From Micromonospora echinospora (GTDB lineage Bacteria > Actinomycetota > Actinomycetes > Mycobacteriales > Micromonosporaceae): a DNA stretch of 64,000 nucleotides. The translations under genes were made by a program, and so were the position numbers. Where the stretch lies: positions 1,550,001 to 1,614,000 of the forward strand of contig NZ_JACHJC010000001.1 in the NCBI RefSeq assembly GCF_014203425.1, given 5' to 3'. Of this stretch, positions 1 to 64,000 are shown piece by piece (positions within the stretch are counted from its first letter, which is position 1; each line of letters opens with the position of its first letter). The notes beneath the pieces were generated by a model. The model saw only the letters and a program-made list of their open reading frames with translations. It ran no database searches and was not told where the DNA came from.

Positions 1-401
1 GCCTCCAGCGTGCCGACGCCGAGCGTGATCCGCTGCCCGTCGGCGTCGATCGGCTCGACGGCGAGTTCGGCGGTCTCGTAGAAGCTGGAGGCGTGGCGAA
101 GTCGGGCGAAGTACTCGGCGCCGCCGGCTGGGAAGTGCACAGCCACCGGGTGCGGTACGCGGTCCAGCGAGAGCCGCTGGATCATGCCGGGCAGGCCGAG
201 GCAGTGGTCGCCGTGGAAGTGGGTGACGCAGATCCGGGTCAGGTCGGTGGCTGTGACACCGGTGTGCAGCATCTGCCGCTGGCTGCCCTCGCCCGGGTCG
301 AAGAGGATCACCTCGTCGTCCCAGCGCAGCAGGTAGCCGTTGTGGTTGCGCTGCCGGGTCGGGGCCTGGCTGGCCGTACCGAGCACCACCAGCTCACGCA
401 T
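1..401 (-). CDS. rnz: Ribonuclease Z, 5' part (runs off the window)
   Basis: This is the N-terminal 133 residues of an MBL-fold tRNA 3'-processing endonuclease. It starts at ATG 401 and stays open to the window edge. The first residues read [20 protein letters not shown], followed by an FDPGEG segment and the metallo-beta-lactamase zinc motif HFHGDH near residue 65, followed by CLGLPG. RNase Z cuts pre-tRNA after the discriminator base to allow CCA addition. A GGAGG ribosome site lies about 9 nt before the ATG. The U-tract of a strong terminator ends 21 bp upstream, so rnz has almost no room for its own promoter and is probably expressed by readthrough of the leader at 402-693. The C-terminal half lies outside the window. 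Confidence 0.9.
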
Positions 402-422
402 GGACACGGCATCCTCCGGAAG

Positions 423-492
423 CAAAAAGCGACCCCCGGGGCTTCCGCGCTCGCGCGCGGGCCGGCTGGACTGGGCCGGCACCCCGGGGGTC
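423..492 (-). terminator. Intrinsic terminator (probable attenuator) just before rnz
   Basis: On the minus strand GACCCCCGGGG (482-492) pairs perfectly with CCCCGGGGGTC (431-441). The loop contains a second GCCGG/CCGGC hairpin. The stem is followed by GCTTTTTGC (422-430). Only 21 bp separate the T-tract from the rnz start codon, so this is placed to control rnz transcription rather than to end an upstream gene alone. Confidence 0.8.
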
Positions 493-517
493 GGGTGGCT
501 GTCGTGGTTTCGCCGCA

Positions 518-593
518 CCGCTGCCACACGGTCTCGACGATCCTGCAGGTGCCCGCCTCGCGGCGGACGGGTTTTCACTGTCGAGGACAGCGG
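518..593 (-). ncRNA. Nested structured RNA in the rnz leader
   Basis: Read on the minus strand, the region directly after the leader open frame folds into nested helices. The outer stem CCGCTG (588-593) pairs with CAGCGG (518-523). The inner stem CTCGAC (580-585) pairs with GTCGAG (533-538). A central hairpin has stem CCGCC/GGCGG (562-566 and 553-557) closed by a GNRA-type GCGA loop. An unpaired AGTGAAAACCCGT stretch (567-579) lies between the inner stem and the hairpin. It is followed within 30 nt by the terminator at 423-492. The pairing is seen directly; its role as a riboswitch or translation-coupled attenuator is inferred. Confidence 0.55.
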
Positions 594-632
594 CTAGCGG
601 ACAGCCACCTCACGAGTCCGATTGCTATACAA
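594..632 (-). CDS. Leader peptide open frame (12 codons) upstream of rnz
   Basis: A TTG-started frame encodes MYSNRTREVAVR and stops with TAG at 594-596, directly against the structured RNA. It is preceded by an exceptionally long Shine-Dalgarno region (635-651, core AAAGGAGGTG at 641-650), with 8 nt between that core and the TTG. Alternative in-frame GTG starts at 665 and 674 would read through the ribosome site as GKGGGPDL and would lie inside the proposed promoter, so TTG 632 is preferred. I have an unverified impression of having seen similar peptide strings in other actinobacteria. Translation is not proven. Confidence 0.5.
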   Translation of the reverse strand: MYSNRTREVAVR

Positions 633-634
633 GT

Positions 635-651
635 CTGGACCACCTCCTTTC
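635..651 (-). promoter_or_regulatory. Extended Shine-Dalgarno, complementary to the 16S rRNA 3' tail
   Basis: The plus strand reads CTGGACCACCTCCTTTC. The actinobacterial 16S rRNA 3' end is CUGGAUCACCUCCUUUC (established), so the leader RNA can form 17 consecutive pairs with it, one of them G-U. A normal ribosome site uses 4 to 8 pairs. Flanking sequence does not resemble 16S rRNA, so this is not an rDNA fragment. Confidence 0.7.
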
Positions 652-663
652 CCGTGTACCGCC

Positions 664-693
664 ACGCTATCCACTTCCCGGCGGCCTCGGCAA
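664..693 (-). promoter_or_regulatory. Candidate promoter of the rnz leader
   Basis: On the minus strand TTGCCG (688-693), an 18-nt spacer and TAGCGT (664-669) match a housekeeping-type actinobacterial promoter. The predicted start near 657 would place the extended ribosome site almost at the RNA 5' end. Confidence 0.4.
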
Positions 694-712
694 CGGGTTT
701 CGATCACAAGCG

Positions 713-1897
713 TCAGTCCAGGCCGATCGGGCCCTCGCGTGGGCCCTCCTCGTGCGCGGGCTGCACCGCGAGCGACGGGAAGTCGGCCAGGTCGCCCTCC
801 GGCTCGGCGTCCCACTCGGGGAAGACCAGCGGGCTCTGGAGGTAGAGGCAGAGCAGCTGGGTGAGCTGGTGCAGGCCGTCCAGGTGGGTGCGCTCGTGGC
901 CGTGGGTGGCGTCGACGCCGAAGCCGAGGAGCGCCACCCGGGCGTGCGCCCCGGCCTCGACCGCGGCGGCCACATCCGAGCGGTAGTAGTCGAAGACGTC
1001 CCGGACCAGGTCGACGCCGTGTTCCTTGGCGATCGAGGCGAGGTTGCGGGTCAGGTGGTAGTCGAACGGCCCGACCCCGTCGCCCATGGCGAGCGTCGCA
1101 GCGGTCTCCCGGGACTGCTGGCCCGGCGCGACCACCGCCGCGTCGACCGAGACGATCTCCGCGACGTCCGGGTCCAGTCCGTGGCTGGCGCCGTGGCCGA
1201 TCTCCTCGGTGACGGTGACCAGCAGGTGTGCGGTGACCGCCGGGGTGACCCCGGCCTCGACCATTGCCTTGAACGCGGTCAGCACCGCCGCCACGCCCGC
1301 CTTGTCGTCCAGGTGGCGGGACTTGACGTACCCGTTCGGGGTGATGGTCGGGTTGGGCAGGAACGCCACGAAGTCCCCGGCGTCGATGCCGAGCGCCCGC
1401 AGCCCGGCCTCGTCGTGCACCGCCTCGTCCACCCGCACCTCGACCAGCTCCCAGCCGACGCCCTGGAGGTCGACCGCCTCGTTGTAGCGGTGGCCGCTCG
1501 CCTTCAGCGGCAGCACCTGGCCGGTGACGACCCGCTCCAGGTCGTCGGTGAAGATCCGCACGTGGGCGCCCTCGGCGAAGCGGGCGCTGTGCGTACCGAT
1601 CGGGTTGACCTCCAGCCGGCCGTTCTCCTTCAGCCGCTTCACCATGCCGCCGATGGTGTCGGTGTGCACCACGATCGCCCGGTCGGCGCCGGTCGACCGG
1701 GGGCCGGGCAGACAGGCGCTCAGCGCCCCGCGACGGGTCAGCGTGGAGCTGATCCCGATCGCGGAGAGCCGCTCGCCCACGTACTGCTGGATGTGGTCGG
1801 TGCGCCCCGACGGGCTGGGGATCTCCAGCAGCTCCACCAGCACCTGGCGGAGATAGTCGAGGTCGAGCTTGAGCGGTTGGGTTTTGCGTGCGGTCAT
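713..1897 (-). CDS. NAGGN-system M42 family peptidase
   Basis: A 394-residue member of the M42 glutamyl-aminopeptidase-like family found with the N-acetylglutaminylglutamine amide osmolyte genes. Visible motifs are VVHTDTIGGM near residue 72 (metal-binding H and D), HLDDKAG near 200, TVTEEIGHGA near 234 (the EE pair of M42 enzymes) and GVDATHGHERTH towards the C-terminus. The likely role is turnover or trimming of the NAGGN dipeptide or an acetylated precursor in the cytoplasm. The start ATG overlaps the upstream stop codon (ATGA), which indicates translational coupling as the last gene of the operon. Family assignment is by motif and context; the substrate is inferred. Confidence 0.85.
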   Translation of the reverse strand: MTARKTQPLKLDLDYLRQVLVELLEIPSPSGRTDHIQQYVGERLSAIGISSTLTRRGALSACLPGPRSTGADRAIVVHTDTIGGMVKRLKENGRLEVNPIGTHSARFAEGAHVRIFTDDLERVVTGQVLPLKASGHRYNEAVDLQGVGWELVEVRVDEAVHDEAGLRALGIDAGDFVAFLPNPTITPNGYVKSRHLDDKAGVAAVLTAFKAMVEAGVTPAVTAHLLVTVTEEIGHGASHGLDPDVAEIVSVDAAVVAPGQQSRETAATLAMGDGVGPFDYHLTRNLASIAKEHGVDLVRDVFDYYRSDVAAAVEAGAHARVALLGFGVDATHGHERTHLDGLHQLTQLLCLYLQSPLVFPEWDAEPEGDLADFPSLAVQPAHEEGPREGPIGLD

Positions 1898-3732
1898 GCC
1901 CCAGAGCCTGCCGCACCGGCAGGCGACCAGAGTCGCTGCGGTGCCCGGGTACCCGGGAAGAGCAGGTCGACGAAACGTTCGGCGGTCGGCTGCGGCTCGT
2001 GGTTGGCGAGTCCGGGCCGCTCGTTCGCCTCGATGAAGACGTGTTCCGGCCGGTCCGGGGCGGGGACCAGCAGGTCCAGCCCGGTGACCGGGATGTCCAG
2101 CGCCCGGCTCGCAGTGACGCACGCCTCGGCGATCGCCGGGTGCAGCTCGGCGGTCACGTCGTGGATAGTGCCGCCGGTGTGCAGATTGGCCGTCCGCCGG
2201 ACCGCCAGCACCTCGCCCTCCGGGAGCACGTCGTGCATCCGGTAGCCGGCCTCGGCCACGACCTCGCGGGTCATGTCGTCGACCGGGATGCGGGACTCGC
2301 CGCCGGTGGCGGCCGCCCGGCGGCGGCTCTGCCGCTCGATCAGCTCGGTGATGTCGTGCACGCCGTCGCCGGTGATCTGGGCCGGGCGGCGTACCGCGGC
2401 GGCGACCACCTCGTGGTCGATCACCACGACCCGCAGGTCCTCGCCCGCGCGCAGCTCCTCGATCAGCACGTCCGGGCAGAACCGGCGGGCCAGCTCGACG
2501 GCCGCGGTCAGCGCCTCCGGCGTACGCACGCCGACGGTGATCCCGTTGCCCTGCTCGCCGCGCGCCGGCTTGACCACCACCGGACCCACGTCGTTCAGGA
2601 ACGCCACGTCGTCGGGGTCGCCGGTGGCGGTGCGCCCGCGCGGCACGGACAACCCGGCCTCGGTGAGGATGCGCCGGGTCACCCGCTTGTCGTCGCAGCG
2701 GCTCATCGCCACCGCCGAGGTCAGCTCCGACAGCGACTCGCGGGTGTGGATGGTCCGGCCGCCGGTGGTCAGCTTCAGCTCACCCCAGTGCGGGTCGGTC
2801 ACCTCCACCCGGATGCCGCGGCGCATCGCCTCGTCCGCGACGATCCTCGCGTACGGGTTCAGCTCGTCGTACCCCTGCGGCACGGCGGGCAGGAACAGGC
2901 GCTCGTTGATCGGGTTCTTCCGCTTCACGCAGAGCGTGCCGGTGCGGTGGAAGCCGAGGCGTTCGTACAGCCGGATCGCGCCCGAGTTCTCGGCCAGCAC
3001 GGACAGGTCCACGAACGCCCGGCCGCGCCCGTCGAGCCGGTCGGCGAGCGCGGTGAGCAGCGCCTGCCCGGTGCCGGGCGGCGCGGTGTTGAAGTCCACG
3101 GTCAGGCACCACAGGCTGGCGCCGTTCTCCGGGTCGCCGAAGACCGCCACGTGGTCCACGCCGGTGATGGTGCCGACCACCTCACCGGTGGTGTCCTCGG
3201 CCACCAGGTGCAGGAACCGGTCCGTGCCGACGTTGTCCACCAGCACCTCGACCGGGGCGGTGACCATGCCGTTGCGCGCGTAGATCCGGTTCACCGCCTC
3301 GGCGTCGGCGGCGTCGCGTAGCGGCCGGACGGTCAGCCCGGGCACCTCGCCGCCCTCGGTGGCGGCGGGCCGCCTCTCACCGAGCGGCAGCCGGTAGGTC
3401 AGCGACGGGTCGATGAACAGCTCGTCCGGCAGCCGGGACACCAGCACGTGCGGGTCGCGCAGGTAGATGCAGATGTCCCGGGCGCCGACCGCCTCGGAGC
3501 GCAGCACGTCGGCCACGTGCACCTGGTCGTCGAACGTCTGCCCGAACACCAGCCGGCCCCAGCCGCAGTCCAGCACCACGCCCGAGGCGTCGGTGGACGC
3601 GGTCTCCGGCTGTCGCGGCTCCGGCGTACCCGGTGCGACCGGGTCACCGCCAGGGCCGATGCGTTCCCGGCGGCGCCCCAGCACCCGTTCCCGGTCGGTA
3701 CGCGCCGTTCCGGTGGCGAGGGTGTCGGTCAC
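1894..3732 (-). CDS. ngg: N-acetylglutaminylglutamine synthetase (GNAT plus ATP-grasp fusion)
   Basis: A 612-residue two-domain enzyme. After a variable N-terminus, residues about 110-280 form a GNAT acetyltransferase-like domain (a QALLTAL stretch, then LAENSGAIRLYERLGFHRTG). Residues about 290-600 form an ATP-grasp ligase (VVVKPARGEQGNGITVGV, IEELRAGEDLRVVVID, HTGGTIHDVT, FIEANERPGL). It should acetylate glutamine and join it to a second glutamine. The GTG start at 3732 lies 2 nt after the stop of the upstream amidotransferase gene. Genes in this order and of these types form the known three-gene NAGGN cluster. The first 60 residues are low-complexity and the exact start is less certain. 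Confidence 0.88.
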   Translation of the reverse strand: MTDTLATGTARTDRERVLGRRRERIGPGGDPVAPGTPEPRQPETASTDASGVVLDCGWGRLVFGQTFDDQVHVADVLRSEAVGARDICIYLRDPHVLVSRLPDELFIDPSLTYRLPLGERRPAATEGGEVPGLTVRPLRDAADAEAVNRIYARNGMVTAPVEVLVDNVGTDRFLHLVAEDTTGEVVGTITGVDHVAVFGDPENGASLWCLTVDFNTAPPGTGQALLTALADRLDGRGRAFVDLSVLAENSGAIRLYERLGFHRTGTLCVKRKNPINERLFLPAVPQGYDELNPYARIVADEAMRRGIRVEVTDPHWGELKLTTGGRTIHTRESLSELTSAVAMSRCDDKRVTRRILTEAGLSVPRGRTATGDPDDVAFLNDVGPVVVKPARGEQGNGITVGVRTPEALTAAVELARRFCPDVLIEELRAGEDLRVVVIDHEVVAAAVRRPAQITGDGVHDITELIERQSRRRAAATGGESRIPVDDMTREVVAEAGYRMHDVLPEGEVLAVRRTANLHTGGTIHDVTAELHPAIAEACVTASRALDIPVTGLDLLVPAPDRPEHVFIEANERPGLANHEPQPTAERFVDLLFPGTRAPQRLWSPAGAAGSGA

Positions 3733-3734
3733 TG

Positions 3735-5525
3735 TCAGTCGATTCCGTGGCTCTGGAGCCACATTTCCAGGAGTCCCAGTTGCCACAGCTTGTTTCCGTT
3801 CAACGGGGTCAGTTCGGCATTCGGGTCGGCGAGCAGCGCGTCGACGTAGTCGGCGCGGAACAGGTCCCGGCGGCGCGCCTCCGGCGAGGTGAGCGCGTCG
3901 CGTACCCGGTCGAGGAGCTTGCCCTCCAGGTGGGTGAGACCGGGCACCGGGAAGTAGCCCTTGGGCCGGTCGATGACCTCGTGCGGCAGGACCCGGCGAC
4001 CGATCTCCTTGAGCACGCCCTTGCCGCCCTGGGCCAGCTTCAGCTCCGGCGGGCAGCTCGCGGCCAGTTCGACGAACTCGTGGTCGAGGAACGGCACCCG
4101 GGCCTCCAGCCCGTGCGCCATGGTCATGTTGTCGACCCGCTTCACCGGGTCGTCGGTCAGCATGACCTGGGTGTCGATCCGCAGGCCGGCGTCGACGGCG
4201 GTCTGCGCGCCCGGGCGGCCCAGGTGCGCGGCCACGAACTCCCGCGCCGGGTCGCCGTCGGCCAGCCACGCCGGGTTGAGCACCCGGGCCAGTCCGGCGG
4301 CGTCGCGGTCGAAGAACGCCTTCGCGTACGTCTCGAGCGCCTGCTCCCGGTCCACCCCGGCGAGCGGCGGGTACCAGTGGTAGCCGCCCAGGATCTCGTC
4401 CGCGCCCTGACCCGACTGCACCACCTTGACGTGCCGCGCGACCTCCTGGCTGAGCAGCCAGAACGCGACGCAGTCGTGGCTGACCATGGGCTCGCTCATG
4501 GCTCCGACGGCGGCCTCCAGCGGCGGCAGCAGGTCGCCGGTGGGCACCCGGATCTGGTGGTGGTCGGTGCCGAACGTCTTCGCGACCAGGTCGGAGTAGA
4601 CGAACTCGTCGCCCTCCCGCCCGCCCACCGCGTCGAAGCCGATGGAGAACGTGGCCAGGCCGGAGCGGGCCTGCCCCTCGCCGGCCAGCAGCGCGACGAC
4701 CAGGCTGGAGTCGAGGCCGCCGGAGAGCAGCACACCCACCGGGACGTCGGCAACCATGCGGCGGCGTACGGCGGTGGTCAGCGAGTCGAGCAGCGCGTCC
4801 TGCCAGTCCCGCTCGGACCAGCCGGCCCGCTCGGCGGCGCGGCCGAACGACGGATCCCAGTACACCCGCTCCTGGCTGGAGCCGTCCGCCTCGTACACCC
4901 GGACCGTGGCCGGCGGCAGCTTGGTGACGCCGGCGAGGATGGTGCGCGGCGGCGGCACGATGCTGTGGAAGCTCAGGTAGTGGGCGAGCGCCACCCGGTC
5001 GATGGTGGTGTCGATGCCGCCACCGGCGACCAGCGCCGGCAGGGTCGAGGCGAACCGCACCACGCCGGGGCTCTCGGCCAGGTAGAGCGGCTTGATGCCG
5101 AGGCGGTCCCGGGCCAGCACCAGGCGGCCGGTGTCGCGCTCGCTGATCGCCACCGCGAACATGCCGATGAGGTGGTCGACGAAGTCGAGACCCCACTCGG
5201 CGTACGCCTTGACCACGACCTCGCTGTCTCCGGAGGAGAAGAAGCGGTGGCCCTTGGCCTGCAGCTCCGCGCGCAGCTCCCGGTAGTTGTAGATGCAGCC
5301 GTTGAACACGCCGGTGAGCCCGGCGGCCGCGTCCACGATCGGTTGGCCGCTCGCGGCGGACAAGTCGATGATCTTCAGGCGCCGGTGTCCCAGCGCGGTC
5401 GGCCCCTGCGACCAGACGCCGCTGTCGTCGGGCCCTCGGTCACTCATCGTGGCCGCCATCCGCTCCACGGCCGAGACGTCGGCGCGTGAACCGTCACGGC
5501 GGAACTCTCCCGCAAGTCCGCACAT
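3735..5525 (-). CDS. N-acetylglutaminylglutamine amidotransferase (AsnB-like)
   Basis: A 596-residue class II glutamine amidotransferase, first gene of the NAGGN operon. The start was set at the ATG giving MCGLAGEF so that the catalytic cysteine becomes the N-terminal residue after Met removal; an ATG three codons earlier would spoil this. The glutaminase domain covers residues 1-200 (MSDRGPDDSG, GVFNGCIYNY, SSGDSEVV). The synthetase domain carries the PP-loop VLLSGGLDSSL near residue 270 and GQGADEILGGY. It converts the terminal carboxylate of the acetylated dipeptide to an amide, giving the compatible solute. The nearest alternative is plain asparagine synthetase, but the two downstream genes decide the assignment. 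Confidence 0.88.
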   Translation of the reverse strand: MCGLAGEFRRDGSRADVSAVERMAATMSDRGPDDSGVWSQGPTALGHRRLKIIDLSAASGQPIVDAAAGLTGVFNGCIYNYRELRAELQAKGHRFFSSGDSEVVVKAYAEWGLDFVDHLIGMFAVAISERDTGRLVLARDRLGIKPLYLAESPGVVRFASTLPALVAGGGIDTTIDRVALAHYLSFHSIVPPPRTILAGVTKLPPATVRVYEADGSSQERVYWDPSFGRAAERAGWSERDWQDALLDSLTTAVRRRMVADVPVGVLLSGGLDSSLVVALLAGEGQARSGLATFSIGFDAVGGREGDEFVYSDLVAKTFGTDHHQIRVPTGDLLPPLEAAVGAMSEPMVSHDCVAFWLLSQEVARHVKVVQSGQGADEILGGYHWYPPLAGVDREQALETYAKAFFDRDAAGLARVLNPAWLADGDPAREFVAAHLGRPGAQTAVDAGLRIDTQVMLTDDPVKRVDNMTMAHGLEARVPFLDHEFVELAASCPPELKLAQGGKGVLKEIGRRVLPHEVIDRPKGYFPVPGLTHLEGKLLDRVRDALTSPEARRRDLFRADYVDALLADPNAELTPLNGNKLWQLGLLEMWLQSHGID

Positions 5526-5730
5526 ACGAGCCAATGCTGCCAGAGGTTGTTTCGGTTCGCCTGTTGAGACGATGACGAACGTGTGACAGGTTGCTACGAT
5601 GCGCCGTCACGCACGGTGGTCGCCGCCTGCGGCGTCGGTTCCCGCCCTCGGGTGCCGGATGCCGGAAATGGGCCGCGTCACCGATGTGAGGAACACCGCA
5701 GCCAGCTACTTCTGAAGTAGTGTTGATGTC
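5526..5730. other. Divergent intergenic region
   Basis: This 205-bp gap separates the NAGGN operon (leftward) from the antitoxin gene (rightward). It is somewhat less G+C-rich near 5530-5600, where the NAGGN promoter must lie. I see no clear -35/-10 pair for it and no open frame. Confidence 0.4.
5706..5723 (+). promoter_or_regulatory. Palindromic operator over a leaderless promoter of the antitoxin gene
   Basis: CTACTT-CTG-AAGTAG (5706-5720) is a 6-bp inverted repeat that overlaps the -10-like TAGTGT (5718-5723), which lies 7 nt before the ATG at 5731. This is the usual arrangement for antitoxin autoregulation. Confidence 0.5.
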
Positions 5731-6198
5731 ATGTCGATGCCCTTGGAGTCGGTGCCGTTCTCCGAGCTGCTACGCCAGCCGGCCGAAACGGCCGAACGCC
5801 TGGCCCGTACCCGTGCGCTACGGCTGCGTCGCCGCGACGCCGCCGATCTGGTGCTGATGTCCGCGGAACGGGCGAAGGCGGAGGGCGAGGTGGTCGATCT
5901 GACCGCCCGGCTGCTGGCCGGCCTGGCACGTCGGGATCCCGCCCTGGTCCGCGAGACGTTGCCGACCGTGCTGCCCTGGATGCGGTTTCTGCCCCCCAGG
6001 GACGTCGAGCAGATGACCGACGAGTTCATCCACACGGCCACAGCGGCGGCAGCTGTCGGCAGCACCGCGGCGGTCTCCCAACTACTCGCCGAGTGGCGGC
6101 ACACCGCCGAGGTTCACGCCGACCCCGACCTGCACCGGGTCCTGGCAGCGCCCAGCACCGACGACTTCGGGCCGGTCGCGCGCCCGTCCGGCGGGTGA
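5731..6198 (+). CDS. Phd/YefM-like antitoxin
   Basis: A 155-residue protein whose N-terminus (SVPFSELLRQPAETAERLAR, then RALRLRRRDAADLVLMSAER) matches the DNA-binding fold of Phd/YefM-type antitoxins found in actinobacteria. The rest (residues 60-155) is a helical extension ending in a Pro/Gly tail. It should bind the operator at 5706-5720 and neutralise the downstream toxin. The start ATG sits 7 nt after the -10-like TAGTGT, so the mRNA is probably leaderless. Its stop overlaps the toxin start (GTGA). The toxin is truncated, so this antitoxin may now be an orphan. Confidence 0.65.
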   Translation: MSMPLESVPFSELLRQPAETAERLARTRALRLRRRDAADLVLMSAERAKAEGEVVDLTARLLAGLARRDPALVRETLPTVLPWMRFLPPRDVEQMTDEFIHTATAAAAVGSTAAVSQLLAEWRHTAEVHADPDLHRVLAAPSTDDFGPVARPSGG

Positions 6199-6461
6199 GC
6201 GCGAAGCGCGGCGACCGGGCCGCGCCGCCTGCCCGCCCCGGCGGCTACACGTTGCGGTTCGCCACGAACGACGCGGCCAAAGGCTGGGAGGAACTGTGCC
6301 GCCAGGCCGCGGCCAACACCCGCGCGGCCTTCGACGCCATCGAGATCCGTCCCTGCCCATCCCCGCCGACCAGCCGCCAGCACCCCCTCAAGGGTTCCCT
6401 CGCCAACGCCCTGCACAACGGCAGGGAGGCACCGACTAGAGGCAGTCCGATCGGGCCCTGA
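6195..6461 (+). pseudogene. Truncated RelE-like toxin remnant
   Basis: An 88-residue frame beginning with a GTG that overlaps the antitoxin stop. The middle (LRFATNDAAKGWEELCRQAA, NTRAAFDAIEIRPCP, RQHPLKGSLAN) matches, from memory, the first two thirds of an actinobacterial toxin of roughly 120 residues that usually continues with a tryptophan/tyrosine-rich YEV...GGRIWYLVD segment. Here the frame leaves the family consensus after LKGSLAN and ends with its TGA inside the msrA terminator hairpin. The catalytic C-terminal part is missing, so a 3' deletion is likely. Whether the residual peptide has activity cannot be judged. Confidence 0.6.
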
Positions 6462-6479
6462 GGGGCAGGGCCCGATCGG
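6447..6479. terminator. Bidirectional terminator between toxin remnant and msrA
   Basis: CCGATCGGGCCCTG (6447-6460) and CAGGGCCCGATCGG (6466-6479) form a perfect 14-bp stem with a 5-nt AGGGG loop. It ends msrA on the minus strand and contains the stop codon of the truncated toxin. Confidence 0.75.
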
Positions 6480-6494
6480 GGCGAGTCCGTCTGG

Positions 6495-7154
<660 letters not shown>

Positions 7155-7228
7155 GGTGGGACTCCTCTCTTGGCTTTCCCAGCGTGCAACAGCGTCGGCC
7201 CCCGGTTCCTTACCCGCCCGCGCTCACG

Positions 7229-7642
7229 TCAGGCCAGCGCCGCCGAGATCCGCCCGGCGAACGTCCCGGCCTCGGCGTCGTCGGCGTACCGGGTACGCGG
7301 CCAGAAGAAGCCGCGCAGCCCGTCCCCCTTGGTCCTGGGCACCACGTGGGTGTGCAGGTGCGGTACGGACTGGGACACCCGGTTGTTCATCGCCACGAAC
7401 GTCCCACCGGACCCCAGACCGGTCTCCACCGCCACGGCGATGCGCTGCACCAGCCGGAAGTAGCCGGGCAGCGCGTCGGCCGGCAGGTCGGCCAGGGTGA
7501 CCAGGTGGGTGCGGGGCACGACGAGCACGTGGCCCTTGAACACCGGCCGGGTGTCCAGGAACGCGACCCCGTCCGGCTCGTCGGTGACCCGGACGGCCGG
7601 CACCTCGCCCGCCACGATCCCGCAGAACACACACCCGCTCAT
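7229..7642 (-). CDS. HIT family protein
   Basis: A 137-residue histidine-triad nucleotide-binding protein. It starts MSGCVFCGIVAGEVPA, where the cysteine pair with a later histidine suggests a zinc site, and carries the triad HLHTHVVPR near residue 95. These proteins hydrolyse nucleoside phosphoramidates or AMP-linked compounds. It is a single gene, 31 bp after its start from the region upstream of the divergent metB. The exact substrate is unknown. Confidence 0.93.
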   Translation of the reverse strand: MSGCVFCGIVAGEVPAVRVTDEPDGVAFLDTRPVFKGHVLVVPRTHLVTLADLPADALPGYFRLVQRIAVAVETGLGSGGTFVAMNNRVSQSVPHLHTHVVPRTKGDGLRGFFWPRTRYADDAEAGTFAGRISAALA

Positions 7643-7746
7643 CTCTCCCAGCCTAGGTGCCGCCCGCCGACCCCGCCTGTGGGGCGGGGGCGGCGGGCCT
7701 GGGCTACCGGGCGCGGGGGAGAGGCGGGCGGACTAACGTCTGCGGC

Positions 7747-8889
7747 ATGAGGCACGGCTTCGAGACACTCGCGATCCACGCCGGTCAGGCCCCGGAGGCC
7801 CGCACCGGCGCGGTGATTCCGCCGATCTACCAGACCAGCACGTACGCCCAGGACGCCGTCGGCGCGCCGCGCGAGGGCTACGAGTACAGCCGCTCCGGCA
7901 ACCCCACCCGGGACGCGCTCCAGGAATGCCTGGCGGCGCTGGAGGGCGGCCAGGTGGGGCTCGCCTTCGCCAGCGGGCTGGCCGCCGAGGACACGCTGCT
8001 GCGGACCGTCTGCAAGCCGGGCGACCACGTGGTGATCCCGGACGACGCGTACGGCGGCAGCTACCGGCTGTTCGCCAAGGTGGCCGAGCGCTGGGGGCTG
8101 GCGTACACCCCGGCGAAGGTCTCCGACCCGGACGCCGTGCGCGCGGCGATCCGACCGGGCGCCACCCGGATCGTGTGGGTGGAGACGCCGACCAACCCGC
8201 TGCTCGGCATCGCCGACATCGCGGCGCTGGCCGCCGTGGCGCACGACGCCGGCGCGCTGCTGGTGGTCGACAACACGTTCGCCTCGCCGTACCTGCAGCA
8301 GCCGATCGCGTTCGGCGCGGACGTGGTGGTGCACTCCACCACCAAGTACGTCGGCGGACACTCCGACGTGGTCGGCGGCGCGCTCGTCTCCGCGGACCGC
8401 GCGCTCGGCGAGGAGCTGCGCTACCACCAGAACGCGATGGGCGCGATCAACGGCCCGTTCGACGCCTGGCTCACCCTGCGCGGCATCAAGACCCTCGGGG
8501 TACGGATGGACCGGCACTGCGACAACGCCGAGCGGATCGCGGCCTACCTGGACGGCCACGCGAAGGTCGCGCAGGTCATCTACCCGGGCCTGCCGTCGCA
8601 CCCCGGGCACGAGGTGGCCGCCAAGCAGATGCGGCGGTTCGGCGGCATGATCTCGTTCCGCGCGGCGGGCGGCGAGGAGCACGCCGTGGAGATCTGCAAC
8701 CGGGCCCGGCTGTTCGTGCTCGCCGAGTCGCTCGGCGGCGTCGAGTCCCTGATCGAGCACCCCGGCCGGATGACACACGCGAGCGCTGCGGGCTCGCCGC
8801 TTGAAGTTCCCGGCGATCTCGTGCGACTGTCTGTCGGCATCGAGACGGTCGACGACCTGCTAGCCGATCTGGAGCAGGCCCTGGGCTGA
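7747..8889 (+). CDS. metB: Cystathionine gamma-synthase
   Basis: A 380-residue PLP enzyme of the Cys/Met metabolism family. It carries YEYSRSGNPTRDALQ, the PLP-binding ETPTNPLL and VVDNTFASPY, and HSTTKYVGGHSD with the Schiff-base lysine near residue 200. It joins an O-acylhomoserine with cysteine to make cystathionine; a cystathionine gamma-lyase role cannot be excluded from sequence alone. There is no ribosome site. A -10-like TAACGT (7734-7739) ends 7 nt before the ATG, so the transcript is probably leaderless. Mycobacteria also have metB next to greA and mca. Confidence 0.9.
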   Translation: MRHGFETLAIHAGQAPEARTGAVIPPIYQTSTYAQDAVGAPREGYEYSRSGNPTRDALQECLAALEGGQVGLAFASGLAAEDTLLRTVCKPGDHVVIPDDAYGGSYRLFAKVAERWGLAYTPAKVSDPDAVRAAIRPGATRIVWVETPTNPLLGIADIAALAAVAHDAGALLVVDNTFASPYLQQPIAFGADVVVHSTTKYVGGHSDVVGGALVSADRALGEELRYHQNAMGAINGPFDAWLTLRGIKTLGVRMDRHCDNAERIAAYLDGHAKVAQVIYPGLPSHPGHEVAAKQMRRFGGMISFRAAGGEEHAVEICNRARLFVLAESLGGVESLIEHPGRMTHASAAGSPLEVPGDLVRLSVGIETVDDLLADLEQALG

Positions 8890-8911
8890 CCGCTGGCTGG
8901 GGAGGGTGGCA

Positions 8912-10318
8912 GTGCCGGAGATCTTGCCGACGACGTGGGTCGGTGCGACAGCGAAACAGATCGCCCGGGCGGTACGCCGTGGCGACGTCTCCGCCACCCA
9001 GGTCGTCGCCGACCACCTGGATCACGTGGCCCGGGTCGACGCCGAGCTGGCCGCGTTCCGCACGGTACGCGGCGGTGAGGCGATCACCGAGGCCGAGAAG
9101 GTCGACGAGCAGGAGGAACTGGCGAACCTCCCGCTCGCCGGCGTGCCGGTGGCGGTCAAGGAGAACACGCCGGTGGCCGGCCTGCCCACGTGGAACGGGT
9201 CGGCCGCGATGCGTACCGGCGTGGCGGAGGCCGACCACGAGGTGGTCCGGCGGCTGCGCGGCGCGGGCGCGGTGATCCTGGGCGTGACCCGGATGCCGGA
9301 ACTGGGCCTGTGGGCGCTCACCGACGACGCCACCGGGGCCACCCGCAACCCGTGGGACACGACGCGTACCCCCGGCGGCTCCTCCGGCGGCGCGGCCGCC
9401 GCGGTGGCCGCCGGGCTGGTGCCGATGGCCCACGGCAACGACGGCCTCGGCTCGATCCGTATTCCGGCGGCCTGCTGCGGCCTGGTCGGGCTCAAGCCCG
9501 GCCGGGGCGTGGTGCCCTGCCAGCTCGGCGCGGACGACTGGTTCGGCCTGACCGAGCACGGCATGCTCACCAGCACAGTGGCCGACGCGGTGGTCGGCTT
9601 CTCGGTGCTCGCCGGTCGCCGGCCGGACAAGCTGGTCCCACCGGCGCGGCTGCGGGTCGGCGTCTCGCTGCGCTCGCCGGTGCGCGGCGTCTCCCCGGAC
9701 GGGCCGAACCGGGACGCGGTCGCCGCCGCCGGCCGGCTGCTCGCCGCCGCCGGTCACGACACCGTGCCCACCGACCCGGTCTACCCGACCCGGCTGGGCC
9801 TGCAGGGCATCGCCACGTGGTTCGCGGCGGCCGCCGCCGACGTGCGCGCCGCCGGGGTCGCCCCGCGCCAGCTCCAGCGGCGCAGCCGCCGGCACGTCAC
9901 GCTGGGCGAGTGGGCGCAGCGCCGGGGGTACGTGCGGGAGGCCGACCGGACCGCCTGGCGCGAACGGTCGGTGAACTTCTTCGCGGACAACTCGATCGAC
10001 CTGCTGCTCACCCCGGCGCTGGCCGGGCCGCCGCCGGAGGCCGCCGGCTGGTCCGGCCGCTCCTGGCTCGCGAACATGTCGGCGAACATCAGGTACGCCC
10101 CGTACGCGGCGCCGTGGAACATCGCCGGGCTGCCGTCGATCGTGGTGCCGGTCGGCCGCCGCCCGGACGGGCTGCCGGTGGGCGTGCAGTTCGTCGGCCC
10201 GCCCGGCTCGGAGCTGCTGCTGCTCGGCGTGGCCGGCCAGTTCGAGATGCAGGCGCCGTGGGCGCGGCACGCCCCCGGCTACCCCCGGATCGATACGGGG
10301 TCGCCGGCCGCCGCGTGA
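8912..10318 (+). CDS. Amidase-signature enzyme
   Basis: A 468-residue amidase-signature hydrolase. The Ser-cisSer-Lys triad is visible: VAVKEN near residue 85 (Lys), GGSSGGAAAA near 160 (cis-Ser region) and GNDGLGSIRIPAACCGLVGL (nucleophile Ser). It should hydrolyse a small amide in the cytoplasm; the substrate is unknown. GatA is unlikely because there are no gatB/gatC neighbours and the length is short. GTG 8912 is preferred over GTG 8906 because GGAGG (8901-8905) is then 6 nt away. It lies 22 nt after metB and may be co-transcribed. Confidence 0.88.
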   Translation: MPEILPTTWVGATAKQIARAVRRGDVSATQVVADHLDHVARVDAELAAFRTVRGGEAITEAEKVDEQEELANLPLAGVPVAVKENTPVAGLPTWNGSAAMRTGVAEADHEVVRRLRGAGAVILGVTRMPELGLWALTDDATGATRNPWDTTRTPGGSSGGAAAAVAAGLVPMAHGNDGLGSIRIPAACCGLVGLKPGRGVVPCQLGADDWFGLTEHGMLTSTVADAVVGFSVLAGRRPDKLVPPARLRVGVSLRSPVRGVSPDGPNRDAVAAAGRLLAAAGHDTVPTDPVYPTRLGLQGIATWFAAAAADVRAAGVAPRQLQRRSRRHVTLGEWAQRRGYVREADRTAWRERSVNFFADNSIDLLLTPALAGPPPEAAGWSGRSWLANMSANIRYAPYAAPWNIAGLPSIVVPVGRRPDGLPVGVQFVGPPGSELLLLGVAGQFEMQAPWARHAPGYPRIDTGSPAAA

Positions 10319-10370
10319 TCGTCTAGCGTGTGCGCGCCCCTGTCGCGCACACCATCTCGGACGGTCCCCG

Positions 10371-11261
10371 ATGCACTGCCAGACCTGCGGGGACGCCACG
10401 TCCCCGGCCTACGAGGAGTGCCAGCGTTGCGGAACGCGCGTCGGCCAGCCCGCCGTGGCCCCCGGCGCGCCCACCTACGGCGTACGCGGACTGGCCGTGG
10501 CCAGCGCGTTCGCGGTCGGCGCCGCCACCCTGTGCTACCTGCTGACGGCCCTGTTCCCCCTGGTGGGCGCAGAGATGGCCCGCTCGGCCGCCGAGCAGCT
10601 CGACCGGGACGTGCTGCTCGGCGTCGTGCTGGTCGAGGTGCTGTTCACCCTTCCCTACCTGCTCGCCCTGCTGACCGCCGGGACGCTCGTGGTGATCTGG
10701 ACCTGGCGGGCACGCAAGAACCTGGACGCCTTCCCGGGCGCCGTGCCGAACCTGAGTCCGGCGTGGGCGATCGCCGGGTGGCTGGTGCCGTTCGCCAACT
10801 TCGTCGTGCCGGCCCGGGTGCTCGCCGACCTGCTCCGCAACAGCGTGTGGCAGCGCCGCCAGTCGTGGCTGGTCGGAGTGTGGTGGGTGAGCTGGCTGGT
10901 GTTCCTGATCGGTGACCGGTTCGTCGCGCGGGCCGAGCAGCAGCGGTACGACCGGCTGACCGAGCTGCCCCGCAACGACGCGGAGTTCGGCACGTACGTG
11001 CGCTTCTACGAGGAGGCGCTCGCGCCCCGGCTGACGCCGGCGGTGGCCTGTCTGATCGCCGGGATCGCGTTCGTCGTGCTGGTCCGCCGGATCTCCGCCG
11101 CCCAGCAGGACCGGCTCGCGCGGGCCGTGCCGGCGTGGCCCGGCTGGCCCGGCTCGGCCGGTCACCCGGGCTGGTCCGCCCCCGCCGCCGCGGTGCCGGG
11201 CGCGCCGCCGGCCATGTCGCCGCAGGTTCCGCCGGGACCGAATGGCACGATCGGGGCATGA
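10371..11261 (+). CDS. DUF4328 membrane protein with N-terminal zinc ribbon
   Basis: A 296-residue protein. Residues 1-23 hold two cysteine pairs (CQTC and CQRC) forming a small zinc ribbon. Hydrophobic segments follow near 40-60, 85-110, 130-150, 165-185 and 220-240. The RARKNLDAFPGA and SPAWAIAGWLVPFANFVVPARVL region is characteristic of DUF4328. The last 50 residues are Pro/Gly/Ala-rich. Function is unknown. Its stop overlaps the ilvA start by 4 nt. A TAGCGT sequence at 10324-10329 may be its promoter -10. Confidence 0.8.
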   Translation: MHCQTCGDATSPAYEECQRCGTRVGQPAVAPGAPTYGVRGLAVASAFAVGAATLCYLLTALFPLVGAEMARSAAEQLDRDVLLGVVLVEVLFTLPYLLALLTAGTLVVIWTWRARKNLDAFPGAVPNLSPAWAIAGWLVPFANFVVPARVLADLLRNSVWQRRQSWLVGVWWVSWLVFLIGDRFVARAEQQRYDRLTELPRNDAEFGTYVRFYEEALAPRLTPAVACLIAGIAFVVLVRRISAAQQDRLARAVPAWPGWPGSAGHPGWSAPAAAVPGAPPAMSPQVPPGPNGTIGA

Positions 11262-12478
11262 CGGAACTGGTCGGTCTCGCCGACGTTCAAGCCGCGCGGG
11301 AACTGCTCGGCGGTGTCACCCGTACCACCCCGCTGGAGCCGTCCCGGCCGCTCAGCGCGGCGTTCGGCGGGCCGGTCTGGCTCAAGTGCGAGAACCTGCA
11401 ACGCGCCGGGTCGTACAAGGTGCGCGGCGCGTACGTGCGGATCTCCCGGCTCTCGGCCGAGGAGCGGTCCCGCGGCGTGGTCGCGGCGAGCGCCGGCAAC
11501 CACGCCCAGGGGGTGGCGCTGGCCGCCGGCCTGGTCGGCGCGCACGCCACCGTCTTCATGCCGGTGAACGCGCCGCTGCCGAAGGTCGCCGCGACGAAGG
11601 GGTACGGCGCGCAGGTCGAGCTGGTCGGCAACACGGTCGACGAGTCGCTCGTCGCGGCGCAGACCTTCGCGGAGCGGACCGGTGCGGTGTTCATCCACCC
11701 GTTCGACCACGCGGACGTGATCGCCGGGCAGGGCACTGTGGCGCTGGAGATCCTCGAACAGTGCCCGGACGTGCGCACCATCGTGACCGGGGTGGGCGGT
11801 GGCGGGCTGGTCTCCGGGGTGGCGGTGGCGGCCAAGGCGCTGCGTCCCGACGTACGCGTGATCGGGGTCCAGGCGGCGAGCGCCGCCGCCTTTCCGCCCT
11901 CGCTGCGGGCCGGCGAGCCGGTACGTCTGCCCTCGTTCGCGACGATCGCCGACGGGATTGCCGTCGGCCGACCGGGGGAGCTGACCTTCACGCACGTCCG
12001 CAAGTTCGTCGACGAGGTCGTCACGGTCTCCGAGGAGGACATCTCCCGGGCGCTGCTGATGCTGCTGGAACGCGGCAAGCAGGTCGTCGAGCCGGCCGGC
12101 GCAGTCGGCGTGGCGGCGCTGCTGGCCGGCGCGGTGGAGGTGACCACGCCGGTGGTCGCGGTGCTCTCCGGCGGCAACATCGATCCGCTGCTCATGCTCC
12201 GGGTGATCGAGCACGGCCTGGCGGCGGCCGGCCGTTTCCTGCGGATCACGGTGCGCTGCACGGACCGGCCCGGCCAGCTCGCCTCCCTGCTCGGCGAGAT
12301 CGCCGAGCACCGGGCCAACGTGGTGGACGTGGTGCACCAGCGGGCCAACCCGCACCTGCGTCTCGGCGAGGTGGAGGTGGCCCTGTCCGTGGAGACACGC
12401 GGGGTGGAGCACTCGGACACCCTGATCAGCGCGTTGCGGGCCAGCGGCTACCAGGTGGTCTTCACCGGCGAGGGCTGA
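11258..12478 (+). CDS. ilvA: Threonine ammonia-lyase (threonine dehydratase)
   Basis: A 406-residue PLP fold-type II enzyme. The PLP lysine is in AGSYKVRGAY near residue 57. The glycine loop GVGGGGLVSG and SGGNIDP complete the cofactor site. A C-terminal ACT-like domain (residues about 325-406, RFLRITVRCTDRPGQLASLL) matches the catabolic-length TdcB/IlvA variant rather than the long biosynthetic enzyme with two regulatory domains. It deaminates threonine to 2-oxobutanoate, feeding isoleucine synthesis. It is translationally coupled to the preceding DUF4328 gene (ATGA). Confidence 0.92.
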   Translation: MTELVGLADVQAARELLGGVTRTTPLEPSRPLSAAFGGPVWLKCENLQRAGSYKVRGAYVRISRLSAEERSRGVVAASAGNHAQGVALAAGLVGAHATVFMPVNAPLPKVAATKGYGAQVELVGNTVDESLVAAQTFAERTGAVFIHPFDHADVIAGQGTVALEILEQCPDVRTIVTGVGGGGLVSGVAVAAKALRPDVRVIGVQAASAAAFPPSLRAGEPVRLPSFATIADGIAVGRPGELTFTHVRKFVDEVVTVSEEDISRALLMLLERGKQVVEPAGAVGVAALLAGAVEVTTPVVAVLSGGNIDPLLMLRVIEHGLAAAGRFLRITVRCTDRPGQLASLLGEIAEHRANVVDVVHQRANPHLRLGEVEVALSVETRGVEHSDTLISALRASGYQVVFTGEG

Positions 12479-12495
12479 GCATTCACGGTGAACGC

Positions 12496-12530
12496 GAACG
12501 CCCCGGCCGGATGATCCGGGCGGGGCGTTC
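12496..12530. terminator. Bidirectional terminator, ilvA / greA
   Basis: GAACGCCCCG (12496-12505) pairs perfectly with CGGGGCGTTC (12521-12530), with an inner CCGG/CCGG pairing in the loop. It lies between convergent ilvA and greA. Confidence 0.8.
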
Positions 12531-12610
12531 GGGTGTGCGGCTCGGGTCCGAGGAGCCTGTCAGCCTCGGTCGGGTTCGGGACCCGAGCCATCCGGCGCGG
12601 GTCCGGAAGG

Positions 12611-13111
12611 TCAGCCGCTGTACGGCTCGAAGGAAACGATCGTCACCTTGATATCGGCGCCGCTGGGAGCGGTGTAGGTGCAGGTCTGCCCTGCCTTGCC
12701 GCCGAGGATGGCTCGGCCGAGCGCGGACTCGGGGCTGTAGACCGTCAGGTCGGTGGTGGCGGCGATCTCCCGCGAGCCGAGCAGGAACGTCTCGCTGTCG
12801 TCGGCGTCGTCGTCGAAGTAGATCTTCACGACCATGCCGGGCGCCACCGCGTCGGTGTCCGGAGCCTCACCGACCTTGGCGGTGCGCAGCAGCTCCTTCA
12901 GGTAGAGAATGCGACCCTCGGCCTTGCCCTGCTCCTCGCGGGCGGCGTGGTAGCCACCGTTCTCCCGCAGGTCGCCCTCCTCGCGCCGGGCGTTGATCTC
13001 GGCGGCGATGACCGGTCGATTGGCGATCAGCTCGTCGAGCTCTGCCTGCAGACGGTCGTAGGCGTCCTGGGACAGCCAGGTGGCGGGCGCCTCGTTTCCA
13101 TTTGTGGACAC
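12611..13111 (-). CDS. greA: Transcription elongation factor GreA
   Basis: A 166-residue GreA. The N-terminal coiled coil carries the acidic tip in [22 protein letters not shown] near residue 45-65. The C-terminal FKBP-like domain has [17 protein letters not shown]. It rescues backtracked RNA polymerase by stimulating transcript cleavage. The GTG at 13111 ([14 protein letters not shown]) is chosen because a GAGGAG site lies just upstream and the length then matches the family; a longer frame to 13198 adds an unlikely N-terminus. The order greA, DUF4307 gene, mca is conserved in mycobacteria. Confidence 0.96.
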
Positions 13112-13195
13112 AGGCGGTCTCCTCGGTTGGTGCGGACTGGCTGACAGGTGAACTTGCAAGGCTACCAGTGCCGCACACGTCGAGGTGTGATCAAT

Positions 13196-13225
13196 CACCC
13201 CGGTGCCGGCGGCGGGACCGGGGTG
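13196..13225 (-). terminator. Terminator after the DUF4307 gene
   Basis: CACCCCGGT (13196-13204) pairs with ACCGGGGTG (13217-13225), a 9-bp G+C-rich stem 30 nt beyond the DUF4307 stop. There is no strong T-tract. Confidence 0.5.
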
Positions 13226-13255
13226 CGGTTGCCGGCGGCTCGCCGGCGCTCCGGC

Positions 13256-13690
13256 TCAGCCGGCCGGCCGGCAGCGCAACACCTCGCCGATGAACGGCCG
13301 GGCGCTGGTGGGCACCTCCTGGCGGGTCCGGATGTGGCGCTGGCCCGGCTCGGCGGTCACCGTGGTCTCGACGCTGCCCACCTGGGCGCCGTCGTGCGAG
13401 CGGGCCCGCAGCAGACAGGTGGCGGAGCCACCCGGCGGCACGGTGACCCGGAAGTCGACAGTCACCCGGGAGTCGGTGATGTCGGAGTAGCTGATCATCT
13501 CGCCCTGGTACTCCGGGTCGCCGTACTGGTAGTAGAGCTTCGCCGCGCCCAGCCCGAGGACGGCGAGCAGGACCGTCACCGTCAGGGCGAGCAGGAGGGG
13601 CCGGCGGCGGCCCGGCTCCCGGCGTCGGCCGTACCGGCCGGGCGGGAAGACCGGCGCTCCCGCTGCGACTGTGGCGTGCGTCTCGCTCAC
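13256..13690 (-). CDS. DUF4307 membrane-anchored protein
   Basis: A 144-residue protein with a short basic N-terminus (RYGRRREPGRRRP), one transmembrane helix near residues 31-52 (LLLALTVTVLLAVLGLGAAK) and an exported domain with two cysteines (ATCLL, LRCRP). It matches DUF4307, the family lying between greA and mca in actinobacteria (Rv1081c in M. tuberculosis). The function is unknown; the neighbourhood suggests a link to envelope or redox maintenance, but this is inference. The start is GTG 13690; longer in-frame extensions run into mca and are rejected. Confidence 0.82.
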   Translation of the reverse strand: MSETHATVAAGAPVFPPGRYGRRREPGRRRPLLLALTVTVLLAVLGLGAAKLYYQYGDPEYQGEMISYSDITDSRVTVDFRVTVPPGGSATCLLRARSHDGAQVGSVETTVTAEPGQRHIRTRQEVPTSARPFIGEVLRCRPAG

Positions 13691-13928
13691 CGGCGGGTAT
13701 CTCCTGGCGTTGTTGTCGGCGGCATCGGCAAGAATGGCTAGGTCCATCTTCCCAGCCCGGCGCTGAGTCAAGGATGGCAGGTCGGCCTGGACCGGCGGGC
13801 GTGGCCCTGGCCACTCCGGTGGCGGCCCCCGACCGGCCGTCACGGGGGCTTTCGCGGGCGCGGGGGGAGATTCCGGCAGGTCAGCCGACCGGACGTGGGT
13901 CGGCGGGCACAGACGAGGAGCGCCGAAG

Positions 13929-14810
13929 GTGGCAGAACAGCTGCGTCTCATGGCGGTGCACGCCCATCCCGACGACGAGTCGAGCAAGGGCGCCGCCACC
14001 ATGGCGAAATACGTCGCCGAGGGGGTGGACGTCCTGGTCGTCACCGCGACCGGTGGCGAGCGGGGCAGCGTGCTCAACCCGAAGATGGACCGCCCCGACG
14101 TGTGGGCCAACATCGGTGACATCCGGCGGGCCGAGATGGACGCCGCCCGGGCCATCCTCGGCGTCGAGCAGGCGTGGCTGGGCTTCGTCGACTCCGGGCT
14201 GCCCGAAGGCGACCCGCTGCCGCCGCTGCCGGAGGGCTGCTTCGCCCTGCAGGACGTGGACGCCGCCGCCGCGCCGCTGGTGCGCCTGATGCGGCAGTTC
14301 CGCCCGCACGTCGTCACCACGTACGACGAGGAGGGCGGCTACCCGCACCCCGACCACATCATGACGCACAAGATCACCGTGGCGGCGTTCGACGCGGCCG
14401 GTGACCCGGAGCGTCACCCCGAGCTGGGCGAGCCGTGGCAGCCGCTCAAGCTCTACTACGACGTGGGCTTCTCCCGCGCCAAGATCATGAGCCTCCACGA
14501 GGCGGTGCTCGCCGCCGGGCTCGAGTCGCCGTACGGCGAGTGGATGAAGCGCTGGGACGAGCGCCCCGACAAGGGTGCGCGGATCACCACCCGCGTCGAG
14601 TGCGCCGACTACTTCCCGGTCCGCGACGACGCCCTGCGCGCCCACGCCACCCAGATCGACCCGGACGGGTTCTGGTTCCAGGTGCCGATGGAGCTGCAGA
14701 AGCGCGCCTGGCCGACGGAGGACTTCCAACTCGCCCGATCGCTGCTGGACAGCCCGCTGCCCGAGTCCGACCTGTTCGCGGGCGTCCGTGAGGCGTGCCG
14801 TGCCCACTGA
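13929..14810 (+). CDS. mca: Mycothiol S-conjugate amidase
   Basis: A 293-residue LmbE/PIG-L family zinc hydrolase. The metal site is AHAHPDDESSKG near residue 10-20 and YPHPDHIMTH near 143. Mca cleaves the S-conjugates that mycothiol forms with electrophiles and antibiotics, giving a mercapturic acid that is exported. The length and the context (divergent from the DUF4307 gene, next to a small membrane protein) favour Mca over the paralogue MshB. It implies that the organism makes mycothiol. Confidence 0.94.
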   Translation: MAEQLRLMAVHAHPDDESSKGAATMAKYVAEGVDVLVVTATGGERGSVLNPKMDRPDVWANIGDIRRAEMDAARAILGVEQAWLGFVDSGLPEGDPLPPLPEGCFALQDVDAAAAPLVRLMRQFRPHVVTTYDEEGGYPHPDHIMTHKITVAAFDAAGDPERHPELGEPWQPLKLYYDVGFSRAKIMSLHEAVLAAGLESPYGEWMKRWDERPDKGARITTRVECADYFPVRDDALRAHATQIDPDGFWFQVPMELQKRAWPTEDFQLARSLLDSPLPESDLFAGVREACRAH

Positions 14811-14858
14811 CCCGGCCGGGGTCTACCCTGGTGCTCAGTCGCACATCGGAGGAACACC

Positions 14859-15143
14859 ATGCTGACCACCGTCGAGGTGCTCGCGCAGAACAACTTCGGT
14901 GACACCCGCACGGGTGGTCTGGCCGGTCCGATGGGCCTCTTCCTCATCCTCGCGCTGGCCACCGTCACCGTCCTGCTGATCCGCAACATGAACGCCCGGC
15001 TGCGCCGGCTGCCCGACCGCTTCCCGCAGCAGGGCGGCCCGGACCGGGCCGATTCCGCAGTCGCCGATCCGACAGAAGGGCTCGTCGAGCAGGATTCACC
15101 GACGAACGCGCCCAGCGGCTCCCAGCAGCGCCGGAACAGCTGA
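14859..15143 (+). CDS. Small single-pass membrane protein downstream of mca
   Basis: A 94-residue protein with one transmembrane helix at residues about 24-43 (GPMGLFLILALATVTVLLIR) followed by a basic stretch (NMNARLRRLPDRFPQQ) and an acidic/Ser-rich tail. A GGAGG site lies 7 nt before the ATG, and a TACCCT -10-like element lies near 14823. The position matches the small membrane protein Rv1083 beside mca. Function is unknown. Confidence 0.75.
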   Translation: MLTTVEVLAQNNFGDTRTGGLAGPMGLFLILALATVTVLLIRNMNARLRRLPDRFPQQGGPDRADSAVADPTEGLVEQDSPTNAPSGSQQRRNS

Positions 15144-15323
15144 ACACCGCGTGAATCACGCCCAAGCCGGTCGTCGCCCCCTGTTGCGACCACCGGCTTT
15201 GGCTTAGCCTTCCGCCGGGGGGACCGTCAGGCCCCGGACCCTGCGCGGAAGGGGGACGCCGATGTCGAAGGCAACACCGGCCCCCGGCCATGCCCCCGCC
15301 CGGCCCGGTGACGGGGCGGCCCC

Positions 15324-17855
15324 GTGACCACCGAGCCGGCCGACCGTCCCCCGGACCGGGTCGGCCTGCGCGGGACACCGACGGGCGTCGTCGTGTTGAC
15401 CGTCGCGGTCGCGTTCACCGGTCTGCTGGCCGCCGTGCTCGGCCTCGTCGTCCCGTCGCACCTTCCGGTGGACCAGCCGCTGCCCGGCCCGGCGCGGTTC
15501 GGTATCGCCACTGTCGCGTTCGCGGTGGCCCAGCTCGCCCGGCTGCGCTTCCGTACCGCGTCGGGCATGGTGAGCATCACCTGGGGCGAGGCCGCGCTGG
15601 TGGTCTGCCTCTGGCTGGTGCCGGCCGGCTGGCTCCCGGCCGCGGCCCTGCTCGGGGCGGGCGCCGCCTGGACCGTCATGTCGGTGGTCTCGGACCGTCG
15701 ACCGGCCCTGGAGCTGGCGGGGATCGCGGGCTCGCTCACCGCCGCCACCGCGCTGGCAGCGGCCGTCGCGACCGCCCTCGGCCCGCCGCTGCTCGCCGCG
15801 CCCACCCCGGAGCTGGCGCTCACGCTCACCGCCGCCGCGGTGACGTACCTGCTCACCACCGCCTTCCTGGGCGCCGTGACGCTCGCGCTGCGGCACGGCA
15901 TCCCGATGGGGCCGCCGCTGTTCGCCGCGCTGCGCGGCAAGCTGCTCATGTTCGTCGGCAACGTGGCGGTCGGCCTGGTGGTGGTCGCGCTGCTCGAACT
16001 CGACGCGCGCTGGCTGCTGCTCCTGCCGCCGCCGCTCTGGCTGCTCCAGCAGACCTACCGGCACCGGCTGCGGGCCGACCAGGAGCGGCGGACCTGGCGG
16101 GCGTTCGCCGAGGCCACCGCCGCGCTCAACCAGCTCGACGAGCGGGGCGTGGCGACCGCCGCGGTGACCGGCGCGCTCAACCTGTTCGGCGCCGAGCTGG
16201 TCGAGGTCGACGTGGCCCGGGGAGAGGGGCGCTGGCGCCGGTACCGGGCCGATCGTGGCGGGCAGGTCCGCGACCGGGAGGTGGAACCCGTCGGGTGCGC
16301 CGGGGTCGCCGAGCACGAGTTGGTGCGGAAACTCGTCGTGGGCCCCGCCGAGGTGGGCCGGCTGCGGGTGCGGTTCGCCCGGTCCGCCCCGCCGAGCGCC
16401 CGGGAACGCGACGGCGTGGCGGCCTTCGGGGACGCGCTCGCCGCCGCCCTGCACGACGCCGCCACCCACCGGGAGCTGCGACTGGTCACCGCCCGCTCGT
16501 CGTACGACGCGGTGCACGACCAGCTCACCGGCCTGCTGAACCGGGCGGCGCTGCTCGCCAAGGGGGACGAGGCGTTGCGGCAGCGCCCGCACGACCACCC
16601 GGTGGCCCTGCTGCTGCTCGACGTGAACCAGTTCAAGGAGGTCAACGACACGCTCGGGCATTCGGCCGGCGACCAGCTGCTGCGGCTCACCTCCAACCGG
16701 CTCGCCGCGCTGACCCGGCCGGGTGACCTGCTCGGGCGGCTCGGCGGCGACGAGTTCGCCCTGCTGCTCACCTCGGTGCCGATGGTCGAGGACCGCGCGG
16801 CCCCGCTGGCCTACGCGCTGCGCCAGGCCCGGGAGGTCGCCGAACGTCTCGCCGCCCCGACCGAGGTGGCCGGGGTGCGGATGTCCGTCGAGGTGGCGGT
16901 GGGCGTGGTGGTGGCCGACGCGGGGGCGGCCGACCTGACCGAGTTGCTGCGTCGCGCCGACATCGCCATGTACCAGGCGAAGGAGGGCGGCGGCAGCGTC
17001 GCCGTGTACGACAGCTCCCGCGACGCGGCGAGCACCGACCACCTGGCGTTGCTCGCGGAGATGCGGGAGGCGCTGGCCGCCGACGACCAGCTGGTGCTGG
17101 CGTTGCAGCCGGCGGTGGACCTGGCCACCGGCGCGCCGACCGGCGTGGAGGCGCTGATCCGGTGGCGGCACCCGCGCCGGGGCTGGCTCGGCCCGGCCGA
17201 CTTCATCCGCCCGGTGGAGAACAGCGAGCAGCTCGGCAGCTTCACCCGGTACGTGCTGGACAAGGCGCTGGCCGTGGCGTCCGGGTGGGCACGGGAAGGG
17301 CTGGACGTCCCCATCTCGGTGAACCTGTCGGCGCGCAGCCTGCTCGACCCGCGACTGCCCGCCGAGATCGACGAGGCGCTGCGCCGCCACCAGGTGCCGC
17401 CGCACCGGCTGGTCCTGGAGATCACCGAGACGGTGGTGATGAGCGAGCTGGAGGTCATCGACGAGGTGCTCACCACGCTGCGCGCCATGGGTGTGCAGCT
17501 CGCCGTGGACGACTTCGGCACCGGCTTCTCCTCGCTGACGTTCCTCACCCGGATCGCCGTGGACGAGCTGAAGGTGGACCGGTCGTTCGTGCTCCGGATG
17601 GCCGACTCACCCGAGGCGGCGGCGATCGTCCGGACCACCGTCGGGCTGGCCCACGAGCTGGGGCTGCGGGTCGTGGCCGAGGGCGTCGAGACCGCCGAGC
17701 AGCGCACCGCGCTGGCCGAGCTGGGCTGCACCGCGGCGCAGGGCTACCACTTCTTCAAGCCGATGCCCGCCGACAAGATCGCCGCGGTGCTCGGGTCGCT
17801 GCGCGACGCCGCCCGGGGCAACGTGTACCCGCTGCGCGCCGACGGCGCTTCCTGA
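15324..17855 (+). CDS. Bifunctional GGDEF/EAL cyclic-di-GMP protein
   Basis: An 843-residue inner-membrane protein. Residues 20-245 hold about seven hydrophobic helices forming a sensor of unknown ligand. A GAF-like linker follows (about 260-375). The GGDEF domain has an intact LGGDEF near residue 474, preceded by the inhibitory site RPGD exactly five residues upstream, so the cyclase should be product-inhibited. The EAL domain has GVEALIRW near 608, EITETVVM, DDFGTGFSS, KVDRSFV and EGVET, so phosphodiesterase residues look complete. It can both make and degrade c-di-GMP. It probably starts at ATG-like GTG 15324. It is transcribed alone. Confidence 0.9.
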   Translation: MTTEPADRPPDRVGLRGTPTGVVVLTVAVAFTGLLAAVLGLVVPSHLPVDQPLPGPARFGIATVAFAVAQLARLRFRTASGMVSITWGEAALVVCLWLVPAGWLPAAALLGAGAAWTVMSVVSDRRPALELAGIAGSLTAATALAAAVATALGPPLLAAPTPELALTLTAAAVTYLLTTAFLGAVTLALRHGIPMGPPLFAALRGKLLMFVGNVAVGLVVVALLELDARWLLLLPPPLWLLQQTYRHRLRADQERRTWRAFAEATAALNQLDERGVATAAVTGALNLFGAELVEVDVARGEGRWRRYRADRGGQVRDREVEPVGCAGVAEHELVRKLVVGPAEVGRLRVRFARSAPPSARERDGVAAFGDALAAALHDAATHRELRLVTARSSYDAVHDQLTGLLNRAALLAKGDEALRQRPHDHPVALLLLDVNQFKEVNDTLGHSAGDQLLRLTSNRLAALTRPGDLLGRLGGDEFALLLTSVPMVEDRAAPLAYALRQAREVAERLAAPTEVAGVRMSVEVAVGVVVADAGAADLTELLRRADIAMYQAKEGGGSVAVYDSSRDAASTDHLALLAEMREALAADDQLVLALQPAVDLATGAPTGVEALIRWRHPRRGWLGPADFIRPVENSEQLGSFTRYVLDKALAVASGWAREGLDVPISVNLSARSLLDPRLPAEIDEALRRHQVPPHRLVLEITETVVMSELEVIDEVLTTLRAMGVQLAVDDFGTGFSSLTFLTRIAVDELKVDRSFVLRMADSPEAAAIVRTTVGLAHELGLRVVAEGVETAEQRTALAELGCTAAQGYHFFKPMPADKIAAVLGSLRDAARGNVYPLRADGAS

Positions 17856-17905
17856 TCCCTGCCGCGCCGACGGCGTCGGACGGCGATGGTGGATAGGGTC
17901 GGGTG

Positions 17906-19942
<2,037 letters not shown>

Positions 19943-20006
19943 GTGGAGTGGGCCGGGCCGCCCTCACGGTCCGGCCCGGCACCGGCCCTTATAGGCTGGC
20001 GGCGCT

Positions 20007-21164
20007 ATGGACTCCCGTACCGGTCTCCCCGTCGTGGGCATGGTGGGTGGCGGCCAGCTGGCCCGGATGACCCACCAGGCCGCCATCGCCCTCGGCCAGT
20101 CGCTGCGCGTGCTGGCGCTCGCCCCGGACGACGGCGCGGCGCTGGTCGCCGCCGACGTCCAGTACGGCGACCACACCGACCTGGCCGCGCTGCGCACGTT
20201 CGCCAAGGGCTGCGACGTGGTCACCTTCGACCACGAGCACGTGCCCGACGAGCACATCCGCGCCCTGGCCGACGAGGGCGTGAAGCTGTTCCCGCCGGCC
20301 GAGGCGCTGGTGCACGCGCAGGACAAGCGGGTGATGCGGGAACGGCTCGGCGAGTTGGGCGCGCCGAACCCGGCCTGGCGTCCGGTGGAGTCCCCGGCCG
20401 ACCTGATCGCCTTCGGCGAGGAGACCGGCTGGCCGGTGGTGCTCAAGGCCGCCCGGGGCGGCTACGACGGGCGGGGCGTCTGGATGGTCGACGACGCGGC
20501 CCAGGCCGCCGAGCTGGCCGCCACGCTGCTCGCCGGTGGCACGCCGCTGCTGGTCGAGGAGCGGGTGAAGCTGCGCCGCGAGCTGGCCGTGCAGGTGGCG
20601 CGGTCACCGTTCGGGCAGGTCGCCGCGTACCCGGTGGTGGAGACCGTGCAGCGCGACGGCATCTGCGTCGAGGTGCTGGCGCCCGCGCCCGACCTGCCGG
20701 AGGAGCAGGCCGTCGCCGCGCAGCAACTCGCCATCGACCTGGCCACCGCGCTCGGCGTGGTCGGCCTGCTCGCGGTGGAGCTGTTCGACACGCCGACCGG
20801 ACTTGTCGTCAACGAGCTGGCCATGCGGCCGCACAACTCCGGGCACTGGACCATCGAGGGGGCCCGGACCTCCCAGTTCGAGCAGCACCTGCGGGCGGTC
20901 CTCGACTACCCGATGGGGGACACCTCGCTCACCGCGCCGGTCGTGGTGATGGCGAACGTGCTCGGCGGCGAGCCGGGCGGCATCTCCATCGACGAGCGGC
21001 TGCACCACCTGTTCGCCGCCGAGCCCGGGGCCAAGGTCCACCTGTACGGCAAGCAGGTCCGCCTGGGCCGCAAGATCGGGCACGTCACGGTGCTCGGCAA
21101 CGACCTCGAGGACGTACGGGCCCGGGCCGCTCGTGCCGCCCGCTGGCTCCAGGAGGGGCACTGA
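20007..21164 (+). CDS. purK: 5-(carboxyamino)imidazole ribonucleotide synthase
   Basis: A 385-residue ATP-grasp enzyme of purine synthesis that carboxylates AIR to N5-CAIR using bicarbonate. Visible signatures are [17 protein letters not shown] at the N-terminus, [14 protein letters not shown] near 150, [18 protein letters not shown] and [17 protein letters not shown] with the metal and ATP ligands. Its stop overlaps purE by 1 nt (TGATG). A TAGGCT -10-like element (19992-19997) lies 9 nt before the ATG with no ribosome site, pointing to a leaderless operon message. Confidence 0.96.
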
Positions 21165-21655
21165 TGAGCACCGTCGGGCTGATCATGGGCAGCGACTCGG
21201 ACTGGCCGGTCATGCGGGCCGCCGCCGAGGCGCTGGACGAGTTCGGCGTGCCGTACGAGGTCGGCGTGGTCTCGGCGCACCGCACCCCGGTCAAGATGAT
21301 CGAGTACGGCCGGGCCGCCGCCGGTCGCGGGGTCCAGGTGATCATCGCGGGCGCGGGCGGAGCGGCTCACCTGCCCGGCATGGTCGCCTCGGTCACCCCG
21401 CTGCCGGTGATCGGCGTCCCGGTGCCGCTGAAGTACCTGGACGGGATGGACTCGCTGCTGTCCATCGTGCAGATGCCGGCCGGCGTGCCGGTCGCCACCG
21501 TCTCGATCGGCAACGCCCGCAACGCCGGCCTGCTGGCGGTACGCATCCTGGGCGCCTCCGACCCGGTGCTGCGCGAGAAGATGGCCGCCTACCAGGCGAG
21601 CCTGGAGGATCTGGTCGCCGAGAAGGAAGCCGCGCTGCGCGCCTCCCTGACCTGA
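21164..21655 (+). CDS. purE: N5-CAIR mutase
   Basis: A 163-residue class I PurE, the partner of PurK; it moves the carboxyl group of N5-CAIR to the ring. [21 protein letters not shown] (active-site His), [15 protein letters not shown] and [25 protein letters not shown] follow the family order. It overlaps purK by 1 nt, with an AGGAGG site inside the end of purK. The intergenic region after it is 304 bp. Confidence 0.96.
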
Positions 21656-21734
21656 CCGTTCGTCACTCTGCGCGCTCGGCATGTCTGGTCACTCAACGTG
21701 ACTGGCTCGGGCGGGCGGGTGTTGTGCCCTCCGA

Positions 21735-21863
21735 CGACTTTGCTCTGCAGCCATCGGGGCAACACCGCTCCGAGCTGCGACGCGACAATTTGTCCCTGAC
21801 GGCTTCGCGAGGCTGGTCGACACGTTCGGTGACTGCTGCGTCGGTGGGTGCAGAGCAAAGTCG
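21735..21863. repeat. 15-bp perfect inverted repeat in the purE / giant-protein gap
   Basis: CGACTTTGCTCTGCA at 21735-21749 recurs exactly as its complement at 21849-21863, with 99 nt between. The 304-bp gap (21656-21959) holds no gene and is less G+C-rich than its flanks. It lies between convergent genes, so a transcription-ending or family-repeat role is possible. Confidence 0.6.
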
Positions 21864-21959
21864 GCAGAGGAACACCATCTCTGCCGCGGCTCGCCGCCAC
21901 GGAACGTGACCGGACGGGGTGGTGGGCCGGGCGCGTCGGCCCGGGGCGGGCCGGACGGC

Positions 21960-24900
21960 TCACCGCATGCCGCGCAGCGCTGTCTGCAGGCGCTCCTGGG
22001 CGCGGCGGCGACGCTCGTTGCTCGCGCCGAGCACCAGCAGCACGATGCCGACCGGGATCAGCACCAGCCACGGGCCGAGGCTGAACAACGCGTGCACGGC
22101 CGCGATCGCGGTCACCGTCGCGCCCACGATCACCGGCGCCTGCTGCCGGCTGGTCGAGCCGAAGATGAGCACCGCGACGGCCCCGAGCAGCAGCAGCACC
22201 TGGCGCAGCATGCTGGATTCGGTGGCGATCACGATCGCCAGCGTCGGCAGGAACGCGGTGACCAGCGCCGGCCCGTACGCCACCCAGCTCGACAGGTCGG
22301 GCCGGTGGCGCAGTTGCAGCACCCCGACCAGCAGCGCGAGCGCCGCGAACGGCAGCGTGTACGCCTCCGGCAGCGCCACGTCAGCCACCCGCATCAGGAT
22401 CCACCAGGCGCTGATCTCGCAGGCCACGACCGCCCAGAACAGCAGGTTGCGCTCCATCGGCCGCCGCCCCGGACGGGTGGCCGCCACCCCGAGGACCGCA
22501 CCCCAGGCGGCCAGCAGCGCGGCGATGTGCCGGGGCGAGTCGTACGCCAGGGCCAGCGCGATGAGCGCCGCCCCGAAGCCGCTCCACTCGACGGTGGCCG
22601 CCTCCCGGTACGCCTCGGGGCGGCGCAGCCGGGGCAGCGTGGCGGCGAAGACCTGCAACGCCGCGCCGACAGCGAGCACCCCGAAGGCGGACCAGACCGC
22701 GGCGAGCCCGGACTTCAGGCCGACGGTGAGCACGAAGAGCTGGGCCATCAGCGAGCCGAACAGCCAGCCCAGGATGCGGGCGCGCTGGGTGGTGCCGAAC
22801 AGCGCGGCGACGGTGCCCACGCCGACCGCGCCACCGAGCGTGAAAACGGTCAGGTCGCTGGTGGCGAGGCTGCCGGCGAGCCCGGCGCCACCGGCGGCCA
22901 GCCCGAGGGCGAAGACCAGCACCCGGGCCACCCGGATCGACCGGCCCGGTTCGGCCAGCGCCGGCGGTGGGGTCAGCGCCAGACCGAGCATCGAGATGGT
23001 GAACACCGCCAGCGCGGCCAGCGCGGTCACCGGCCAGCCCCGGCCGAGCGCCACCGGCGTGATCAGCAGCGTGATCGCCGCCCCGGGCAGGATCACCGGC
23101 ACCGCACGGGACCGTCGGCCGCCGCTGAACCCGGTGGCGGCGAGCGCCGCGGTCACGGTCAGCAGCAGCGCGGTGAGCACGTGGGTGGGATTCACCGCGT
23201 TCGCCGGTGGGGTCAGCAGCTCCGGTGGCGGCCCCTGCCACACCCGGCTCAGCACCGCGAACGGCGAGAACAACGCCACGACCAGCGCGGGCGCCAGCGT
23301 GGCCAGCGCCAGCGCGGTGGGCAGCGCCGCGGCGGCGAGCGCGCCGGCAGCCGGGCTGACCCGCCAGCGCAGCACCGGATCGTCCGGGTCACGGCGCATC
23401 GCCCCGTTCAGCAGGACCGTCCAGCGGCGTACCGGCCGGGCCGAGCCGGCGGGCGGGACGGTGGCCGCCCGTACCAGTTCGGCGAGTACGCCGAGCAGCG
23501 CGGCGGCGGCGGCGAACACGCCCGCCGGCAGGCCGACCGCGAGCGCGGCGGCAGCGGTGACGGTGGCCGCCCCGACCACCGCCACGCTGGCGAACGGCAG
23601 GTACTGGGGCACCAGCCGGCGTACGGCCGCGATCGCGGCCAGGCCGATGCTGGTGGCGGCCAGCGCGGCGGTCAGGACCACCTGGGGCGGATGGCCGAAC
23701 GCGGCGGCCAGGGCGGCCACCGCGCCGGGCAGGGCGAGCAGGGCGGCGCCCGCGCCGGCGCCGCCCACCTGCACCAGGTGCGGCGGCATGCCCTCGGTGC
23801 GTACGTCGTCCACGAGCGACGGCGCGAGCGTGCGGGCCAGGGCGGCGACTGTCGCCCCGATCAGCGCGATGCTGCCGAGCGCCAGCGCTGTGGTTCCCGG
23901 CCGCACCAGCCCCGCCCCGGCCGCGTGCAGCGCCACCACACCGGCCACCGTGGCCCGGGACAGCGAGGCCCGGGGATCGACTGCGGCCACGGCCGCCATG
24001 CCGTAGACAGTGGCCACCATGGCGCCGACCAGCACCGGGGACCACCAGGGCAACTCGAACGCGGCGGGCGCGCCCACCGTGGCGAGCACGACGGCCAGGC
24101 CCGACACGTCGTACTTCCACGGCGCCGGCAGCAGGACGGCGGCGGTCACCGCGAGCAGCACCAGCGCGACCGGGGCCTGCCAGGTCGACCCGCCCGTCGG
24201 CGCGGCCGGCCACCCGCTCAGGTCCCCGGCCCAGATCGGGCCGGGGGTCGCCAGCACGCCGAGCCCGCCGCGCAGCGCGCTCCAGGCGGCGATCAGGCCG
24301 AGGAGCAGGCCACCGGCGGCGATGCCGAGGATCGGTCCGCGCCGCCACTCCTCCGGCAGCGCGCGGGCGGCCACCGCCACCAGCAGCACCAGCGCGGAGG
24401 CCACCACGAGCTGACCACCGGGGGCGAGCACCGCGGCGATCCGGGCCAGCGTGGCGACGAGCGCCACAGTGGTGGCTGCCAGGGCCAGGTCGGACCCGTC
24501 CAGCGACATGTCGGCGCGGCGCCCCGCGTCGATGCGCGGGGCGAGCGCCAGCAGGGCGGCGGCGACCATGAGCAGACTGCCCACCCAGGCGTCCGCCGAG
24601 GTGGCGCCCGGCGCCCCGAACGCGGCGGCGGCGACGGCCACCGCGCCGAGCACGGTGCCGAGCGCGTGCGGCATGCTCAGGTGCCGCTGCGCCACCTGCA
24701 CCAGGGCGGCGTAGCCGAGCGTGACACAGACGGCGAGGAAGCTCGCCGCGAGGATCGGAACGGTGACCTCGCGCAGGTTCGCCGGAGTGGCGATCGGTGG
24801 GGTCGGCGCGGTGGCGGCGACGAACGCGGCGACGGCACCCGGCAGGGCGAACGCCGCCCCGCCGGCCGCCCAGGCGCAGACGGTGTCGGTCGCGGCGGCG

Positions 24901-26867
24901 GCCAGCCGGACCCGTGGGGCGAGGGAGACCAGCGCCCCGGCCAGGAAGAGCAGCGTCAGCGCCGCGGCAGTCAGCGCCGGCCGGGCGAGCGCGGCGCCGG
25001 CGCCCATCAGACCCAGCCCGGCCGCGGTGACCGCGTGCGTCACCGCGGCTCGTTCGGTGCCGGCGCTCAGCCCGAGCACCCCGACGGCGACCGCTGTGAG
25101 CAGCATCGGCCAGCAGGCCGCCGTCCACCCCAGGCCGAGCGACGCGGGTACGGCGAGCGCGGTGAGCGCCGCGCCGACCACCGCGAACTCCCGCCGGATC
25201 TCGGGCGGCAGCGCGATCACCGCGGCGACGGTCAGCAGCAGCGCGCTGGCGGCGAGCTGCCAGCCGGTCGGGCCGACCGCCCGGGCCAGCTCGGCGTGCC
25301 ACCCGCTCAGGTCCGCCGACCAGGCCGGCAACGCGGCCCGGACCGGCGCCAGCCCGGCGCGCAGCGCGCCACCGGCGACCACCAGGCCGCTGACCGTGAG
25401 CGCCACCGCCGACGCGATCTGCGGACCCCGCCGGGCCGCCTCCGGTACGGCCCGGACGGCGAGCCCGGTCAGCGCGATGACCGCGGAGATCAGCAGCAGG
25501 GACCGGCCCGGCAGGGCCACCGAGGCGACCCGGCCGAGCGCGCCGATCACCGCGAGCGTGAGGATGCCGGCGCCGACGTCGGGCAGCGGCGGCCGGCGCA
25601 GCACGAGCGTTCCGGCCAGCGCGACCAGGGCGGCGAGCAGCAGCGTCGTACCCGCGGCGGCGGCCGGCGGGACGGTGGTGGCGCGCAGCAGGCCGGTGAC
25701 CGCGTACGCCAGCGCGACAGCGACCGCCACACCGTGCAGCAGCCAGGTCAGCTCGGACAGCCACGGCACCGGCCGGGCGGTGGCGGCAGGCTCCGGAGGA
25801 GTCTCACCGCCGAGCACCTCGCCGGCCTCCTCCGGCGCCGACTCGGGCCGGTCGTCGTCGGCGCGCTGCCGGGGCGCGACGGGTGAGGGCGGCTCGGTCG
25901 CGGGCAGGTCACGCCGGACCGGCCGCTCGCGTACCACCGCCGAGCGGACGAGCGCGAGGTCGAGCACGGCCACCACTGTGAGTACCAGCGCCCAGCCGAC
26001 CGGCCCGGTGATCCGCTCGTACGCCAGCAGCGGCAGCACCGGCTGGGCGGCCAGTACGGTGGCGAAGCGTGGGGCGCGCAGACCGGTCCCGTACGCGTAC
26101 CCCAGGGCGACGAGCGTGGTGACCAGGAAGATCGATCCGGCGAACGCGGCGCCCGAGGAGCCGCCGCCGATCCGGTCGACGGCCCAGAGCGCGTACCCGG
26201 CCAGCGGCACCAGCAGCAACCCGACCGCGGCGATGGTCTCGGCGGTGGAGGTCAGCCCGCGCCGGGCCAGGACCGGCGGGGCGAGCAGCATCAGCGCCGT
26301 CGCCACCAGCAGTACGCCGAGCCGCGCCAGCGCGTCCATCGAGCTGGTGGCGACCGCCGCGAAGACCACCGCGGCCACGCCGAGCAGGAGCGCGCCCAGC
26401 CCCAGCGGGATGTTCTGCACCTCCCGCGAGGACGCCTCAGGCGGGTGCTCCGGGTCGTCCGCGTCCAGCCACCGCGGGCGGCCGCGCGGCGGCGACGGCG
26501 GCAGGTCCTCCGGAGGGCCGGGCGGCGGCGTGCCCTGGCGGGGCACCCGGGGCGGCGCGCCGGTGGCGGCGGTGGGCGGCCGGCGGCCGGGGCGGCGGCG
26601 CAGCACCCGGCGCGGCCGGGTGGCCTGCCGCATGCGTTCCTCACCGGCGTGCGCGAGGATGTCCCGCTGGAAGAGGGCGGCCTGCATCTTGGCGGCGATC
26701 TGCCGCTGTTCCCGGGCGATCTCGGCGTCGCGGGCCTTCATCTCGGCGATGGACCGTTCGATGTCTGCCAGGTGCTCGGCCCACTGCGGCTGATGCGCGC
26801 CGCAGTGCGGGCAGACCACGGCGGGCTTGATGTCCTGCCCGCACGAGGGGCACCTGAAGCTCTCCAC
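21960..26867 (-). CDS. Giant polytopic membrane protein (SCO7613-C-terminal-like)
   Basis: A 1635-residue protein. Residues 6-22 form a zinc ribbon (CPSC and CPHC). Residues 30-75 are a charged helix, probably a coiled coil. About 75-150 is Pro/Arg-rich. The remaining 1480 residues are almost wholly hydrophobic helices with short charged loops. Two modules of about 360 residues are visibly homologous (around WSADLSGWHAEL near 516 and WAGDLSGWPAAP near 877), and a third, more divergent copy starts near 1225. The layout matches the actinobacterial membrane family annotated with an SCO7613 C-terminal domain (recollection). Function is unknown. Start GTG 26867 has a GGGAG site 7 nt upstream; the frame extends further but lacks support. 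Confidence 0.75.
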   Translation of the reverse strand: MESFRCPSCGQDIKPAVVCPHCGAHQPQWAEHLADIERSIAEMKARDAEIAREQRQIAAKMQAALFQRDILAHAGEERMRQATRPRRVLRRRPGRRPPTAATGAPPRVPRQGTPPPGPPEDLPPSPPRGRPRWLDADDPEHPPEASSREVQNIPLGLGALLLGVAAVVFAAVATSSMDALARLGVLLVATALMLLAPPVLARRGLTSTAETIAAVGLLLVPLAGYALWAVDRIGGGSSGAAFAGSIFLVTTLVALGYAYGTGLRAPRFATVLAAQPVLPLLAYERITGPVGWALVLTVVAVLDLALVRSAVVRERPVRRDLPATEPPSPVAPRQRADDDRPESAPEEAGEVLGGETPPEPAATARPVPWLSELTWLLHGVAVAVALAYAVTGLLRATTVPPAAAAGTTLLLAALVALAGTLVLRRPPLPDVGAGILTLAVIGALGRVASVALPGRSLLLISAVIALTGLAVRAVPEAARRGPQIASAVALTVSGLVVAGGALRAGLAPVRAALPAWSADLSGWHAELARAVGPTGWQLAASALLLTVAAVIALPPEIRREFAVVGAALTALAVPASLGLGWTAACWPMLLTAVAVGVLGLSAGTERAAVTHAVTAAGLGLMGAGAALARPALTAAALTLLFLAGALVSLAPRVRLAAAATDTVCAWAAGGAAFALPGAVAAFVAATAPTPPIATPANLREVTVPILAASFLAVCVTLGYAALVQVAQRHLSMPHALGTVLGAVAVAAAAFGAPGATSADAWVGSLLMVAAALLALAPRIDAGRRADMSLDGSDLALAATTVALVATLARIAAVLAPGGQLVVASALVLLVAVAARALPEEWRRGPILGIAAGGLLLGLIAAWSALRGGLGVLATPGPIWAGDLSGWPAAPTGGSTWQAPVALVLLAVTAAVLLPAPWKYDVSGLAVVLATVGAPAAFELPWWSPVLVGAMVATVYGMAAVAAVDPRASLSRATVAGVVALHAAGAGLVRPGTTALALGSIALIGATVAALARTLAPSLVDDVRTEGMPPHLVQVGGAGAGAALLALPGAVAALAAAFGHPPQVVLTAALAATSIGLAAIAAVRRLVPQYLPFASVAVVGAATVTAAAALAVGLPAGVFAAAAALLGVLAELVRAATVPPAGSARPVRRWTVLLNGAMRRDPDDPVLRWRVSPAAGALAAAALPTALALATLAPALVVALFSPFAVLSRVWQGPPPELLTPPANAVNPTHVLTALLLTVTAALAATGFSGGRRSRAVPVILPGAAITLLITPVALGRGWPVTALAALAVFTISMLGLALTPPPALAEPGRSIRVARVLVFALGLAAGGAGLAGSLATSDLTVFTLGGAVGVGTVAALFGTTQRARILGWLFGSLMAQLFVLTVGLKSGLAAVWSAFGVLAVGAALQVFAATLPRLRRPEAYREAATVEWSGFGAALIALALAYDSPRHIAALLAAWGAVLGVAATRPGRRPMERNLLFWAVVACEISAWWILMRVADVALPEAYTLPFAALALLVGVLQLRHRPDLSSWVAYGPALVTAFLPTLAIVIATESSMLRQVLLLLGAVAVLIFGSTSRQQAPVIVGATVTAIAAVHALFSLGPWLVLIPVGIVLLVLGASNERRRRAQERLQTALRGMR

Positions 26868-26969
26868 GACAGTCTCCCGTCCGCCCGTGCCCTCGCACTG
26901 TGGACCTCCCAGAGGCAGCATGCCTTGAGCGGGCCGGGATTTCGACAGTTGCAGGCGCGTTCCGGACAA

Positions 26970-27017
26970 CAAAAAGGACCGGCCCGGTCGGGGATGGTGT
27001 CCCCGGCGGGCCGGTCC
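26970..27017 (-). terminator. Terminator of ugd
   Basis: On the minus strand GGACCGGCCC (27008-27017) pairs with GGGCCGGTCC (26976-26985), followed by TTTTTGTT. It is a classic intrinsic terminator 15 nt beyond the ugd stop. Confidence 0.85.
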
Positions 27018-27031
27018 GGCCGGTCAGCGGG

Positions 27032-28459
27032 TCAGGGGCGGCCCATGCCGCGGTATTCCCACCCGGCCTGCGTCCACAGTGTCGAGTCGAGGCAGTTGCG
27101 CCCGTCGACCACCTTGCGGCCGTTGGCCAGCTCGCCCAGGGCGACCGGGTCGGCGTTACGGAACTCGGCCCACTCGGTGAGCACGCAGACCAGGTCGGCG
27201 CCGCGGACGGCGTCGTTCATGGTCTCCTCGTACGTCAGCTCGGGCACCGCGCGGCGCGCGTTCTCGATCCCCTGCGGGTCGAACACGTGCACGTCGGCGC
27301 CGGCCTTGCCGAGCAGCGCGGCGACCGCGAGCGCCGGCGCGTCGCGTACGTCGTCGGTGTTGGGTTTGAAGGTGGCGCCGAGCACCGCGACACGGGTGCC
27401 GGAGAGGTCCGGCCCGGCCGGACCGGAGCGGCGGCCGAGCAGCTCGGCGGCGAGCTGCACCACGCGGCTGCGCCGGCGCAGGTTGATCAGGTCGACCTCG
27501 TGCAGGAAGCGCAGCGCCTCACCGGCGCCCAGCTCCTGCGCGCGGGCCTGGAAGGCGCGGATGTCCTTGGGCAGGCACGCGCCGCCGAAGCCGAGGCCGG
27601 CCTGGAGGAAGCGGTTGCCGATGCGCGGGTCGTAGCCGATCGAGCGGGCCAGCTGGGTGACGTCGCCGCCGGCCGCCTCGCAGACCTCGGCCATCGCGTT
27701 GATGAAGGAGATCTTGGTGGCGAGGAACGCGTTCGCGGCGACCTTGACCAGCTCGGCGGTGGCGAAGTCGGTGACCACGAGCGGTACCTCGCGGTCCTCG
27801 GTGGCGGCGAGGTCGAAGACGCCCTTGTGCGCGGCGTAGAGCATGCCGTTGGCCCACTCGCTCTTGACGCCGACCACGATCCGGTTCGGACGCAGCACGT
27901 CGTCGACGGCGAAGCCCTCCTGGAGGAACTCGGGGCTCCACGCCACCTCGACGCCGAGGTCGGCCGGGCTGTGCTTGCCGACGAGCTGCTCCACCCACTC
28001 GGCGGTGCCCACCGGCACGGTGGACTTGCCGACGATCAGCGCCTTGCGGGTCAGGTGCTGGGCCAGGCTGGTCACGGACGCCTCGACGTACGACAGGTCG
28101 GCGCCCATGCCGTCGGCCCGCTGCGGGGTGCCGACGCAGATGAAGTGGACGTCGCCGAAGTCGGCGGTCTCCTTGATGTCCGTGCTGAACCGCAGCCGGC
28201 CGGCGGCCAGGTTGCGCCGCAGCAGCTCGTCGAGGCCGGGCTCGTGGATCGGCACCTCACCGGCGTTCAGCTTGGCGATCTTGTCCGTGTCGACGTCGAA
28301 GCCGAGCACCTCGTAGCCCAGCTCGGCGTAGCAGATGGCGTAGGTCGCACCGAGGTAGCCGGTGCCGAGGAACGTCACCCGGGGACGGGCGGCGCCGGAC
28401 GGCGGGGTCACCGCGGCGATGGCGGGCATCGGCTGGGTGTTCGGGTACGGAATCGTCAC
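27032..28459 (-). CDS. ugd: UDP-glucose 6-dehydrogenase
   Basis: A 475-residue NAD-dependent enzyme that oxidises UDP-glucose to UDP-glucuronate for cell-wall or exopolysaccharide sugars. The Rossmann motif is FLGTGYLGATYA near residue 30. The catalytic cysteine is in GFGGACLPKDI near 285. GATFKPNTDDVRDAPAL marks the C-terminal UDP-binding domain. The GTG at 28459 is preceded by GGAGAAG at a suitable distance. The first 25 residues are a loose, proline-rich extension. It is transcribed alone with its own strong terminator. Confidence 0.92.
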   Translation of the reverse strand: MTIPYPNTQPMPAIAAVTPPSGAARPRVTFLGTGYLGATYAICYAELGYEVLGFDVDTDKIAKLNAGEVPIHEPGLDELLRRNLAAGRLRFSTDIKETADFGDVHFICVGTPQRADGMGADLSYVEASVTSLAQHLTRKALIVGKSTVPVGTAEWVEQLVGKHSPADLGVEVAWSPEFLQEGFAVDDVLRPNRIVVGVKSEWANGMLYAAHKGVFDLAATEDREVPLVVTDFATAELVKVAANAFLATKISFINAMAEVCEAAGGDVTQLARSIGYDPRIGNRFLQAGLGFGGACLPKDIRAFQARAQELGAGEALRFLHEVDLINLRRRSRVVQLAAELLGRRSGPAGPDLSGTRVAVLGATFKPNTDDVRDAPALAVAALLGKAGADVHVFDPQGIENARRAVPELTYEETMNDAVRGADLVCVLTEWAEFRNADPVALGELANGRKVVDGRNCLDSTLWTQAGWEYRGMGRP

Positions 28460-28707
28460 GCCTGTCTTCTCCGCTCGCACTGGCGGCGCTTCCACGCGTC
28501 GCATTCTGCTGGGGGCGCCTGGGCCGGGCACCGAGGGAACTGGATTTCTGCTGTGAGGGTAGTGGGGCCGGGCGGGCGACACTCGGGCGCGAGCCTACCC
28601 GCCGGTAAGGTCCGGCAGGGGCCGGTGGCTATCCTTCAGTTTGCGGCAGTCGTCGGCCCCCGGGCGGTACAGACTGCGCATGATAGCGGTGAAAGGGGAG
28701 GGCCGAC

Positions 28708-29871
28708 ATGGCCGCAGAGCAGTCGTTCGACGTCTACCGGTTGCCGGAGGAGCACGAGGCGATCCGGGAGGCGGTCCGTGAGGTCTGTGCGGCCAAGGTG
28801 GCTCCGCATGCCGCTGAGGCCGACGAGACAGGTGAGTTCCCGAAGGCGTCCTACGAGGCGCTGCGGGCCGCCGACTTCCACGCCCCGCACATCCCCGTCG
28901 AGTACGGCGGCGCCGGCGCGGACGCCCTGGCCACGGCCATCGTGATCGAGGAGGTGGCGCGGGCCTGCGCCTCGTCCTCGCTGATCCCGGCGGTGAACAA
29001 GCTGGGCACCATGCCGCTGCTGCTGGCCGGCTCCGAGGAGCTGAAGCGCAAGTACCTGACCCCGGTCGCGGCCGGGGAGGGCATGTTCTCCTACTGCCTC
29101 TCCGAGCCGGAGGCGGGCTCCGACGCCGCCGCGATGACCACCAAGGCGGTACGCGACGGCGACCACTGGGTGCTCAACGGCGTGAAGCGGTGGATCACCA
29201 ACGCGGGCGTCTCCGAGTACTACACCGTCTTCGCCGTGACCGATCCCACAGCCCGCTCGAAGGGCATCTCCGCCTTCGTCGTGGAGAAGTCCGACCCGGG
29301 CGTCAGCTTCGGCGCCCCGGAGAAGAAGCTCGGCATCAAGGGCTCGCCGACCCGCGAGGTCTACTTCGACAACGTGCGGATCCCGGCCGACCGCATGATC
29401 GGCGCCGAGGGCACCGGCTTCGCCACCGCCATGAAGACGCTGGACCACACCCGGGTCACCATCGCCGCCCAGGCCGTCGGCATCGCCCAGGGCGCGCTGG
29501 ACTACGCCAAGGGCTACGTCCAGGAGCGCAAGCAGTTCGGCAAGCCGGTCGCCGAGTTCCAGGGCATCCAGTTCATGCTCGCCGACATGGGCATGAAGCT
29601 GGAGGCGGCGCGGCAGCTCACGTACGCCGCCGCCGGCAAGTCCGAGCGCGGTGACGCGGACCTGACGTACTTCGGCGCGGCCGCGAAGTGCTTCGCGTCG
29701 GACGCCGCCATGGAGATCACCACCGACGCGGTCCAACTGCTCGGCGGCTACGGCTACACCCGCGACTACCCGGTCGAGCGGATGATGCGGGACGCCAAGA
29801 TCACCCAGATCTACGAGGGCACCAACCAGGTGCAGCGCATCGTCATGGCCCGTCAGCTGCTCAAGGGCTGA
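28708..29871 (+). CDS. Acyl-CoA dehydrogenase
   Basis: A 387-residue FAD flavoprotein of the short/medium-chain type. YCLSEPEAGSDAAAM and WITNAG are the FAD-binding signatures. The C-terminal QLLGGYGYTRDYPVERMMRDAKITQIYEGTNQVQRIV carries the catalytic glutamate of the IYEGT motif. It introduces the 2,3 double bond into acyl-CoA, passing electrons to ETF. Chain-length preference cannot be told. GGGGAGGG lies 6 nt before the ATG. It is followed by a hairpin terminator shared with the convergent membrane-protein gene. Confidence 0.94.
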   Translation: MAAEQSFDVYRLPEEHEAIREAVREVCAAKVAPHAAEADETGEFPKASYEALRAADFHAPHIPVEYGGAGADALATAIVIEEVARACASSSLIPAVNKLGTMPLLLAGSEELKRKYLTPVAAGEGMFSYCLSEPEAGSDAAAMTTKAVRDGDHWVLNGVKRWITNAGVSEYYTVFAVTDPTARSKGISAFVVEKSDPGVSFGAPEKKLGIKGSPTREVYFDNVRIPADRMIGAEGTGFATAMKTLDHTRVTIAAQAVGIAQGALDYAKGYVQERKQFGKPVAEFQGIQFMLADMGMKLEAARQLTYAAAGKSERGDADLTYFGAAAKCFASDAAMEITTDAVQLLGGYGYTRDYPVERMMRDAKITQIYEGTNQVQRIVMARQLLKG

Positions 29872-29886
29872 CCGGAGGCGTTCGGG

Positions 29887-29916
29887 CGGGCGGGCCGGTG
29901 CAAACCGGCCCGCCCG
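29887..29916. terminator. Bidirectional terminator
   Basis: CGGGCGGGCCGG (29887-29898) pairs perfectly with CCGGCCCGCCCG (29905-29916) around the loop TGCAAA, between convergent genes. Confidence 0.75.
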
Positions 29917-29923
29917 CGCTCGT

Positions 29924-30577
29924 TCAACGGCTCTCGGTGCCCTCCGGCCGGCCCGCGCCGCGCGGCGGGGCCGACCACGGCGACTCCCCGGCGGTACGGC
30001 GGGGCAGCGGCTCGGTCGGGGTCTCGGGATACGCCAGCGTGAGCGGCGGCGTGTCCGGGTCCTTGGCCGGTGCCGGAGGCCAGTCGGTGAGCGTCGGCTT
30101 GTGCTCCACCGGCGCGGCGGCCGGGGTCAGCTCCGCCTCGGCCGTCGGAGGTGTGGCGGGACGCCGCCAGCGGCTCGTGCTGAACACGGCCATCAGCAGC
30201 AGCACGCCGATGAGGAACAGCGTGCCGTTGTCCAGCGGGTCGCGCAGCGGCAGCGGGTCACCGAGCAGCTTCAGGTCACCGGGCACCCGGTCCCGCACGC
30301 TGAACGGCGCGACGAACAGCCCGAGGTACGGGACCGCGAGCAGCAGGCCGGCCACGAGCGGGCCGAGCGGCGAGAAGCGCAACGTGCCGAGCAGGCCGAG
30401 CAGGATGCCGGCGACGCCCAGATAGACGGCCGGCTCGATCAGGTTCGGCGTGCTGTACGTCCCGATCTCCACCCAGCGGTCGACGGTCCGCTCAGATCCG
30501 TCCTGACCGAGCGTGACGAGCACCCAGGTGACGGGCGCCACCGCCAACCCGGCGAGGAAGCTCCAGAGATGTCGCAT
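29924..30577 (-). CDS. Four-helix membrane protein of unknown function
   Basis: A 217-residue protein with transmembrane stretches near residues 5-23, 48-66, 72-92 and 118-135, and a proline/threonine-rich cytoplasmic tail (140-217). I do not recognise a family. It is divergent from the thioesterase gene with 23 bp between the starts, so the two promoters overlap. Confidence 0.65.
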   Translation of the reverse strand: MRHLWSFLAGLAVAPVTWVLVTLGQDGSERTVDRWVEIGTYSTPNLIEPAVYLGVAGILLGLLGTLRFSPLGPLVAGLLLAVPYLGLFVAPFSVRDRVPGDLKLLGDPLPLRDPLDNGTLFLIGVLLLMAVFSTSRWRRPATPPTAEAELTPAAAPVEHKPTLTDWPPAPAKDPDTPPLTLAYPETPTEPLPRRTAGESPWSAPPRGAGRPEGTESR

Positions 30578-30600
30578 CCGCGCACCGTACCGTTTTCGGC

Positions 30601-31116
30601 ATGACAGATCATCCCGCGGTCCCGCCGGGTAAGCCGACCTCGTACTCCCGCGTCACGCTCAGTCGCATCATGACCGCGGTCGATGTCAATCTGTACGGGA
30701 CCGTGCACGGTGGGGTACTGATGAAATTCGTGGACGACGTTGCCGGCGCGGCGGCGGCGCGGCACAGCGGCGGCACCGCCGTGACGGCCTCCATCGACGA
30801 GATCGTCTTCTCCGAGCCGGTCCGGGTGGGCGACCTCGTGCACGCGCACGCCCAGATCAACTGGACCGGCAGCACCTCGATGGAGGTCGGGGTGAAGGTG
30901 GTCGCCGAGCGCTGGGACTCGGCCGAGGACGAGCCCGTGCCGGTCGCCACCGCGTACCTGGTCTTCGTGGGGGTCGACGTGGGCGGCGCGCCCCGGCCGG
31001 TGCGCCCGGTGCTGCCCGAGACGCCGGACGACGAGCGCCGCTTCCGGGAGGCCGAGATCCGGCGGGCGCACCGGCTGGCCCGCCGCCGTGCGATCCAGGC
31101 CCACCGCGCCGGCTGA
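30601..31116 (+). CDS. Acyl-CoA thioesterase, hotdog fold
   Basis: A 171-residue hotdog thioesterase of the YciA/BACH type. VDVNLYGTVHGGVLMKFVDDVAG carries the conserved catalytic acid and helix, followed by VTASIDEIVFSEPVRVGD. A basic C-terminal helix (RRFREAEIRRAHRLARRR) is typical of the actinobacterial group. It hydrolyses acyl-CoA to free acid; substrate range is not predictable. The -10-like TACCGT (30588-30593) lies 7 nt before the ATG, so it is probably leaderless. Confidence 0.9.
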   Translation: MTDHPAVPPGKPTSYSRVTLSRIMTAVDVNLYGTVHGGVLMKFVDDVAGAAAARHSGGTAVTASIDEIVFSEPVRVGDLVHAHAQINWTGSTSMEVGVKVVAERWDSAEDEPVPVATAYLVFVGVDVGGAPRPVRPVLPETPDDERRFREAEIRRAHRLARRRAIQAHRAG

Positions 31117-31123
31117 GGTGTAA

Positions 31124-31282
31124 GGAAGGGCCCCCTGTTAACGCCTGCGGTAGAGGAAGGGCCCCCTTTTAACACCCGGGCACGCACGCCCGCCCCCCGC
31201 CGTCCGGCGGCGGACCCCGCGGGGAGTGAGGCGTTAACAGGGGGCCCTTCCTATGCACGAGGCGTTAATAGGGGGCCCTTCC
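31124..31282. repeat. Four-copy intergenic repeat cluster (two direct, two inverted)
   Basis: Four 22-bp units: forward at 31124-31145 and 31155-31176, reverse at 31230-31251 and 31261-31282. The unit begins GGAAGGGCCCCCTGTTAAC. Units 1 and 3 are identical; units 2 and 4 differ at three and one positions. The two arms face each other across a 53-bp G+C-rich spacer and could fold into a large cruciform. It lies downstream of the thioesterase gene and within 150 bp of the acetoacetyl-CoA synthetase start. I recall this unit from Micromonospora intergenic DNA. Confidence 0.85.
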
Positions 31283-31435
31283 TTGCACGCGGGCCACATG
31301 GGGTGGGGGTGCGGGGTGTGGGCGGGCCACGCCCCGTACGCCGCAGCCGGCGCGGACAATGGCGGCACGAGGTAGGGCAAGATGGCGCCACGGCCCCGGC
31401 ACACCGTCGTGGCGGGCCCAGGGGAGGGTGGAACA

Positions 31436-33424
31436 GTGGCTGACGTGCTGTGGACGCCGCCGGCGGACGTGCGGGAGCAGTCCCGGATCGGTGACTACCT
31501 GCGCTGGCTGGCCGAGCACCGCGGGCTGGAGTTCGCCGACTACGACGCGCTGTGGCAGTGGTCGGTGACCGACCTGGACGCGTTCTGGCGCTCGATCTGG
31601 GACTGGTTCGACGTGGTCGCGCACACCCCGCCGACCGCCACGCTCACCGGCCGGGCCATGCCCGGCGCCCGCTGGTTCCCCGGTGCGACGCTCAACTACG
31701 CCGAGAACGTGCTCCGGATGCCGGGGCTGGGCGACGACGACCCGGCGGTGATCGCACACGGTCAGACCCGCGCGCCGGAGACGCTCACCGCTGCCGAGCT
31801 GCGCGAGCGGGTCCGCCGGGTGGCGGCCGGGCTGCGCCGCCTCGGCGTGGGGCCGGGCGACCGGGTGGCCGCGTACGCGCCGAACATCCCCGAGACGTAC
31901 GTCCTGCTGCTCGCCACCGCCAGCCTCGGCGCGATCTTCTCCTCCTGCGCGCCGGAGTTCGGCACCCGCAGCGTCACCGACCGCTGGCAGCAGATCGAAC
32001 CCACGGTGCTGGTCGCCGTGGACGGCTACCGGTACGGCGACAAGCCTGTGGACAGGCGCGCCGAGGTGGCCGCGATCCGGGCGGCGTTGCCGTCGCTGCG
32101 GCACACGGTCGCCATCGCGTACCTCGATCCGGACGGCCCGGCCCTCGACGGCGCGTTGCCGTGGGCGGAGCTGGCGGCACCGACCGACGAGCCGTTGACG
32201 TTCACTCCGGTGGCCTTCGACCACCCGCTCTACGTGCTCTACTCCTCCGGCACGACCGGCCTGCCCAAGCCGATCGTGCACGGCCACGGCGGCATCCTGC
32301 TGGAACACCTCAAGATGCTGGCGCTGCACCACGACCTGGGTCCGTCCGACCGGTTCCTGTGGTTCACCACGACCGGCTGGATGATGTGGAACTTCCTGGT
32401 CTCCGGCCCGGCGGTGGGCGCGGCGATCGTGCTGTTCGACGGCAACCCGGGCCACCCCGACCTGGGCGCGCTGTGGCGGCTGGCCGCCGACACCGGCACC
32501 ACGTACTTCGGCACGTCCGCGCCGTTCCTGCTGGCCTGCCGCAAGGCCGGGCTGGTGCCGCGGGAGATCGCCGACCTGTCCGCGGTGCGCGGCCTCGGCT
32601 CGACCGGCGCGCCGCTGCCGGCCGAGGGCTTCACCTGGGTGTACGAGAACGTCAGCGACCGCCTCCAGCTCCAGTCACTGTCCGGCGGCACGGACGTGTG
32701 CACCGGGTTCGTCGGCGGCGTGCCGCTGCTGCCGGTGTACGCCGGGGAGATCGCCTGCCGGGCGCTGGGCGCGAAGGTGGAGGCCCGTTCCGCCGACGGC
32801 AGCGCGGTGATCGGGCAGCTCGGCGAGCTGGTGATCACCGAGCCGATGCCGAGTATGCCGGTGGGGTTCTGGAACGACCCGGACGGCGCCCGCTACCGGG
32901 AGGCGTACTTCGAGGTCTATCCCGGGGTGTGGCGGCACGGCGACTGGATCACCGTGAACGAGCGCGGCGGATGCGTCATCACCGGCCGGTCCGACGCCAC
33001 GCTGAACCGGGGCGGCGTGCGGCTGGGTACCGCCGAGTTCTACTCGGTGGTCGAGGGCTTGGACGAGGTGGTCGACTCGGTGGTCGTGCACCTGGAGGAC
33101 GACGAGGGCGGCGCGGGCGAGTTGCTGCTGTTCGTGGTGCTCGCCGAGGGCCTGGAGCTCGACGACGAGATGCGGCGCAAGATCTGCCGGGAGCTGCGTA
33201 CCGCGCTGTCGCCGCGGCACGTGCCGGACGAGATCCACCAGGTCCGGGCCGTGCCCCGCACGCTGAGCGCGAAGAAGCTGGAGGTGCCGGTCAAGAAGAT
33301 CCTGACGGGCACCCCTGTGGACAGCGCGGCGGCCAAGGGCGCCCTGGCCAACCCCGAGTCCCTGACGGCCTTCGCCGCCCTGGCCCAGCGCCGAGCCACC
33401 ACCAACCACCCCACCCCCGCGTAA
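31436..33424 (+). CDS. Acetoacetyl-CoA synthetase
   Basis: A 662-residue adenylate-forming ligase. The AMP-binding loop is LYSSGTTGLPKPIVHGHGG. TTTGWMMWNFLVSG, the C-terminal hinge TGRSDATLNRGGVRLGTAEFY and the lysine loop SAKKLEVPVKKIL match acetoacetate-CoA ligases rather than acetyl-CoA synthetases (the N-terminus LWTPPADVREQSRIGDYLRWL also fits). It activates acetoacetate for lipid or PHB metabolism. GTG 31436 is chosen over upstream ATG 31382 because GGGAGGG lies 7-8 nt away and the length fits the family. Confidence 0.9.
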   Translation: MADVLWTPPADVREQSRIGDYLRWLAEHRGLEFADYDALWQWSVTDLDAFWRSIWDWFDVVAHTPPTATLTGRAMPGARWFPGATLNYAENVLRMPGLGDDDPAVIAHGQTRAPETLTAAELRERVRRVAAGLRRLGVGPGDRVAAYAPNIPETYVLLLATASLGAIFSSCAPEFGTRSVTDRWQQIEPTVLVAVDGYRYGDKPVDRRAEVAAIRAALPSLRHTVAIAYLDPDGPALDGALPWAELAAPTDEPLTFTPVAFDHPLYVLYSSGTTGLPKPIVHGHGGILLEHLKMLALHHDLGPSDRFLWFTTTGWMMWNFLVSGPAVGAAIVLFDGNPGHPDLGALWRLAADTGTTYFGTSAPFLLACRKAGLVPREIADLSAVRGLGSTGAPLPAEGFTWVYENVSDRLQLQSLSGGTDVCTGFVGGVPLLPVYAGEIACRALGAKVEARSADGSAVIGQLGELVITEPMPSMPVGFWNDPDGARYREAYFEVYPGVWRHGDWITVNERGGCVITGRSDATLNRGGVRLGTAEFYSVVEGLDEVVDSVVVHLEDDEGGAGELLLFVVLAEGLELDDEMRRKICRELRTALSPRHVPDEIHQVRAVPRTLSAKKLEVPVKKILTGTPVDSAAAKGALANPESLTAFAALAQRRATTNHPTPA

Positions 33425-33449
33425 CCCCACCCCCACCCCCACGCCCGCT

Positions 33450-33516
33450 GATCTTGCACTTTCCGCCCCGGCGAAGGGGGCGAATCACCCCTCCCGAGGG
33501 CCGAAACTGCAAGATC
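33450..33516. repeat. Inverted repeat between convergent genes
   Basis: GATCTTGCA (33450-33458) and TGCAAGATC (33508-33516) are exact complements; pairing continues inward after one mismatch (TTTC with GAAA). It lies between the convergent acetoacetyl-CoA synthetase and TIGR03089 genes, so it probably serves as a terminator for both. The sequence resembles dispersed Micromonospora intergenic repeats (recollection). Confidence 0.6.
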
Positions 33517-33540
33517 GCGGGGGAGGGCGGGTGGGGCGGG

Positions 33541-34230
33541 TCAGGTCAGGGTTTGGGTTGTTTTTTCGGTCTCGGCTCGGGCGGCCAGGCGGGCCGGATC
33601 GGGGTGGGCGCAGGCCACCACGCTGACGCCGGCGGACAGGGGAGCCAGTAGCCAGTCGACGGGGTCGGGGTAGCGGGTCACGTCGACCAGGAGGCGGTCG
33701 CCGGGGGTGAGGCCCAGCTCCGCGGCGCGGGCCTGCGCGCGAGCCAGCAGCGCCGCGTCCGCCTCGCCACCCCCGGGGTGCGGCGTGAAGTGATCGCCGT
33801 GCCCGCGTACCGCCGTCACGAAGTCGGCGCAGCCCGCGGGCACCTGCCGCATCGGCAGCGCGAACGGGTCGAGCGCCAGCGCGTACCGCTCGCCGGCCGG
33901 CCACCCGGCCGCCTCGTCCGCCCGGTCGGCGGCCACGAACAAGACCTCCACCGGGCCCGGCGCGTCGGTCACCGTCAGTTTCGCCGACCAGCAGCCGAGC
34001 AGCACGGCGGCGGTCTGCCAGTGCGGCGGCAGCAACACGCCGGCCGGATCGCCCGGCGCGGCACCGATCTCGTCGGTGAGCAGGTTGGCCGTCTTCGCCA
34101 CCCAGTTCGCAAGCGTCGCGCCGGAGAGTTCGGTGCGCTCCCCGGTGGCGTCGTCGTACCAGGTCAGCAGCGGTCGGGTGGGGTCCGGCGCGATCGCGTC
34201 GGCGAACACCCGGGCAATGTTGTCGGCCAT
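33541..34230 (-). CDS. TIGR03089 family protein (truncated AMP-ligase-like)
   Basis: A 229-residue protein resembling the N-terminal part of adenylate-forming enzymes (PLLTWYDDATGERTELSGATLANWVAKTANLL) but lacking the ATP-binding P-loop and the whole C-terminal domain. This is the normal state of the actinobacterial TIGR03089 family, found in mycobacteria beside the wbbL/rmlD/manC region. Catalysis is doubtful; a binding or scaffold role is possible. The start is ATG 34230; the long upstream frame covers the antisense of the glycosyltransferase and is rejected. Confidence 0.8.
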   Translation of the reverse strand: MADNIARVFADAIAPDPTRPLLTWYDDATGERTELSGATLANWVAKTANLLTDEIGAAPGDPAGVLLPPHWQTAAVLLGCWSAKLTVTDAPGPVEVLFVAADRADEAAGWPAGERYALALDPFALPMRQVPAGCADFVTAVRGHGDHFTPHPGGGEADAALLARAQARAAELGLTPGDRLLVDVTRYPDPVDWLLAPLSAGVSVVACAHPDPARLAARAETEKTTQTLT

Positions 34231-34380
34231 CGGCGCGAACGATACGCGCCCCGCGTGCGTACTCGATGACAACGTCAAGTCGGCGTACCGTCGGGTCGCG
34301 GTCAGCGTCGTGCGTCCGGCGCGGCGTACGCTTGCCGACAGTGTTCTTTCCCACAACTGCGCCATCTGAGGAGTCGCCCC

Positions 34381-35526
34381 GTGACCGCCGGTCGCCCGCC
34401 CCGCGTTCTCATCGACGCCACGAGTGTCCCCGCCGACCGTGGCGGCGTCGGTAGATACGTCGACGGACTGCTCGGCGCGCTGGGCCGGGTCTGCGGCACC
34501 GGTGTCGACCTGGCGGTGGTGAGCCTCCGTACCGACCTGGAGCGGTACACCCGGATGCTGCCGGGCGCCGAGGTGATCCCCGCCCCGGCGGCGGTGGCGC
34601 ACCGACCGGCGCGCCTGGCCTGGGAGCAGACCGGACTGCCGCTGCTGGCCCAGCAGGTCGGCGCGGAGGTGCTGCACTCGCCCTTCTACACCTGTCCGCT
34701 GCGGGCCGGATGCCCGGTGACGGTCACTGTGCACGATGCGACGTTCTTCACCGAGCCGGAGCACTACGACAAGTCGCGCCGGACGTTCTTCCGCAGCGCC
34801 ATCAAGACCTCGCTGCGGCGGGCCAGCCGGGTGATCGTGCCGAGCAAGGCCACCCGGGACGAGCTGATCCGGCTGCTGGACGCCGACCCGACCCGGATCG
34901 ACGTCGCCTATCACGGCGTCGACCAGGACGCCTTTCACGCGCCCGGCGACGAGGAGAAGGCGCGCGTGCGGGCCCGCCTGGGTCTGGGCGACAGCAGCTA
35001 CGTAGCGTTCCTCGGGGCCAAGGAGCCGCGCAAGAACGTACCCAACCTGATCCGTGGCTGGGCGCGGGCGGTGGCCGACCGGCCGAACCCGCCGGCGCTC
35101 GTGGTCGCGGGCGGTCAGGGGCATGACGACGACATCGACCGCGCGGTGGCCGAGGTGCCGTCGCACCTGCGGCTGCTGCGCCCGGGCTACCTGCGTTACG
35201 CAGACCTGCCCGGCTTCCTCGGTGGCGCGCTCGTGGCCGCCTACCCCTCCTACGGCGAGGGCTTCGGCCTGCCGATCCTGGAGGCGATGGCGTGCGCGGC
35301 CCCGGTGCTCACCACGCCGCGCCTGTCCCTGCCCGAGGTGGGCGGCGACGCGGTGGCGTACACCAGCGAGGACCCGGACCAGATCGCCACCGACCTGGCC
35401 GCCCTGCTGGACGACGAGCCGCGGCGGCTCTCGCTGGCCAAGGCCGGGTTCGACCGGGCCAAGGAGTTCACCTGGGAGTCCAGCGCGGACGTGCACATCG
35501 CGGCCTGGCGACGGGCCCGGTCCTGA
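34381..35526 (+). CDS. GT4-family glycosyltransferase
   Basis: A 381-residue GT-B fold glycosyltransferase. The N-terminal acceptor domain starts RVLIDATSVPADRGGVGRYV. The C-terminal nucleotide-sugar domain has FLGAKEPRKNVPNLIRGWA, YLRYADLPGFLGGALVAAYPS and YGEGFGLPILEAMACAAPVL with the EX7E motif of GT4 enzymes. A mannosyltransferase acting on cell-envelope glycans is plausible because manC follows 64 bp downstream, but the sugar is inferred. The GTG start has GAGGAG 7-8 nt upstream. Confidence 0.87.
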   Translation: MTAGRPPRVLIDATSVPADRGGVGRYVDGLLGALGRVCGTGVDLAVVSLRTDLERYTRMLPGAEVIPAPAAVAHRPARLAWEQTGLPLLAQQVGAEVLHSPFYTCPLRAGCPVTVTVHDATFFTEPEHYDKSRRTFFRSAIKTSLRRASRVIVPSKATRDELIRLLDADPTRIDVAYHGVDQDAFHAPGDEEKARVRARLGLGDSSYVAFLGAKEPRKNVPNLIRGWARAVADRPNPPALVVAGGQGHDDDIDRAVAEVPSHLRLLRPGYLRYADLPGFLGGALVAAYPSYGEGFGLPILEAMACAAPVLTTPRLSLPEVGGDAVAYTSEDPDQIATDLAALLDDEPRRLSLAKAGFDRAKEFTWESSADVHIAAWRRARS

Positions 35527-35590
35527 GGGCCGGCGGGCGGCCCTGGACGACCGACCGTGACGACTCGCCCGCTTCGGGCATGATGTGCTG

Positions 35591-36682
35591 ATGTTCTACG
35601 CCGTCATCCCGGCGGGTGGCAGTGGCACACGGTTGTGGCCGCTGTCCCGTGCCGGCCATCCCAAATTCCTCCACCCGCTGACCGGTACCCCCGCCTCGCT
35701 CCTGCAGGCCACTGTCGACCGGTTGTCGCCGTTGACCACACCCGAGCGCACGCTCGTGGTCACCGGGGCCGCGCACGCCGCGGCGGTGGCTCGGCAACTG
35801 GCCGGCGTGCCGGAGGAGAACATCCTGGTCGAGCCGTCGCCCCGGGACTCCTGCGCGGCGATCGCGCTGGCCGCCGCGGTGATCGCCGCGCGTACGCCGG
35901 ACGCGGTGATGGGCTCGTTCGCCGCCGACCACCTGATCGGCGACCCGGCCCGGCTGGCCGAGGTGGTACGGCAGGCCATCCGGGGCGCGGAGCAGGGGCT
36001 GCTGATGACTGTGGGTATCACCCCGACCCGCCCGGAGACCGGCTACGGCTACCTGGAGACCGGCGATCCGGTGGCGGACGGCCCGCTGCGCCCGGTGCGC
36101 GAGTTCAAGGAGAAGCCGGCGGCGGAGGTGGCCGAGGTCTACGTCAACTCCGGCCGGCACCTCTGGAACGCCAGCATGTTCGTCTGGCGGGTGGACGTCT
36201 TCCTCGCCGAACTGGCCCGCCAGCAGCCGGAGCTGCACGCGGGGATCACCGCCATCGCGGCGGCCTGGGGCACCCCGGAGCAGGACGACGTGCTGGGCCG
36301 GGTCTGGCCGACGCTGCCCCGGATCTCGGTCGACTACGCGGTCATGGAGGGCGCGGCGACGGCCGGCCGGGTGGCTACCGTGCCGGGTGACTTCGGCTGG
36401 AACGACGTCGGTGACTTCCACACGCTCGGTGAGGTGCTGCCGGCCGACGGCGCCGGGAACGTGGTGCTGGGTGGCGACGCCAAGCCGGGCGTGCTGCTGC
36501 ACGACACCACCGGCACGGTCGTGGTGCCGCACTCCGGCCGGCTCGTCGCCACCGTCGGGGTGCGCGACCTGATCGTGGTGGACACCCCGGACGCGCTGCT
36601 GGTCTGCCCGCGTGACCGCGCGCAGGACGTGAAGAAGGTCGTGGACGAGCTGAAGGAACGCGGCGAGGAGGGCCTGGTCTGA
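35591..36682 (+). CDS. manC: Mannose-1-phosphate guanylyltransferase
   Basis: A 363-residue nucleotidyltransferase making GDP-mannose. The N-terminal signature IPAGGSGTRLWPLSRAGHPKF is the GTP-binding loop. VEPSPRDSCAAIA, GITPTRPETGYGYLETG, REFKEKP and HLWNASMFVW follow in family order. It lacks the C-terminal isomerase domain of bifunctional enzymes. It matches manB/Rv3264c beside the fbiA-fbiB genes of mycobacteria. A -10-like CATGAT (35579-35584) ends 6 nt before ATG 35591; GTG 35585 is an alternative start. Confidence 0.93.
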   Translation: MFYAVIPAGGSGTRLWPLSRAGHPKFLHPLTGTPASLLQATVDRLSPLTTPERTLVVTGAAHAAAVARQLAGVPEENILVEPSPRDSCAAIALAAAVIAARTPDAVMGSFAADHLIGDPARLAEVVRQAIRGAEQGLLMTVGITPTRPETGYGYLETGDPVADGPLRPVREFKEKPAAEVAEVYVNSGRHLWNASMFVWRVDVFLAELARQQPELHAGITAIAAAWGTPEQDDVLGRVWPTLPRISVDYAVMEGAATAGRVATVPGDFGWNDVGDFHTLGEVLPADGAGNVVLGGDAKPGVLLHDTTGTVVVPHSGRLVATVGVRDLIVVDTPDALLVCPRDRAQDVKKVVDELKERGEEGLV

Positions 36683-36707
36683 TCCGGCCGGGACGGCCCG
36701 CCTCCGC

Positions 36708-37283
36708 TCAGTGGGCGGCGTGGCGGGCCAGCACGGCGAGCGCCGGCGGCACCAGTTGGGCCGTGGCGTGGGCGAGCGGCTCGGGCAGGCGGTCCGGCGG
36801 GAACCAGCCGAGCGCCTCGGACTCCGCGCTCACCTGCTCGACCGCCCCGGCCGGGGCCAGCACCGCGTACCGGACGTCGTAGTGGAACGACCCGCCCTGG
36901 CAGGCGACCTGGTGGATGTCCACGTCGATCGGTTCGGGCTCGACGGTCAGGCCGGCGATCCCGGACTCCTCGGTGGCCTCGCGCAGCGCGGCTGCCACCA
37001 GTGTCCGGTCGCCCGGCTCGCAGTGCCCGCCGAGCTGCACCCACCTGCGGATCTTGCCGTGCAGGCAGAGCAGCACCCGGCCGTCCGGGTCGAGCACCAG
37101 CGCGCTGGCTGTGACATGCCCCGCCCGGTGCGTCCGGCTCATCGCCACCGGCCCGTCGGCCAGCAGCGCCAGCGTCCGGTCCCGGTTGGCGGCGGCGGCC
37201 GGGCTGGTCGCCGTCCAGCGGCTCAGCGCCGCGACGGCGTCGGCGTGCAGGTCGGCGTACGTGGTGAGGTCGGTGTCGGGCAC
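36708..37283 (-). CDS. NUDIX hydrolase
   Basis: A 191-residue NUDIX protein. The box is GGHCEPGDRTLVAAALREATEESGI near residues 83-107; the family's first glutamate is replaced by aspartate, while REATEESG is intact. An N-terminal helical part (1-55) precedes it. It should hydrolyse a nucleoside diphosphate derivative; the next genes make GDP-mannose and F420, but no specific link can be shown. It converges with manC 25 bp away. Confidence 0.88.
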   Translation of the reverse strand: MPDTDLTTYADLHADAVAALSRWTATSPAAAANRDRTLALLADGPVAMSRTHRAGHVTASALVLDPDGRVLLCLHGKIRRWVQLGGHCEPGDRTLVAAALREATEESGIAGLTVEPEPIDVDIHQVACQGGSFHYDVRYAVLAPAGAVEQVSAESEALGWFPPDRLPEPLAHATAQLVPPALAVLARHAAH

Positions 37284-37582
37284 CCGGACACTCTACGAGC
37301 GCCACCGCCGTACGCCGGCGCGGCGACCCACCGGCGGACGAGCGAAGACCGGGCGGCACCCCTGCGACGATGTCGCAGACCCTCGTGGTGCCGCCCGGTC
37401 ACGCCCGTCAGCCGGCGACCGGGTCGGCGCTGCGCCCCGGCGTCGGCGGGCAAGGAAGAGTCTGCCGAACCGGCCACCTCACCGTCGAGGTCTTTCACCT
37501 CAGGCTTAAAGATGGAGATTAGTGCCGGCAGGTAAAGTGCGAGGCGTGGCGGGCACCCCCGCCGTCCGCACGGGAGCACTCC
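37284..37582. other. Intergenic region upstream of the ArsR-like gene
   Basis: A 299-bp gap between divergent genes. It holds an A+T-richer patch (about 37485-37540) with the small inverted repeat GAGGT-CTTTC-ACCTC (37489-37503), a candidate operator or promoter element. No gene is visible. Confidence 0.35.
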
Positions 37583-38572
37583 ATGTTGAAGATCATTTTC
37601 TCGGGCGAGGACGTCCTGCGGACCCGGGTCGCCCCGGCCGCGGACCCGCTCTGGGAGTTGGTCCTCAGCCTGCACCTGCTCCAGGGGCGCGGCCGCGACC
37701 CGATGATGACCACGTGGCGACGCACAGTGGCCCACGGGCTGCGCACCGACAGCGGCGCCGAGCAGTACCGCCTGCTCCTCGCGCTCAACCCGCCGCGCGG
37801 CTACTTCCCCGACTTCCTCACCCCGTTCGCCAGCCGGGAGGGCTTCGAGGTCGGGCTGGATGCCGTCCGGGGCACCCCTGTCGACATGCTGCGCCGCGAC
37901 CTGACCCGGCTCGCCGAGGAGACCACGCTGCCGTCCTCGGCGACCGCGCTGGCCCGGGGCGAGCCGGAGACGCTGCACCACCTCACCGACGCCATGGCGC
38001 GATACCAGTCGCTGGCCGTCACGCCGTACTGGGCCCGGGTGCAGGCAGCTGTCGAGGCGGACCGGGCCCGGCGCGCCCGCGCCATGCTCGACGGCGGCGC
38101 CGAAGGGCTGCTGGCCAGCCTGCGGCCGAACATGCGGTGGAACTCCGGCGTGCTGGAGGTGCTCGACTATCCGGACACCCGGGAACTGCACCTGGACGGG
38201 CGCGGGCTGCTGCTCGTCCCGTCGTTCTTCTGCTCGCGTACCCCGGTGGCGCTCGTCGACCCGACCCTGCCCCCGGTGCTCGTCTACCCGGTGGACCGCC
38301 TCGCCGGGCTGACACCGGCGTCCGGCGTCGGCGTGTCACCGCAGGGCGAGGCACTCGCGGCCCTGCTCGGCCGCACCCGGTCACGGGTGCTCCAGGCCGC
38401 CGACGAGGGCTGCACCACCGGTGAGATGGCCCGCCGGCTGCACATCTCCGCCGCCGCGGCCAGCCAGCACACCACAGTGCTGCGCAACGCCGGGCTGCTG
38501 GTCAGCCAGCGCGAGCGCAACACCGTCCTGCACACGCTGACGCCGCTGGGCCGAGCCGTCCTCGACGCCTGA
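37583..38572 (+). CDS. ArsR-like winged-helix transcriptional regulator
   Basis: A 329-residue protein. Residues about 1-240 form a domain typical of long actinobacterial ArsR-like regulators (LKIIFSGEDVLRTRVAPAADPLWELVLSL). Residues 250-329 form a winged helix: GRTRSRVLQAADEGCTTGEMARRLHISAAAASQHTTVLRNAGLLVSQ, with the recognition helix at AAAASQHT and a wing at RERNTVLHTLTPLG. No metal-binding cysteine pair is obvious in the DNA-binding domain. The target and ligand are unknown. Confidence 0.85.
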   Translation: MLKIIFSGEDVLRTRVAPAADPLWELVLSLHLLQGRGRDPMMTTWRRTVAHGLRTDSGAEQYRLLLALNPPRGYFPDFLTPFASREGFEVGLDAVRGTPVDMLRRDLTRLAEETTLPSSATALARGEPETLHHLTDAMARYQSLAVTPYWARVQAAVEADRARRARAMLDGGAEGLLASLRPNMRWNSGVLEVLDYPDTRELHLDGRGLLLVPSFFCSRTPVALVDPTLPPVLVYPVDRLAGLTPASGVGVSPQGEALAALLGRTRSRVLQAADEGCTTGEMARRLHISAAAASQHTTVLRNAGLLVSQRERNTVLHTLTPLGRAVLDA

Positions 38573-38653
38573 GCGCACCCACCGGGCCGGGCACGCCGGA
38601 CCGCGACCCGCCACGCCCGCAGCGCCGCACCGCGCCCCTGGTGGGGCAGCGCG

Positions 38654-39739
38654 TCAGATCGCCAGCGCGGCGCTGGCGGCGCTGCCGCCCGGGGGCGGGA
38701 GCAGGACGGACCCGATGCCCTCGGCGGCCAGCGCGGCACGCAGGCGTTGCACGTCCGCGCCGAACCGGACCAGGTCCGCCGGGTCGAGCGGGGTCGGCGC
38801 CGCGCCGAGCAGCAGGCCGGTGGCCGAGGCGGGCCAGCCGGGCACGCCGGCCGCGAGTCCGGCGCGTACCTCGTCGTCGGTGACGTGGGTGAAGACGGTG
38901 CCGGGGGCGACCACGTCGGCGACCGCGGTGATCGCCCGCCGCACCGCGGCCGGGTCGGCGGGGTCGGGGCCGGTCCGGTCGGGCAGCGTCGCCGCCTCCC
39001 GCAGACCGGCGACGCGCGCCTCGGCGGTACCCAGCGAGAACAGGTCCATCGAGGCGTCGCGGACGAGCGCCCGGGCGCCCTCGTCGTCGTCCCGGGGCGT
39101 GCCGAGATAACCCCGGACCACCGCGACCGGCACCTGGTCGCATTTGCCCTTGATCAGCTCGCCGGCCCCGGCCAGCTCGTCGACCACCGCCATCTGGGTG
39201 ACGAACAGCTCGTTGCCGTACGGGTCCACCTCGCCCCGGTGGTCGCGGATCGCCGGCATGCCGGCCACCCCGAGCGCCACGTCGGTGAGCCCGTTGCGCC
39301 ACGGACGGCCCATGGTGTCGCTGACGATCACGGCGACGTCGAGGCCGTACCTGTCGCGCAACGCGGCGCGCAGCTCCCGCGCGGAGGCGTCCGGGTCGAC
39401 CGGCAGCAGCACCAGCCGGGTCTTGTCCACGTTCGACGCGTCGATGCCGGCGGAGGCCATCACGAACCCGTGGTGGGTCTGCACGATCCGGGTGGTGCCC
39501 CGCGTCGCCACCACCCGGGCGGTCTCGTCGGCCAGGATCCGGTCCCGCGCGTCGAGCCGCTCCGGGCCGTCGGCGGGCACGTCGACAAGCCGGCCCTCCG
39601 CCTTCGACACGATCTTGCTGGTGACCACCAGCACGTCGCCGTCGCGCAGCCAGGGCGCCGCGCCGGCGATCAGCGCCGCCAGGTCGTCGCCCTCGGTCAC
39701 GTCGCCGATGCCCTGCACCGGCAGGATCTCCAGCCTCAC
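38654..39739 (-). CDS. fbiB: Coenzyme F420-0:L-glutamate ligase (short FbiB)
   Basis: A 361-residue protein. Residues 1-245 are the CofE ligase (LPVQGIGDVTEGDDLAALI, LVVTSKIVSKAEGR, SDTMGRPWRNGLTDVALG, ELIKGKCDQVPVAVVRG), which adds glutamates to F420-0. Mycobacterial FbiB (about 448 residues) continues with a nitroreductase-type FMN domain that reduces dehydro-F420-0. Here the C-terminal part is only about 115 residues (RRAITAVADVVAPGTVF, VQRLRAALAAEGIGSVLLPPP) and lacks the RRSVRRF-type FMN motif. The GTG start overlaps the fbiA stop by 4 nt (GTGA). Confidence 0.9.
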   Translation of the reverse strand: MRLEILPVQGIGDVTEGDDLAALIAGAAPWLRDGDVLVVTSKIVSKAEGRLVDVPADGPERLDARDRILADETARVVATRGTTRIVQTHHGFVMASAGIDASNVDKTRLVLLPVDPDASARELRAALRDRYGLDVAVIVSDTMGRPWRNGLTDVALGVAGMPAIRDHRGEVDPYGNELFVTQMAVVDELAGAGELIKGKCDQVPVAVVRGYLGTPRDDDEGARALVRDASMDLFSLGTAEARVAGLREAATLPDRTGPDPADPAAVRRAITAVADVVAPGTVFTHVTDDEVRAGLAAGVPGWPASATGLLLGAAPTPLDPADLVRFGADVQRLRAALAAEGIGSVLLPPPGGSAASAALAI

Positions 39740-40683
39740 ATCAGCTCCAGCGCGGCGCGCACCATCGCGGCGGTCGCCGCCTCGTCGGTCATCCGCAGCG
39801 GCGCCGCGCGGACCACCACGTCCGGCACCACTGTGTCCTCGTCCTCCGGCGCGACCAGCCAGCCGTCGAGCAGCCCACCGGCCGACCGCGCGCCGTAGAG
39901 GCCGCCCACCCCGGCCGCGCTGCACTCCACGCCGAGCACGGCGAGGCAGCGGTCGGCCATGCCGCGTACCGGCGCGCCACCGATGATCGGCGACACTCCG
40001 ATCACCGGGGCCGGCCCGCCGGTCACCGCGTCGCGCAGGCCGGGCACGGCCAGCACCGGGGCGATGCTGACGACCGGGTTGCTGGGCGCGATCAGCACCA
40101 CGTCCGCCGCCGCGATGGCCTCCACCACGCCGGGCGCGGGCTTCGCCGCGTCGGCGCCGACGAAGACGAACCGGTCAGTGGGTACGTCGGCGCGGTACCG
40201 CACCCACCACTCCTGGAAGTGGATCGCGCGCCGGCCCTGCTCGTCGGTGATCACGGCATGCGTCTCCAGGCGGTCGTCGGTGGCCGGCAGCAGCCGTACG
40301 CCCGGCTGCCAGCGCGCCGCCAGCGCCTCGGTGACCTGGGACAGCGGATAGCCGGCGTTGAGCATCGTGGTGCGGACCAGGTGGGTGGCGAGGTCCTTGT
40401 CGCCCAGGCCGAACCAGCTCGGCTCCGCGCCGTACGCGGCCAGCTCGTTCTTCACCGTCCAGGTTTCGCCCACCCGGCCCCAGCCGCGCTCCGGGTCGGC
40501 GCCGCCGCCGAGCGTGTAGAGCACGCTGTCCAGGTCGGGGCAGACCTTCAACCCGTGCAGCAGCAGATCGTCGCCGACGTTCACCACGGCGGTCACCTCG
40601 GCGCCCACCTCGCGGGCGTACGCCCGCACGCCGAGCAGGAAACGGGCACCCCCGATGCCGCCGGTCAGAACCACGATGCGCAT
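39736..40683 (-). CDS. fbiA: 2-phospho-lactate/phosphoenolpyruvate transferase (CofD)
   Basis: A 315-residue enzyme that transfers the phospho-lactyl or phospho-enolpyruvyl group to Fo, forming (dehydro-)F420-0. The N-terminus MRIVVLTGGIGGARFLLG is the nucleotide-binding loop. VVNVGDDLLLHGLKVCPDLDSVLYTLGG and IAPSNPVVSIAPVLAVPG are diagnostic of CofD. ATG 40683 has a strong GGAAGGA site; the frame opens 18 nt earlier without support. It is the first gene of a two-gene fbiA-fbiB operon. Confidence 0.95.
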   Translation of the reverse strand: MRIVVLTGGIGGARFLLGVRAYAREVGAEVTAVVNVGDDLLLHGLKVCPDLDSVLYTLGGGADPERGWGRVGETWTVKNELAAYGAEPSWFGLGDKDLATHLVRTTMLNAGYPLSQVTEALAARWQPGVRLLPATDDRLETHAVITDEQGRRAIHFQEWWVRYRADVPTDRFVFVGADAAKPAPGVVEAIAAADVVLIAPSNPVVSIAPVLAVPGLRDAVTGGPAPVIGVSPIIGGAPVRGMADRCLAVLGVECSAAGVGGLYGARSAGGLLDGWLVAPEDEDTVVPDVVVRAAPLRMTDEAATAAMVRAALELM

Positions 40684-40781
40684 GCGTCCATCCTTCCGCA
40701 CGTGCCGCCGTCGATCGTTCGGTGGCCGGAGAGACTACGCTCACTTCGGCAACTGTCCGCTTTCGTCCCCTGGGGGAGTCC

Positions 40782-41744
40782 GTGACCAGCCCCGCCGAGC
40801 CCGCGTCCGGCGACGCCGCGCAGGCCAGCCAGTTGATCAAGCCGTTGCGCGAACTGGCCGCGCTCGTCCTTCTCGGCGCCAACGCCGTGCTGCTCTTCGT
40901 CGGCCTGCTCCGCCTACTGGTGCCGGTCGACGACTACAGCACGTTCAGCGGCCGGGCGGGAAGCACGTATTTCAGCTTCATCGGCCTGGAGGCGACGGTC
41001 CTGCCGCTGCTCGCCGTCCTGATCGCCACCGTGATCCTCCCGGTCGTTCCGAAGGCCAAGCTGATCACGCAGGTGGCGCTGATCGAGTACGCCGTGTCCG
41101 TCGTGTTCGGCGCGCTGACGTTCCTGATCTGGCTGGTCGGCCGACTCGCCGACGGTCAGGTGCTGGACGGGTTCCTCGGTCTGCTGACCCGCGCGGCCTG
41201 GCTGGCGATCTTCGCGGTCGCCGCGTTCGTGGTGTTCAAGATCTGGCGCACGCTCTACTACGTGCCGAAGCCCAAGGCGCAGCCCGGCGTGTACGGCCAG
41301 GCCCAGCCCGGCTGGCCGCAGCAGCCGGGTCAGCCCGGCGGCTACCCCGGTCCGGGCGGCTACCCGCAGGGCGGCGTGCCGCAGCAGCCGGGCCAGGGCT
41401 ACCCGCAGGCCGGCTCGCCCCCGCCCGGGTGGCCGCAGCCCGGCCAGTACGGCCAGCCGCAGTCGGCGCCGCCGTTCAACACCGCGCCGCCGCACGCCCC
41501 GCAGTCCGGCCCGCCGTTCGCCGACCCGCAGTCGGCCCCGCAGCCCGGCTCGCCGTTCGCCGGTCCGCAGCAGACGCCGCAGTACGGCTCGCCGCAGCCC
41601 GCGCCGCCGTTCGGCCAGCCGCCGTCGGCCGACCCGACGCAGGCGATCCCGCGCCAGTCCGCCGAGCCGGGCGCGCCGTCGCCCGCCGCCGACGACGAGC
41701 GCACCCAGCGGTTCGACCGCGAGGACCCGAACCAGCCCCGCTGA
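40782..41744 (+). CDS. Four-helix membrane protein with Pro/Gln/Gly-rich tail
   Basis: A 320-residue protein. Transmembrane segments lie near residues 26-46, 66-88, 92-120 and 132-152. From about residue 165 to 305 the sequence is a disordered Pro/Gln/Gly/Tyr repeat tail (GQPGGYPGPGGYPQGG, GSPPPGWPQPGQYGQPQ), ending in an acidic patch (DDERTQRFDREDPNQPR). No catalytic motif is visible. GTG 40782 has GGGGGAG 7 nt upstream. It ends at an 11-bp stem terminator. Confidence 0.75.
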   Translation: MTSPAEPASGDAAQASQLIKPLRELAALVLLGANAVLLFVGLLRLLVPVDDYSTFSGRAGSTYFSFIGLEATVLPLLAVLIATVILPVVPKAKLITQVALIEYAVSVVFGALTFLIWLVGRLADGQVLDGFLGLLTRAAWLAIFAVAAFVVFKIWRTLYYVPKPKAQPGVYGQAQPGWPQQPGQPGGYPGPGGYPQGGVPQQPGQGYPQAGSPPPGWPQPGQYGQPQSAPPFNTAPPHAPQSGPPFADPQSAPQPGSPFAGPQQTPQYGSPQPAPPFGQPPSADPTQAIPRQSAEPGAPSPAADDERTQRFDREDPNQPR

Positions 41745-41794
41745 GCCGCGCGGCGGGCGACGGAGCGACGTCGCCCGCCCGACGGCAGACGGTC

Positions 41795-41840
41795 GACGGC
41801 CCGCGCCGGTCCCGCTGTGAGGCGGGCCACGCGGGCCGTC
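41795..41840 (+). terminator. Terminator before fbiC
   Basis: GACGGCCCGCG (41795-41805) pairs perfectly with CGCGGGCCGTC (41830-41840), 50 nt after the preceding stop. Confidence 0.6.
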
Positions 41841-41903
41841 CCGTTGCCCGGACCGCGAGCGGGCGCGGGCGGCCGGCCGCCCGGCAGCACATAGGCTGGG
41901 TGG

Positions 41904-44429
41904 ATGGTTGATCGCAGCGACCCCGAACCGACCGAGGCGAGCGTCCGGCGGGCGCTGGGACGGGCCGCCACCGGCCGGGCGCTTGACGCCGACGAGGCCG
42001 GCGCGCTGCTCGCCGCGCGCGGGCAGATGCTCGACGAGCTGCTCCGGGTCGCCGGTGAGATCCGCGACGCCGGGCTGCGCGACGCCGGGCGGCCGGGCGT
42101 GGTCACGTACTCGAAGAAGGTCTTCATCCCGCTGACCCGGCTCTGCCGGGACCGCTGCCACTACTGCACGTTCGCCACCGTGCCGCACCGGCTGCCCGCC
42201 GCCTACCTGGAACGCGACGAGGTGCTGGCGATCGCCCGCGAGGGCGCCGCGCAGGGCTGCAAGGAGGCGCTGTTCACGCTCGGCGACCGGCCGGAGGAGC
42301 GGTGGCCGGCGGCCCGCCGGTGGCTGGACGAGCGGGGGTACGACTCGACGCTGGACTACCTGCGCGCCTGCGCGGTGGCGGTGCTGGAGGAGACCGGCCT
42401 GCTGCCCCACCTCAACCCGGGCGTGCTCACCTGGTCGGAGTTGCAGCGGCTCAAGCCGGTCGCGCCGAGCATGGGCATGATGCTGGAGACCACCGCCACC
42501 CGGCTCTGGTCCGAGCCGGGCGGCCCGCACTTCGGCTCACCGGACAAGGAGCCGGCGGTCCGCCTGCGGGTGCTCGACGACGCCGGCCGGGTCGGGGTGC
42601 CGTTCACCACCGGCATCCTGATCGGCATCGGTGAGAACCGGGCCGAGCGGGTCGACGCGATCTTCGCGATCCGCCGGGCGATGCGGGAGTACGGCCACCT
42701 CCAGGAGGTGATCGTGCAGAACTTCCGCGCCAAGCCGGACACCGCGATGCGCGGCATGCCGGACGCGGAGCTGCACGACCTGGCCGCCACGGTGGCGGTG
42801 GCCCGGGTGCTGCTCGGCCCGAAGGCTCGCATCCAGGCCCCGCCGAACCTCATCGCGGGCGAGTACGACCTGCTGCTGCGCGCCGGCATCGACGACTGGG
42901 GCGGCGTCTCGCCCGTCACGCCCGACCACGTCAACCCGGAGCGGCCCTGGCCGCACCTGGAGGAGCTGGCGGCGCGTACCGCGAGCGCCGGGTTCACGCT
43001 GCGCGAGCGGCTGACCGTCTACCCGGAGTACGTCCGCGCGGGCGGCCCGTGGCTGGACCCGCGTCTGCTGCCGCACGTCACGGCGCTCGCCGACCCGGCC
43101 ACCGGCCTCGCCGTCGAGGAGGCCCGCCCGGTGGGGCGGCCCTGGCAGGAGCCGGAGGAGACCTACGGCGGTCGCACCGACCTGCACGCCACCATCGACG
43201 TCACCGGCCGCACCGAGGACCGGCGGGGCGACTTCGACAGCGTCTACGGCGACTGGGCCGCGGTGGCCGGCAAGGTGGCGCCGGAGGCGCGCTCGGGCGT
43301 ACCCCGGGGTGCCGGCGCGGACGCCCACCTGCGCGCGGGCCTGCGGCTGGCCGCGGACGACCCGGCCGCGTTGCTGACGCCGGCGCACGAGGCGAAGGCG
43401 CTGGCGCTGTTCGGCGCGGACGGCCCGGCGCTCGACGAGCTGTGCCGGCTGGCGGACGACGCGCGCCGGGACGCGGTCGGCGACGACGTGACCTACGTGG
43501 TGAACCGGAACATCAACTTCACGAACGTCTGCTACGTGGGGTGCCGGTTCTGCGCGTTCGCCCAGCGGGAGAGCGACGCTGACGCGTTCCGGCTCTCGCT
43601 CTCGCAGGTGGCCGACCGGGCCGAGGAGGCGTGGGCGGCCGGCGCCACCGAGGTCTGCCTCCAGGGCGGCATCGACCCGAAGATGCCGGTCACCGGCTAC
43701 GCCGACATCGTCCGGGCGATCAAGGCGCGGGTGCCGGGCATGCACGTGCACGCCTTCTCCCCGATGGAGATCGTCACCGCCGCCGCGAAGGCCGGCGTGC
43801 CGGTGCGGGAGTGGCTGCTCCAGCTCCGCGAGGCCGGGCTGGACACCATCCCGGGCACCGCCGCCGAGATCCTCGACGACGACGTGCGCTGGGTGCTCAC
43901 CAAGGGCAAGCTGCCGGCCGCCGCCTGGGTCGAGGTGGTGAGCACGGCGCACGAGCTGGGCATCCGGTCCAGCTCCACGATGATGTACGGCCACGTCGAC
44001 CACCCGGGCCAGTGGCTCGCCCACTTCCGGGTGCTGGCCGGGGTGCAGGACCGCACCGGCGGGTTCACCGAGTTCGTGGCGCTGCCCTTCGTGCACACGA
44101 ACGCGCCGATCTACCTGGCCGGCATCGCCCGCCCGGGGCCGACCTGGCGGGAGAACCGGGCGGTGCACGCGATGGCCCGGCTGCTGCTGCACGGCCGGAT
44201 CGACAACATCCAGTGCTCCTGGGTGAAGCTCGGCGACGAAGGCACGGTGTCGATGCTGCGCGGCGGCTGCAACGACCTCGGCGGCACGCTGATGGAGGAG
44301 ACCATTTCCCGGATGGCCGGTTCGGGCAACGGCTCGGCCCGTACCGAGGAGCAGTTGCGGGCGATCGCCGCTGCCGCCGGCCGCCCGTTCCGCAAGCGGA
44401 CGACCGCGTACGGTCACGCCGGCGCCTGA
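41904..44429 (+). CDS. fbiC: Fo synthase, fused CofG-CofH
   Basis: An 841-residue double radical-SAM enzyme making the deazaflavin Fo of coenzyme F420 from tyrosine and the flavin precursor. The first cluster motif is CRDRCHYC near residue 83-90 (CofG half). The second is CYVGCRFC near 543-550 (CofH half), with [14 protein letters not shown] before it. [12 protein letters not shown] and [19 protein letters not shown] are further family signatures. A TAGGCT -10-like element (41892-41897) lies 6 nt before the ATG without ribosome site, so it is probably leaderless. With fbiA and fbiB it shows that the organism makes F420. Confidence 0.96.
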
Positions 44430-44468
44430 GGTCGAACCTTTCCCCGTCGCCCGCCGTACCTGTGGATG

Positions 44469-44500
44469 CCGGCGGCGGTTTCGGCGAGGACCGCCGCCGG
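44469..44500 (+). terminator. Terminator after fbiC
   Basis: CCGGCGGCGGT (44469-44479) pairs perfectly with ACCGCCGCCGG (44490-44500), 40 nt after the fbiC stop. Confidence 0.65.
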
Positions 44501-44584
44501 TGACCCCCGAACCGGGGGCCCGGCGGGTGTCCGGGCGTCCCGGGCCCGTTGCGGCGCTGCGGCGCCGGTCCGGAAAGGTTGCCG

Positions 44585-44878
44585 ATGAGCACTGACGAGA
44601 CCACCGACGCGCCGAAACGGCGGACCTGGCCGCGGTTGACCCGCAGGCAGACGCTCACCGCCGCGGCGAGCGCGACACTGGGCGCCGCCGCCCTCACCGT
44701 GCCGGGCCTGTCCGCCGCGCAGAACGCCCCCACGGCGAGCCGGCGCGACGAGCCGATCGTGGTCCACCTCCGCGACGCCGCCACCGGCGTGATGGACGTC
44801 TTCGTCGGCACGACAAGGGTCGAGGTCCGCGACCGCGGTCTGGCCGACCGCCTGGTGCGCGCCGCCGGCCGGCGCTGA
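44585..44878 (+). CDS. Small Tat-exported protein
   Basis: A 97-residue protein. The twin-arginine signal is RLTRRQTLTAAASATLGAAA (arginines 20-21), with likely cleavage near residue 45 (LSAAQ-NA). The mature part is only about 52 residues (IVVHLRDAATGVMDVFVGTTRVEVRDRGLADRLVRAAG) and has no cysteine. The sequence suggests a small beta-rich domain. GGAAAGG lies before the ATG. It is 72 bp upstream of the DUF4331 gene, probably in one operon. Tat export of such a small protein implies folding or complex formation before export. Confidence 0.75.
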   Translation: MSTDETTDAPKRRTWPRLTRRQTLTAAASATLGAAALTVPGLSAAQNAPTASRRDEPIVVHLRDAATGVMDVFVGTTRVEVRDRGLADRLVRAAGRR

Positions 44879-44950
44879 TCCCACCCTCCACCGGCGTGGG
44901 CTCCCGGCGCCGGTTCCGTCTTCCGTTCCCCCGACGAAGGTGCGTCCGCC

Positions 44951-46348
44951 ATGTCCTCTCACCGCGAGGCCCCGGAGATCGCCAAGGATCCGGTCGCCGA
45001 CAGTTCCGACCTGTACGCGTTCGTCACGCCGATCCAGCCGGACACGGTCACGTTGATCGCCAACTACGTGCCGCTGCAACTTCCGTCCGGCGGCCCGAAC
45101 TTCTTCGAGTTCGGCGACGACGTCCGGTACGAGATTCACATCGACAACGACGGCGACGGTAATCCGGACGTCACCTATCGTTTCGAATTCACCACCGAGA
45201 TCACGAACCAGAACAGCTTTCTCTACAACACCGGGCCGATCGAGTCGCTGGAGAGCAAGAACTGGAACCGGCGGCAGTTCTACCGGCTGACCCGGATCGT
45301 CGACGGCCGGGCGCGCGTACTGGCGCACAAACTGCCCTGCCCGCCCTGCAACGTCGGGCCGCTGTCCACACCGAAGTACCAGAACCTCGTACGCCAGGCG
45401 ACGTTCAAGCTGTCCACCGGTGAGAAGGTCTTCGCCGGCCAGCGGGCCGACGGCTTCTTCGTCGACCTGGGCGCGGTGTTCGACCTGGGCACGCTGCGGC
45501 CGTTCCAGCAGCTGCACGTCGCCGGCAAGAAGCTGTTCCAGGCCGAGGGCGAGCCGGTGAACTCGCTGGACCGGCTGAACGTGCACAGCCTCGCCGTGCA
45601 GGTGCCGCTGAGCCAGGTACGCCGCAAGGCCGCCCGCTACGGCGTCGCCGACCGCGCCTCGACCATCGGGGTGTGGACCACCGCGTCCCGTCAGCAGGTC
45701 CGGGTGCTCGGCGACCGGGTCGCCGCTGACACCGCCGCCGGCCCTTTCACCCAGGTGTCGCGGCTCGGTAACCCGTTGTTCAACGAGGTCATCGTGCCGA
45801 TGTCCAGGAAGGACGTGTGGAACACGCTGCCGCCGTCGGAGGACAAGCGGTTCGCCGGGTTCGTCGAGCGGCCGGAGCTGGCCGCGCTGCTGCCGGCGCT
45901 CTACCCGGGCGTGTTCCCCAGTCTGGACGCGCTGAACAAGTCCAAGAAGCCGCGCGCCGACCTGGTGGCGATCCTGCTCACCGGCATCCCGGCCGGACTG
46001 ATCGACGGCTTCGCCAACACCACCGGTGACGTCCAGGCGGACATGCTGCGGCTGAACACGGCGATCCGGCCCAGTCGGACGCCGGACCGGTTCGGCGTGC
46101 TCGGCGGCGACCTGGCCGGTTTCCCGAACGGCCGCCGGGTCGCCGACGACGTGGTGACCATCGCGCTGCGCGCCATCGCCGGGCTGACCGTGCCGCTGGT
46201 GGACAAGACGTTCCGGCCCGACGCCGCCGCGGCGGCGGTCACTCCGGGTCTGAGCGCGGCCGACGTCACCGCGCCGTTCCTGGCCGACTTCCCGTTCCTC
46301 GGTACGCCGTACGACGGGTTCGGCAACCCGCAGGCGAAGAAGTCCTGA
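44951..46348 (+). CDS. DUF4331 domain protein
   Basis: A 465-residue protein matching DUF4331 from its start (SSHREAPEIAKDPVADSSDLYAFVTP) through FGDDVRYEIHIDNDGDGNPDVTYRFEF and SLDRLNVHSLAVQVPLSQV to the RRVADDVVTIALRA segment. The DNDGDGNPD loop looks like a calcium site. Function is unknown. It lacks any signal peptide, although family members elsewhere are often exported. It sits between the small Tat-signal gene and a 112-residue gene (12-bp gap), so a three-protein unit is likely. GAAGG lies before the ATG. Confidence 0.85.
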   Translation: MSSHREAPEIAKDPVADSSDLYAFVTPIQPDTVTLIANYVPLQLPSGGPNFFEFGDDVRYEIHIDNDGDGNPDVTYRFEFTTEITNQNSFLYNTGPIESLESKNWNRRQFYRLTRIVDGRARVLAHKLPCPPCNVGPLSTPKYQNLVRQATFKLSTGEKVFAGQRADGFFVDLGAVFDLGTLRPFQQLHVAGKKLFQAEGEPVNSLDRLNVHSLAVQVPLSQVRRKAARYGVADRASTIGVWTTASRQQVRVLGDRVAADTAAGPFTQVSRLGNPLFNEVIVPMSRKDVWNTLPPSEDKRFAGFVERPELAALLPALYPGVFPSLDALNKSKKPRADLVAILLTGIPAGLIDGFANTTGDVQADMLRLNTAIRPSRTPDRFGVLGGDLAGFPNGRRVADDVVTIALRAIAGLTVPLVDKTFRPDAAAAAVTPGLSAADVTAPFLADFPFLGTPYDGFGNPQAKKS

Positions 46349-46360
46349 CGGGAGGCGCGG

Positions 46361-46699
46361 ATGTCACACCATCACGATCTCGGCCCGTCGGAGGTCGGCA
46401 GCGTCGTGCTCGACCTCGGCGGCAACCAAGGCGCGCTGATCATCCACACCGGCCGGGACCTGCACGGCCGGGAGATCGAGATCAGCCGGGCGGACCTCGA
46501 CGGACCGCGGACCCACTCCGCGGTACGTGAGCGGCACGTCCTGGACGGCGTCTTCCACAGTGCCGTCTACCCGGACCTGGAGGCGGGTGTCTATACCGTC
46601 TGGTGGGACGAGAACACATCGGCCGGCGCGATCTCGGTCAGAGGCGGGTGCATCGCCGAATTCGTCTGGCCAGCCAGCTCGCCAGCCCGCGTGGACTGA
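46361..46699 (+). CDS. Small conserved protein of the DUF4331 unit
   Basis: A 112-residue protein, third gene of the DUF4331 cluster. It begins MSHHHDLGPSEVGSVVLDLGG, a possible metal-binding His cluster, and continues as an all-beta sandwich-like sequence (ALIIHTGRDLHGREIEI, YPDLEAGVYTVWWDENTSAG, CIAEFVW). I recognise it only as a recurring actinobacterial hypothetical protein. GGGAGG lies before the ATG. A strong terminator follows. Confidence 0.7.
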   Translation: MSHHHDLGPSEVGSVVLDLGGNQGALIIHTGRDLHGREIEISRADLDGPRTHSAVRERHVLDGVFHSAVYPDLEAGVYTVWWDENTSAGAISVRGGCIAEFVWPASSPARVD

Positions 46700-46721
46700 A
46701 CCGGCGACCGCGCCGAAGCCT

Positions 46722-46750
46722 GCGCCCCGTCCACCATGTGGACGGGGCGC
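46722..46750 (+). terminator. Terminator of the DUF4331 operon
   Basis: GCGCCCCGTCCAC (46722-46734) and GTGGACGGGGCGC (46738-46750) form a perfect 13-bp stem with a 3-nt loop, 23 nt after the last stop. Confidence 0.75.
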
Positions 46751-47159
46751 AGTCGGCGTTTGACGGCTCGACGGGCGGTGGGACGGCGGGCGCGTTACCC
46801 TTTGCCCCACCAATTCTGATCTTGGTACGAGCGGCCGGCGGGGGCGTCCGGCCGGCCCGCCGACTGGTGCGCCACGGCAGAAACTTCCGGCAACTCGCCG
46901 CGGAGGGCGTTACTCGTCCGGGGTCTGAATCGATAGGGCAGGTTGCGAGGCTACGGGCGACCGCGGCGGTCGTCTCGGACGTGTCGGGAGGGCGACTCCA
47001 TTATCAAGTTTGGCTTGACGGCGCACGCATTACACGCGTGTAATTTGAATGGGGTTGTTCGCACGGAGCGCAACAAATGGTGACCGTACGGACAGGCACG
47101 CCTTTCGCGTGGGGGGTTGCAGCGGCGAATGACGCCGGTGCGCGACAAGGAGGCAATCG
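46751..47159. other. Long regulatory region upstream of whiB2
   Basis: About 410 bp without a convincing gene. It has A+T-richer stretches near 46800-46830 and 46995-47060, unlike the flanks. The second holds a promoter and palindrome (listed separately). Short frames here show no ribosome site or codon bias. Confidence 0.5.
47015..47044 (+). promoter_or_regulatory. whiB2 promoter with overlapping 16-bp palindrome
   Basis: TTGACG (47015-47020), 18-nt spacer, TGTAAT (47039-47044) form a good promoter. The perfect palindrome ATTACACGCGTGTAAT (47029-47044) covers the spacer end and the -10, so a dimeric regulator bound there would block transcription. The 5' leader would be about 110 nt. Confidence 0.65.
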
Positions 47160-47420
47160 ATGGACGGCCAGCTCGAGGTGGCCGACCTGCTCGGGAACGC
47201 GCCGGAGTGGCAGGAGCGGGCGCTCTGCTCGCAGACCGACCCGGAGGCGTTCTTTCCCGAGAAGGGCGGCTCGACCCGCGAGGCGAAGCGCATCTGCTCG
47301 CGGTGCGAAGTGAAGACGGAATGCCTGGAGTACGCGCTCGGCCACGACGAGCGGTTCGGAATCTGGGGTGGCCTCTCCGAGCGGGAGCGGCGCAAGCTCA
47401 AGCGGCGGGTCGCCGCCTGA
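47160..47420 (+). CDS. whiB2: WhiB-family regulator (WhiB2/WhmD type)
   Basis: An 86-residue iron-sulfur transcription factor. The four cluster cysteines are at 23, 46, 49 and 55 (C...CxxCxxxxxC). The GIWGG turn and the basic tail ERERRKLKRRVAA follow. WhiB proteins bind sigma-factor region 4 to change promoter choice. Length and neighbours (zincin-like gene, DUF3499 gene, fbiA-fbiB) match WhiB2, needed for septation in actinobacteria. AAGGAGG lies 6-7 nt before the ATG. Confidence 0.92.
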   Translation: MDGQLEVADLLGNAPEWQERALCSQTDPEAFFPEKGGSTREAKRICSRCEVKTECLEYALGHDERFGIWGGLSERERRKLKRRVAA

Positions 47421-47438
47421 CACACGTACGGGCCGACG

Positions 47439-47456
47439 GGCGGTGGGGGCCGCCCG
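47439..47456 (+). terminator. Possible weak terminator after whiB2
   Basis: GGGCGG (47439-47444) pairs with CCGCCC (47451-47456), 18 nt after the stop. It has no T-tract. Confidence 0.35.
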
Positions 47457-47534
47457 GGCCAGGGTCGCTGTCCGGCCGGCGGGGGTCGGCCGGGTGGCGG
47501 CGCAACCAGCAGCGGGACGACCGCCCGACGGGGG

Positions 47535-47984
47535 TCAGGCCAGCTCGTCCGGGTCCACCCCGAGCAGGTTCGCCACCTGCTCGATGATCACGTCGTGGAC
47601 CAGGTCGGCGAGGTCCTCGCGGTCCATCGCGCGGAACTCCAGCGGCCGCCGGTAGAGCACGATCCGCGGCGGCACCTCTTGGCGGCCGGGCCGCCCGGGC
47701 AGCAGCCGGGCGAGCGGCACCTCGCCGTCCTCCAGCACGTCCGAGTCGTAGACGTTCAGGTCCGGCGGAACGTCCTCGACCGCGAACTCCACCCCGGCCA
47801 GCTCCTTGGCGAACCGGCGTTCGAGCGTCTCCACCGTGTCGAGCACCAGGTCGTCGAAGACCTCGGCCTTCGTCCGGGCCAGCGGGACGGTGGCCGGCAC
47901 CAGCCGCCCGCGCAACCCGCGACCGTGCCGGTCGCGGTGGGTGCGCCGGCCGGAGCCGGGGCGGCGGTTCTGCGGGCTCGTCAT
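47535..47984 (-). CDS. Zincin-like metallopeptidase family protein
   Basis: A 149-residue protein of the minimal zincin family seen next to whiB2 in mycobacteria (Rv3259). After a basic N-terminus it reads VFDDLVLDTVETLERRFAKELAGVEFAVEDVPP, and the presumed metal helix is LVHDVIIEQVANLLGVDPDEL. The family's HExxxE-like motif appears here as HDVIIE, with Asp after the His. Activity is therefore uncertain. It is transcribed against whiB2 and divergent from the DUF3499 gene. Confidence 0.8.
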   Translation of the reverse strand: MTSPQNRRPGSGRRTHRDRHGRGLRGRLVPATVPLARTKAEVFDDLVLDTVETLERRFAKELAGVEFAVEDVPPDLNVYDSDVLEDGEVPLARLLPGRPGRQEVPPRIVLYRRPLEFRAMDREDLADLVHDVIIEQVANLLGVDPDELA

Positions 47985-48137
47985 GACGGACAGGGTAGCC
48001 CGGGGCGGCGGCCCGCCCGCCGTCGCGCGGCCGTCCGGCGCGCCGGTGCGCCGGACGGAGGAATTGTGATCACCATGACGGGCGTGTCGTAACGCGAAGC
48101 AGTGCGCCGGACCCGGTAATGGGGATACCCTGCCGCC

Positions 48138-48509
48138 GTGAGGTCACCACGGCGCTGCTCCCGTAACGGCTGCCCCCGGCAAGCGGTCGCCACATTGACC
48201 TATGTCTACAACGAGTCGACAGCGGTGGTGGGCCCGCTCGCCGCGTTCGCCGAACCGCACACGTACGACCTGTGTGAGCCGCACGCCCGCAGCCTGACCG
48301 CCCCGCGCGGCTGGGACGTGGTGCGGCACGAGGGCGAGTTCGAGCCGCCGCCGCCCACCACGGACGACCTGGTGGCGCTGGCCGAGGCGGTCCGCGAGGC
48401 CGCCCGCCCGGCCCCGCCCCGCCCTCCCGAGGACGAGCCCGGCACCAAGCCCCAGACCCCCCAGCAGGGCCGCCGCGGTCACCTCCGGGTGATCCCGCCC
48501 CACCACTGA
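48138..48509 (+). CDS. DUF3499 family protein
   Basis: A 123-residue protein. The N-terminal half has CSRNGCPRQAVATLTYVY and YDLCEPHA, a likely zinc site of three Cys and one His. The C-terminal half is proline-rich and disordered. It matches the mycobacterial Rv3258c type in sequence and position. Function is unknown. The TACCCT -10-like element (48126-48131) lies 6 nt before the GTG, so it is probably leaderless. Confidence 0.85.
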   Translation: MRSPRRCSRNGCPRQAVATLTYVYNESTAVVGPLAAFAEPHTYDLCEPHARSLTAPRGWDVVRHEGEFEPPPPTTDDLVALAEAVREAARPAPPRPPEDEPGTKPQTPQQGRRGHLRVIPPHH

Positions 48510-48543
48510 CCGACCCCGCCCAGACCACGGCCCTCCATCGGTC

Positions 48544-48757
48544 GATCATGAAGGTCGCGCTGGTCGGCCACATGCGTCCGGCTAGGCCAAGGTCAACACC
48601 AGTACGGGGATGTGGCGCCATCCAATCCACCCGGACCCCACCACCACCCCGAACTGGTGTCGATCACGAACCCCAGGGCGCACCCAGCGCCCGGACCCAC
48701 CACTTCCCCGAGTTGACGGCGTTTTCGATCTCCCTGAGTGCCGCCAACTTCATGATC
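48544..48757. repeat. Widely spaced 10-bp inverted repeat in a 272-bp gap
   Basis: GATCATGAAG (48544-48553) and CTTCATGATC (48748-48757) are exact complements with 194 nt between. The gap 48510-48781 separates convergent genes, has unusual trinucleotide texture (ACC/CCA runs) and no gene. CCAACTTCATGATCAAC-type sequence recurs in Micromonospora intergenic DNA (recollection). Confidence 0.45.
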
Positions 48758-48781
48758 AACGGGGCGTGGAGCCGGGTGCGG

Positions 48782-50161
48782 TCAGTGGCCCAGGAAGCGG
48801 TTGAAGAGATCGGCTCGGCGGGACGGGCGGGCCGTCCGGTGCTCTCTCCGGTCGGCTGAGGACATCACCCGGAGGCCGGCGTTCACCGCGAGCCAGCGCA
48901 GCGGTTCCGGTTCCCAGCGCGGGGAGCGGTGGCCCACCCAGGGCAGCGCCGTGAGGTCGCTGTCCACGCCACGGATCAGGTCGGCGAGCGTACGGCCGGC
49001 GAGGTTGCTGGTGCCGACGCCGTCACCGACGTACCCGCCGGCCCAGGCGAGCCCGGTGCGGCGGTCCAGCCCCACCGACGCGGCCCAGTCGCGGGCCACG
49101 CCGAGCGGCCCGCCCCAGGCGTGCGTCACCGGCACGTCCGGCCCGAGCGCCGGGAACAGCTCGCCGAGCGTGCGGCGCAACGCCGCGAACACCAGGGGCT
49201 CCCGGTCGAAGCCGGGCCGGACCCGGGAGGCGTAGTGGTAGGGCGCGCCCCGCCCGCCGAACGCGAGCCGGCCGTCGGCGGTGCGCTGGCCGTACACGAT
49301 GACGTGCCGGTAGTCGGAGAACGTCTCCCGCTCCGCCAACCCGATCCGCGCCCAGGTCGCCTCGGGCAGCGGCGGCGTGGCCACCATCAGCGAGTAGACA
49401 GGCGCCACCGTCCGCCGCTGGCCTGGTAGCCCCGGCGTGTAGCCCTCCGTCGCGCGGACCACCACCGGCGCCCGGACCACGCCCGCCGCTGTCACCGCCG
49501 CGCCCGGCCGCAGCGCGGTCACCGGGGTGCGCTCGTGGATGCGTACGCCCCGGCGTTCCACCGCCCGGGCCAGGCCCCGGACCAGCTTCGCCGGGTGCAC
49601 GGCCGCGCAGTGCGGGGTGTACGTGCCGCCGCGTACCCCCTCGGCGTCGCACCGCGCGGCGGCCTCGGCGGCGTCGAGCAGCGTCAGGTCGTCGTCGGTG
49701 AGCCCGTGCGCGTGGGCCTGGGCCACCTCGGCGCGGGCCCGGCCGAGCTGGGCCTCGCTGCGGGCCAGTGTCACAGTGCCGCCGGCCCGCCAGTCGCAGT
49801 CGATGCCCTCGGCGGCGGCGACCCGGCCCACCTCGCCGACCGTGTCGTGCATGGCCCGTTGCAGCGCGAGCGCCCGGTCCCGGCCGTGGCGCCGGGCCAG
49901 CGCCGGCAGCGAGGTGGGGAACAGCGCGGAGCACCAGCCGCCGTTGCGCCCGGATGCGCCGTACCCGGCGATCTCCCGCTCCAGCACGACGACGCGCAGC
50001 GTGGGGTCGGCCTCGGCCAGGTACCAGGCCGTCCACAGCCCGGTGTACCCGGCGCCCACGATCGCCACGTCGGCGTCCGTGTCGCCGGGCAACCCGGGTC
50101 GCGGTGTCAGCGGCTCGTCCAGGCTGGACAGCCAGTACGACAGGTGCTGGTAGCCCGTCAT
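48782..50161 (-). CDS. FAD-dependent amine oxidase (PuuB/DAO family)
   Basis: A 459-residue flavoprotein of the D-amino-acid-oxidase superfamily. The FAD dinucleotide fold is DVAIVGAGYTGLWTAWYLAE near residue 31. GYGASGRNGGWCSALFP, PVYSLMVATPPLP, FGGRGAPYHYASRV and GYVGDGVGTSNLAGRTLADLI are typical of gamma-glutamylputrescine oxidase-like enzymes. It probably deaminates a polyamine or its conjugate to an aldehyde. It starts 4 nt after the stop of the upstream aminotransferase gene, so the two form an operon. Confidence 0.85.
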   Translation of the reverse strand: MTGYQHLSYWLSSLDEPLTPRPGLPGDTDADVAIVGAGYTGLWTAWYLAEADPTLRVVVLEREIAGYGASGRNGGWCSALFPTSLPALARRHGRDRALALQRAMHDTVGEVGRVAAAEGIDCDWRAGGTVTLARSEAQLGRARAEVAQAHAHGLTDDDLTLLDAAEAAARCDAEGVRGGTYTPHCAAVHPAKLVRGLARAVERRGVRIHERTPVTALRPGAAVTAAGVVRAPVVVRATEGYTPGLPGQRRTVAPVYSLMVATPPLPEATWARIGLAERETFSDYRHVIVYGQRTADGRLAFGGRGAPYHYASRVRPGFDREPLVFAALRRTLGELFPALGPDVPVTHAWGGPLGVARDWAASVGLDRRTGLAWAGGYVGDGVGTSNLAGRTLADLIRGVDSDLTALPWVGHRSPRWEPEPLRWLAVNAGLRVMSSADRREHRTARPSRRADLFNRFLGH

Positions 50162-50165
50162 CGGC

Positions 50166-51512
50166 TCAGAGCCGGGACCACGCCTCGGTCAGCACCGCGC
50201 GCAGGATCTGCTCGATCTCGTCGAAGTGCTGCTGGTCGGCGATCAGCGGCGGGGCGAGCTGCACCACCGGGTCGCCCCGGTCGTCGGCCCGGCAGTAGAG
50301 CCCGGCGTCGAACAGCGCGGTGGAGAGGAAGCCGCGCAGCAGCCGCTCCGACTCGGCCTCGTCGAACGTCTCCCGCGTCGTCTTGTCCTTGACCAGCTCG
50401 ATGCCGTAGAAGTAGCCGTCGCCGCGTACGTCGCCGACGATCGGCAGGTCGTACAGTTTCTCCAGGGTGGACCGGAACGCGCCCTCGTTGGCCCGGACGT
50501 GCCCGATCAGGTCCTCCCGGGCGAACACCTCCAGGTTGGCCAGCGCGACCGCGCAGGAGACCGGGTGGCCGCCGAACGTCACGCCGTGCGCGAACATGCC
50601 GGTCTCGGTGAGGAACGGCTCCATCAGCCGCTCGCTGGCGATCATCGCGCCGAGCGGGGCGTAGCCGGACGTGATGCCCTTGGCGGTGGTGATGATGTCC
50701 GGCTGGTAGCCGTACCGGACTGCGCCGAAGTACTCGCCGAGCCGGCCCCAGGAGCAGATCACCTCGTCGCTGACCAGCAGCACGTCGTACGCGTCGCAGA
50801 TCTCGCGTACCCGCTCGAAGTAGCCGGGCGGCGGCGGGAAGCAGCCGCCGGAGTTCTGCACCGGCTCCAGGAACACGGCGGCGACCGTCTCCGGCCCCTC
50901 CCGCTCGATCGCCCGGCCGATCTCCTCGGCGGCCCACCGGCCGAACGCCTCGGCGTCGTCGCCGTGCTCGGGGGCCCGGTAGAAGTTGGTGTTCGGCACC
51001 TTGATGCCGCCCGGGACCAGCGGTTCGAAGTCGGTCTTGATGCCGGGCAGGCCGGTGATCGACAGCGCGCCCATCGAGGTGCCGTGGTAGGCGATGTAGC
51101 GGCTGACCACCTTGTGCTTGGTGGGCTTGCCGGTGCGCTTGAAGTAGGCCCGGGCCAGCTTCCACGCCGCCTCGACGGCCTCCGAGCCGCCGGTGGTGAA
51201 GAAGACCCGGTTCAGGTCGCCGGGCGTGAGCGTGGCGATCTTCTCGGCCAGCTCGACGGCCTTCGGGTGGGCGTACGACCAGAGCGGGAAGTAGGCCAGC
51301 TCGCCGGCCTGCTTGGCGGCGGCCTCGGCCAGCTCGGCGCGGCCGTGGCCGGCGTTGACGACGAACAGCCCGGCCAGCCCGTCCAGGTAGCGGCGGCCCT
51401 GTGCGTCCCAGACGTACGCGCCCTCGCCCCGGACGATTGTCGGAACCTCGCCGGCGGGGTAGCTCGCCATGCGGGTGAAGTGCATCCACAGGTGGTCGGT
51501 GGCGTTGGCCAT
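50166..51512 (-). CDS. Class III aminotransferase (polyamine/omega-amine type)
   Basis: A 448-residue PLP enzyme. GEGAYVWDAQGRRYLDGLAGL, FFTTGGSEAVEAAWKLAR, AYHGTSMGALS, LVSDEVICSWGRLGEYF and the PLP lysine in ITTAKGITSGYAPLGA identify subgroup III. Context (oxidase downstream, pot transporter and Lrp regulator nearby) suggests putrescine, cadaverine or a gamma-glutamyl derivative with pyruvate or 2-oxoglutarate. ATG 51512 is chosen to start MANATDHLWMHF; the frame opens 39 nt earlier. Confidence 0.9.
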   Translation of the reverse strand: MANATDHLWMHFTRMASYPAGEVPTIVRGEGAYVWDAQGRRYLDGLAGLFVVNAGHGRAELAEAAAKQAGELAYFPLWSYAHPKAVELAEKIATLTPGDLNRVFFTTGGSEAVEAAWKLARAYFKRTGKPTKHKVVSRYIAYHGTSMGALSITGLPGIKTDFEPLVPGGIKVPNTNFYRAPEHGDDAEAFGRWAAEEIGRAIEREGPETVAAVFLEPVQNSGGCFPPPPGYFERVREICDAYDVLLVSDEVICSWGRLGEYFGAVRYGYQPDIITTAKGITSGYAPLGAMIASERLMEPFLTETGMFAHGVTFGGHPVSCAVALANLEVFAREDLIGHVRANEGAFRSTLEKLYDLPIVGDVRGDGYFYGIELVKDKTTRETFDEAESERLLRGFLSTALFDAGLYCRADDRGDPVVQLAPPLIADQQHFDEIEQILRAVLTEAWSRL

Positions 51513-51618
51513 GTCAGCCCCATCGGGTCTCGGGCCGGTCAGGGGTGACACCGGCCGCTCTGCCCACGGTTATCCCACAGGCGATGCCGATAAGGCAAGT
51601 GAACAAGCCTCAACGCGA

Positions 51619-51658
51619 CGGATTCAGCGCCACGTCAGTGCTGCGTCAACGGAATCCG
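51619..51658 (-). promoter_or_regulatory. Candidate operator upstream of the aminotransferase operon
   Basis: CGGATTC (51619-51625) and GAATCCG (51652-51658) are an inverted repeat. The 11-mer CAACGGAATCC (51647-51657) recurs exactly at 52257-52267 upstream of potD, beyond the Lrp-type gene. The intergenic region is 51513-51660. Confidence 0.4.
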
Positions 51659-51660
51659 CA

Positions 51661-52173
51661 TCAGGCGGTGCCCCAGCTGTAGGTCTGCTTGCGCAGCTTC
51701 AGGTAGACGAACGCCTCGGTGGACAGCACCCCGGGCACGCCGCGCAGCTTCTGCAGGATCTCCAGCAGGTGCGCGTCGTTGCGGCAGACAACCTCGGCCA
51801 GCAGGTCGAACGAGCCGGCGGTGATCACCACGTAGTCGATCTCCTCGAACTCGGCCAGCCGGTCGGCCACCGCCTCCAGGTCGCCGTCGGTGCGCAGACC
51901 GATCATGGCCTGGCGGGGGAAGCCGAGCTGGAGCGGATCGGTGACCGCCACGATCTGCATGACGCCCGCGTCGAGCAGCCGCTGCACCCGCTGGCGTACC
52001 GCCGCCTCGGAGAGCCCGACCGCCTTGCCGATGCTCGCGTACGGGCGGCGTCCGTCCTCTTGGAGCTGCTCGATGATCTGCTTGGCCACGTCGTCGAGCA
52101 GAGCGTGATTGGAGCCTTCACGCACGGTGACCCGACGGCCGCCGTTGGAGTTCTCCTGGTGTCGGTTGACCAT
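51661..52173 (-). CDS. Lrp/AsnC-family transcriptional regulator
   Basis: A 170-residue regulator. The helix-turn-helix is LDDVAKQIIEQLQEDGRRPYASIGKAVGLSEAAVRQRVQRLLDAGVM (residues about 25-72). The C-terminal RAM domain is GFPRQAMIGLRTDGDLEAVADRL with the DYVVITAGSFDLLAEVVC effector strand. It lies between the oxidase/aminotransferase operon and the divergent potDABC operon and probably controls both in response to an amino compound. It has 205 bp of upstream space. Confidence 0.9.
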   Translation of the reverse strand: MVNRHQENSNGGRRVTVREGSNHALLDDVAKQIIEQLQEDGRRPYASIGKAVGLSEAAVRQRVQRLLDAGVMQIVAVTDPLQLGFPRQAMIGLRTDGDLEAVADRLAEFEEIDYVVITAGSFDLLAEVVCRNDAHLLEILQKLRGVPGVLSTEAFVYLKLRKQTYSWGTA

Positions 52174-52378
52174 CGACGCTCCTCGTGTCCGATTCTCCGG
52201 ATCGATCGTAGTGCCCCGCGCAGTCTGGCGTATTTCGTGGCGACTGGCTATTCCTGCAACGGAATCCCTTGTGAGAGAGGTTTTCTCATGTCAGGATCAG
52301 TCGTCCATCGCCACTGACCCTCCCGCCGGCGCGCCGCCCCCGTCCCGCCGCCGACGATGCCCCCCAAGGAGTCGTCAC
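52174..52378. promoter_or_regulatory. Divergent control region lrp / potD
   Basis: A 205-bp region between the Lrp-type gene and potD. It contains TTCC-N6-GGAA (52251-52264) overlapping the shared 11-mer CAACGGAATCC (52257-52267), and an A+T-richer patch near 52225-52300. This is the likely binding region for the Lrp-type regulator. Confidence 0.45.
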
Positions 52379-53563
52379 ATGCGTAGTCCCCTCCGGACCC
52401 TCACCCGGCGCGGTCTGCTCACCGGGACCGTCGGCTCGGCCGCGCTGCTCGCCACTGCGGGCACCCTGGCCGGCTGCGGGACCAAGGGCGCCCAGCAGAC
52501 CGAAGCCGGGTGCAAGAGCGAGGATCTGTCCGGCAGCGAGAAGAAGGTCGCCTTCTCGAACTGGCCGCAGTACATGGACACCGACGAGAAGGACGAGTCC
52601 AAGCGCCCCACGCTCGACGCCTTCGTCGCGGCCACAGGTATCCAGGTGACGTACACCGAGGACGTCAACGACAACAACGAGTTCTTCGGCAAGGTGCGCA
52701 ACCAGCTCGCCGCCTGTCAGAGCACCGGCCGGGACATCATGGTGCTCACCGACTGGATGGCGGCCCGGGTGATCCGCCTCGGCTGGGTGCAGAAGCTGGA
52801 CAAGTCGAAGATGCCCAACGTCGAGGCGAACCTGCTGCAGTCGCTGCGCGGGCGCTCCTTCGACGCCGAGACCCAGCTCGCCGTCCCGTGGCAGTCCGGG
52901 CTGGCCGGGCTCGCGTACAACGCGAACGTCACAAAGGAGATCCGCACCGTCGACGAGCTGCTCACCCGCCCCGATCTCAAGGGCAAGGTGACGGTGCTGT
53001 CGGAGATGCGCGACACCATCGGCCTGCTGCTCCAGTCGCTCGGCCACGACCCGGCCAAGTTCACCTCGGCCCAGTTCGACGACGCGCTGAACAAGCTCAA
53101 GAAGGCCGTGGACAGCAAGCAGATCCGGCGCTTCACCGGCAACGACTACGCGCCCGACCTGGCCAAGGGCGACATCGCCGCGTGCATCGGCTGGTCCGGC
53201 GACGTGGTCCAGCTCGGCTTCGACGACGAGAAGATCAAGTTCGTGGTGCCCGAGTCCGGCGTGATGCTCTGGTCGGACAACATGCTGGTGCCGAACAAGG
53301 CCACCCACAAGGCCAACGCCGAGGCGTTGATGAACCACTACTACGACCCGGCGGTGGCGGCGAAGCTGGCCGCGTACGTCAACTACATCTGCCCGGTGCA
53401 GGGCGCGCAGGCCGAGATGGAGAAGATCGACCCGGATCTGGCCACCAACCCGCTGATCTTCCCGGACGACGCGATGCTGTCGAAGGCCAAGGTCTTCATG
53501 GCGCTCGACGAAGCGCAGGAGAAGGAGTACGAGACCAAGTTCCAGCAGGTGATCGGCGCGTGA
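52379..53563 (+). CDS. potD: Polyamine ABC transporter, substrate-binding lipoprotein
   Basis: A 394-residue PotD/PotF-type extracellular binding protein. The N-terminus has twin arginines (LTRRGLLTG, residues 10-11) and a lipobox TLAGC with lipid-anchored Cys33, so it is probably a Tat-exported lipoprotein. The mature part has FSNWPQYMDTDEKDE, TYTEDVNDNNEFFGKV, VLTDWMAARVIRLGWVQKLD and VPWQSGLAGLAYN, all typical of polyamine binders. First gene of a seven-gene chain with overlapping starts. AAGGAG precedes the ATG. Confidence 0.92.
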   Translation: MRSPLRTLTRRGLLTGTVGSAALLATAGTLAGCGTKGAQQTEAGCKSEDLSGSEKKVAFSNWPQYMDTDEKDESKRPTLDAFVAATGIQVTYTEDVNDNNEFFGKVRNQLAACQSTGRDIMVLTDWMAARVIRLGWVQKLDKSKMPNVEANLLQSLRGRSFDAETQLAVPWQSGLAGLAYNANVTKEIRTVDELLTRPDLKGKVTVLSEMRDTIGLLLQSLGHDPAKFTSAQFDDALNKLKKAVDSKQIRRFTGNDYAPDLAKGDIAACIGWSGDVVQLGFDDEKIKFVVPESGVMLWSDNMLVPNKATHKANAEALMNHYYDPAVAAKLAAYVNYICPVQGAQAEMEKIDPDLATNPLIFPDDAMLSKAKVFMALDEAQEKEYETKFQQVIGA

Positions 53564-54717
53564 AGGGGCAGCAGACCCCGGCCGGCGACCTGCGACTGGT
53601 CGACCTCACCAAGCGGTTCGGCGTCTTCACCGCCGTCGACGACCTCACCCTCACCATCCCGCAGGGCTCGTTCTTCGCCCTGCTCGGCGCGTCCGGCTGT
53701 GGCAAGACCACCACACTGCGGATGATCGCCGGGCTGGAGCAGCCCACGAGCGGAAAGGTGCTGCTCGGCGAGCAGGACATCGCCGGGCTGCGGCCGTACA
53801 AGCGGCCGGTCAACACCGTGTTCCAGAGCTACGCGCTCTTCCCGCACCTGGACATCCACGAGAACGTGGCGTTCGGGCTGCGCCGCCGCGGCATCCGCAA
53901 GGTGAGCGACCAGGTGGAGCGGATGCTCGCGCTGGTCCAGCTCGAAGGGTACGGCCGCCGCCGGCCGGCCCAGCTCTCCGGCGGCCAGCAGCAGCGCGTC
54001 GCGCTGGCCCGGGCGCTCATCAACCACCCGCAGGTGCTGTTGCTCGACGAGCCGCTCGGCGCGCTCGACCTGAAGCTGCGGCGGCAGATGCAGATCGAGC
54101 TGAAGCGGATCCAGACCGAGGTCGGCATCACGTTCGTGCACGTCACCCACGACCAGGAGGAGGCCATGACGATGGCCGACACGGTCGCTGTGATGAACGC
54201 CGGCCGGATCGAGCAGCTCGGCGCGCCCGCCGACATCTACGAATACCCGGCCACCGCGTTCGTCGCGAACTTCCTCGGCCAGTCCAACCTGCTCGCCGCC
54301 GAGGCGGGCGGCCGCGCCGCCGACGACGTGCTGGTCACGGCGCACGGCGCGCGCTTCTCGGTGCCCGCCGGCCGGGCCCGGCTCACCGACGGACCGGGCT
54401 TCCTCGGCGTACGTCCGGAGAAGCTGCACCTGGCCGAGGGCCCGGACGGGGTGCCGGCCGGGCACCAGCACATCGGTGGCGTGGTCACCGACGCCTCCTA
54501 CGTCGGGGTGAGCACCCAGTACCTGGTGCGCACCGCCTGGGGCAGCGAGCTGTCCGCGTTCGCCGCGAACAGCGGGCTGGGTGGTCAGTTGGCGGTCGGC
54601 ACGCCGGTGACCGCGCACTGGGATCCCCGGCACGCGTTCCTGCTGCCCCGGACGGCCGGTGAGGACGACCAGACCGCGCCGCTGCTCGACGAGCCGCCGG
54701 TGGGTGCGCTGCCATGA
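53560..54717 (+). CDS. potA: Polyamine ABC transporter, ATPase
   Basis: A 385-residue ABC ATPase. Walker A GASGCGKTT near residue 46, Q-loop VFQSYALFPHL, signature LSGGQQQRVALARAL, Walker B LLLDEPLGALD and the H-loop HVTHDQEEAM are all intact. A C-terminal TOBE domain (residues about 290-370) follows. Start GTG 53560 overlaps the potD stop by 4 nt. Between its stop and potB lies an 80-bp insert. Confidence 0.95.
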   Translation: MKGQQTPAGDLRLVDLTKRFGVFTAVDDLTLTIPQGSFFALLGASGCGKTTTLRMIAGLEQPTSGKVLLGEQDIAGLRPYKRPVNTVFQSYALFPHLDIHENVAFGLRRRGIRKVSDQVERMLALVQLEGYGRRRPAQLSGGQQQRVALARALINHPQVLLLDEPLGALDLKLRRQMQIELKRIQTEVGITFVHVTHDQEEAMTMADTVAVMNAGRIEQLGAPADIYEYPATAFVANFLGQSNLLAAEAGGRAADDVLVTAHGARFSVPAGRARLTDGPGFLGVRPEKLHLAEGPDGVPAGHQHIGGVVTDASYVGVSTQYLVRTAWGSELSAFAANSGLGGQLAVGTPVTAHWDPRHAFLLPRTAGEDDQTAPLLDEPPVGALP

Positions 54718-54803
54718 GCGCGCGCAGCGAGCGAATCGGCAGGCTCAGCGCGAAGGTGCCTCATGACGGCACGGAGCGAAGCGGAGTGGCGGCATGAGCG
54801 CGC
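54713..54803. repeat. 80-bp insert flanked by 11-bp direct repeats between potA and potB
   Basis: CATGAGCGCGC occurs at 54713-54723 and again at 54793-54803. The first copy covers the potA stop and the second the potB start. Removing one copy plus the 69 bp between (54724-54792) would restore the ATGA overlap seen at the neighbouring junctions. The insert has AGCGAGCGAA and AGCGAAGCGGAG motifs and no open frame of its own. Confidence 0.65.
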
Positions 54804-55702
54804 TGGCCCACGTACCGACCTCCGCCGGGAAACCGGCGCCGCCGCCGGTGCGGCGCGGGCGCAACCGGCTCCTGCCGTACCTGTTGCTGCTGCCCGGCGC
54901 GGCCTGGCTGCTCGTGTTCTTCGCGCTGCCGCTGGTGCAGCTCGCCTCGGCCAGCCTCTACGACCCGGCCGGCTCGCTCTCCACCGGGTACGCGATGACC
55001 TGGGCGTTCAGCAACTACCCGGACGCGTTGCAGGCGTACTGGCCGCAGTTCTCCCGGTCCTTCCTCTACTCGGCCATCGCGCTGGTGCTCGGGCTGCTGA
55101 TGGGCTACCCGCTGGCGTACGCGATCGCGCAGAAGGCCGGCCGGTGGAAGAACCTGCTGCTGGTGGCCGTGGTCGCGCCGATGTTCACCAGCTTCCTGGT
55201 GCGCACGCTGGCCTGGAAGACCATCCTGTCGGACAACGGCGCGCTGGTCGGGCTGCTGCGCGACGTGCACCTGCTCGGACCGGACGGGCGGCTGCTTGCC
55301 ACCCCGGTCGCCGTGGTGCTCGGTCTGACGTACAACTTCCTGCCGTTCCTGGTGCTGCCGCTGTACGCGAGCCTGGAGCGGCTCGATCCCCGGCTGCTGG
55401 AGGCGGCGAGCGACCTGTACGCGAGCCCGGTGCGCGCGTTCGCCAAGGTCACGCTGCCACTGTCGATGCCCGGTCTGATCGCCGGCACGCTGCTGTTCTT
55501 CATCCCGGCCACCGGTGACTACATCAACGCCGAACTGCTCGGCACCCCGAGCGAGTACATGATCGGCAACGTCATCGACTCGGCGTTCCTGGTCCGGCTG
55601 GACTACCCGCAGGGCGCGGCGCTGTCGTTCCTGCTGATGGCCGCGATCCTGGCGATCGTCTTCGTCTACCTGCGCCGGGCCGGCACGGAGGAGGTCCTGT
55701 GA
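54794..55702 (+). CDS. potB: Polyamine ABC transporter, permease 1
   Basis: A 302-residue inner-membrane permease with six hydrophobic helices. The cytoplasmic coupling loop is LEAASDLYASPVRAFAKVTLPLSMPGLIAG, the EAA motif that contacts PotA. It starts PYLLLLPGAAWLLVFFALPLVQL. It overlaps potC by 4 nt. The ribosome site lies within the insert (GCGGAGTGG). Confidence 0.93.
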   Translation: MSALAHVPTSAGKPAPPPVRRGRNRLLPYLLLLPGAAWLLVFFALPLVQLASASLYDPAGSLSTGYAMTWAFSNYPDALQAYWPQFSRSFLYSAIALVLGLLMGYPLAYAIAQKAGRWKNLLLVAVVAPMFTSFLVRTLAWKTILSDNGALVGLLRDVHLLGPDGRLLATPVAVVLGLTYNFLPFLVLPLYASLERLDPRLLEAASDLYASPVRAFAKVTLPLSMPGLIAGTLLFFIPATGDYINAELLGTPSEYMIGNVIDSAFLVRLDYPQGAALSFLLMAAILAIVFVYLRRAGTEEVL

Positions 55703-56529
55703 AAGCGAGGCGCTGGCTCGCCGACCGGTGGGTGATGGGTGTGGCGCTGCTCGTCCTCGGCTACCTGACGCTGCCGATCATGGTGGTCGCCGGGCTCTCC
55801 TTCAACCGGCCCTCCAGCCGGCTCTCCTACGACTTCAACGAGTTCACGCTCGACAACTGGAAGCAGCCCTGCGCCACCTCGGACATGTGCGACGCGGTGG
55901 TACGCAGCATGCAGATCGGCCTGATCGCCACAGTCGCCTCCACGATCCTCGGCACGCTGATGGCGTTCGCGCTGGTCCGGCACAGCTTCCGCGGCCGGTC
56001 CGGGCTCAACGGGCTGATCTTCCTGCCGATGGCCACCCCGGAACTGGTGATGGGCACCTCGCTGCTCGCCCTCTTCGTCGCCGCCGGGGTGCCGCAGGGC
56101 TTCTGGACGATCGTCATCGCGCACGTCATGTTCTGCATGTCGTTCGTCGTGGTCACCGTGAAGGCCCGGCTCTCCGGCATGGACCGGCGGCTGGAGGAGG
56201 CCGCGATGGACCTGTACGCCAGCGAGTGGCAGACGTTCCGAAGAATCACGCTGCCGCTCGTGCTGCCCGGCATCGTGGCCGCCGCGCTGCTGGCGTTCTC
56301 GCTCAGCTTCGACGACTTCATCATCACGAACTTCAACGCCGGCACCACAGTCACGTTCCCGATGTACGTCTGGGGCGCCTCCCAGCGGGGCATCCCGCCG
56401 CAGGTCAACGTGATCGGCACGGCGATGTTCGTGATCGCGTTGCTGCTGGTCGGCGCCACCTCGCTGCGCGGGCGGCGGGCACGACGGGCCGCCCTCGCGG
56501 TGGTCGCCACACCTGCGGGCAAGCCATGA
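55699..56529 (+). CDS. potC: Polyamine ABC transporter, permease 2
   Basis: A 276-residue permease with about six helices. The EAA loop is LEEAAMDLYASEWQTFRRITLPLVLPGIVAA. LPMATPELVMGTSLLALF and LSFDDFIITNFNAG are typical PotC strands. It starts at GTG overlapping potB (GTGA) and its stop overlaps the next start (ATGA). Confidence 0.93.
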   Translation: MKARRWLADRWVMGVALLVLGYLTLPIMVVAGLSFNRPSSRLSYDFNEFTLDNWKQPCATSDMCDAVVRSMQIGLIATVASTILGTLMAFALVRHSFRGRSGLNGLIFLPMATPELVMGTSLLALFVAAGVPQGFWTIVIAHVMFCMSFVVVTVKARLSGMDRRLEEAAMDLYASEWQTFRRITLPLVLPGIVAAALLAFSLSFDDFIITNFNAGTTVTFPMYVWGASQRGIPPQVNVIGTAMFVIALLLVGATSLRGRRARRAALAVVATPAGKP

Positions 56530-57947
56530 CACTCCCGCATACCGGCCGGGCGCTGGCCGACGCCGCGCCCGTGTCGTACTGGCTGGACCGCCCGGTTCGG
56601 CCCGACCCGCTGCCGCCGCTGTCCAGGTCGCACGCCACCGACCTGCTCGTGGTCGGCGGCGGGTACGCCGGGCTGTGGACCGCGCTGCTGGCCAAGGAGG
56701 CCGACCCGGACCGCGACGTGCTGCTCGTCGACGCGGGCACGTGCGGCTGGGCGGCGTCCGGGCGCAACGGCGGGTTCTGCGCCGCGTCGCTCACCCACGG
56801 GCTCGCCAACGGCGTCGAGCGGTTCCCCGGCGAGATCGACGAGCTGGAACGGCTGGGCCGGGAGAACCTGGACGCCATCGCCGCCACGGTGGCGAAGTAC
56901 GACATCGACTGCGACTTCGAACGCACCGGTGAACTGGCGGTGGCGGTCGAGCCGTACCAGCTCGACGGGCTCGCCGCCGACGCGGACCTGGCCCGCCGGT
57001 ACGGCCACGACGTACGACTACTCGACCGCGACGAGGTACGCGCCGAAGTGGCGTCGCCGACGTACCTGGGCGGCATGTGGGACGCCGACCGGGTGGCCCT
57101 GCTCGACCCCGCGAAGCTCGCCTGGGGACTGCGCCGGGCCGCGCTCGACCTGGGCGTACGCGTGCACGAGCACACCCGCGTCACCGGCCTGGCCCGCGAC
57201 GGCGCCGGGCTGCTCGCCACCACCGCGGGCGGCGTGGAAGCGGCGCCCGGCGCGGTCCGGGCGCGGCAGGTCGTGCTGGCCACGAACGCGTTTCCGCCGC
57301 TGCTGCGCCGACTGCGCTCCTGGGTCGTGCCGGTCTACGACTACGCGCTGATGACCGAGCCGCTGACCGCCGCGCAGCGCGACGCGATCGGCTGGCGGCA
57401 CCGGCAAGGGCTCGCCGACACCGGCAACCAGTTCCACTACTACCGGCTCACCGCCGACAACCGGATCCTGTTCGGCGGCTACGACGCGATCTACCACTAC
57501 GGCAACCGGGTGACGCCCGCGCTGGAGCAGCGCGAGGCCACCTTCGCCGCGCTGGCCTCGCACTTCTTCGCAACCTTCCCCCAACTGGACGGGCTGCGGT
57601 TCAGCCACCGCTGGGGTGGCGTCATCGACACCTGCACCCGGTTCTGCGCGTTCTTCGGCACCGCTTACTCCGGACGCCTGGCGTACGCGGCCGGGTTCAC
57701 CGGGCTCGGCGTCGGCGCGACCCGGTTCGGCGCCCGCGTGACGCTCGACCTGCTCTCCGGCGCGGACACCCCGCTGACCCGGCTCGACCTGGTACGCAGC
57801 AAGCCGCTGCCGTTCCCGCCGGAACCGGCCCGGTCCGTGGGCATCAACCTCACCCGCTGGTCGCTCGCCCGCGCCGACGCGCGCGACGGTCAGCGCAACC
57901 TCTGGCTCCGTACTCTCGACCGTCTTGGACTGGGGTTCGACTCCTGA
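56526..57947 (+). CDS. FAD-dependent amine oxidase (second DAO paralogue)
   Basis: A 473-residue flavoprotein related to the oxidase at 48782-50161. DLLVVGGGYAGLWTALLAKE is the FAD fold near residue 40. GWAASGRNGGFCAASLTHG, VPVYDYALMTEPL, FGGYDAIYHYGNRV and YAAGFTGLGVGATRFGARVTLDLL match the other copy position by position. It is embedded between potC and a dehydrogenase gene with 4-nt and 1-nt overlaps, so it should act on the imported substrate. The exact amine is unknown. Confidence 0.87.
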   Translation: MTLPHTGRALADAAPVSYWLDRPVRPDPLPPLSRSHATDLLVVGGGYAGLWTALLAKEADPDRDVLLVDAGTCGWAASGRNGGFCAASLTHGLANGVERFPGEIDELERLGRENLDAIAATVAKYDIDCDFERTGELAVAVEPYQLDGLAADADLARRYGHDVRLLDRDEVRAEVASPTYLGGMWDADRVALLDPAKLAWGLRRAALDLGVRVHEHTRVTGLARDGAGLLATTAGGVEAAPGAVRARQVVLATNAFPPLLRRLRSWVVPVYDYALMTEPLTAAQRDAIGWRHRQGLADTGNQFHYYRLTADNRILFGGYDAIYHYGNRVTPALEQREATFAALASHFFATFPQLDGLRFSHRWGGVIDTCTRFCAFFGTAYSGRLAYAAGFTGLGVGATRFGARVTLDLLSGADTPLTRLDLVRSKPLPFPPEPARSVGINLTRWSLARADARDGQRNLWLRTLDRLGLGFDS

Positions 57948-59149
57948 TGCGTATCCTCCTCGTCGGCGCCGGTGGCGTCGGCTCCGCCGCCGTATCCATC
58001 GCCGCCCGCCGTTCCTTCTTCGAACTCATGGTGGTCGCCGACCACGACCCGGCGCGTGCGGCGCGGGCGGTCGCCGGGCACGGCGACCGCTTCGTCGCCG
58101 CCACAGTGGACGCCGCCTCCGCCGACGCGGTGGCCGCGCTGTGCCGGGAACACCGCATCACGCACGTGCTCAACGCCGTCGACCCGCGCTTCGTCATGCC
58201 GATCTTCGACGGCGCGTTCGCCGCCGGGGCCGACTACCTCGACATGGCCATGTCGCTTTCCCGGCCGCACCCCGAGCGTCCCTACGCCGAGACCGGGGTC
58301 AAGCTCGGCGACGAGCAGTTCGCCGTCGCGCAGCGGTGGGCCGCCGCCGGGCGGCTCGCGCTGTGCGGCATCGGCGTCGAACCGGGCCTGTCCGACGTCT
58401 TCGCCCGCTACGCCGCCGACGAGCTGTTCGCCGAGATCGACGAGATCGGGGTACGCGACGGCGCGAACCTCACAGTCGCCGGGTACGACTTCGCGCCCTC
58501 GTTCTCCATCTGGACCACCATCGAGGAGTGCCTCAACCCGCCGGTGATCTGGGAGGCCGGGCGCGGCTGGTTCACCACCGAGCCGTTCAGCGAGCCGGAG
58601 GTGTTCGACTTCCCGGCCGGGATCGGCCCGGTCGAGTGCGTCAACGTCGAGCACGAGGAGGTGCTGCTCATCCCGCGCTGGGTCGAGGCGAAGCGGGTCA
58701 CCTTCAAGTACGGCCTCGGCGCCGAGTTCATCGAGGTGCTGCGCACGCTGCACAAGCTCGGGCTCGACTCGACCGAGCCGGTGCGGGTACGCGGCGTCGA
58801 GGTGTCGCCGCGCGACCTGGTGGCCGCCGCGCTGCCGGACCCGGCCACGCTCGGCGACCGGATGAGCGGCAAGACCTGCGCCGGCACGTACGTCACCGGC
58901 ACCGGCCCGGACGGGCAGCCGCGCCGCGTCTACCTCTACCACGTGGTCGACAACGAGTGGTCGATGAGCGAGTACGGCCACCAGGCGGTGGTCTGGCAGA
59001 CCGCCGTGAACCCGGTCGTCGCGCTGGAACTGCTCGCCACCGGCGCGTGGTCCGGCACGGGCGTGCTCGGCCCGGAGGCGTTCCCGCCGACCCCCTTCCT
59101 GGACCTGCTCACCGGCTACGGTTCGCCGTGGGGGATGGAGGAACGATGA
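57947..59149 (+). CDS. Carboxynorspermidine/saccharopine dehydrogenase-like protein
   Basis: A 400-residue protein of the saccharopine-dehydrogenase superfamily. The NAD(P) motif is ILLVGAGGVGSAAVS at the N-terminus. THVLNAVDPRFVMPIFDGAFAAGADYLDMAMS, GIGVEPGLSDVFARYAADELFAEID, HEEVLLIPRWVEAKRVTFKYGLG and LPDPATLGDRMSGKTCAGTYVTG align in order with carboxynorspermidine dehydrogenase as I remember it. It would couple or split an aldehyde and an amino acid through a secondary amine. Overlap with both neighbours places it in the polyamine operon. No carboxynorspermidine decarboxylase gene is in the window. Confidence 0.8.
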   Translation: MRILLVGAGGVGSAAVSIAARRSFFELMVVADHDPARAARAVAGHGDRFVAATVDAASADAVAALCREHRITHVLNAVDPRFVMPIFDGAFAAGADYLDMAMSLSRPHPERPYAETGVKLGDEQFAVAQRWAAAGRLALCGIGVEPGLSDVFARYAADELFAEIDEIGVRDGANLTVAGYDFAPSFSIWTTIEECLNPPVIWEAGRGWFTTEPFSEPEVFDFPAGIGPVECVNVEHEEVLLIPRWVEAKRVTFKYGLGAEFIEVLRTLHKLGLDSTEPVRVRGVEVSPRDLVAAALPDPATLGDRMSGKTCAGTYVTGTGPDGQPRRVYLYHVVDNEWSMSEYGHQAVVWQTAVNPVVALELLATGAWSGTGVLGPEAFPPTPFLDLLTGYGSPWGMEER

Positions 59150-60159
59150 CCCGGTACGGCCCGATGTACGGTCCCGACATCACGTTCCTCGGCGTGCCGC
59201 CGTGCACCGTCGAGGAGCCGGTCACGTACGCCGACGCGGACGTGGTGATCATCGGTGCGCCGTTCGGCGGCGGCACCTCGCACCGGCCCGGCACCCGGTT
59301 CGGGCCGTCCGCCATCCGGCAGGCCTGCTACCTGCCGCACGACGGATCCCGCCCGTCGCTGGCGCTGCGCGTGGACGGGCTGAAGGACCTGTGCGTCTAC
59401 GACGCCGGGGACGTCGAAATGTTCAGCGGCGACATCGAGCGCTCACTGGCTGCGCTGGAGACCGCCGTGCACGCGGTCGCCGCCGCCGGGGCGATCCCGG
59501 TGGTGCTCGGCGGCGACCACTCCATCGCGCTGCCGGACGCGACAGGGGTGGCCCGGCACCACGGGCTCGGCCGGGTGTCGCTCGTGCACTTCGACGCGCA
59601 CGCCGACACCGGCGACGTCGAGTTCGGCTCGCTGCACGGGCACGGCCAGCCGATGCGGCGGCTCATCGAGTCCGGCGCGGTACGCGGCGACCGCTTCCTG
59701 CAGATCGGGCTGCGCGGCTACTGGCCCGGTCCCGACACGCTGGCGTGGATGGCCGAGCAGCGGATGCGCTCGTACGAGATGACCGAGATCGTGGCGCGCG
59801 GACTGGACACCTGCCTGACCGAGGCGTTCGGCATCGCGACCGACGAGTGCGAGGGCGTCTTCCTCTCCGTCGACGTGGACGTGGTCGACCCGGGCATGGC
59901 GCCGGGCACCGGCACGCCCGAGCCGGGCGGGTTCACGTCCCGGCAGCTGCTCGACGCGGTGCGCCGGGTCTGTTACGAGCTGCCGGTGGTCGGGTTGGAC
60001 GTGGTCGAGGTCGCCCCGCCGTACGACCACGCCGACATCACCGCCTACCTGGGCAACCGGGTGGTGCTGGAGGCGCTGTCCGCGATCGCCCGCCGACGCC
60101 GCGACGCCGAAACCGGAACCCCGTGGAACCCCACCCAGCCGCTCCTGGACGGCCGCTGA
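59146..60159 (+). CDS. speB: Agmatinase/guanidinobutyrase family ureohydrolase
   Basis: A 337-residue binuclear-manganese ureohydrolase. Metal ligands are in GGDHSIALPDA (near residue 124), FDAHADTGD and SVDVDVVDPGMAPGTGTPEPGG. It hydrolyses a guanidino compound to urea plus an amine; agmatine to putrescine, or guanidinobutyrate to GABA, would both fit this operon. Missing arginase-specific signatures make arginase less likely. Last gene of the seven-gene pot operon. GGAGG precedes the ATG, which overlaps the previous stop. Confidence 0.88.
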   Translation: MTRYGPMYGPDITFLGVPPCTVEEPVTYADADVVIIGAPFGGGTSHRPGTRFGPSAIRQACYLPHDGSRPSLALRVDGLKDLCVYDAGDVEMFSGDIERSLAALETAVHAVAAAGAIPVVLGGDHSIALPDATGVARHHGLGRVSLVHFDAHADTGDVEFGSLHGHGQPMRRLIESGAVRGDRFLQIGLRGYWPGPDTLAWMAEQRMRSYEMTEIVARGLDTCLTEAFGIATDECEGVFLSVDVDVVDPGMAPGTGTPEPGGFTSRQLLDAVRRVCYELPVVGLDVVEVAPPYDHADITAYLGNRVVLEALSAIARRRRDAETGTPWNPTQPLLDGR

Positions 60160-60163
60160 TCGG

Positions 60164-60193
60164 TAGCCCGGCGTGTTTAGCCCGGGCTATAGT
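60164..60193 (+). promoter_or_regulatory. Operator and leaderless promoter of the HigBA pair
   Basis: TAGCCCGGGCTA (60178-60189) is a perfect 12-bp palindrome overlapping the -10 element TATAGT (60188-60193), which ends 6 nt before the ATG at 60200. A further half-site TAGCCCGG lies at 60164-60171. This fits autorepression by the HigA-like protein. Confidence 0.65.
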
Positions 60194-60199
60194 CGGGGC

Positions 60200-60592
60200 A
60201 TGGGTGCGGACGGGAAGCGCTGGCCGGTCCGGGTCACCGGAGAGGTCCGGCACTGGCTGCGCGACCTGCGGGACCACGACCCGGCGTCGTACGAGAGCGT
60301 CCGGGTGGCGGTGGACAAGCTGGCCGAGGTCGGGCCAGGGCTGGGTCGCCCGCTCGTTGACACGCTGCGCGGGAGCAGCCTCCGTAATCTGAAGGAGCTG
60401 CGGCCCCGCTCCGGTCGGGACGTGGCGATCCGGGTGCTGTTCGTCTTCGATCCGTGGTCGCAGGCGGTCCTCCTGGTCGCCGGCAACAAGGCAGGCGACT
60501 GGAGTCGCTGGTACCGGCAGCACATCCCGGCGGCGGAGGTTGCCTACAAGGCTTGGCTCGACAGCGAGCGCGAGCGAAGGGGGGAGTCGTGA
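60200..60592 (+). CDS. higB: HigB/Gp49-like (RelE superfamily) toxin
   Basis: A 130-residue toxin of the phage Gp49/HigB type. VTGEVRHWLRDLRDHDPASYESVRVAVDKLAEVGPGLGRPLVDTL, NLKELRPRSGRDVAIRVLFVFDPW and LLVAGNKAGDWSRWYRQHIPAAEVAYKAWL follow the family pattern, ending in a charged tail. Such toxins cleave ribosome-bound mRNA. It precedes its antitoxin, the order usual for HigBA. All conserved segments are present, so it looks intact. Confidence 0.87.
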   Translation: MGADGKRWPVRVTGEVRHWLRDLRDHDPASYESVRVAVDKLAEVGPGLGRPLVDTLRGSSLRNLKELRPRSGRDVAIRVLFVFDPWSQAVLLVAGNKAGDWSRWYRQHIPAAEVAYKAWLDSERERRGES

Positions 60593-60900
60593 CGGAGTTC
60601 TATCACTGGGACGAGGTCCGCGCCGAACTCGGCGGCGACGACGAGGCGTACGAGGCGGAGCGCGCCCGGACCGACGCGTGGGTGAGCGCGTTCCACCTGG
60701 CCGAGGAGCGCAAGCGGCTGGGCCTGACCCAGCGCCAGGTGGCCGAGATCATGGGGGTCACGCCCGGCCGGGTCAGTCAGATCGAGAACGGCGACCTCGA
60801 CGTCAACGAGGTGGCAACGCTGAGCCGGTACGCCAACGCCCTCGGAGCCCGGCTGCGGATCATCTTCGACTACGGCGACGACCTCCGGCAGATCGCCTGA
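60589..60900 (+). CDS. higA: HigA-like XRE antitoxin
   Basis: A 103-residue antitoxin. The helix-turn-helix is LAEERKRLGLTQRQVAEIMGVTPGRVSQIENGDLDVNEVATLSRYANALGARL (residues about 36-88). The N-terminus, rich in acidic residues, probably wraps the toxin. GTG overlaps the toxin stop by 4 nt (GTGA), with GGGGGGAG upstream. It should repress the promoter at 60178-60193. Confidence 0.88.
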   Translation: MTEFYHWDEVRAELGGDDEAYEAERARTDAWVSAFHLAEERKRLGLTQRQVAEIMGVTPGRVSQIENGDLDVNEVATLSRYANALGARLRIIFDYGDDLRQIA

Positions 60901-60919
60901 CCGGAGGCCGCCGACGCGG

Positions 60920-61363
60920 TCAGGGGCGGGCGCAGTGGGGGCGCAGGCGCACGGGCTCGGTGGTTTCGGTGAGGGAGTTGGGCTCGATCACCAGACGGGC
61001 GATCACCGTGGCCGGGCCGGGACGGAATCTGCCCTGGTCGGCGGGGATGGTCGCGGTCCAGGTGCCGGCGGTGCGCTCGTCGGTGCACGCGCCGATCACG
61101 CCGAACCCGAAACCGGTGACCGCGCCGCGCCGCTGGTCGAGGTGCACCTCGATGTACGCGAGGCCACGCTCGGCGCCGCAGTCGAACCGGCCGCGGACGG
61201 TGGCGGTGTGCGCTTGCCTGTCGGCCGTGCCGAACCAGTTGACGGAGATGCTGGGGGAGGCCGCCGGGGCGGCGACGGCGGCGCCCGGCGCGAGCCCGAG
61301 CGTGGCGGCGGTGGCCAGGGCGGTGAGGCCGGCGGCGAGCACTGGCTGTCGGACCGGGTGCAT
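60920..61363 (-). CDS. Secreted protein of unknown function
   Basis: A 147-residue protein with a Sec signal peptide (MHPVRQPVLAAGLTALATAA, cleavage near PGAAVA-AP at residue 32). The mature part is a beta-rich domain (ISVNWFGTADRQAHTATVRGRFDC, AYIEVHLDQRRGAVTGFG) with three cysteines (FDCGAE, GACTDE and PHCARP). No family is recognised. It converges with the higA gene 20 bp away. Confidence 0.75.
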   Translation of the reverse strand: MHPVRQPVLAAGLTALATAATLGLAPGAAVAAPAASPSISVNWFGTADRQAHTATVRGRFDCGAERGLAYIEVHLDQRRGAVTGFGFGVIGACTDERTAGTWTATIPADQGRFRPGPATVIARLVIEPNSLTETTEPVRLRPHCARP

Positions 61364-61463
61364 GGGCGGGCTCCTGTCGGGCGGTGGTGGGACGCGACTC
61401 CGAAGTGGACGGCGTCAGCATCCCACCGCCGCGATGCCCGCGAGCTGCAAGATCTCGGACAGA

Positions 61464-61810
61464 TCAGCGGTTCAGGTGGGACCGGATGAGGAACCGGACG
61501 CCCTCCGGGGCCTCCAGGGAGAAGCCGCTGCCCCGGCCGGGCACCACGTCGACGGTGAGCCGGGTGTGCTGCCACAACTCCCACTGGGCCTTGGACATCC
61601 AGAACTCCACCGGCTCGGGTACGCCGTCGACCGCCAGCGAGGCGAGCAGCACGTCCGAGCCGCCGGTACGGAACTCACCGGCCGGGTAGCACATCGGGGC
61701 GCTGCCGTCACAGCAGCCGCCGGACTGGTGGAACATCAGCGGGCCGTGCTGCCCCCGCAGCGACCGGATCAGGTCGGCCGCCGCGGGGGTCAGGGTCACC
61801 GGGTCGCCCA

Positions 61811-61811
<1 letters not shown>
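61464..61811 (-). CDS. DUF779 family protein
   Basis: A 115-residue protein. It carries FHQSGGCCDGSAPMCYPAGEF, a cysteine-rich probable metal site, and FWMSKAQWELWQHTRLTVDVVPG. DUF779 genes are regularly paired with acetaldehyde dehydrogenase genes; the protein may assist or protect the enzyme. The ATG overlaps the dehydrogenase stop by 1 nt (TGATG), a sign of coupled translation. Confidence 0.87.
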
Positions 61812-63316
<1,505 letters not shown>

Positions 63317-63356
63317 GGGTACCTCCGCCGTCCGTCTGGGGTGGATGGCGGGCAGG

Positions 63357-64000
63357 CTAGTTTCCGGGACGTTGCAGGAACGTTGCGCGCGGCAGCGCGT
63401 ACTCCTCGGCGAGCTGGCGGGCCCGCGCGACAGCGAGCGGCCGGCGCGGCGTGCCCGGCGGCAGCGCCCGGGCCAGGGCCTGCCAGGCGGCGAGGTCGTC
63501 GGCCCCGGCCGCCGTCGCGGTCCAGGCGGCGATCAGACCGGGGTCGGCGCCGGCCAGCACCGCGGCGCGCAACTGGCCGTCGACCAGGCGGCGCAGCCGC
63601 GCCACTCCCGGCGCGTCCGACCCGGGCAGGAGCGGCCCACGGTACGCGCGCAGCGCCGCCGCCTGATCGCCACGTTCGAGCAGTTCGGTGACGGTACGGA
63701 AGTCGGCACGGACGGCCGGCCGCAGCCGGTACGGGCGGGAGTCGAGCAGTTCCTCGCCGAGCACGCGGCGCAGCCGGGACAGCTCGGCGCGCAGCGTGAC
63801 CGGGTGCCGCCTGTCGTCGCCGTAGAGGTCGAGGCCGAGTTGTTCCCCGGTGCGCCCCTCGGGGTGGTCGACGAGCAGCACCAGCAGTTCGCTGTGCCGC
63901 CGGCCGAGCCGGATGCGCCGGCCGCCGACGCGCAGCTCCGCCTCGTCGCGGCCGAGCGCCGACACGTACGCCACGTCCGGCGCGGCGGGCGCGGCGCCGG
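63357..64000 (-). CDS. Regulator of the aldehyde dehydrogenase locus, C-terminal part
   Basis: A frame open to the window edge, at least 214 residues, ending at 63357. The visible part has a winged-helix-like DNA-binding region ([50 protein letters not shown]), then an alanine-rich helical domain. The position next to exaC-DUF779 matches the GAF-domain regulators seen with this gene pair in actinobacteria. The N-terminal sensor part lies outside the window, so the class is inferred. Confidence 0.65.

Follow-up and report, generated by a model that had tools for sequence, protein, structure and literature searches.

An extended Shine-Dalgarno sequence and a fixed 12-codon frame suggest that Ms_IGR-5, a widespread actinobacterial small RNA, is a translated device

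The 17 nucleotides at positions 651 to 635 (minus strand) of a 64,000-nucleotide stretch of Micromonospora echinospora DNA (hereafter the window), which are complementary to the 3′ tail of 16S rRNA, are, as judged by sequence comparison, the start of a stand-alone, self-terminated Ms_IGR-5 RNA gene that possesses a promoter box and a terminator of its own. Ms_IGR-5 has been known since about 2013, and what is new here is a structural and coding description of this known RNA family, derived from the comparison of its loci. This widespread actinobacterial sRNA appears to be a translated device in which a ribosome site, a short frame, a helix and a pseudoknot are precisely spaced, and its function is therefore directly testable. 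The reading that we favour, which we consider to have about an even chance of being correct, is that Ms_IGR-5 is a stand-alone RNA carrying an extended Shine-Dalgarno (SD) sequence, a fixed 12-codon frame, a long-range helix (P1) and a pseudoknot, in which translation switches the fold and whose role is not specific to the neighbouring ribonuclease Z gene (rnz).

On the minus strand the stretch reads GAAAGGAGGTGGTCCAG and pairs with the 16S tail CUGGAUCACCUCCUUUC at all 17 of its bases, one of them in a G-U pair, because the 16S rRNA gene of the same genome ends in GGCTGGATCACCTCCTTTCT; the 17-nt complementarity with a single G-U pair that had been proposed in a first-pass annotation of this DNA was thus borne out against the organism's own 16S end. 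Its predicted duplex with 16S rRNA (-33.5 kcal/mol) is the most stable on both strands of the window, the runner-up reaching -23.2 kcal/mol, in a scan of 22-nt segments taken at every second base and restricted to those with a Shine-Dalgarno-like 4-mer. Throughout the 7.1-Mb genome, just the antisense of the 16S rRNA gene and this rnz-side site depart from the perfect complement at no more than one base, and a tolerance of three mismatches yields 16 sites, compared with 7 for a reversed control pattern. A chance 17-mer was ruled out by these genome-wide mismatch counts together with the duplex energies in the window. Another 17-base pairing, which makes use of G-U pairs, could form elsewhere in the genome at a site that lies within a long coding frame and resembles a chance occurrence. 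A further observation concerns the rRNA operons: this single-contig genome yielded a single exact antisense counterpart of the 16S tail, which implies a smaller number of operons than would be expected.

A search of Rfam, which the first-pass annotation had suggested, identified the region as Ms_IGR-5 (RF02471). Positions 657 to 424 of the minus strand match the whole family model (1-184 of 184) with 89.9 bits, exceeding the curated gathering score of 45, and the 16S complement sits at the 5′ end of this match. The RNA start is predicted near position 657 on the basis of a putative -10 promoter box, TAGCGT, at 669 to 664; this start, and with it the earlier claim of a nearby promoter, is supported by the presence of a TAnnnT box 17-19 nt ahead of the motif in all of the 139 loci that we compared. 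At the opposite end of the RNA, a predicted strong intrinsic terminator stem (493 to 430, with arms at 493-481 and 442-430) contains an inner hairpin with the pseudoknot loop (480 to 461) and is followed on its 3′ side by the U tract CTTTTTGC at 429 to 422. In the 10 bases past the terminator stem, the 139 loci display position-specific conservation and no plain U run, with a mean of 3.4 T in 8 bases, and the tract in the window contains more T than most of them.

Matches to RF02471 with an E-value of 0.001 or lower were detected in at least 249 of 394 genomes of the window's class and in at least 53 of 61 genomes of its family, both counts having been made with stricter filters through which weak matches are lost. 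For detailed comparison, 111 class loci were assembled from the window's own genome, the 30 best-scoring loci and 80 loci chosen across genera among the matches listed; the 30 best-scoring loci of the window's family were then added and two repeat genomes removed, giving 139 loci from 70 genera. All 141 loci had passed a motif filter that was used for orientation. As the Rfam model and this filter determined which loci were included, the conservation of the SD sequence, of GGAY and of GAGGTG is partly built in, while a start codon, a stop codon, a P1 partner and a pseudoknot partner were not demanded.

When relatives are aligned, as had been advised earlier, the complementarity to 16S rRNA proves to be kept, with a paired run of at least 15 nt in 135 of the 139 loci and of at least 16 nt in 128. 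Among the 111 class loci, at least 109 fit the tail of 16S rRNA at each of positions 1-15 and 106 do so at position 16, but just 39 at position 17, so that the full 17 nt found in the window slightly exceed the conserved part. Position 1 is G in all 111 loci and positions 2-4 are exclusively A or G, and across the larger set a purine occupies position 16 in 131 of the 139 loci and position -1, where it could pair with the final U of 16S rRNA, in 123. The predicted duplexes in the 139 loci have a median of -30.1 kcal/mol (range, -33.8 to -23.8 kcal/mol). Pairing of this length and a duplex of this strength would suit a decoy that binds the tail of 16S rRNA and thereby titrates or parks free 30S subunits, with translation being incidental. 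However, the conserved start codon, frame length and stop codon would be superfluous for a decoy, whose abundance would also need to match roughly that of the 30S subunit, and we regard this explanation as unlikely.

Another peculiarity of the motif is that position 12 is G in 106 of 111 loci, although A would fit 16S rRNA better, a preference that suits a possible GGUCC/GGAY hairpin enclosing the start codon. It might accordingly be proposed that the extension beyond the SD core is kept solely for this hairpin and that the fit to 16S rRNA is a by-product; the pairs C15-G1, C14-G2, U13-A3 and G12-Y4 could form in 137, 139, 139 and 134 of the 139 loci, respectively. Yet no double-sided standard change occurs at these pairs among the 139 loci, and positions -1, 1-4 and 16 of the motif lie outside the hairpin and nevertheless fit 16S rRNA. 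For these two reasons the hairpin was rejected as the sole cause of the extension, and we keep it among the rival explanations as a quite improbable one.

Two nucleotides (AC) beyond GAAAGGAGGTGGTCCAG, a TTG codon at position 632 opens the 12-codon frame LYSNRTREVAVR, which closes with TAG at 596-594 (632 to 594 overall, minus strand), in agreement with what the first-pass annotation had described. A start codon is found exactly 13 nt ahead of GGAY in 137 of the 139 loci (TTG in 79, ATG in 43 and GTG in 15), with ATT and CTG at this place in the remaining two, and it lies 10-12 nt 3′ of GGAGG in 137 loci. The other offsets tested, from 6 to 21 nt before GGAY, give 0-2 starts each, apart from 9 nt, with 31, and 11 nt, with 17. 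Equally fixed is the stop codon, which lies five codons past GAG in 137 of the loci (TAG in 130, TAA in 4 and TGA in 3), and both ends of the 12-codon frame are in place in 135. A frame so regularly delimited is consistent with a conventional mRNA, equipped with a very strong ribosome site, that encodes a functional peptide of 12 residues. Nevertheless, codons 2-4 differ widely in the amino acids they specify across the 139 loci (YSN, SDL, YGN, NSY and others), and the more constant residues of the peptide fall where P1 and the pseudoknot pair, which makes this alternative rather improbable in our judgment.

The frame also contains a second SD-like sequence, GAGGTGG (611 to 605, minus strand; codons 8-10), which was read from the sequence and whose GAGGTG part the locus filter required; it lies 8 nt 5′ of the stop codon, and a terminating ribosome could therefore pair with it. 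When a pattern search was extended to the phylum, 48 of 396 genomes gave a match and 2 matched the reversed control (our own count of the table); of those matched beyond the window's class, we read 15 as containing the SD-GGAC-GAGGTG block and 5 as chance-like. Five loci outside the class, two of which share the site sequence, were inspected by eye: TTG lies 16 nt before GGAC in three of them, the other two are without ATG, GTG or TTG there and possibly have ATA or ACG, and the stop position and the GGAC block are kept in all five.

Two helices, P1 and the pseudoknot, neither of which appears in the Rfam structure line, connect the frame with the 3′ half of the RNA. In P1, codons 8-11 (GGUGGCUGNC; 5′ strand GGUGGCUGUC at 609 to 600, minus strand) pair with the segment immediately 5′ of the terminator (3′ strand GACAGCCACC at 503 to 494). 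This helix was found by comparison of the loci, and for the RNA in the window the minimum-energy fold includes it as well as the terminator. Over 138 loci (one of the 139 had no anchor and was left out), 95% of P1 cells are paired, with both-sided changes at several positions, compared with at most 90.7% in 1000 row shuffles, which here and below control only partly for relatedness among the loci, and at most 60% when the strands are slid. When each genus contributes a single locus (69 loci), the proportion is 94.1% vs a shuffle maximum of 92.0%.

The pseudoknot joins GGAYN in codons 5-6 (in the window GGACU at 619 to 615, minus strand, starting at +14 from the start codon) to N′RUCC in the apical loop inside the terminator (AGUCC at 472 to 468); this loop was chosen independently of the frame, and 10 loops with weak flanking stems were retained. 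Its fifth pair covaries, being standard in 96 of the 139 loci and non-standard in 43, vs a mean of 58 and a maximum of 78 in 5000 shuffles; when a single locus per genus is used, it is standard in 48 of 70 loci and the maximum of 10000 shuffles is 45. In addition, GGAU faces AUCC in 3 of 5 loci, and GGAC does so in 4 of 134. Pair 4 taken alone shows no excess over shuffles (135 standard of 139; mean 132, maximum 136). A sixth pair lacks support, as it fits less often than in shuffles (10 of 139 vs 14). Because P1 and the pseudoknot change in pairs, conservation as a DNA site is ruled out. The earlier suggestion that conservation would account for the GKGGGPDL reading of a longer frame can be retained with regard to conservation as RNA, and its attribution to DNA has to be abandoned.

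Since a short frame precedes a terminator and both are conserved, Ms_IGR-5 might also be viewed as an amino-acid-specific transcription attenuator. Against this, codons 2-4 are variable without a recurrent codon, and the neighbouring genes are varied with no conserved downstream target, since, according to a rough frame caller, the nearest frame downstream is convergent with the RNA in 75 of 141 loci, runs in the same direction in 61 and is missing in 5. No conditional antiterminator was seen at Ms_IGR-5 loci. We have ruled out the attenuator on the grounds that the frame has no recurrent regulatory codon among the 139 loci, and its probability appears to be minimal.

The gene context likewise bears on the proposal, made in the first-pass annotation, that the 16S complement belongs to a leader that controls rnz and senses the availability of ribosomes. 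The rnz gene of the window lies outside the RNA (401 to 3, minus strand) and is truncated by the window end; its best family is NF000805, ribonuclease Z (E-value 4.9e-72, 242.8 bits), whose cut-off of 416 is missed by this partial protein. A tblastn search (E-value up to 1e-5, to about 1.5 kb downstream) located rnz after 15 of 31 Ms_IGR-5 loci of the window's family and after 3 of the 111 class loci, all three in the window's genus, and after none of the 108 loci outside the family, three of which end within 400 nt of the motif. Elsewhere the neighbours are, by eye, what we take to be YgfZ-like, PabC-like, nitrobindin-like, PdxH-like and citrate-synthase-like proteins. What speaks for an rnz-specific sensor is the short distance from the terminator stem to rnz, about 9-66 nt in 14 of the 15 family loci and 176 nt in one (with the start of rnz extrapolated from the alignment), which leaves little room for a promoter; nonetheless, rnz is within reach at 0 of 108 loci outside the family, where the RNA is still conserved. 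The gene context therefore rules out an rnz leader as the general role of the RNA, and a sensor dedicated to rnz seems very improbable. As the neighbours vary and rnz is confined to the window's family, Ms_IGR-5 is not an rnz leader by design. Within that family, the short gap in 14 of 15 loci means that read-through into rnz is possible, and the Ms_IGR-5 terminator sits where it could conceivably control this gene. On the upstream side, the genes at 713-3750 (minus strand) match those of the NAGGN osmoprotectant system, with an M42 peptidase (TIGR03106) and an N-acetylglutaminylglutamine synthetase (TIGR03103) both scoring over their cut-offs.

Under the favoured reading of Ms_IGR-5 as a translated, fold-switching RNA, ribosomes would translate the 12-codon frame, and the long SD duplex may offset the weak, mostly TTG, start codons and the long spacing while gripping the ribosome from behind. 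The front of an initiating ribosome lies at about +14 from the start codon, and the pseudoknot, which begins there, might oppose the ribosome in front. The initiating ribosome would then be held between the long SD duplex and the pseudoknot, and trapping of ribosomes on Ms_IGR-5 is plausible. Translation would open both P1 and the pseudoknot, so that the RNA would move from a closed fold to a ribosome-held open form. The output may be the fate of the RNA itself, in the form of its stability, the exposure of its 3′ half or termination, with possible read-through into rnz in the window's family. If this is true, Ms_IGR-5 would be an RNA that gauges ribosome engagement and not a metabolite or a single amino acid, and extreme SD pairing could be selected for itself.

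Ms_IGR-5 RNA has been found in the transcriptomes of M. smegmatis, S. lividans and S. avermitilis, as reported in the available sections of three studies (PMC10454040, PMC8079986 and PMC8780764). Ribosome profiling in M. abscessus and M. smegmatis revealed protected reads on MS_IGR-5, and the available part of that study also points out that ribosome reads appear on many ncRNAs (PMC4974804). In the available sections of the RF02471 literature, Ms_IGR-5 is described as an sRNA, and the frame and the 16S pairing are not mentioned there; similarly, a search of the accessible text of open-licence literature returned no account of the Ms_IGR-5 frame, its 16S pairing or its pseudoknot.

Several known systems share individual features with this RNA. 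In the S. aureus genes cvfC1 and ccpN, extended SD pairing serves weak start codons, as described in the available sections of the report (PMC13009471), and these sites resemble Ms_IGR-5 in combining long start-proximal SD pairing with weak starts. They differ in that the structure reported there has two pairs beyond the canonical SD helix and that the sites precede protein genes, whereas Ms_IGR-5 has 15-17 pairs and is self-terminated. The trp leader peptide of Sinorhizobium meliloti, peTrpL, is likewise the product of a short-frame leader and, in the portion of the literature available, has a role in trans (PMC7298713); unlike Ms_IGR-5, which has no such linked gene and whose peptide varies, its leader belongs to an amino-acid attenuator.

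The closest resemblance in design is to CC2171 (RF01867), a Caulobacter sRNA whose consensus has GAAAGGAGGUGAUCCAG near the 5′ end, a full 17-nt complement of the 16S tail. However, the window scores 13.5 against the CC2171 cut-off of 75 and thus falls short of it, and the sequence after the SD and the frame lengths differ between the two RNAs. A scan with a 21-mer from the CC2171 consensus, which itself contains a GTG 7 nt after GGAGG, yielded at least 120 alphaproteobacterial loci, whose 17-nt complementarity to the 16S tail is perfect, and in 118 of the 120 matches listed the frame that starts at this GTG has 14, 18 or 20-26 codons; the remaining two have 33 and 104 codons, and the other two reading frames give scattered lengths. 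Six of 15 such loci that were scanned reach the RF01867 cut-off and nine fall short of it, so the CC2171-type group is either wider than the family model or mixed. CC2171 therefore looks like a parallel case and not a relative of Ms_IGR-5. It is possible, though on present evidence doubtful, that Ms_IGR-5 is an RNA ribosome clamp, with the 12-codon frame as its only message, which locks an initiating ribosome between the 15-17-bp SD duplex and the pseudoknot and whose folding or survival reports the translational state of the cell, and that CC2171 represents a similar design arrived at independently; given such a parallel family in alphaproteobacteria, a general principle becomes plausible.
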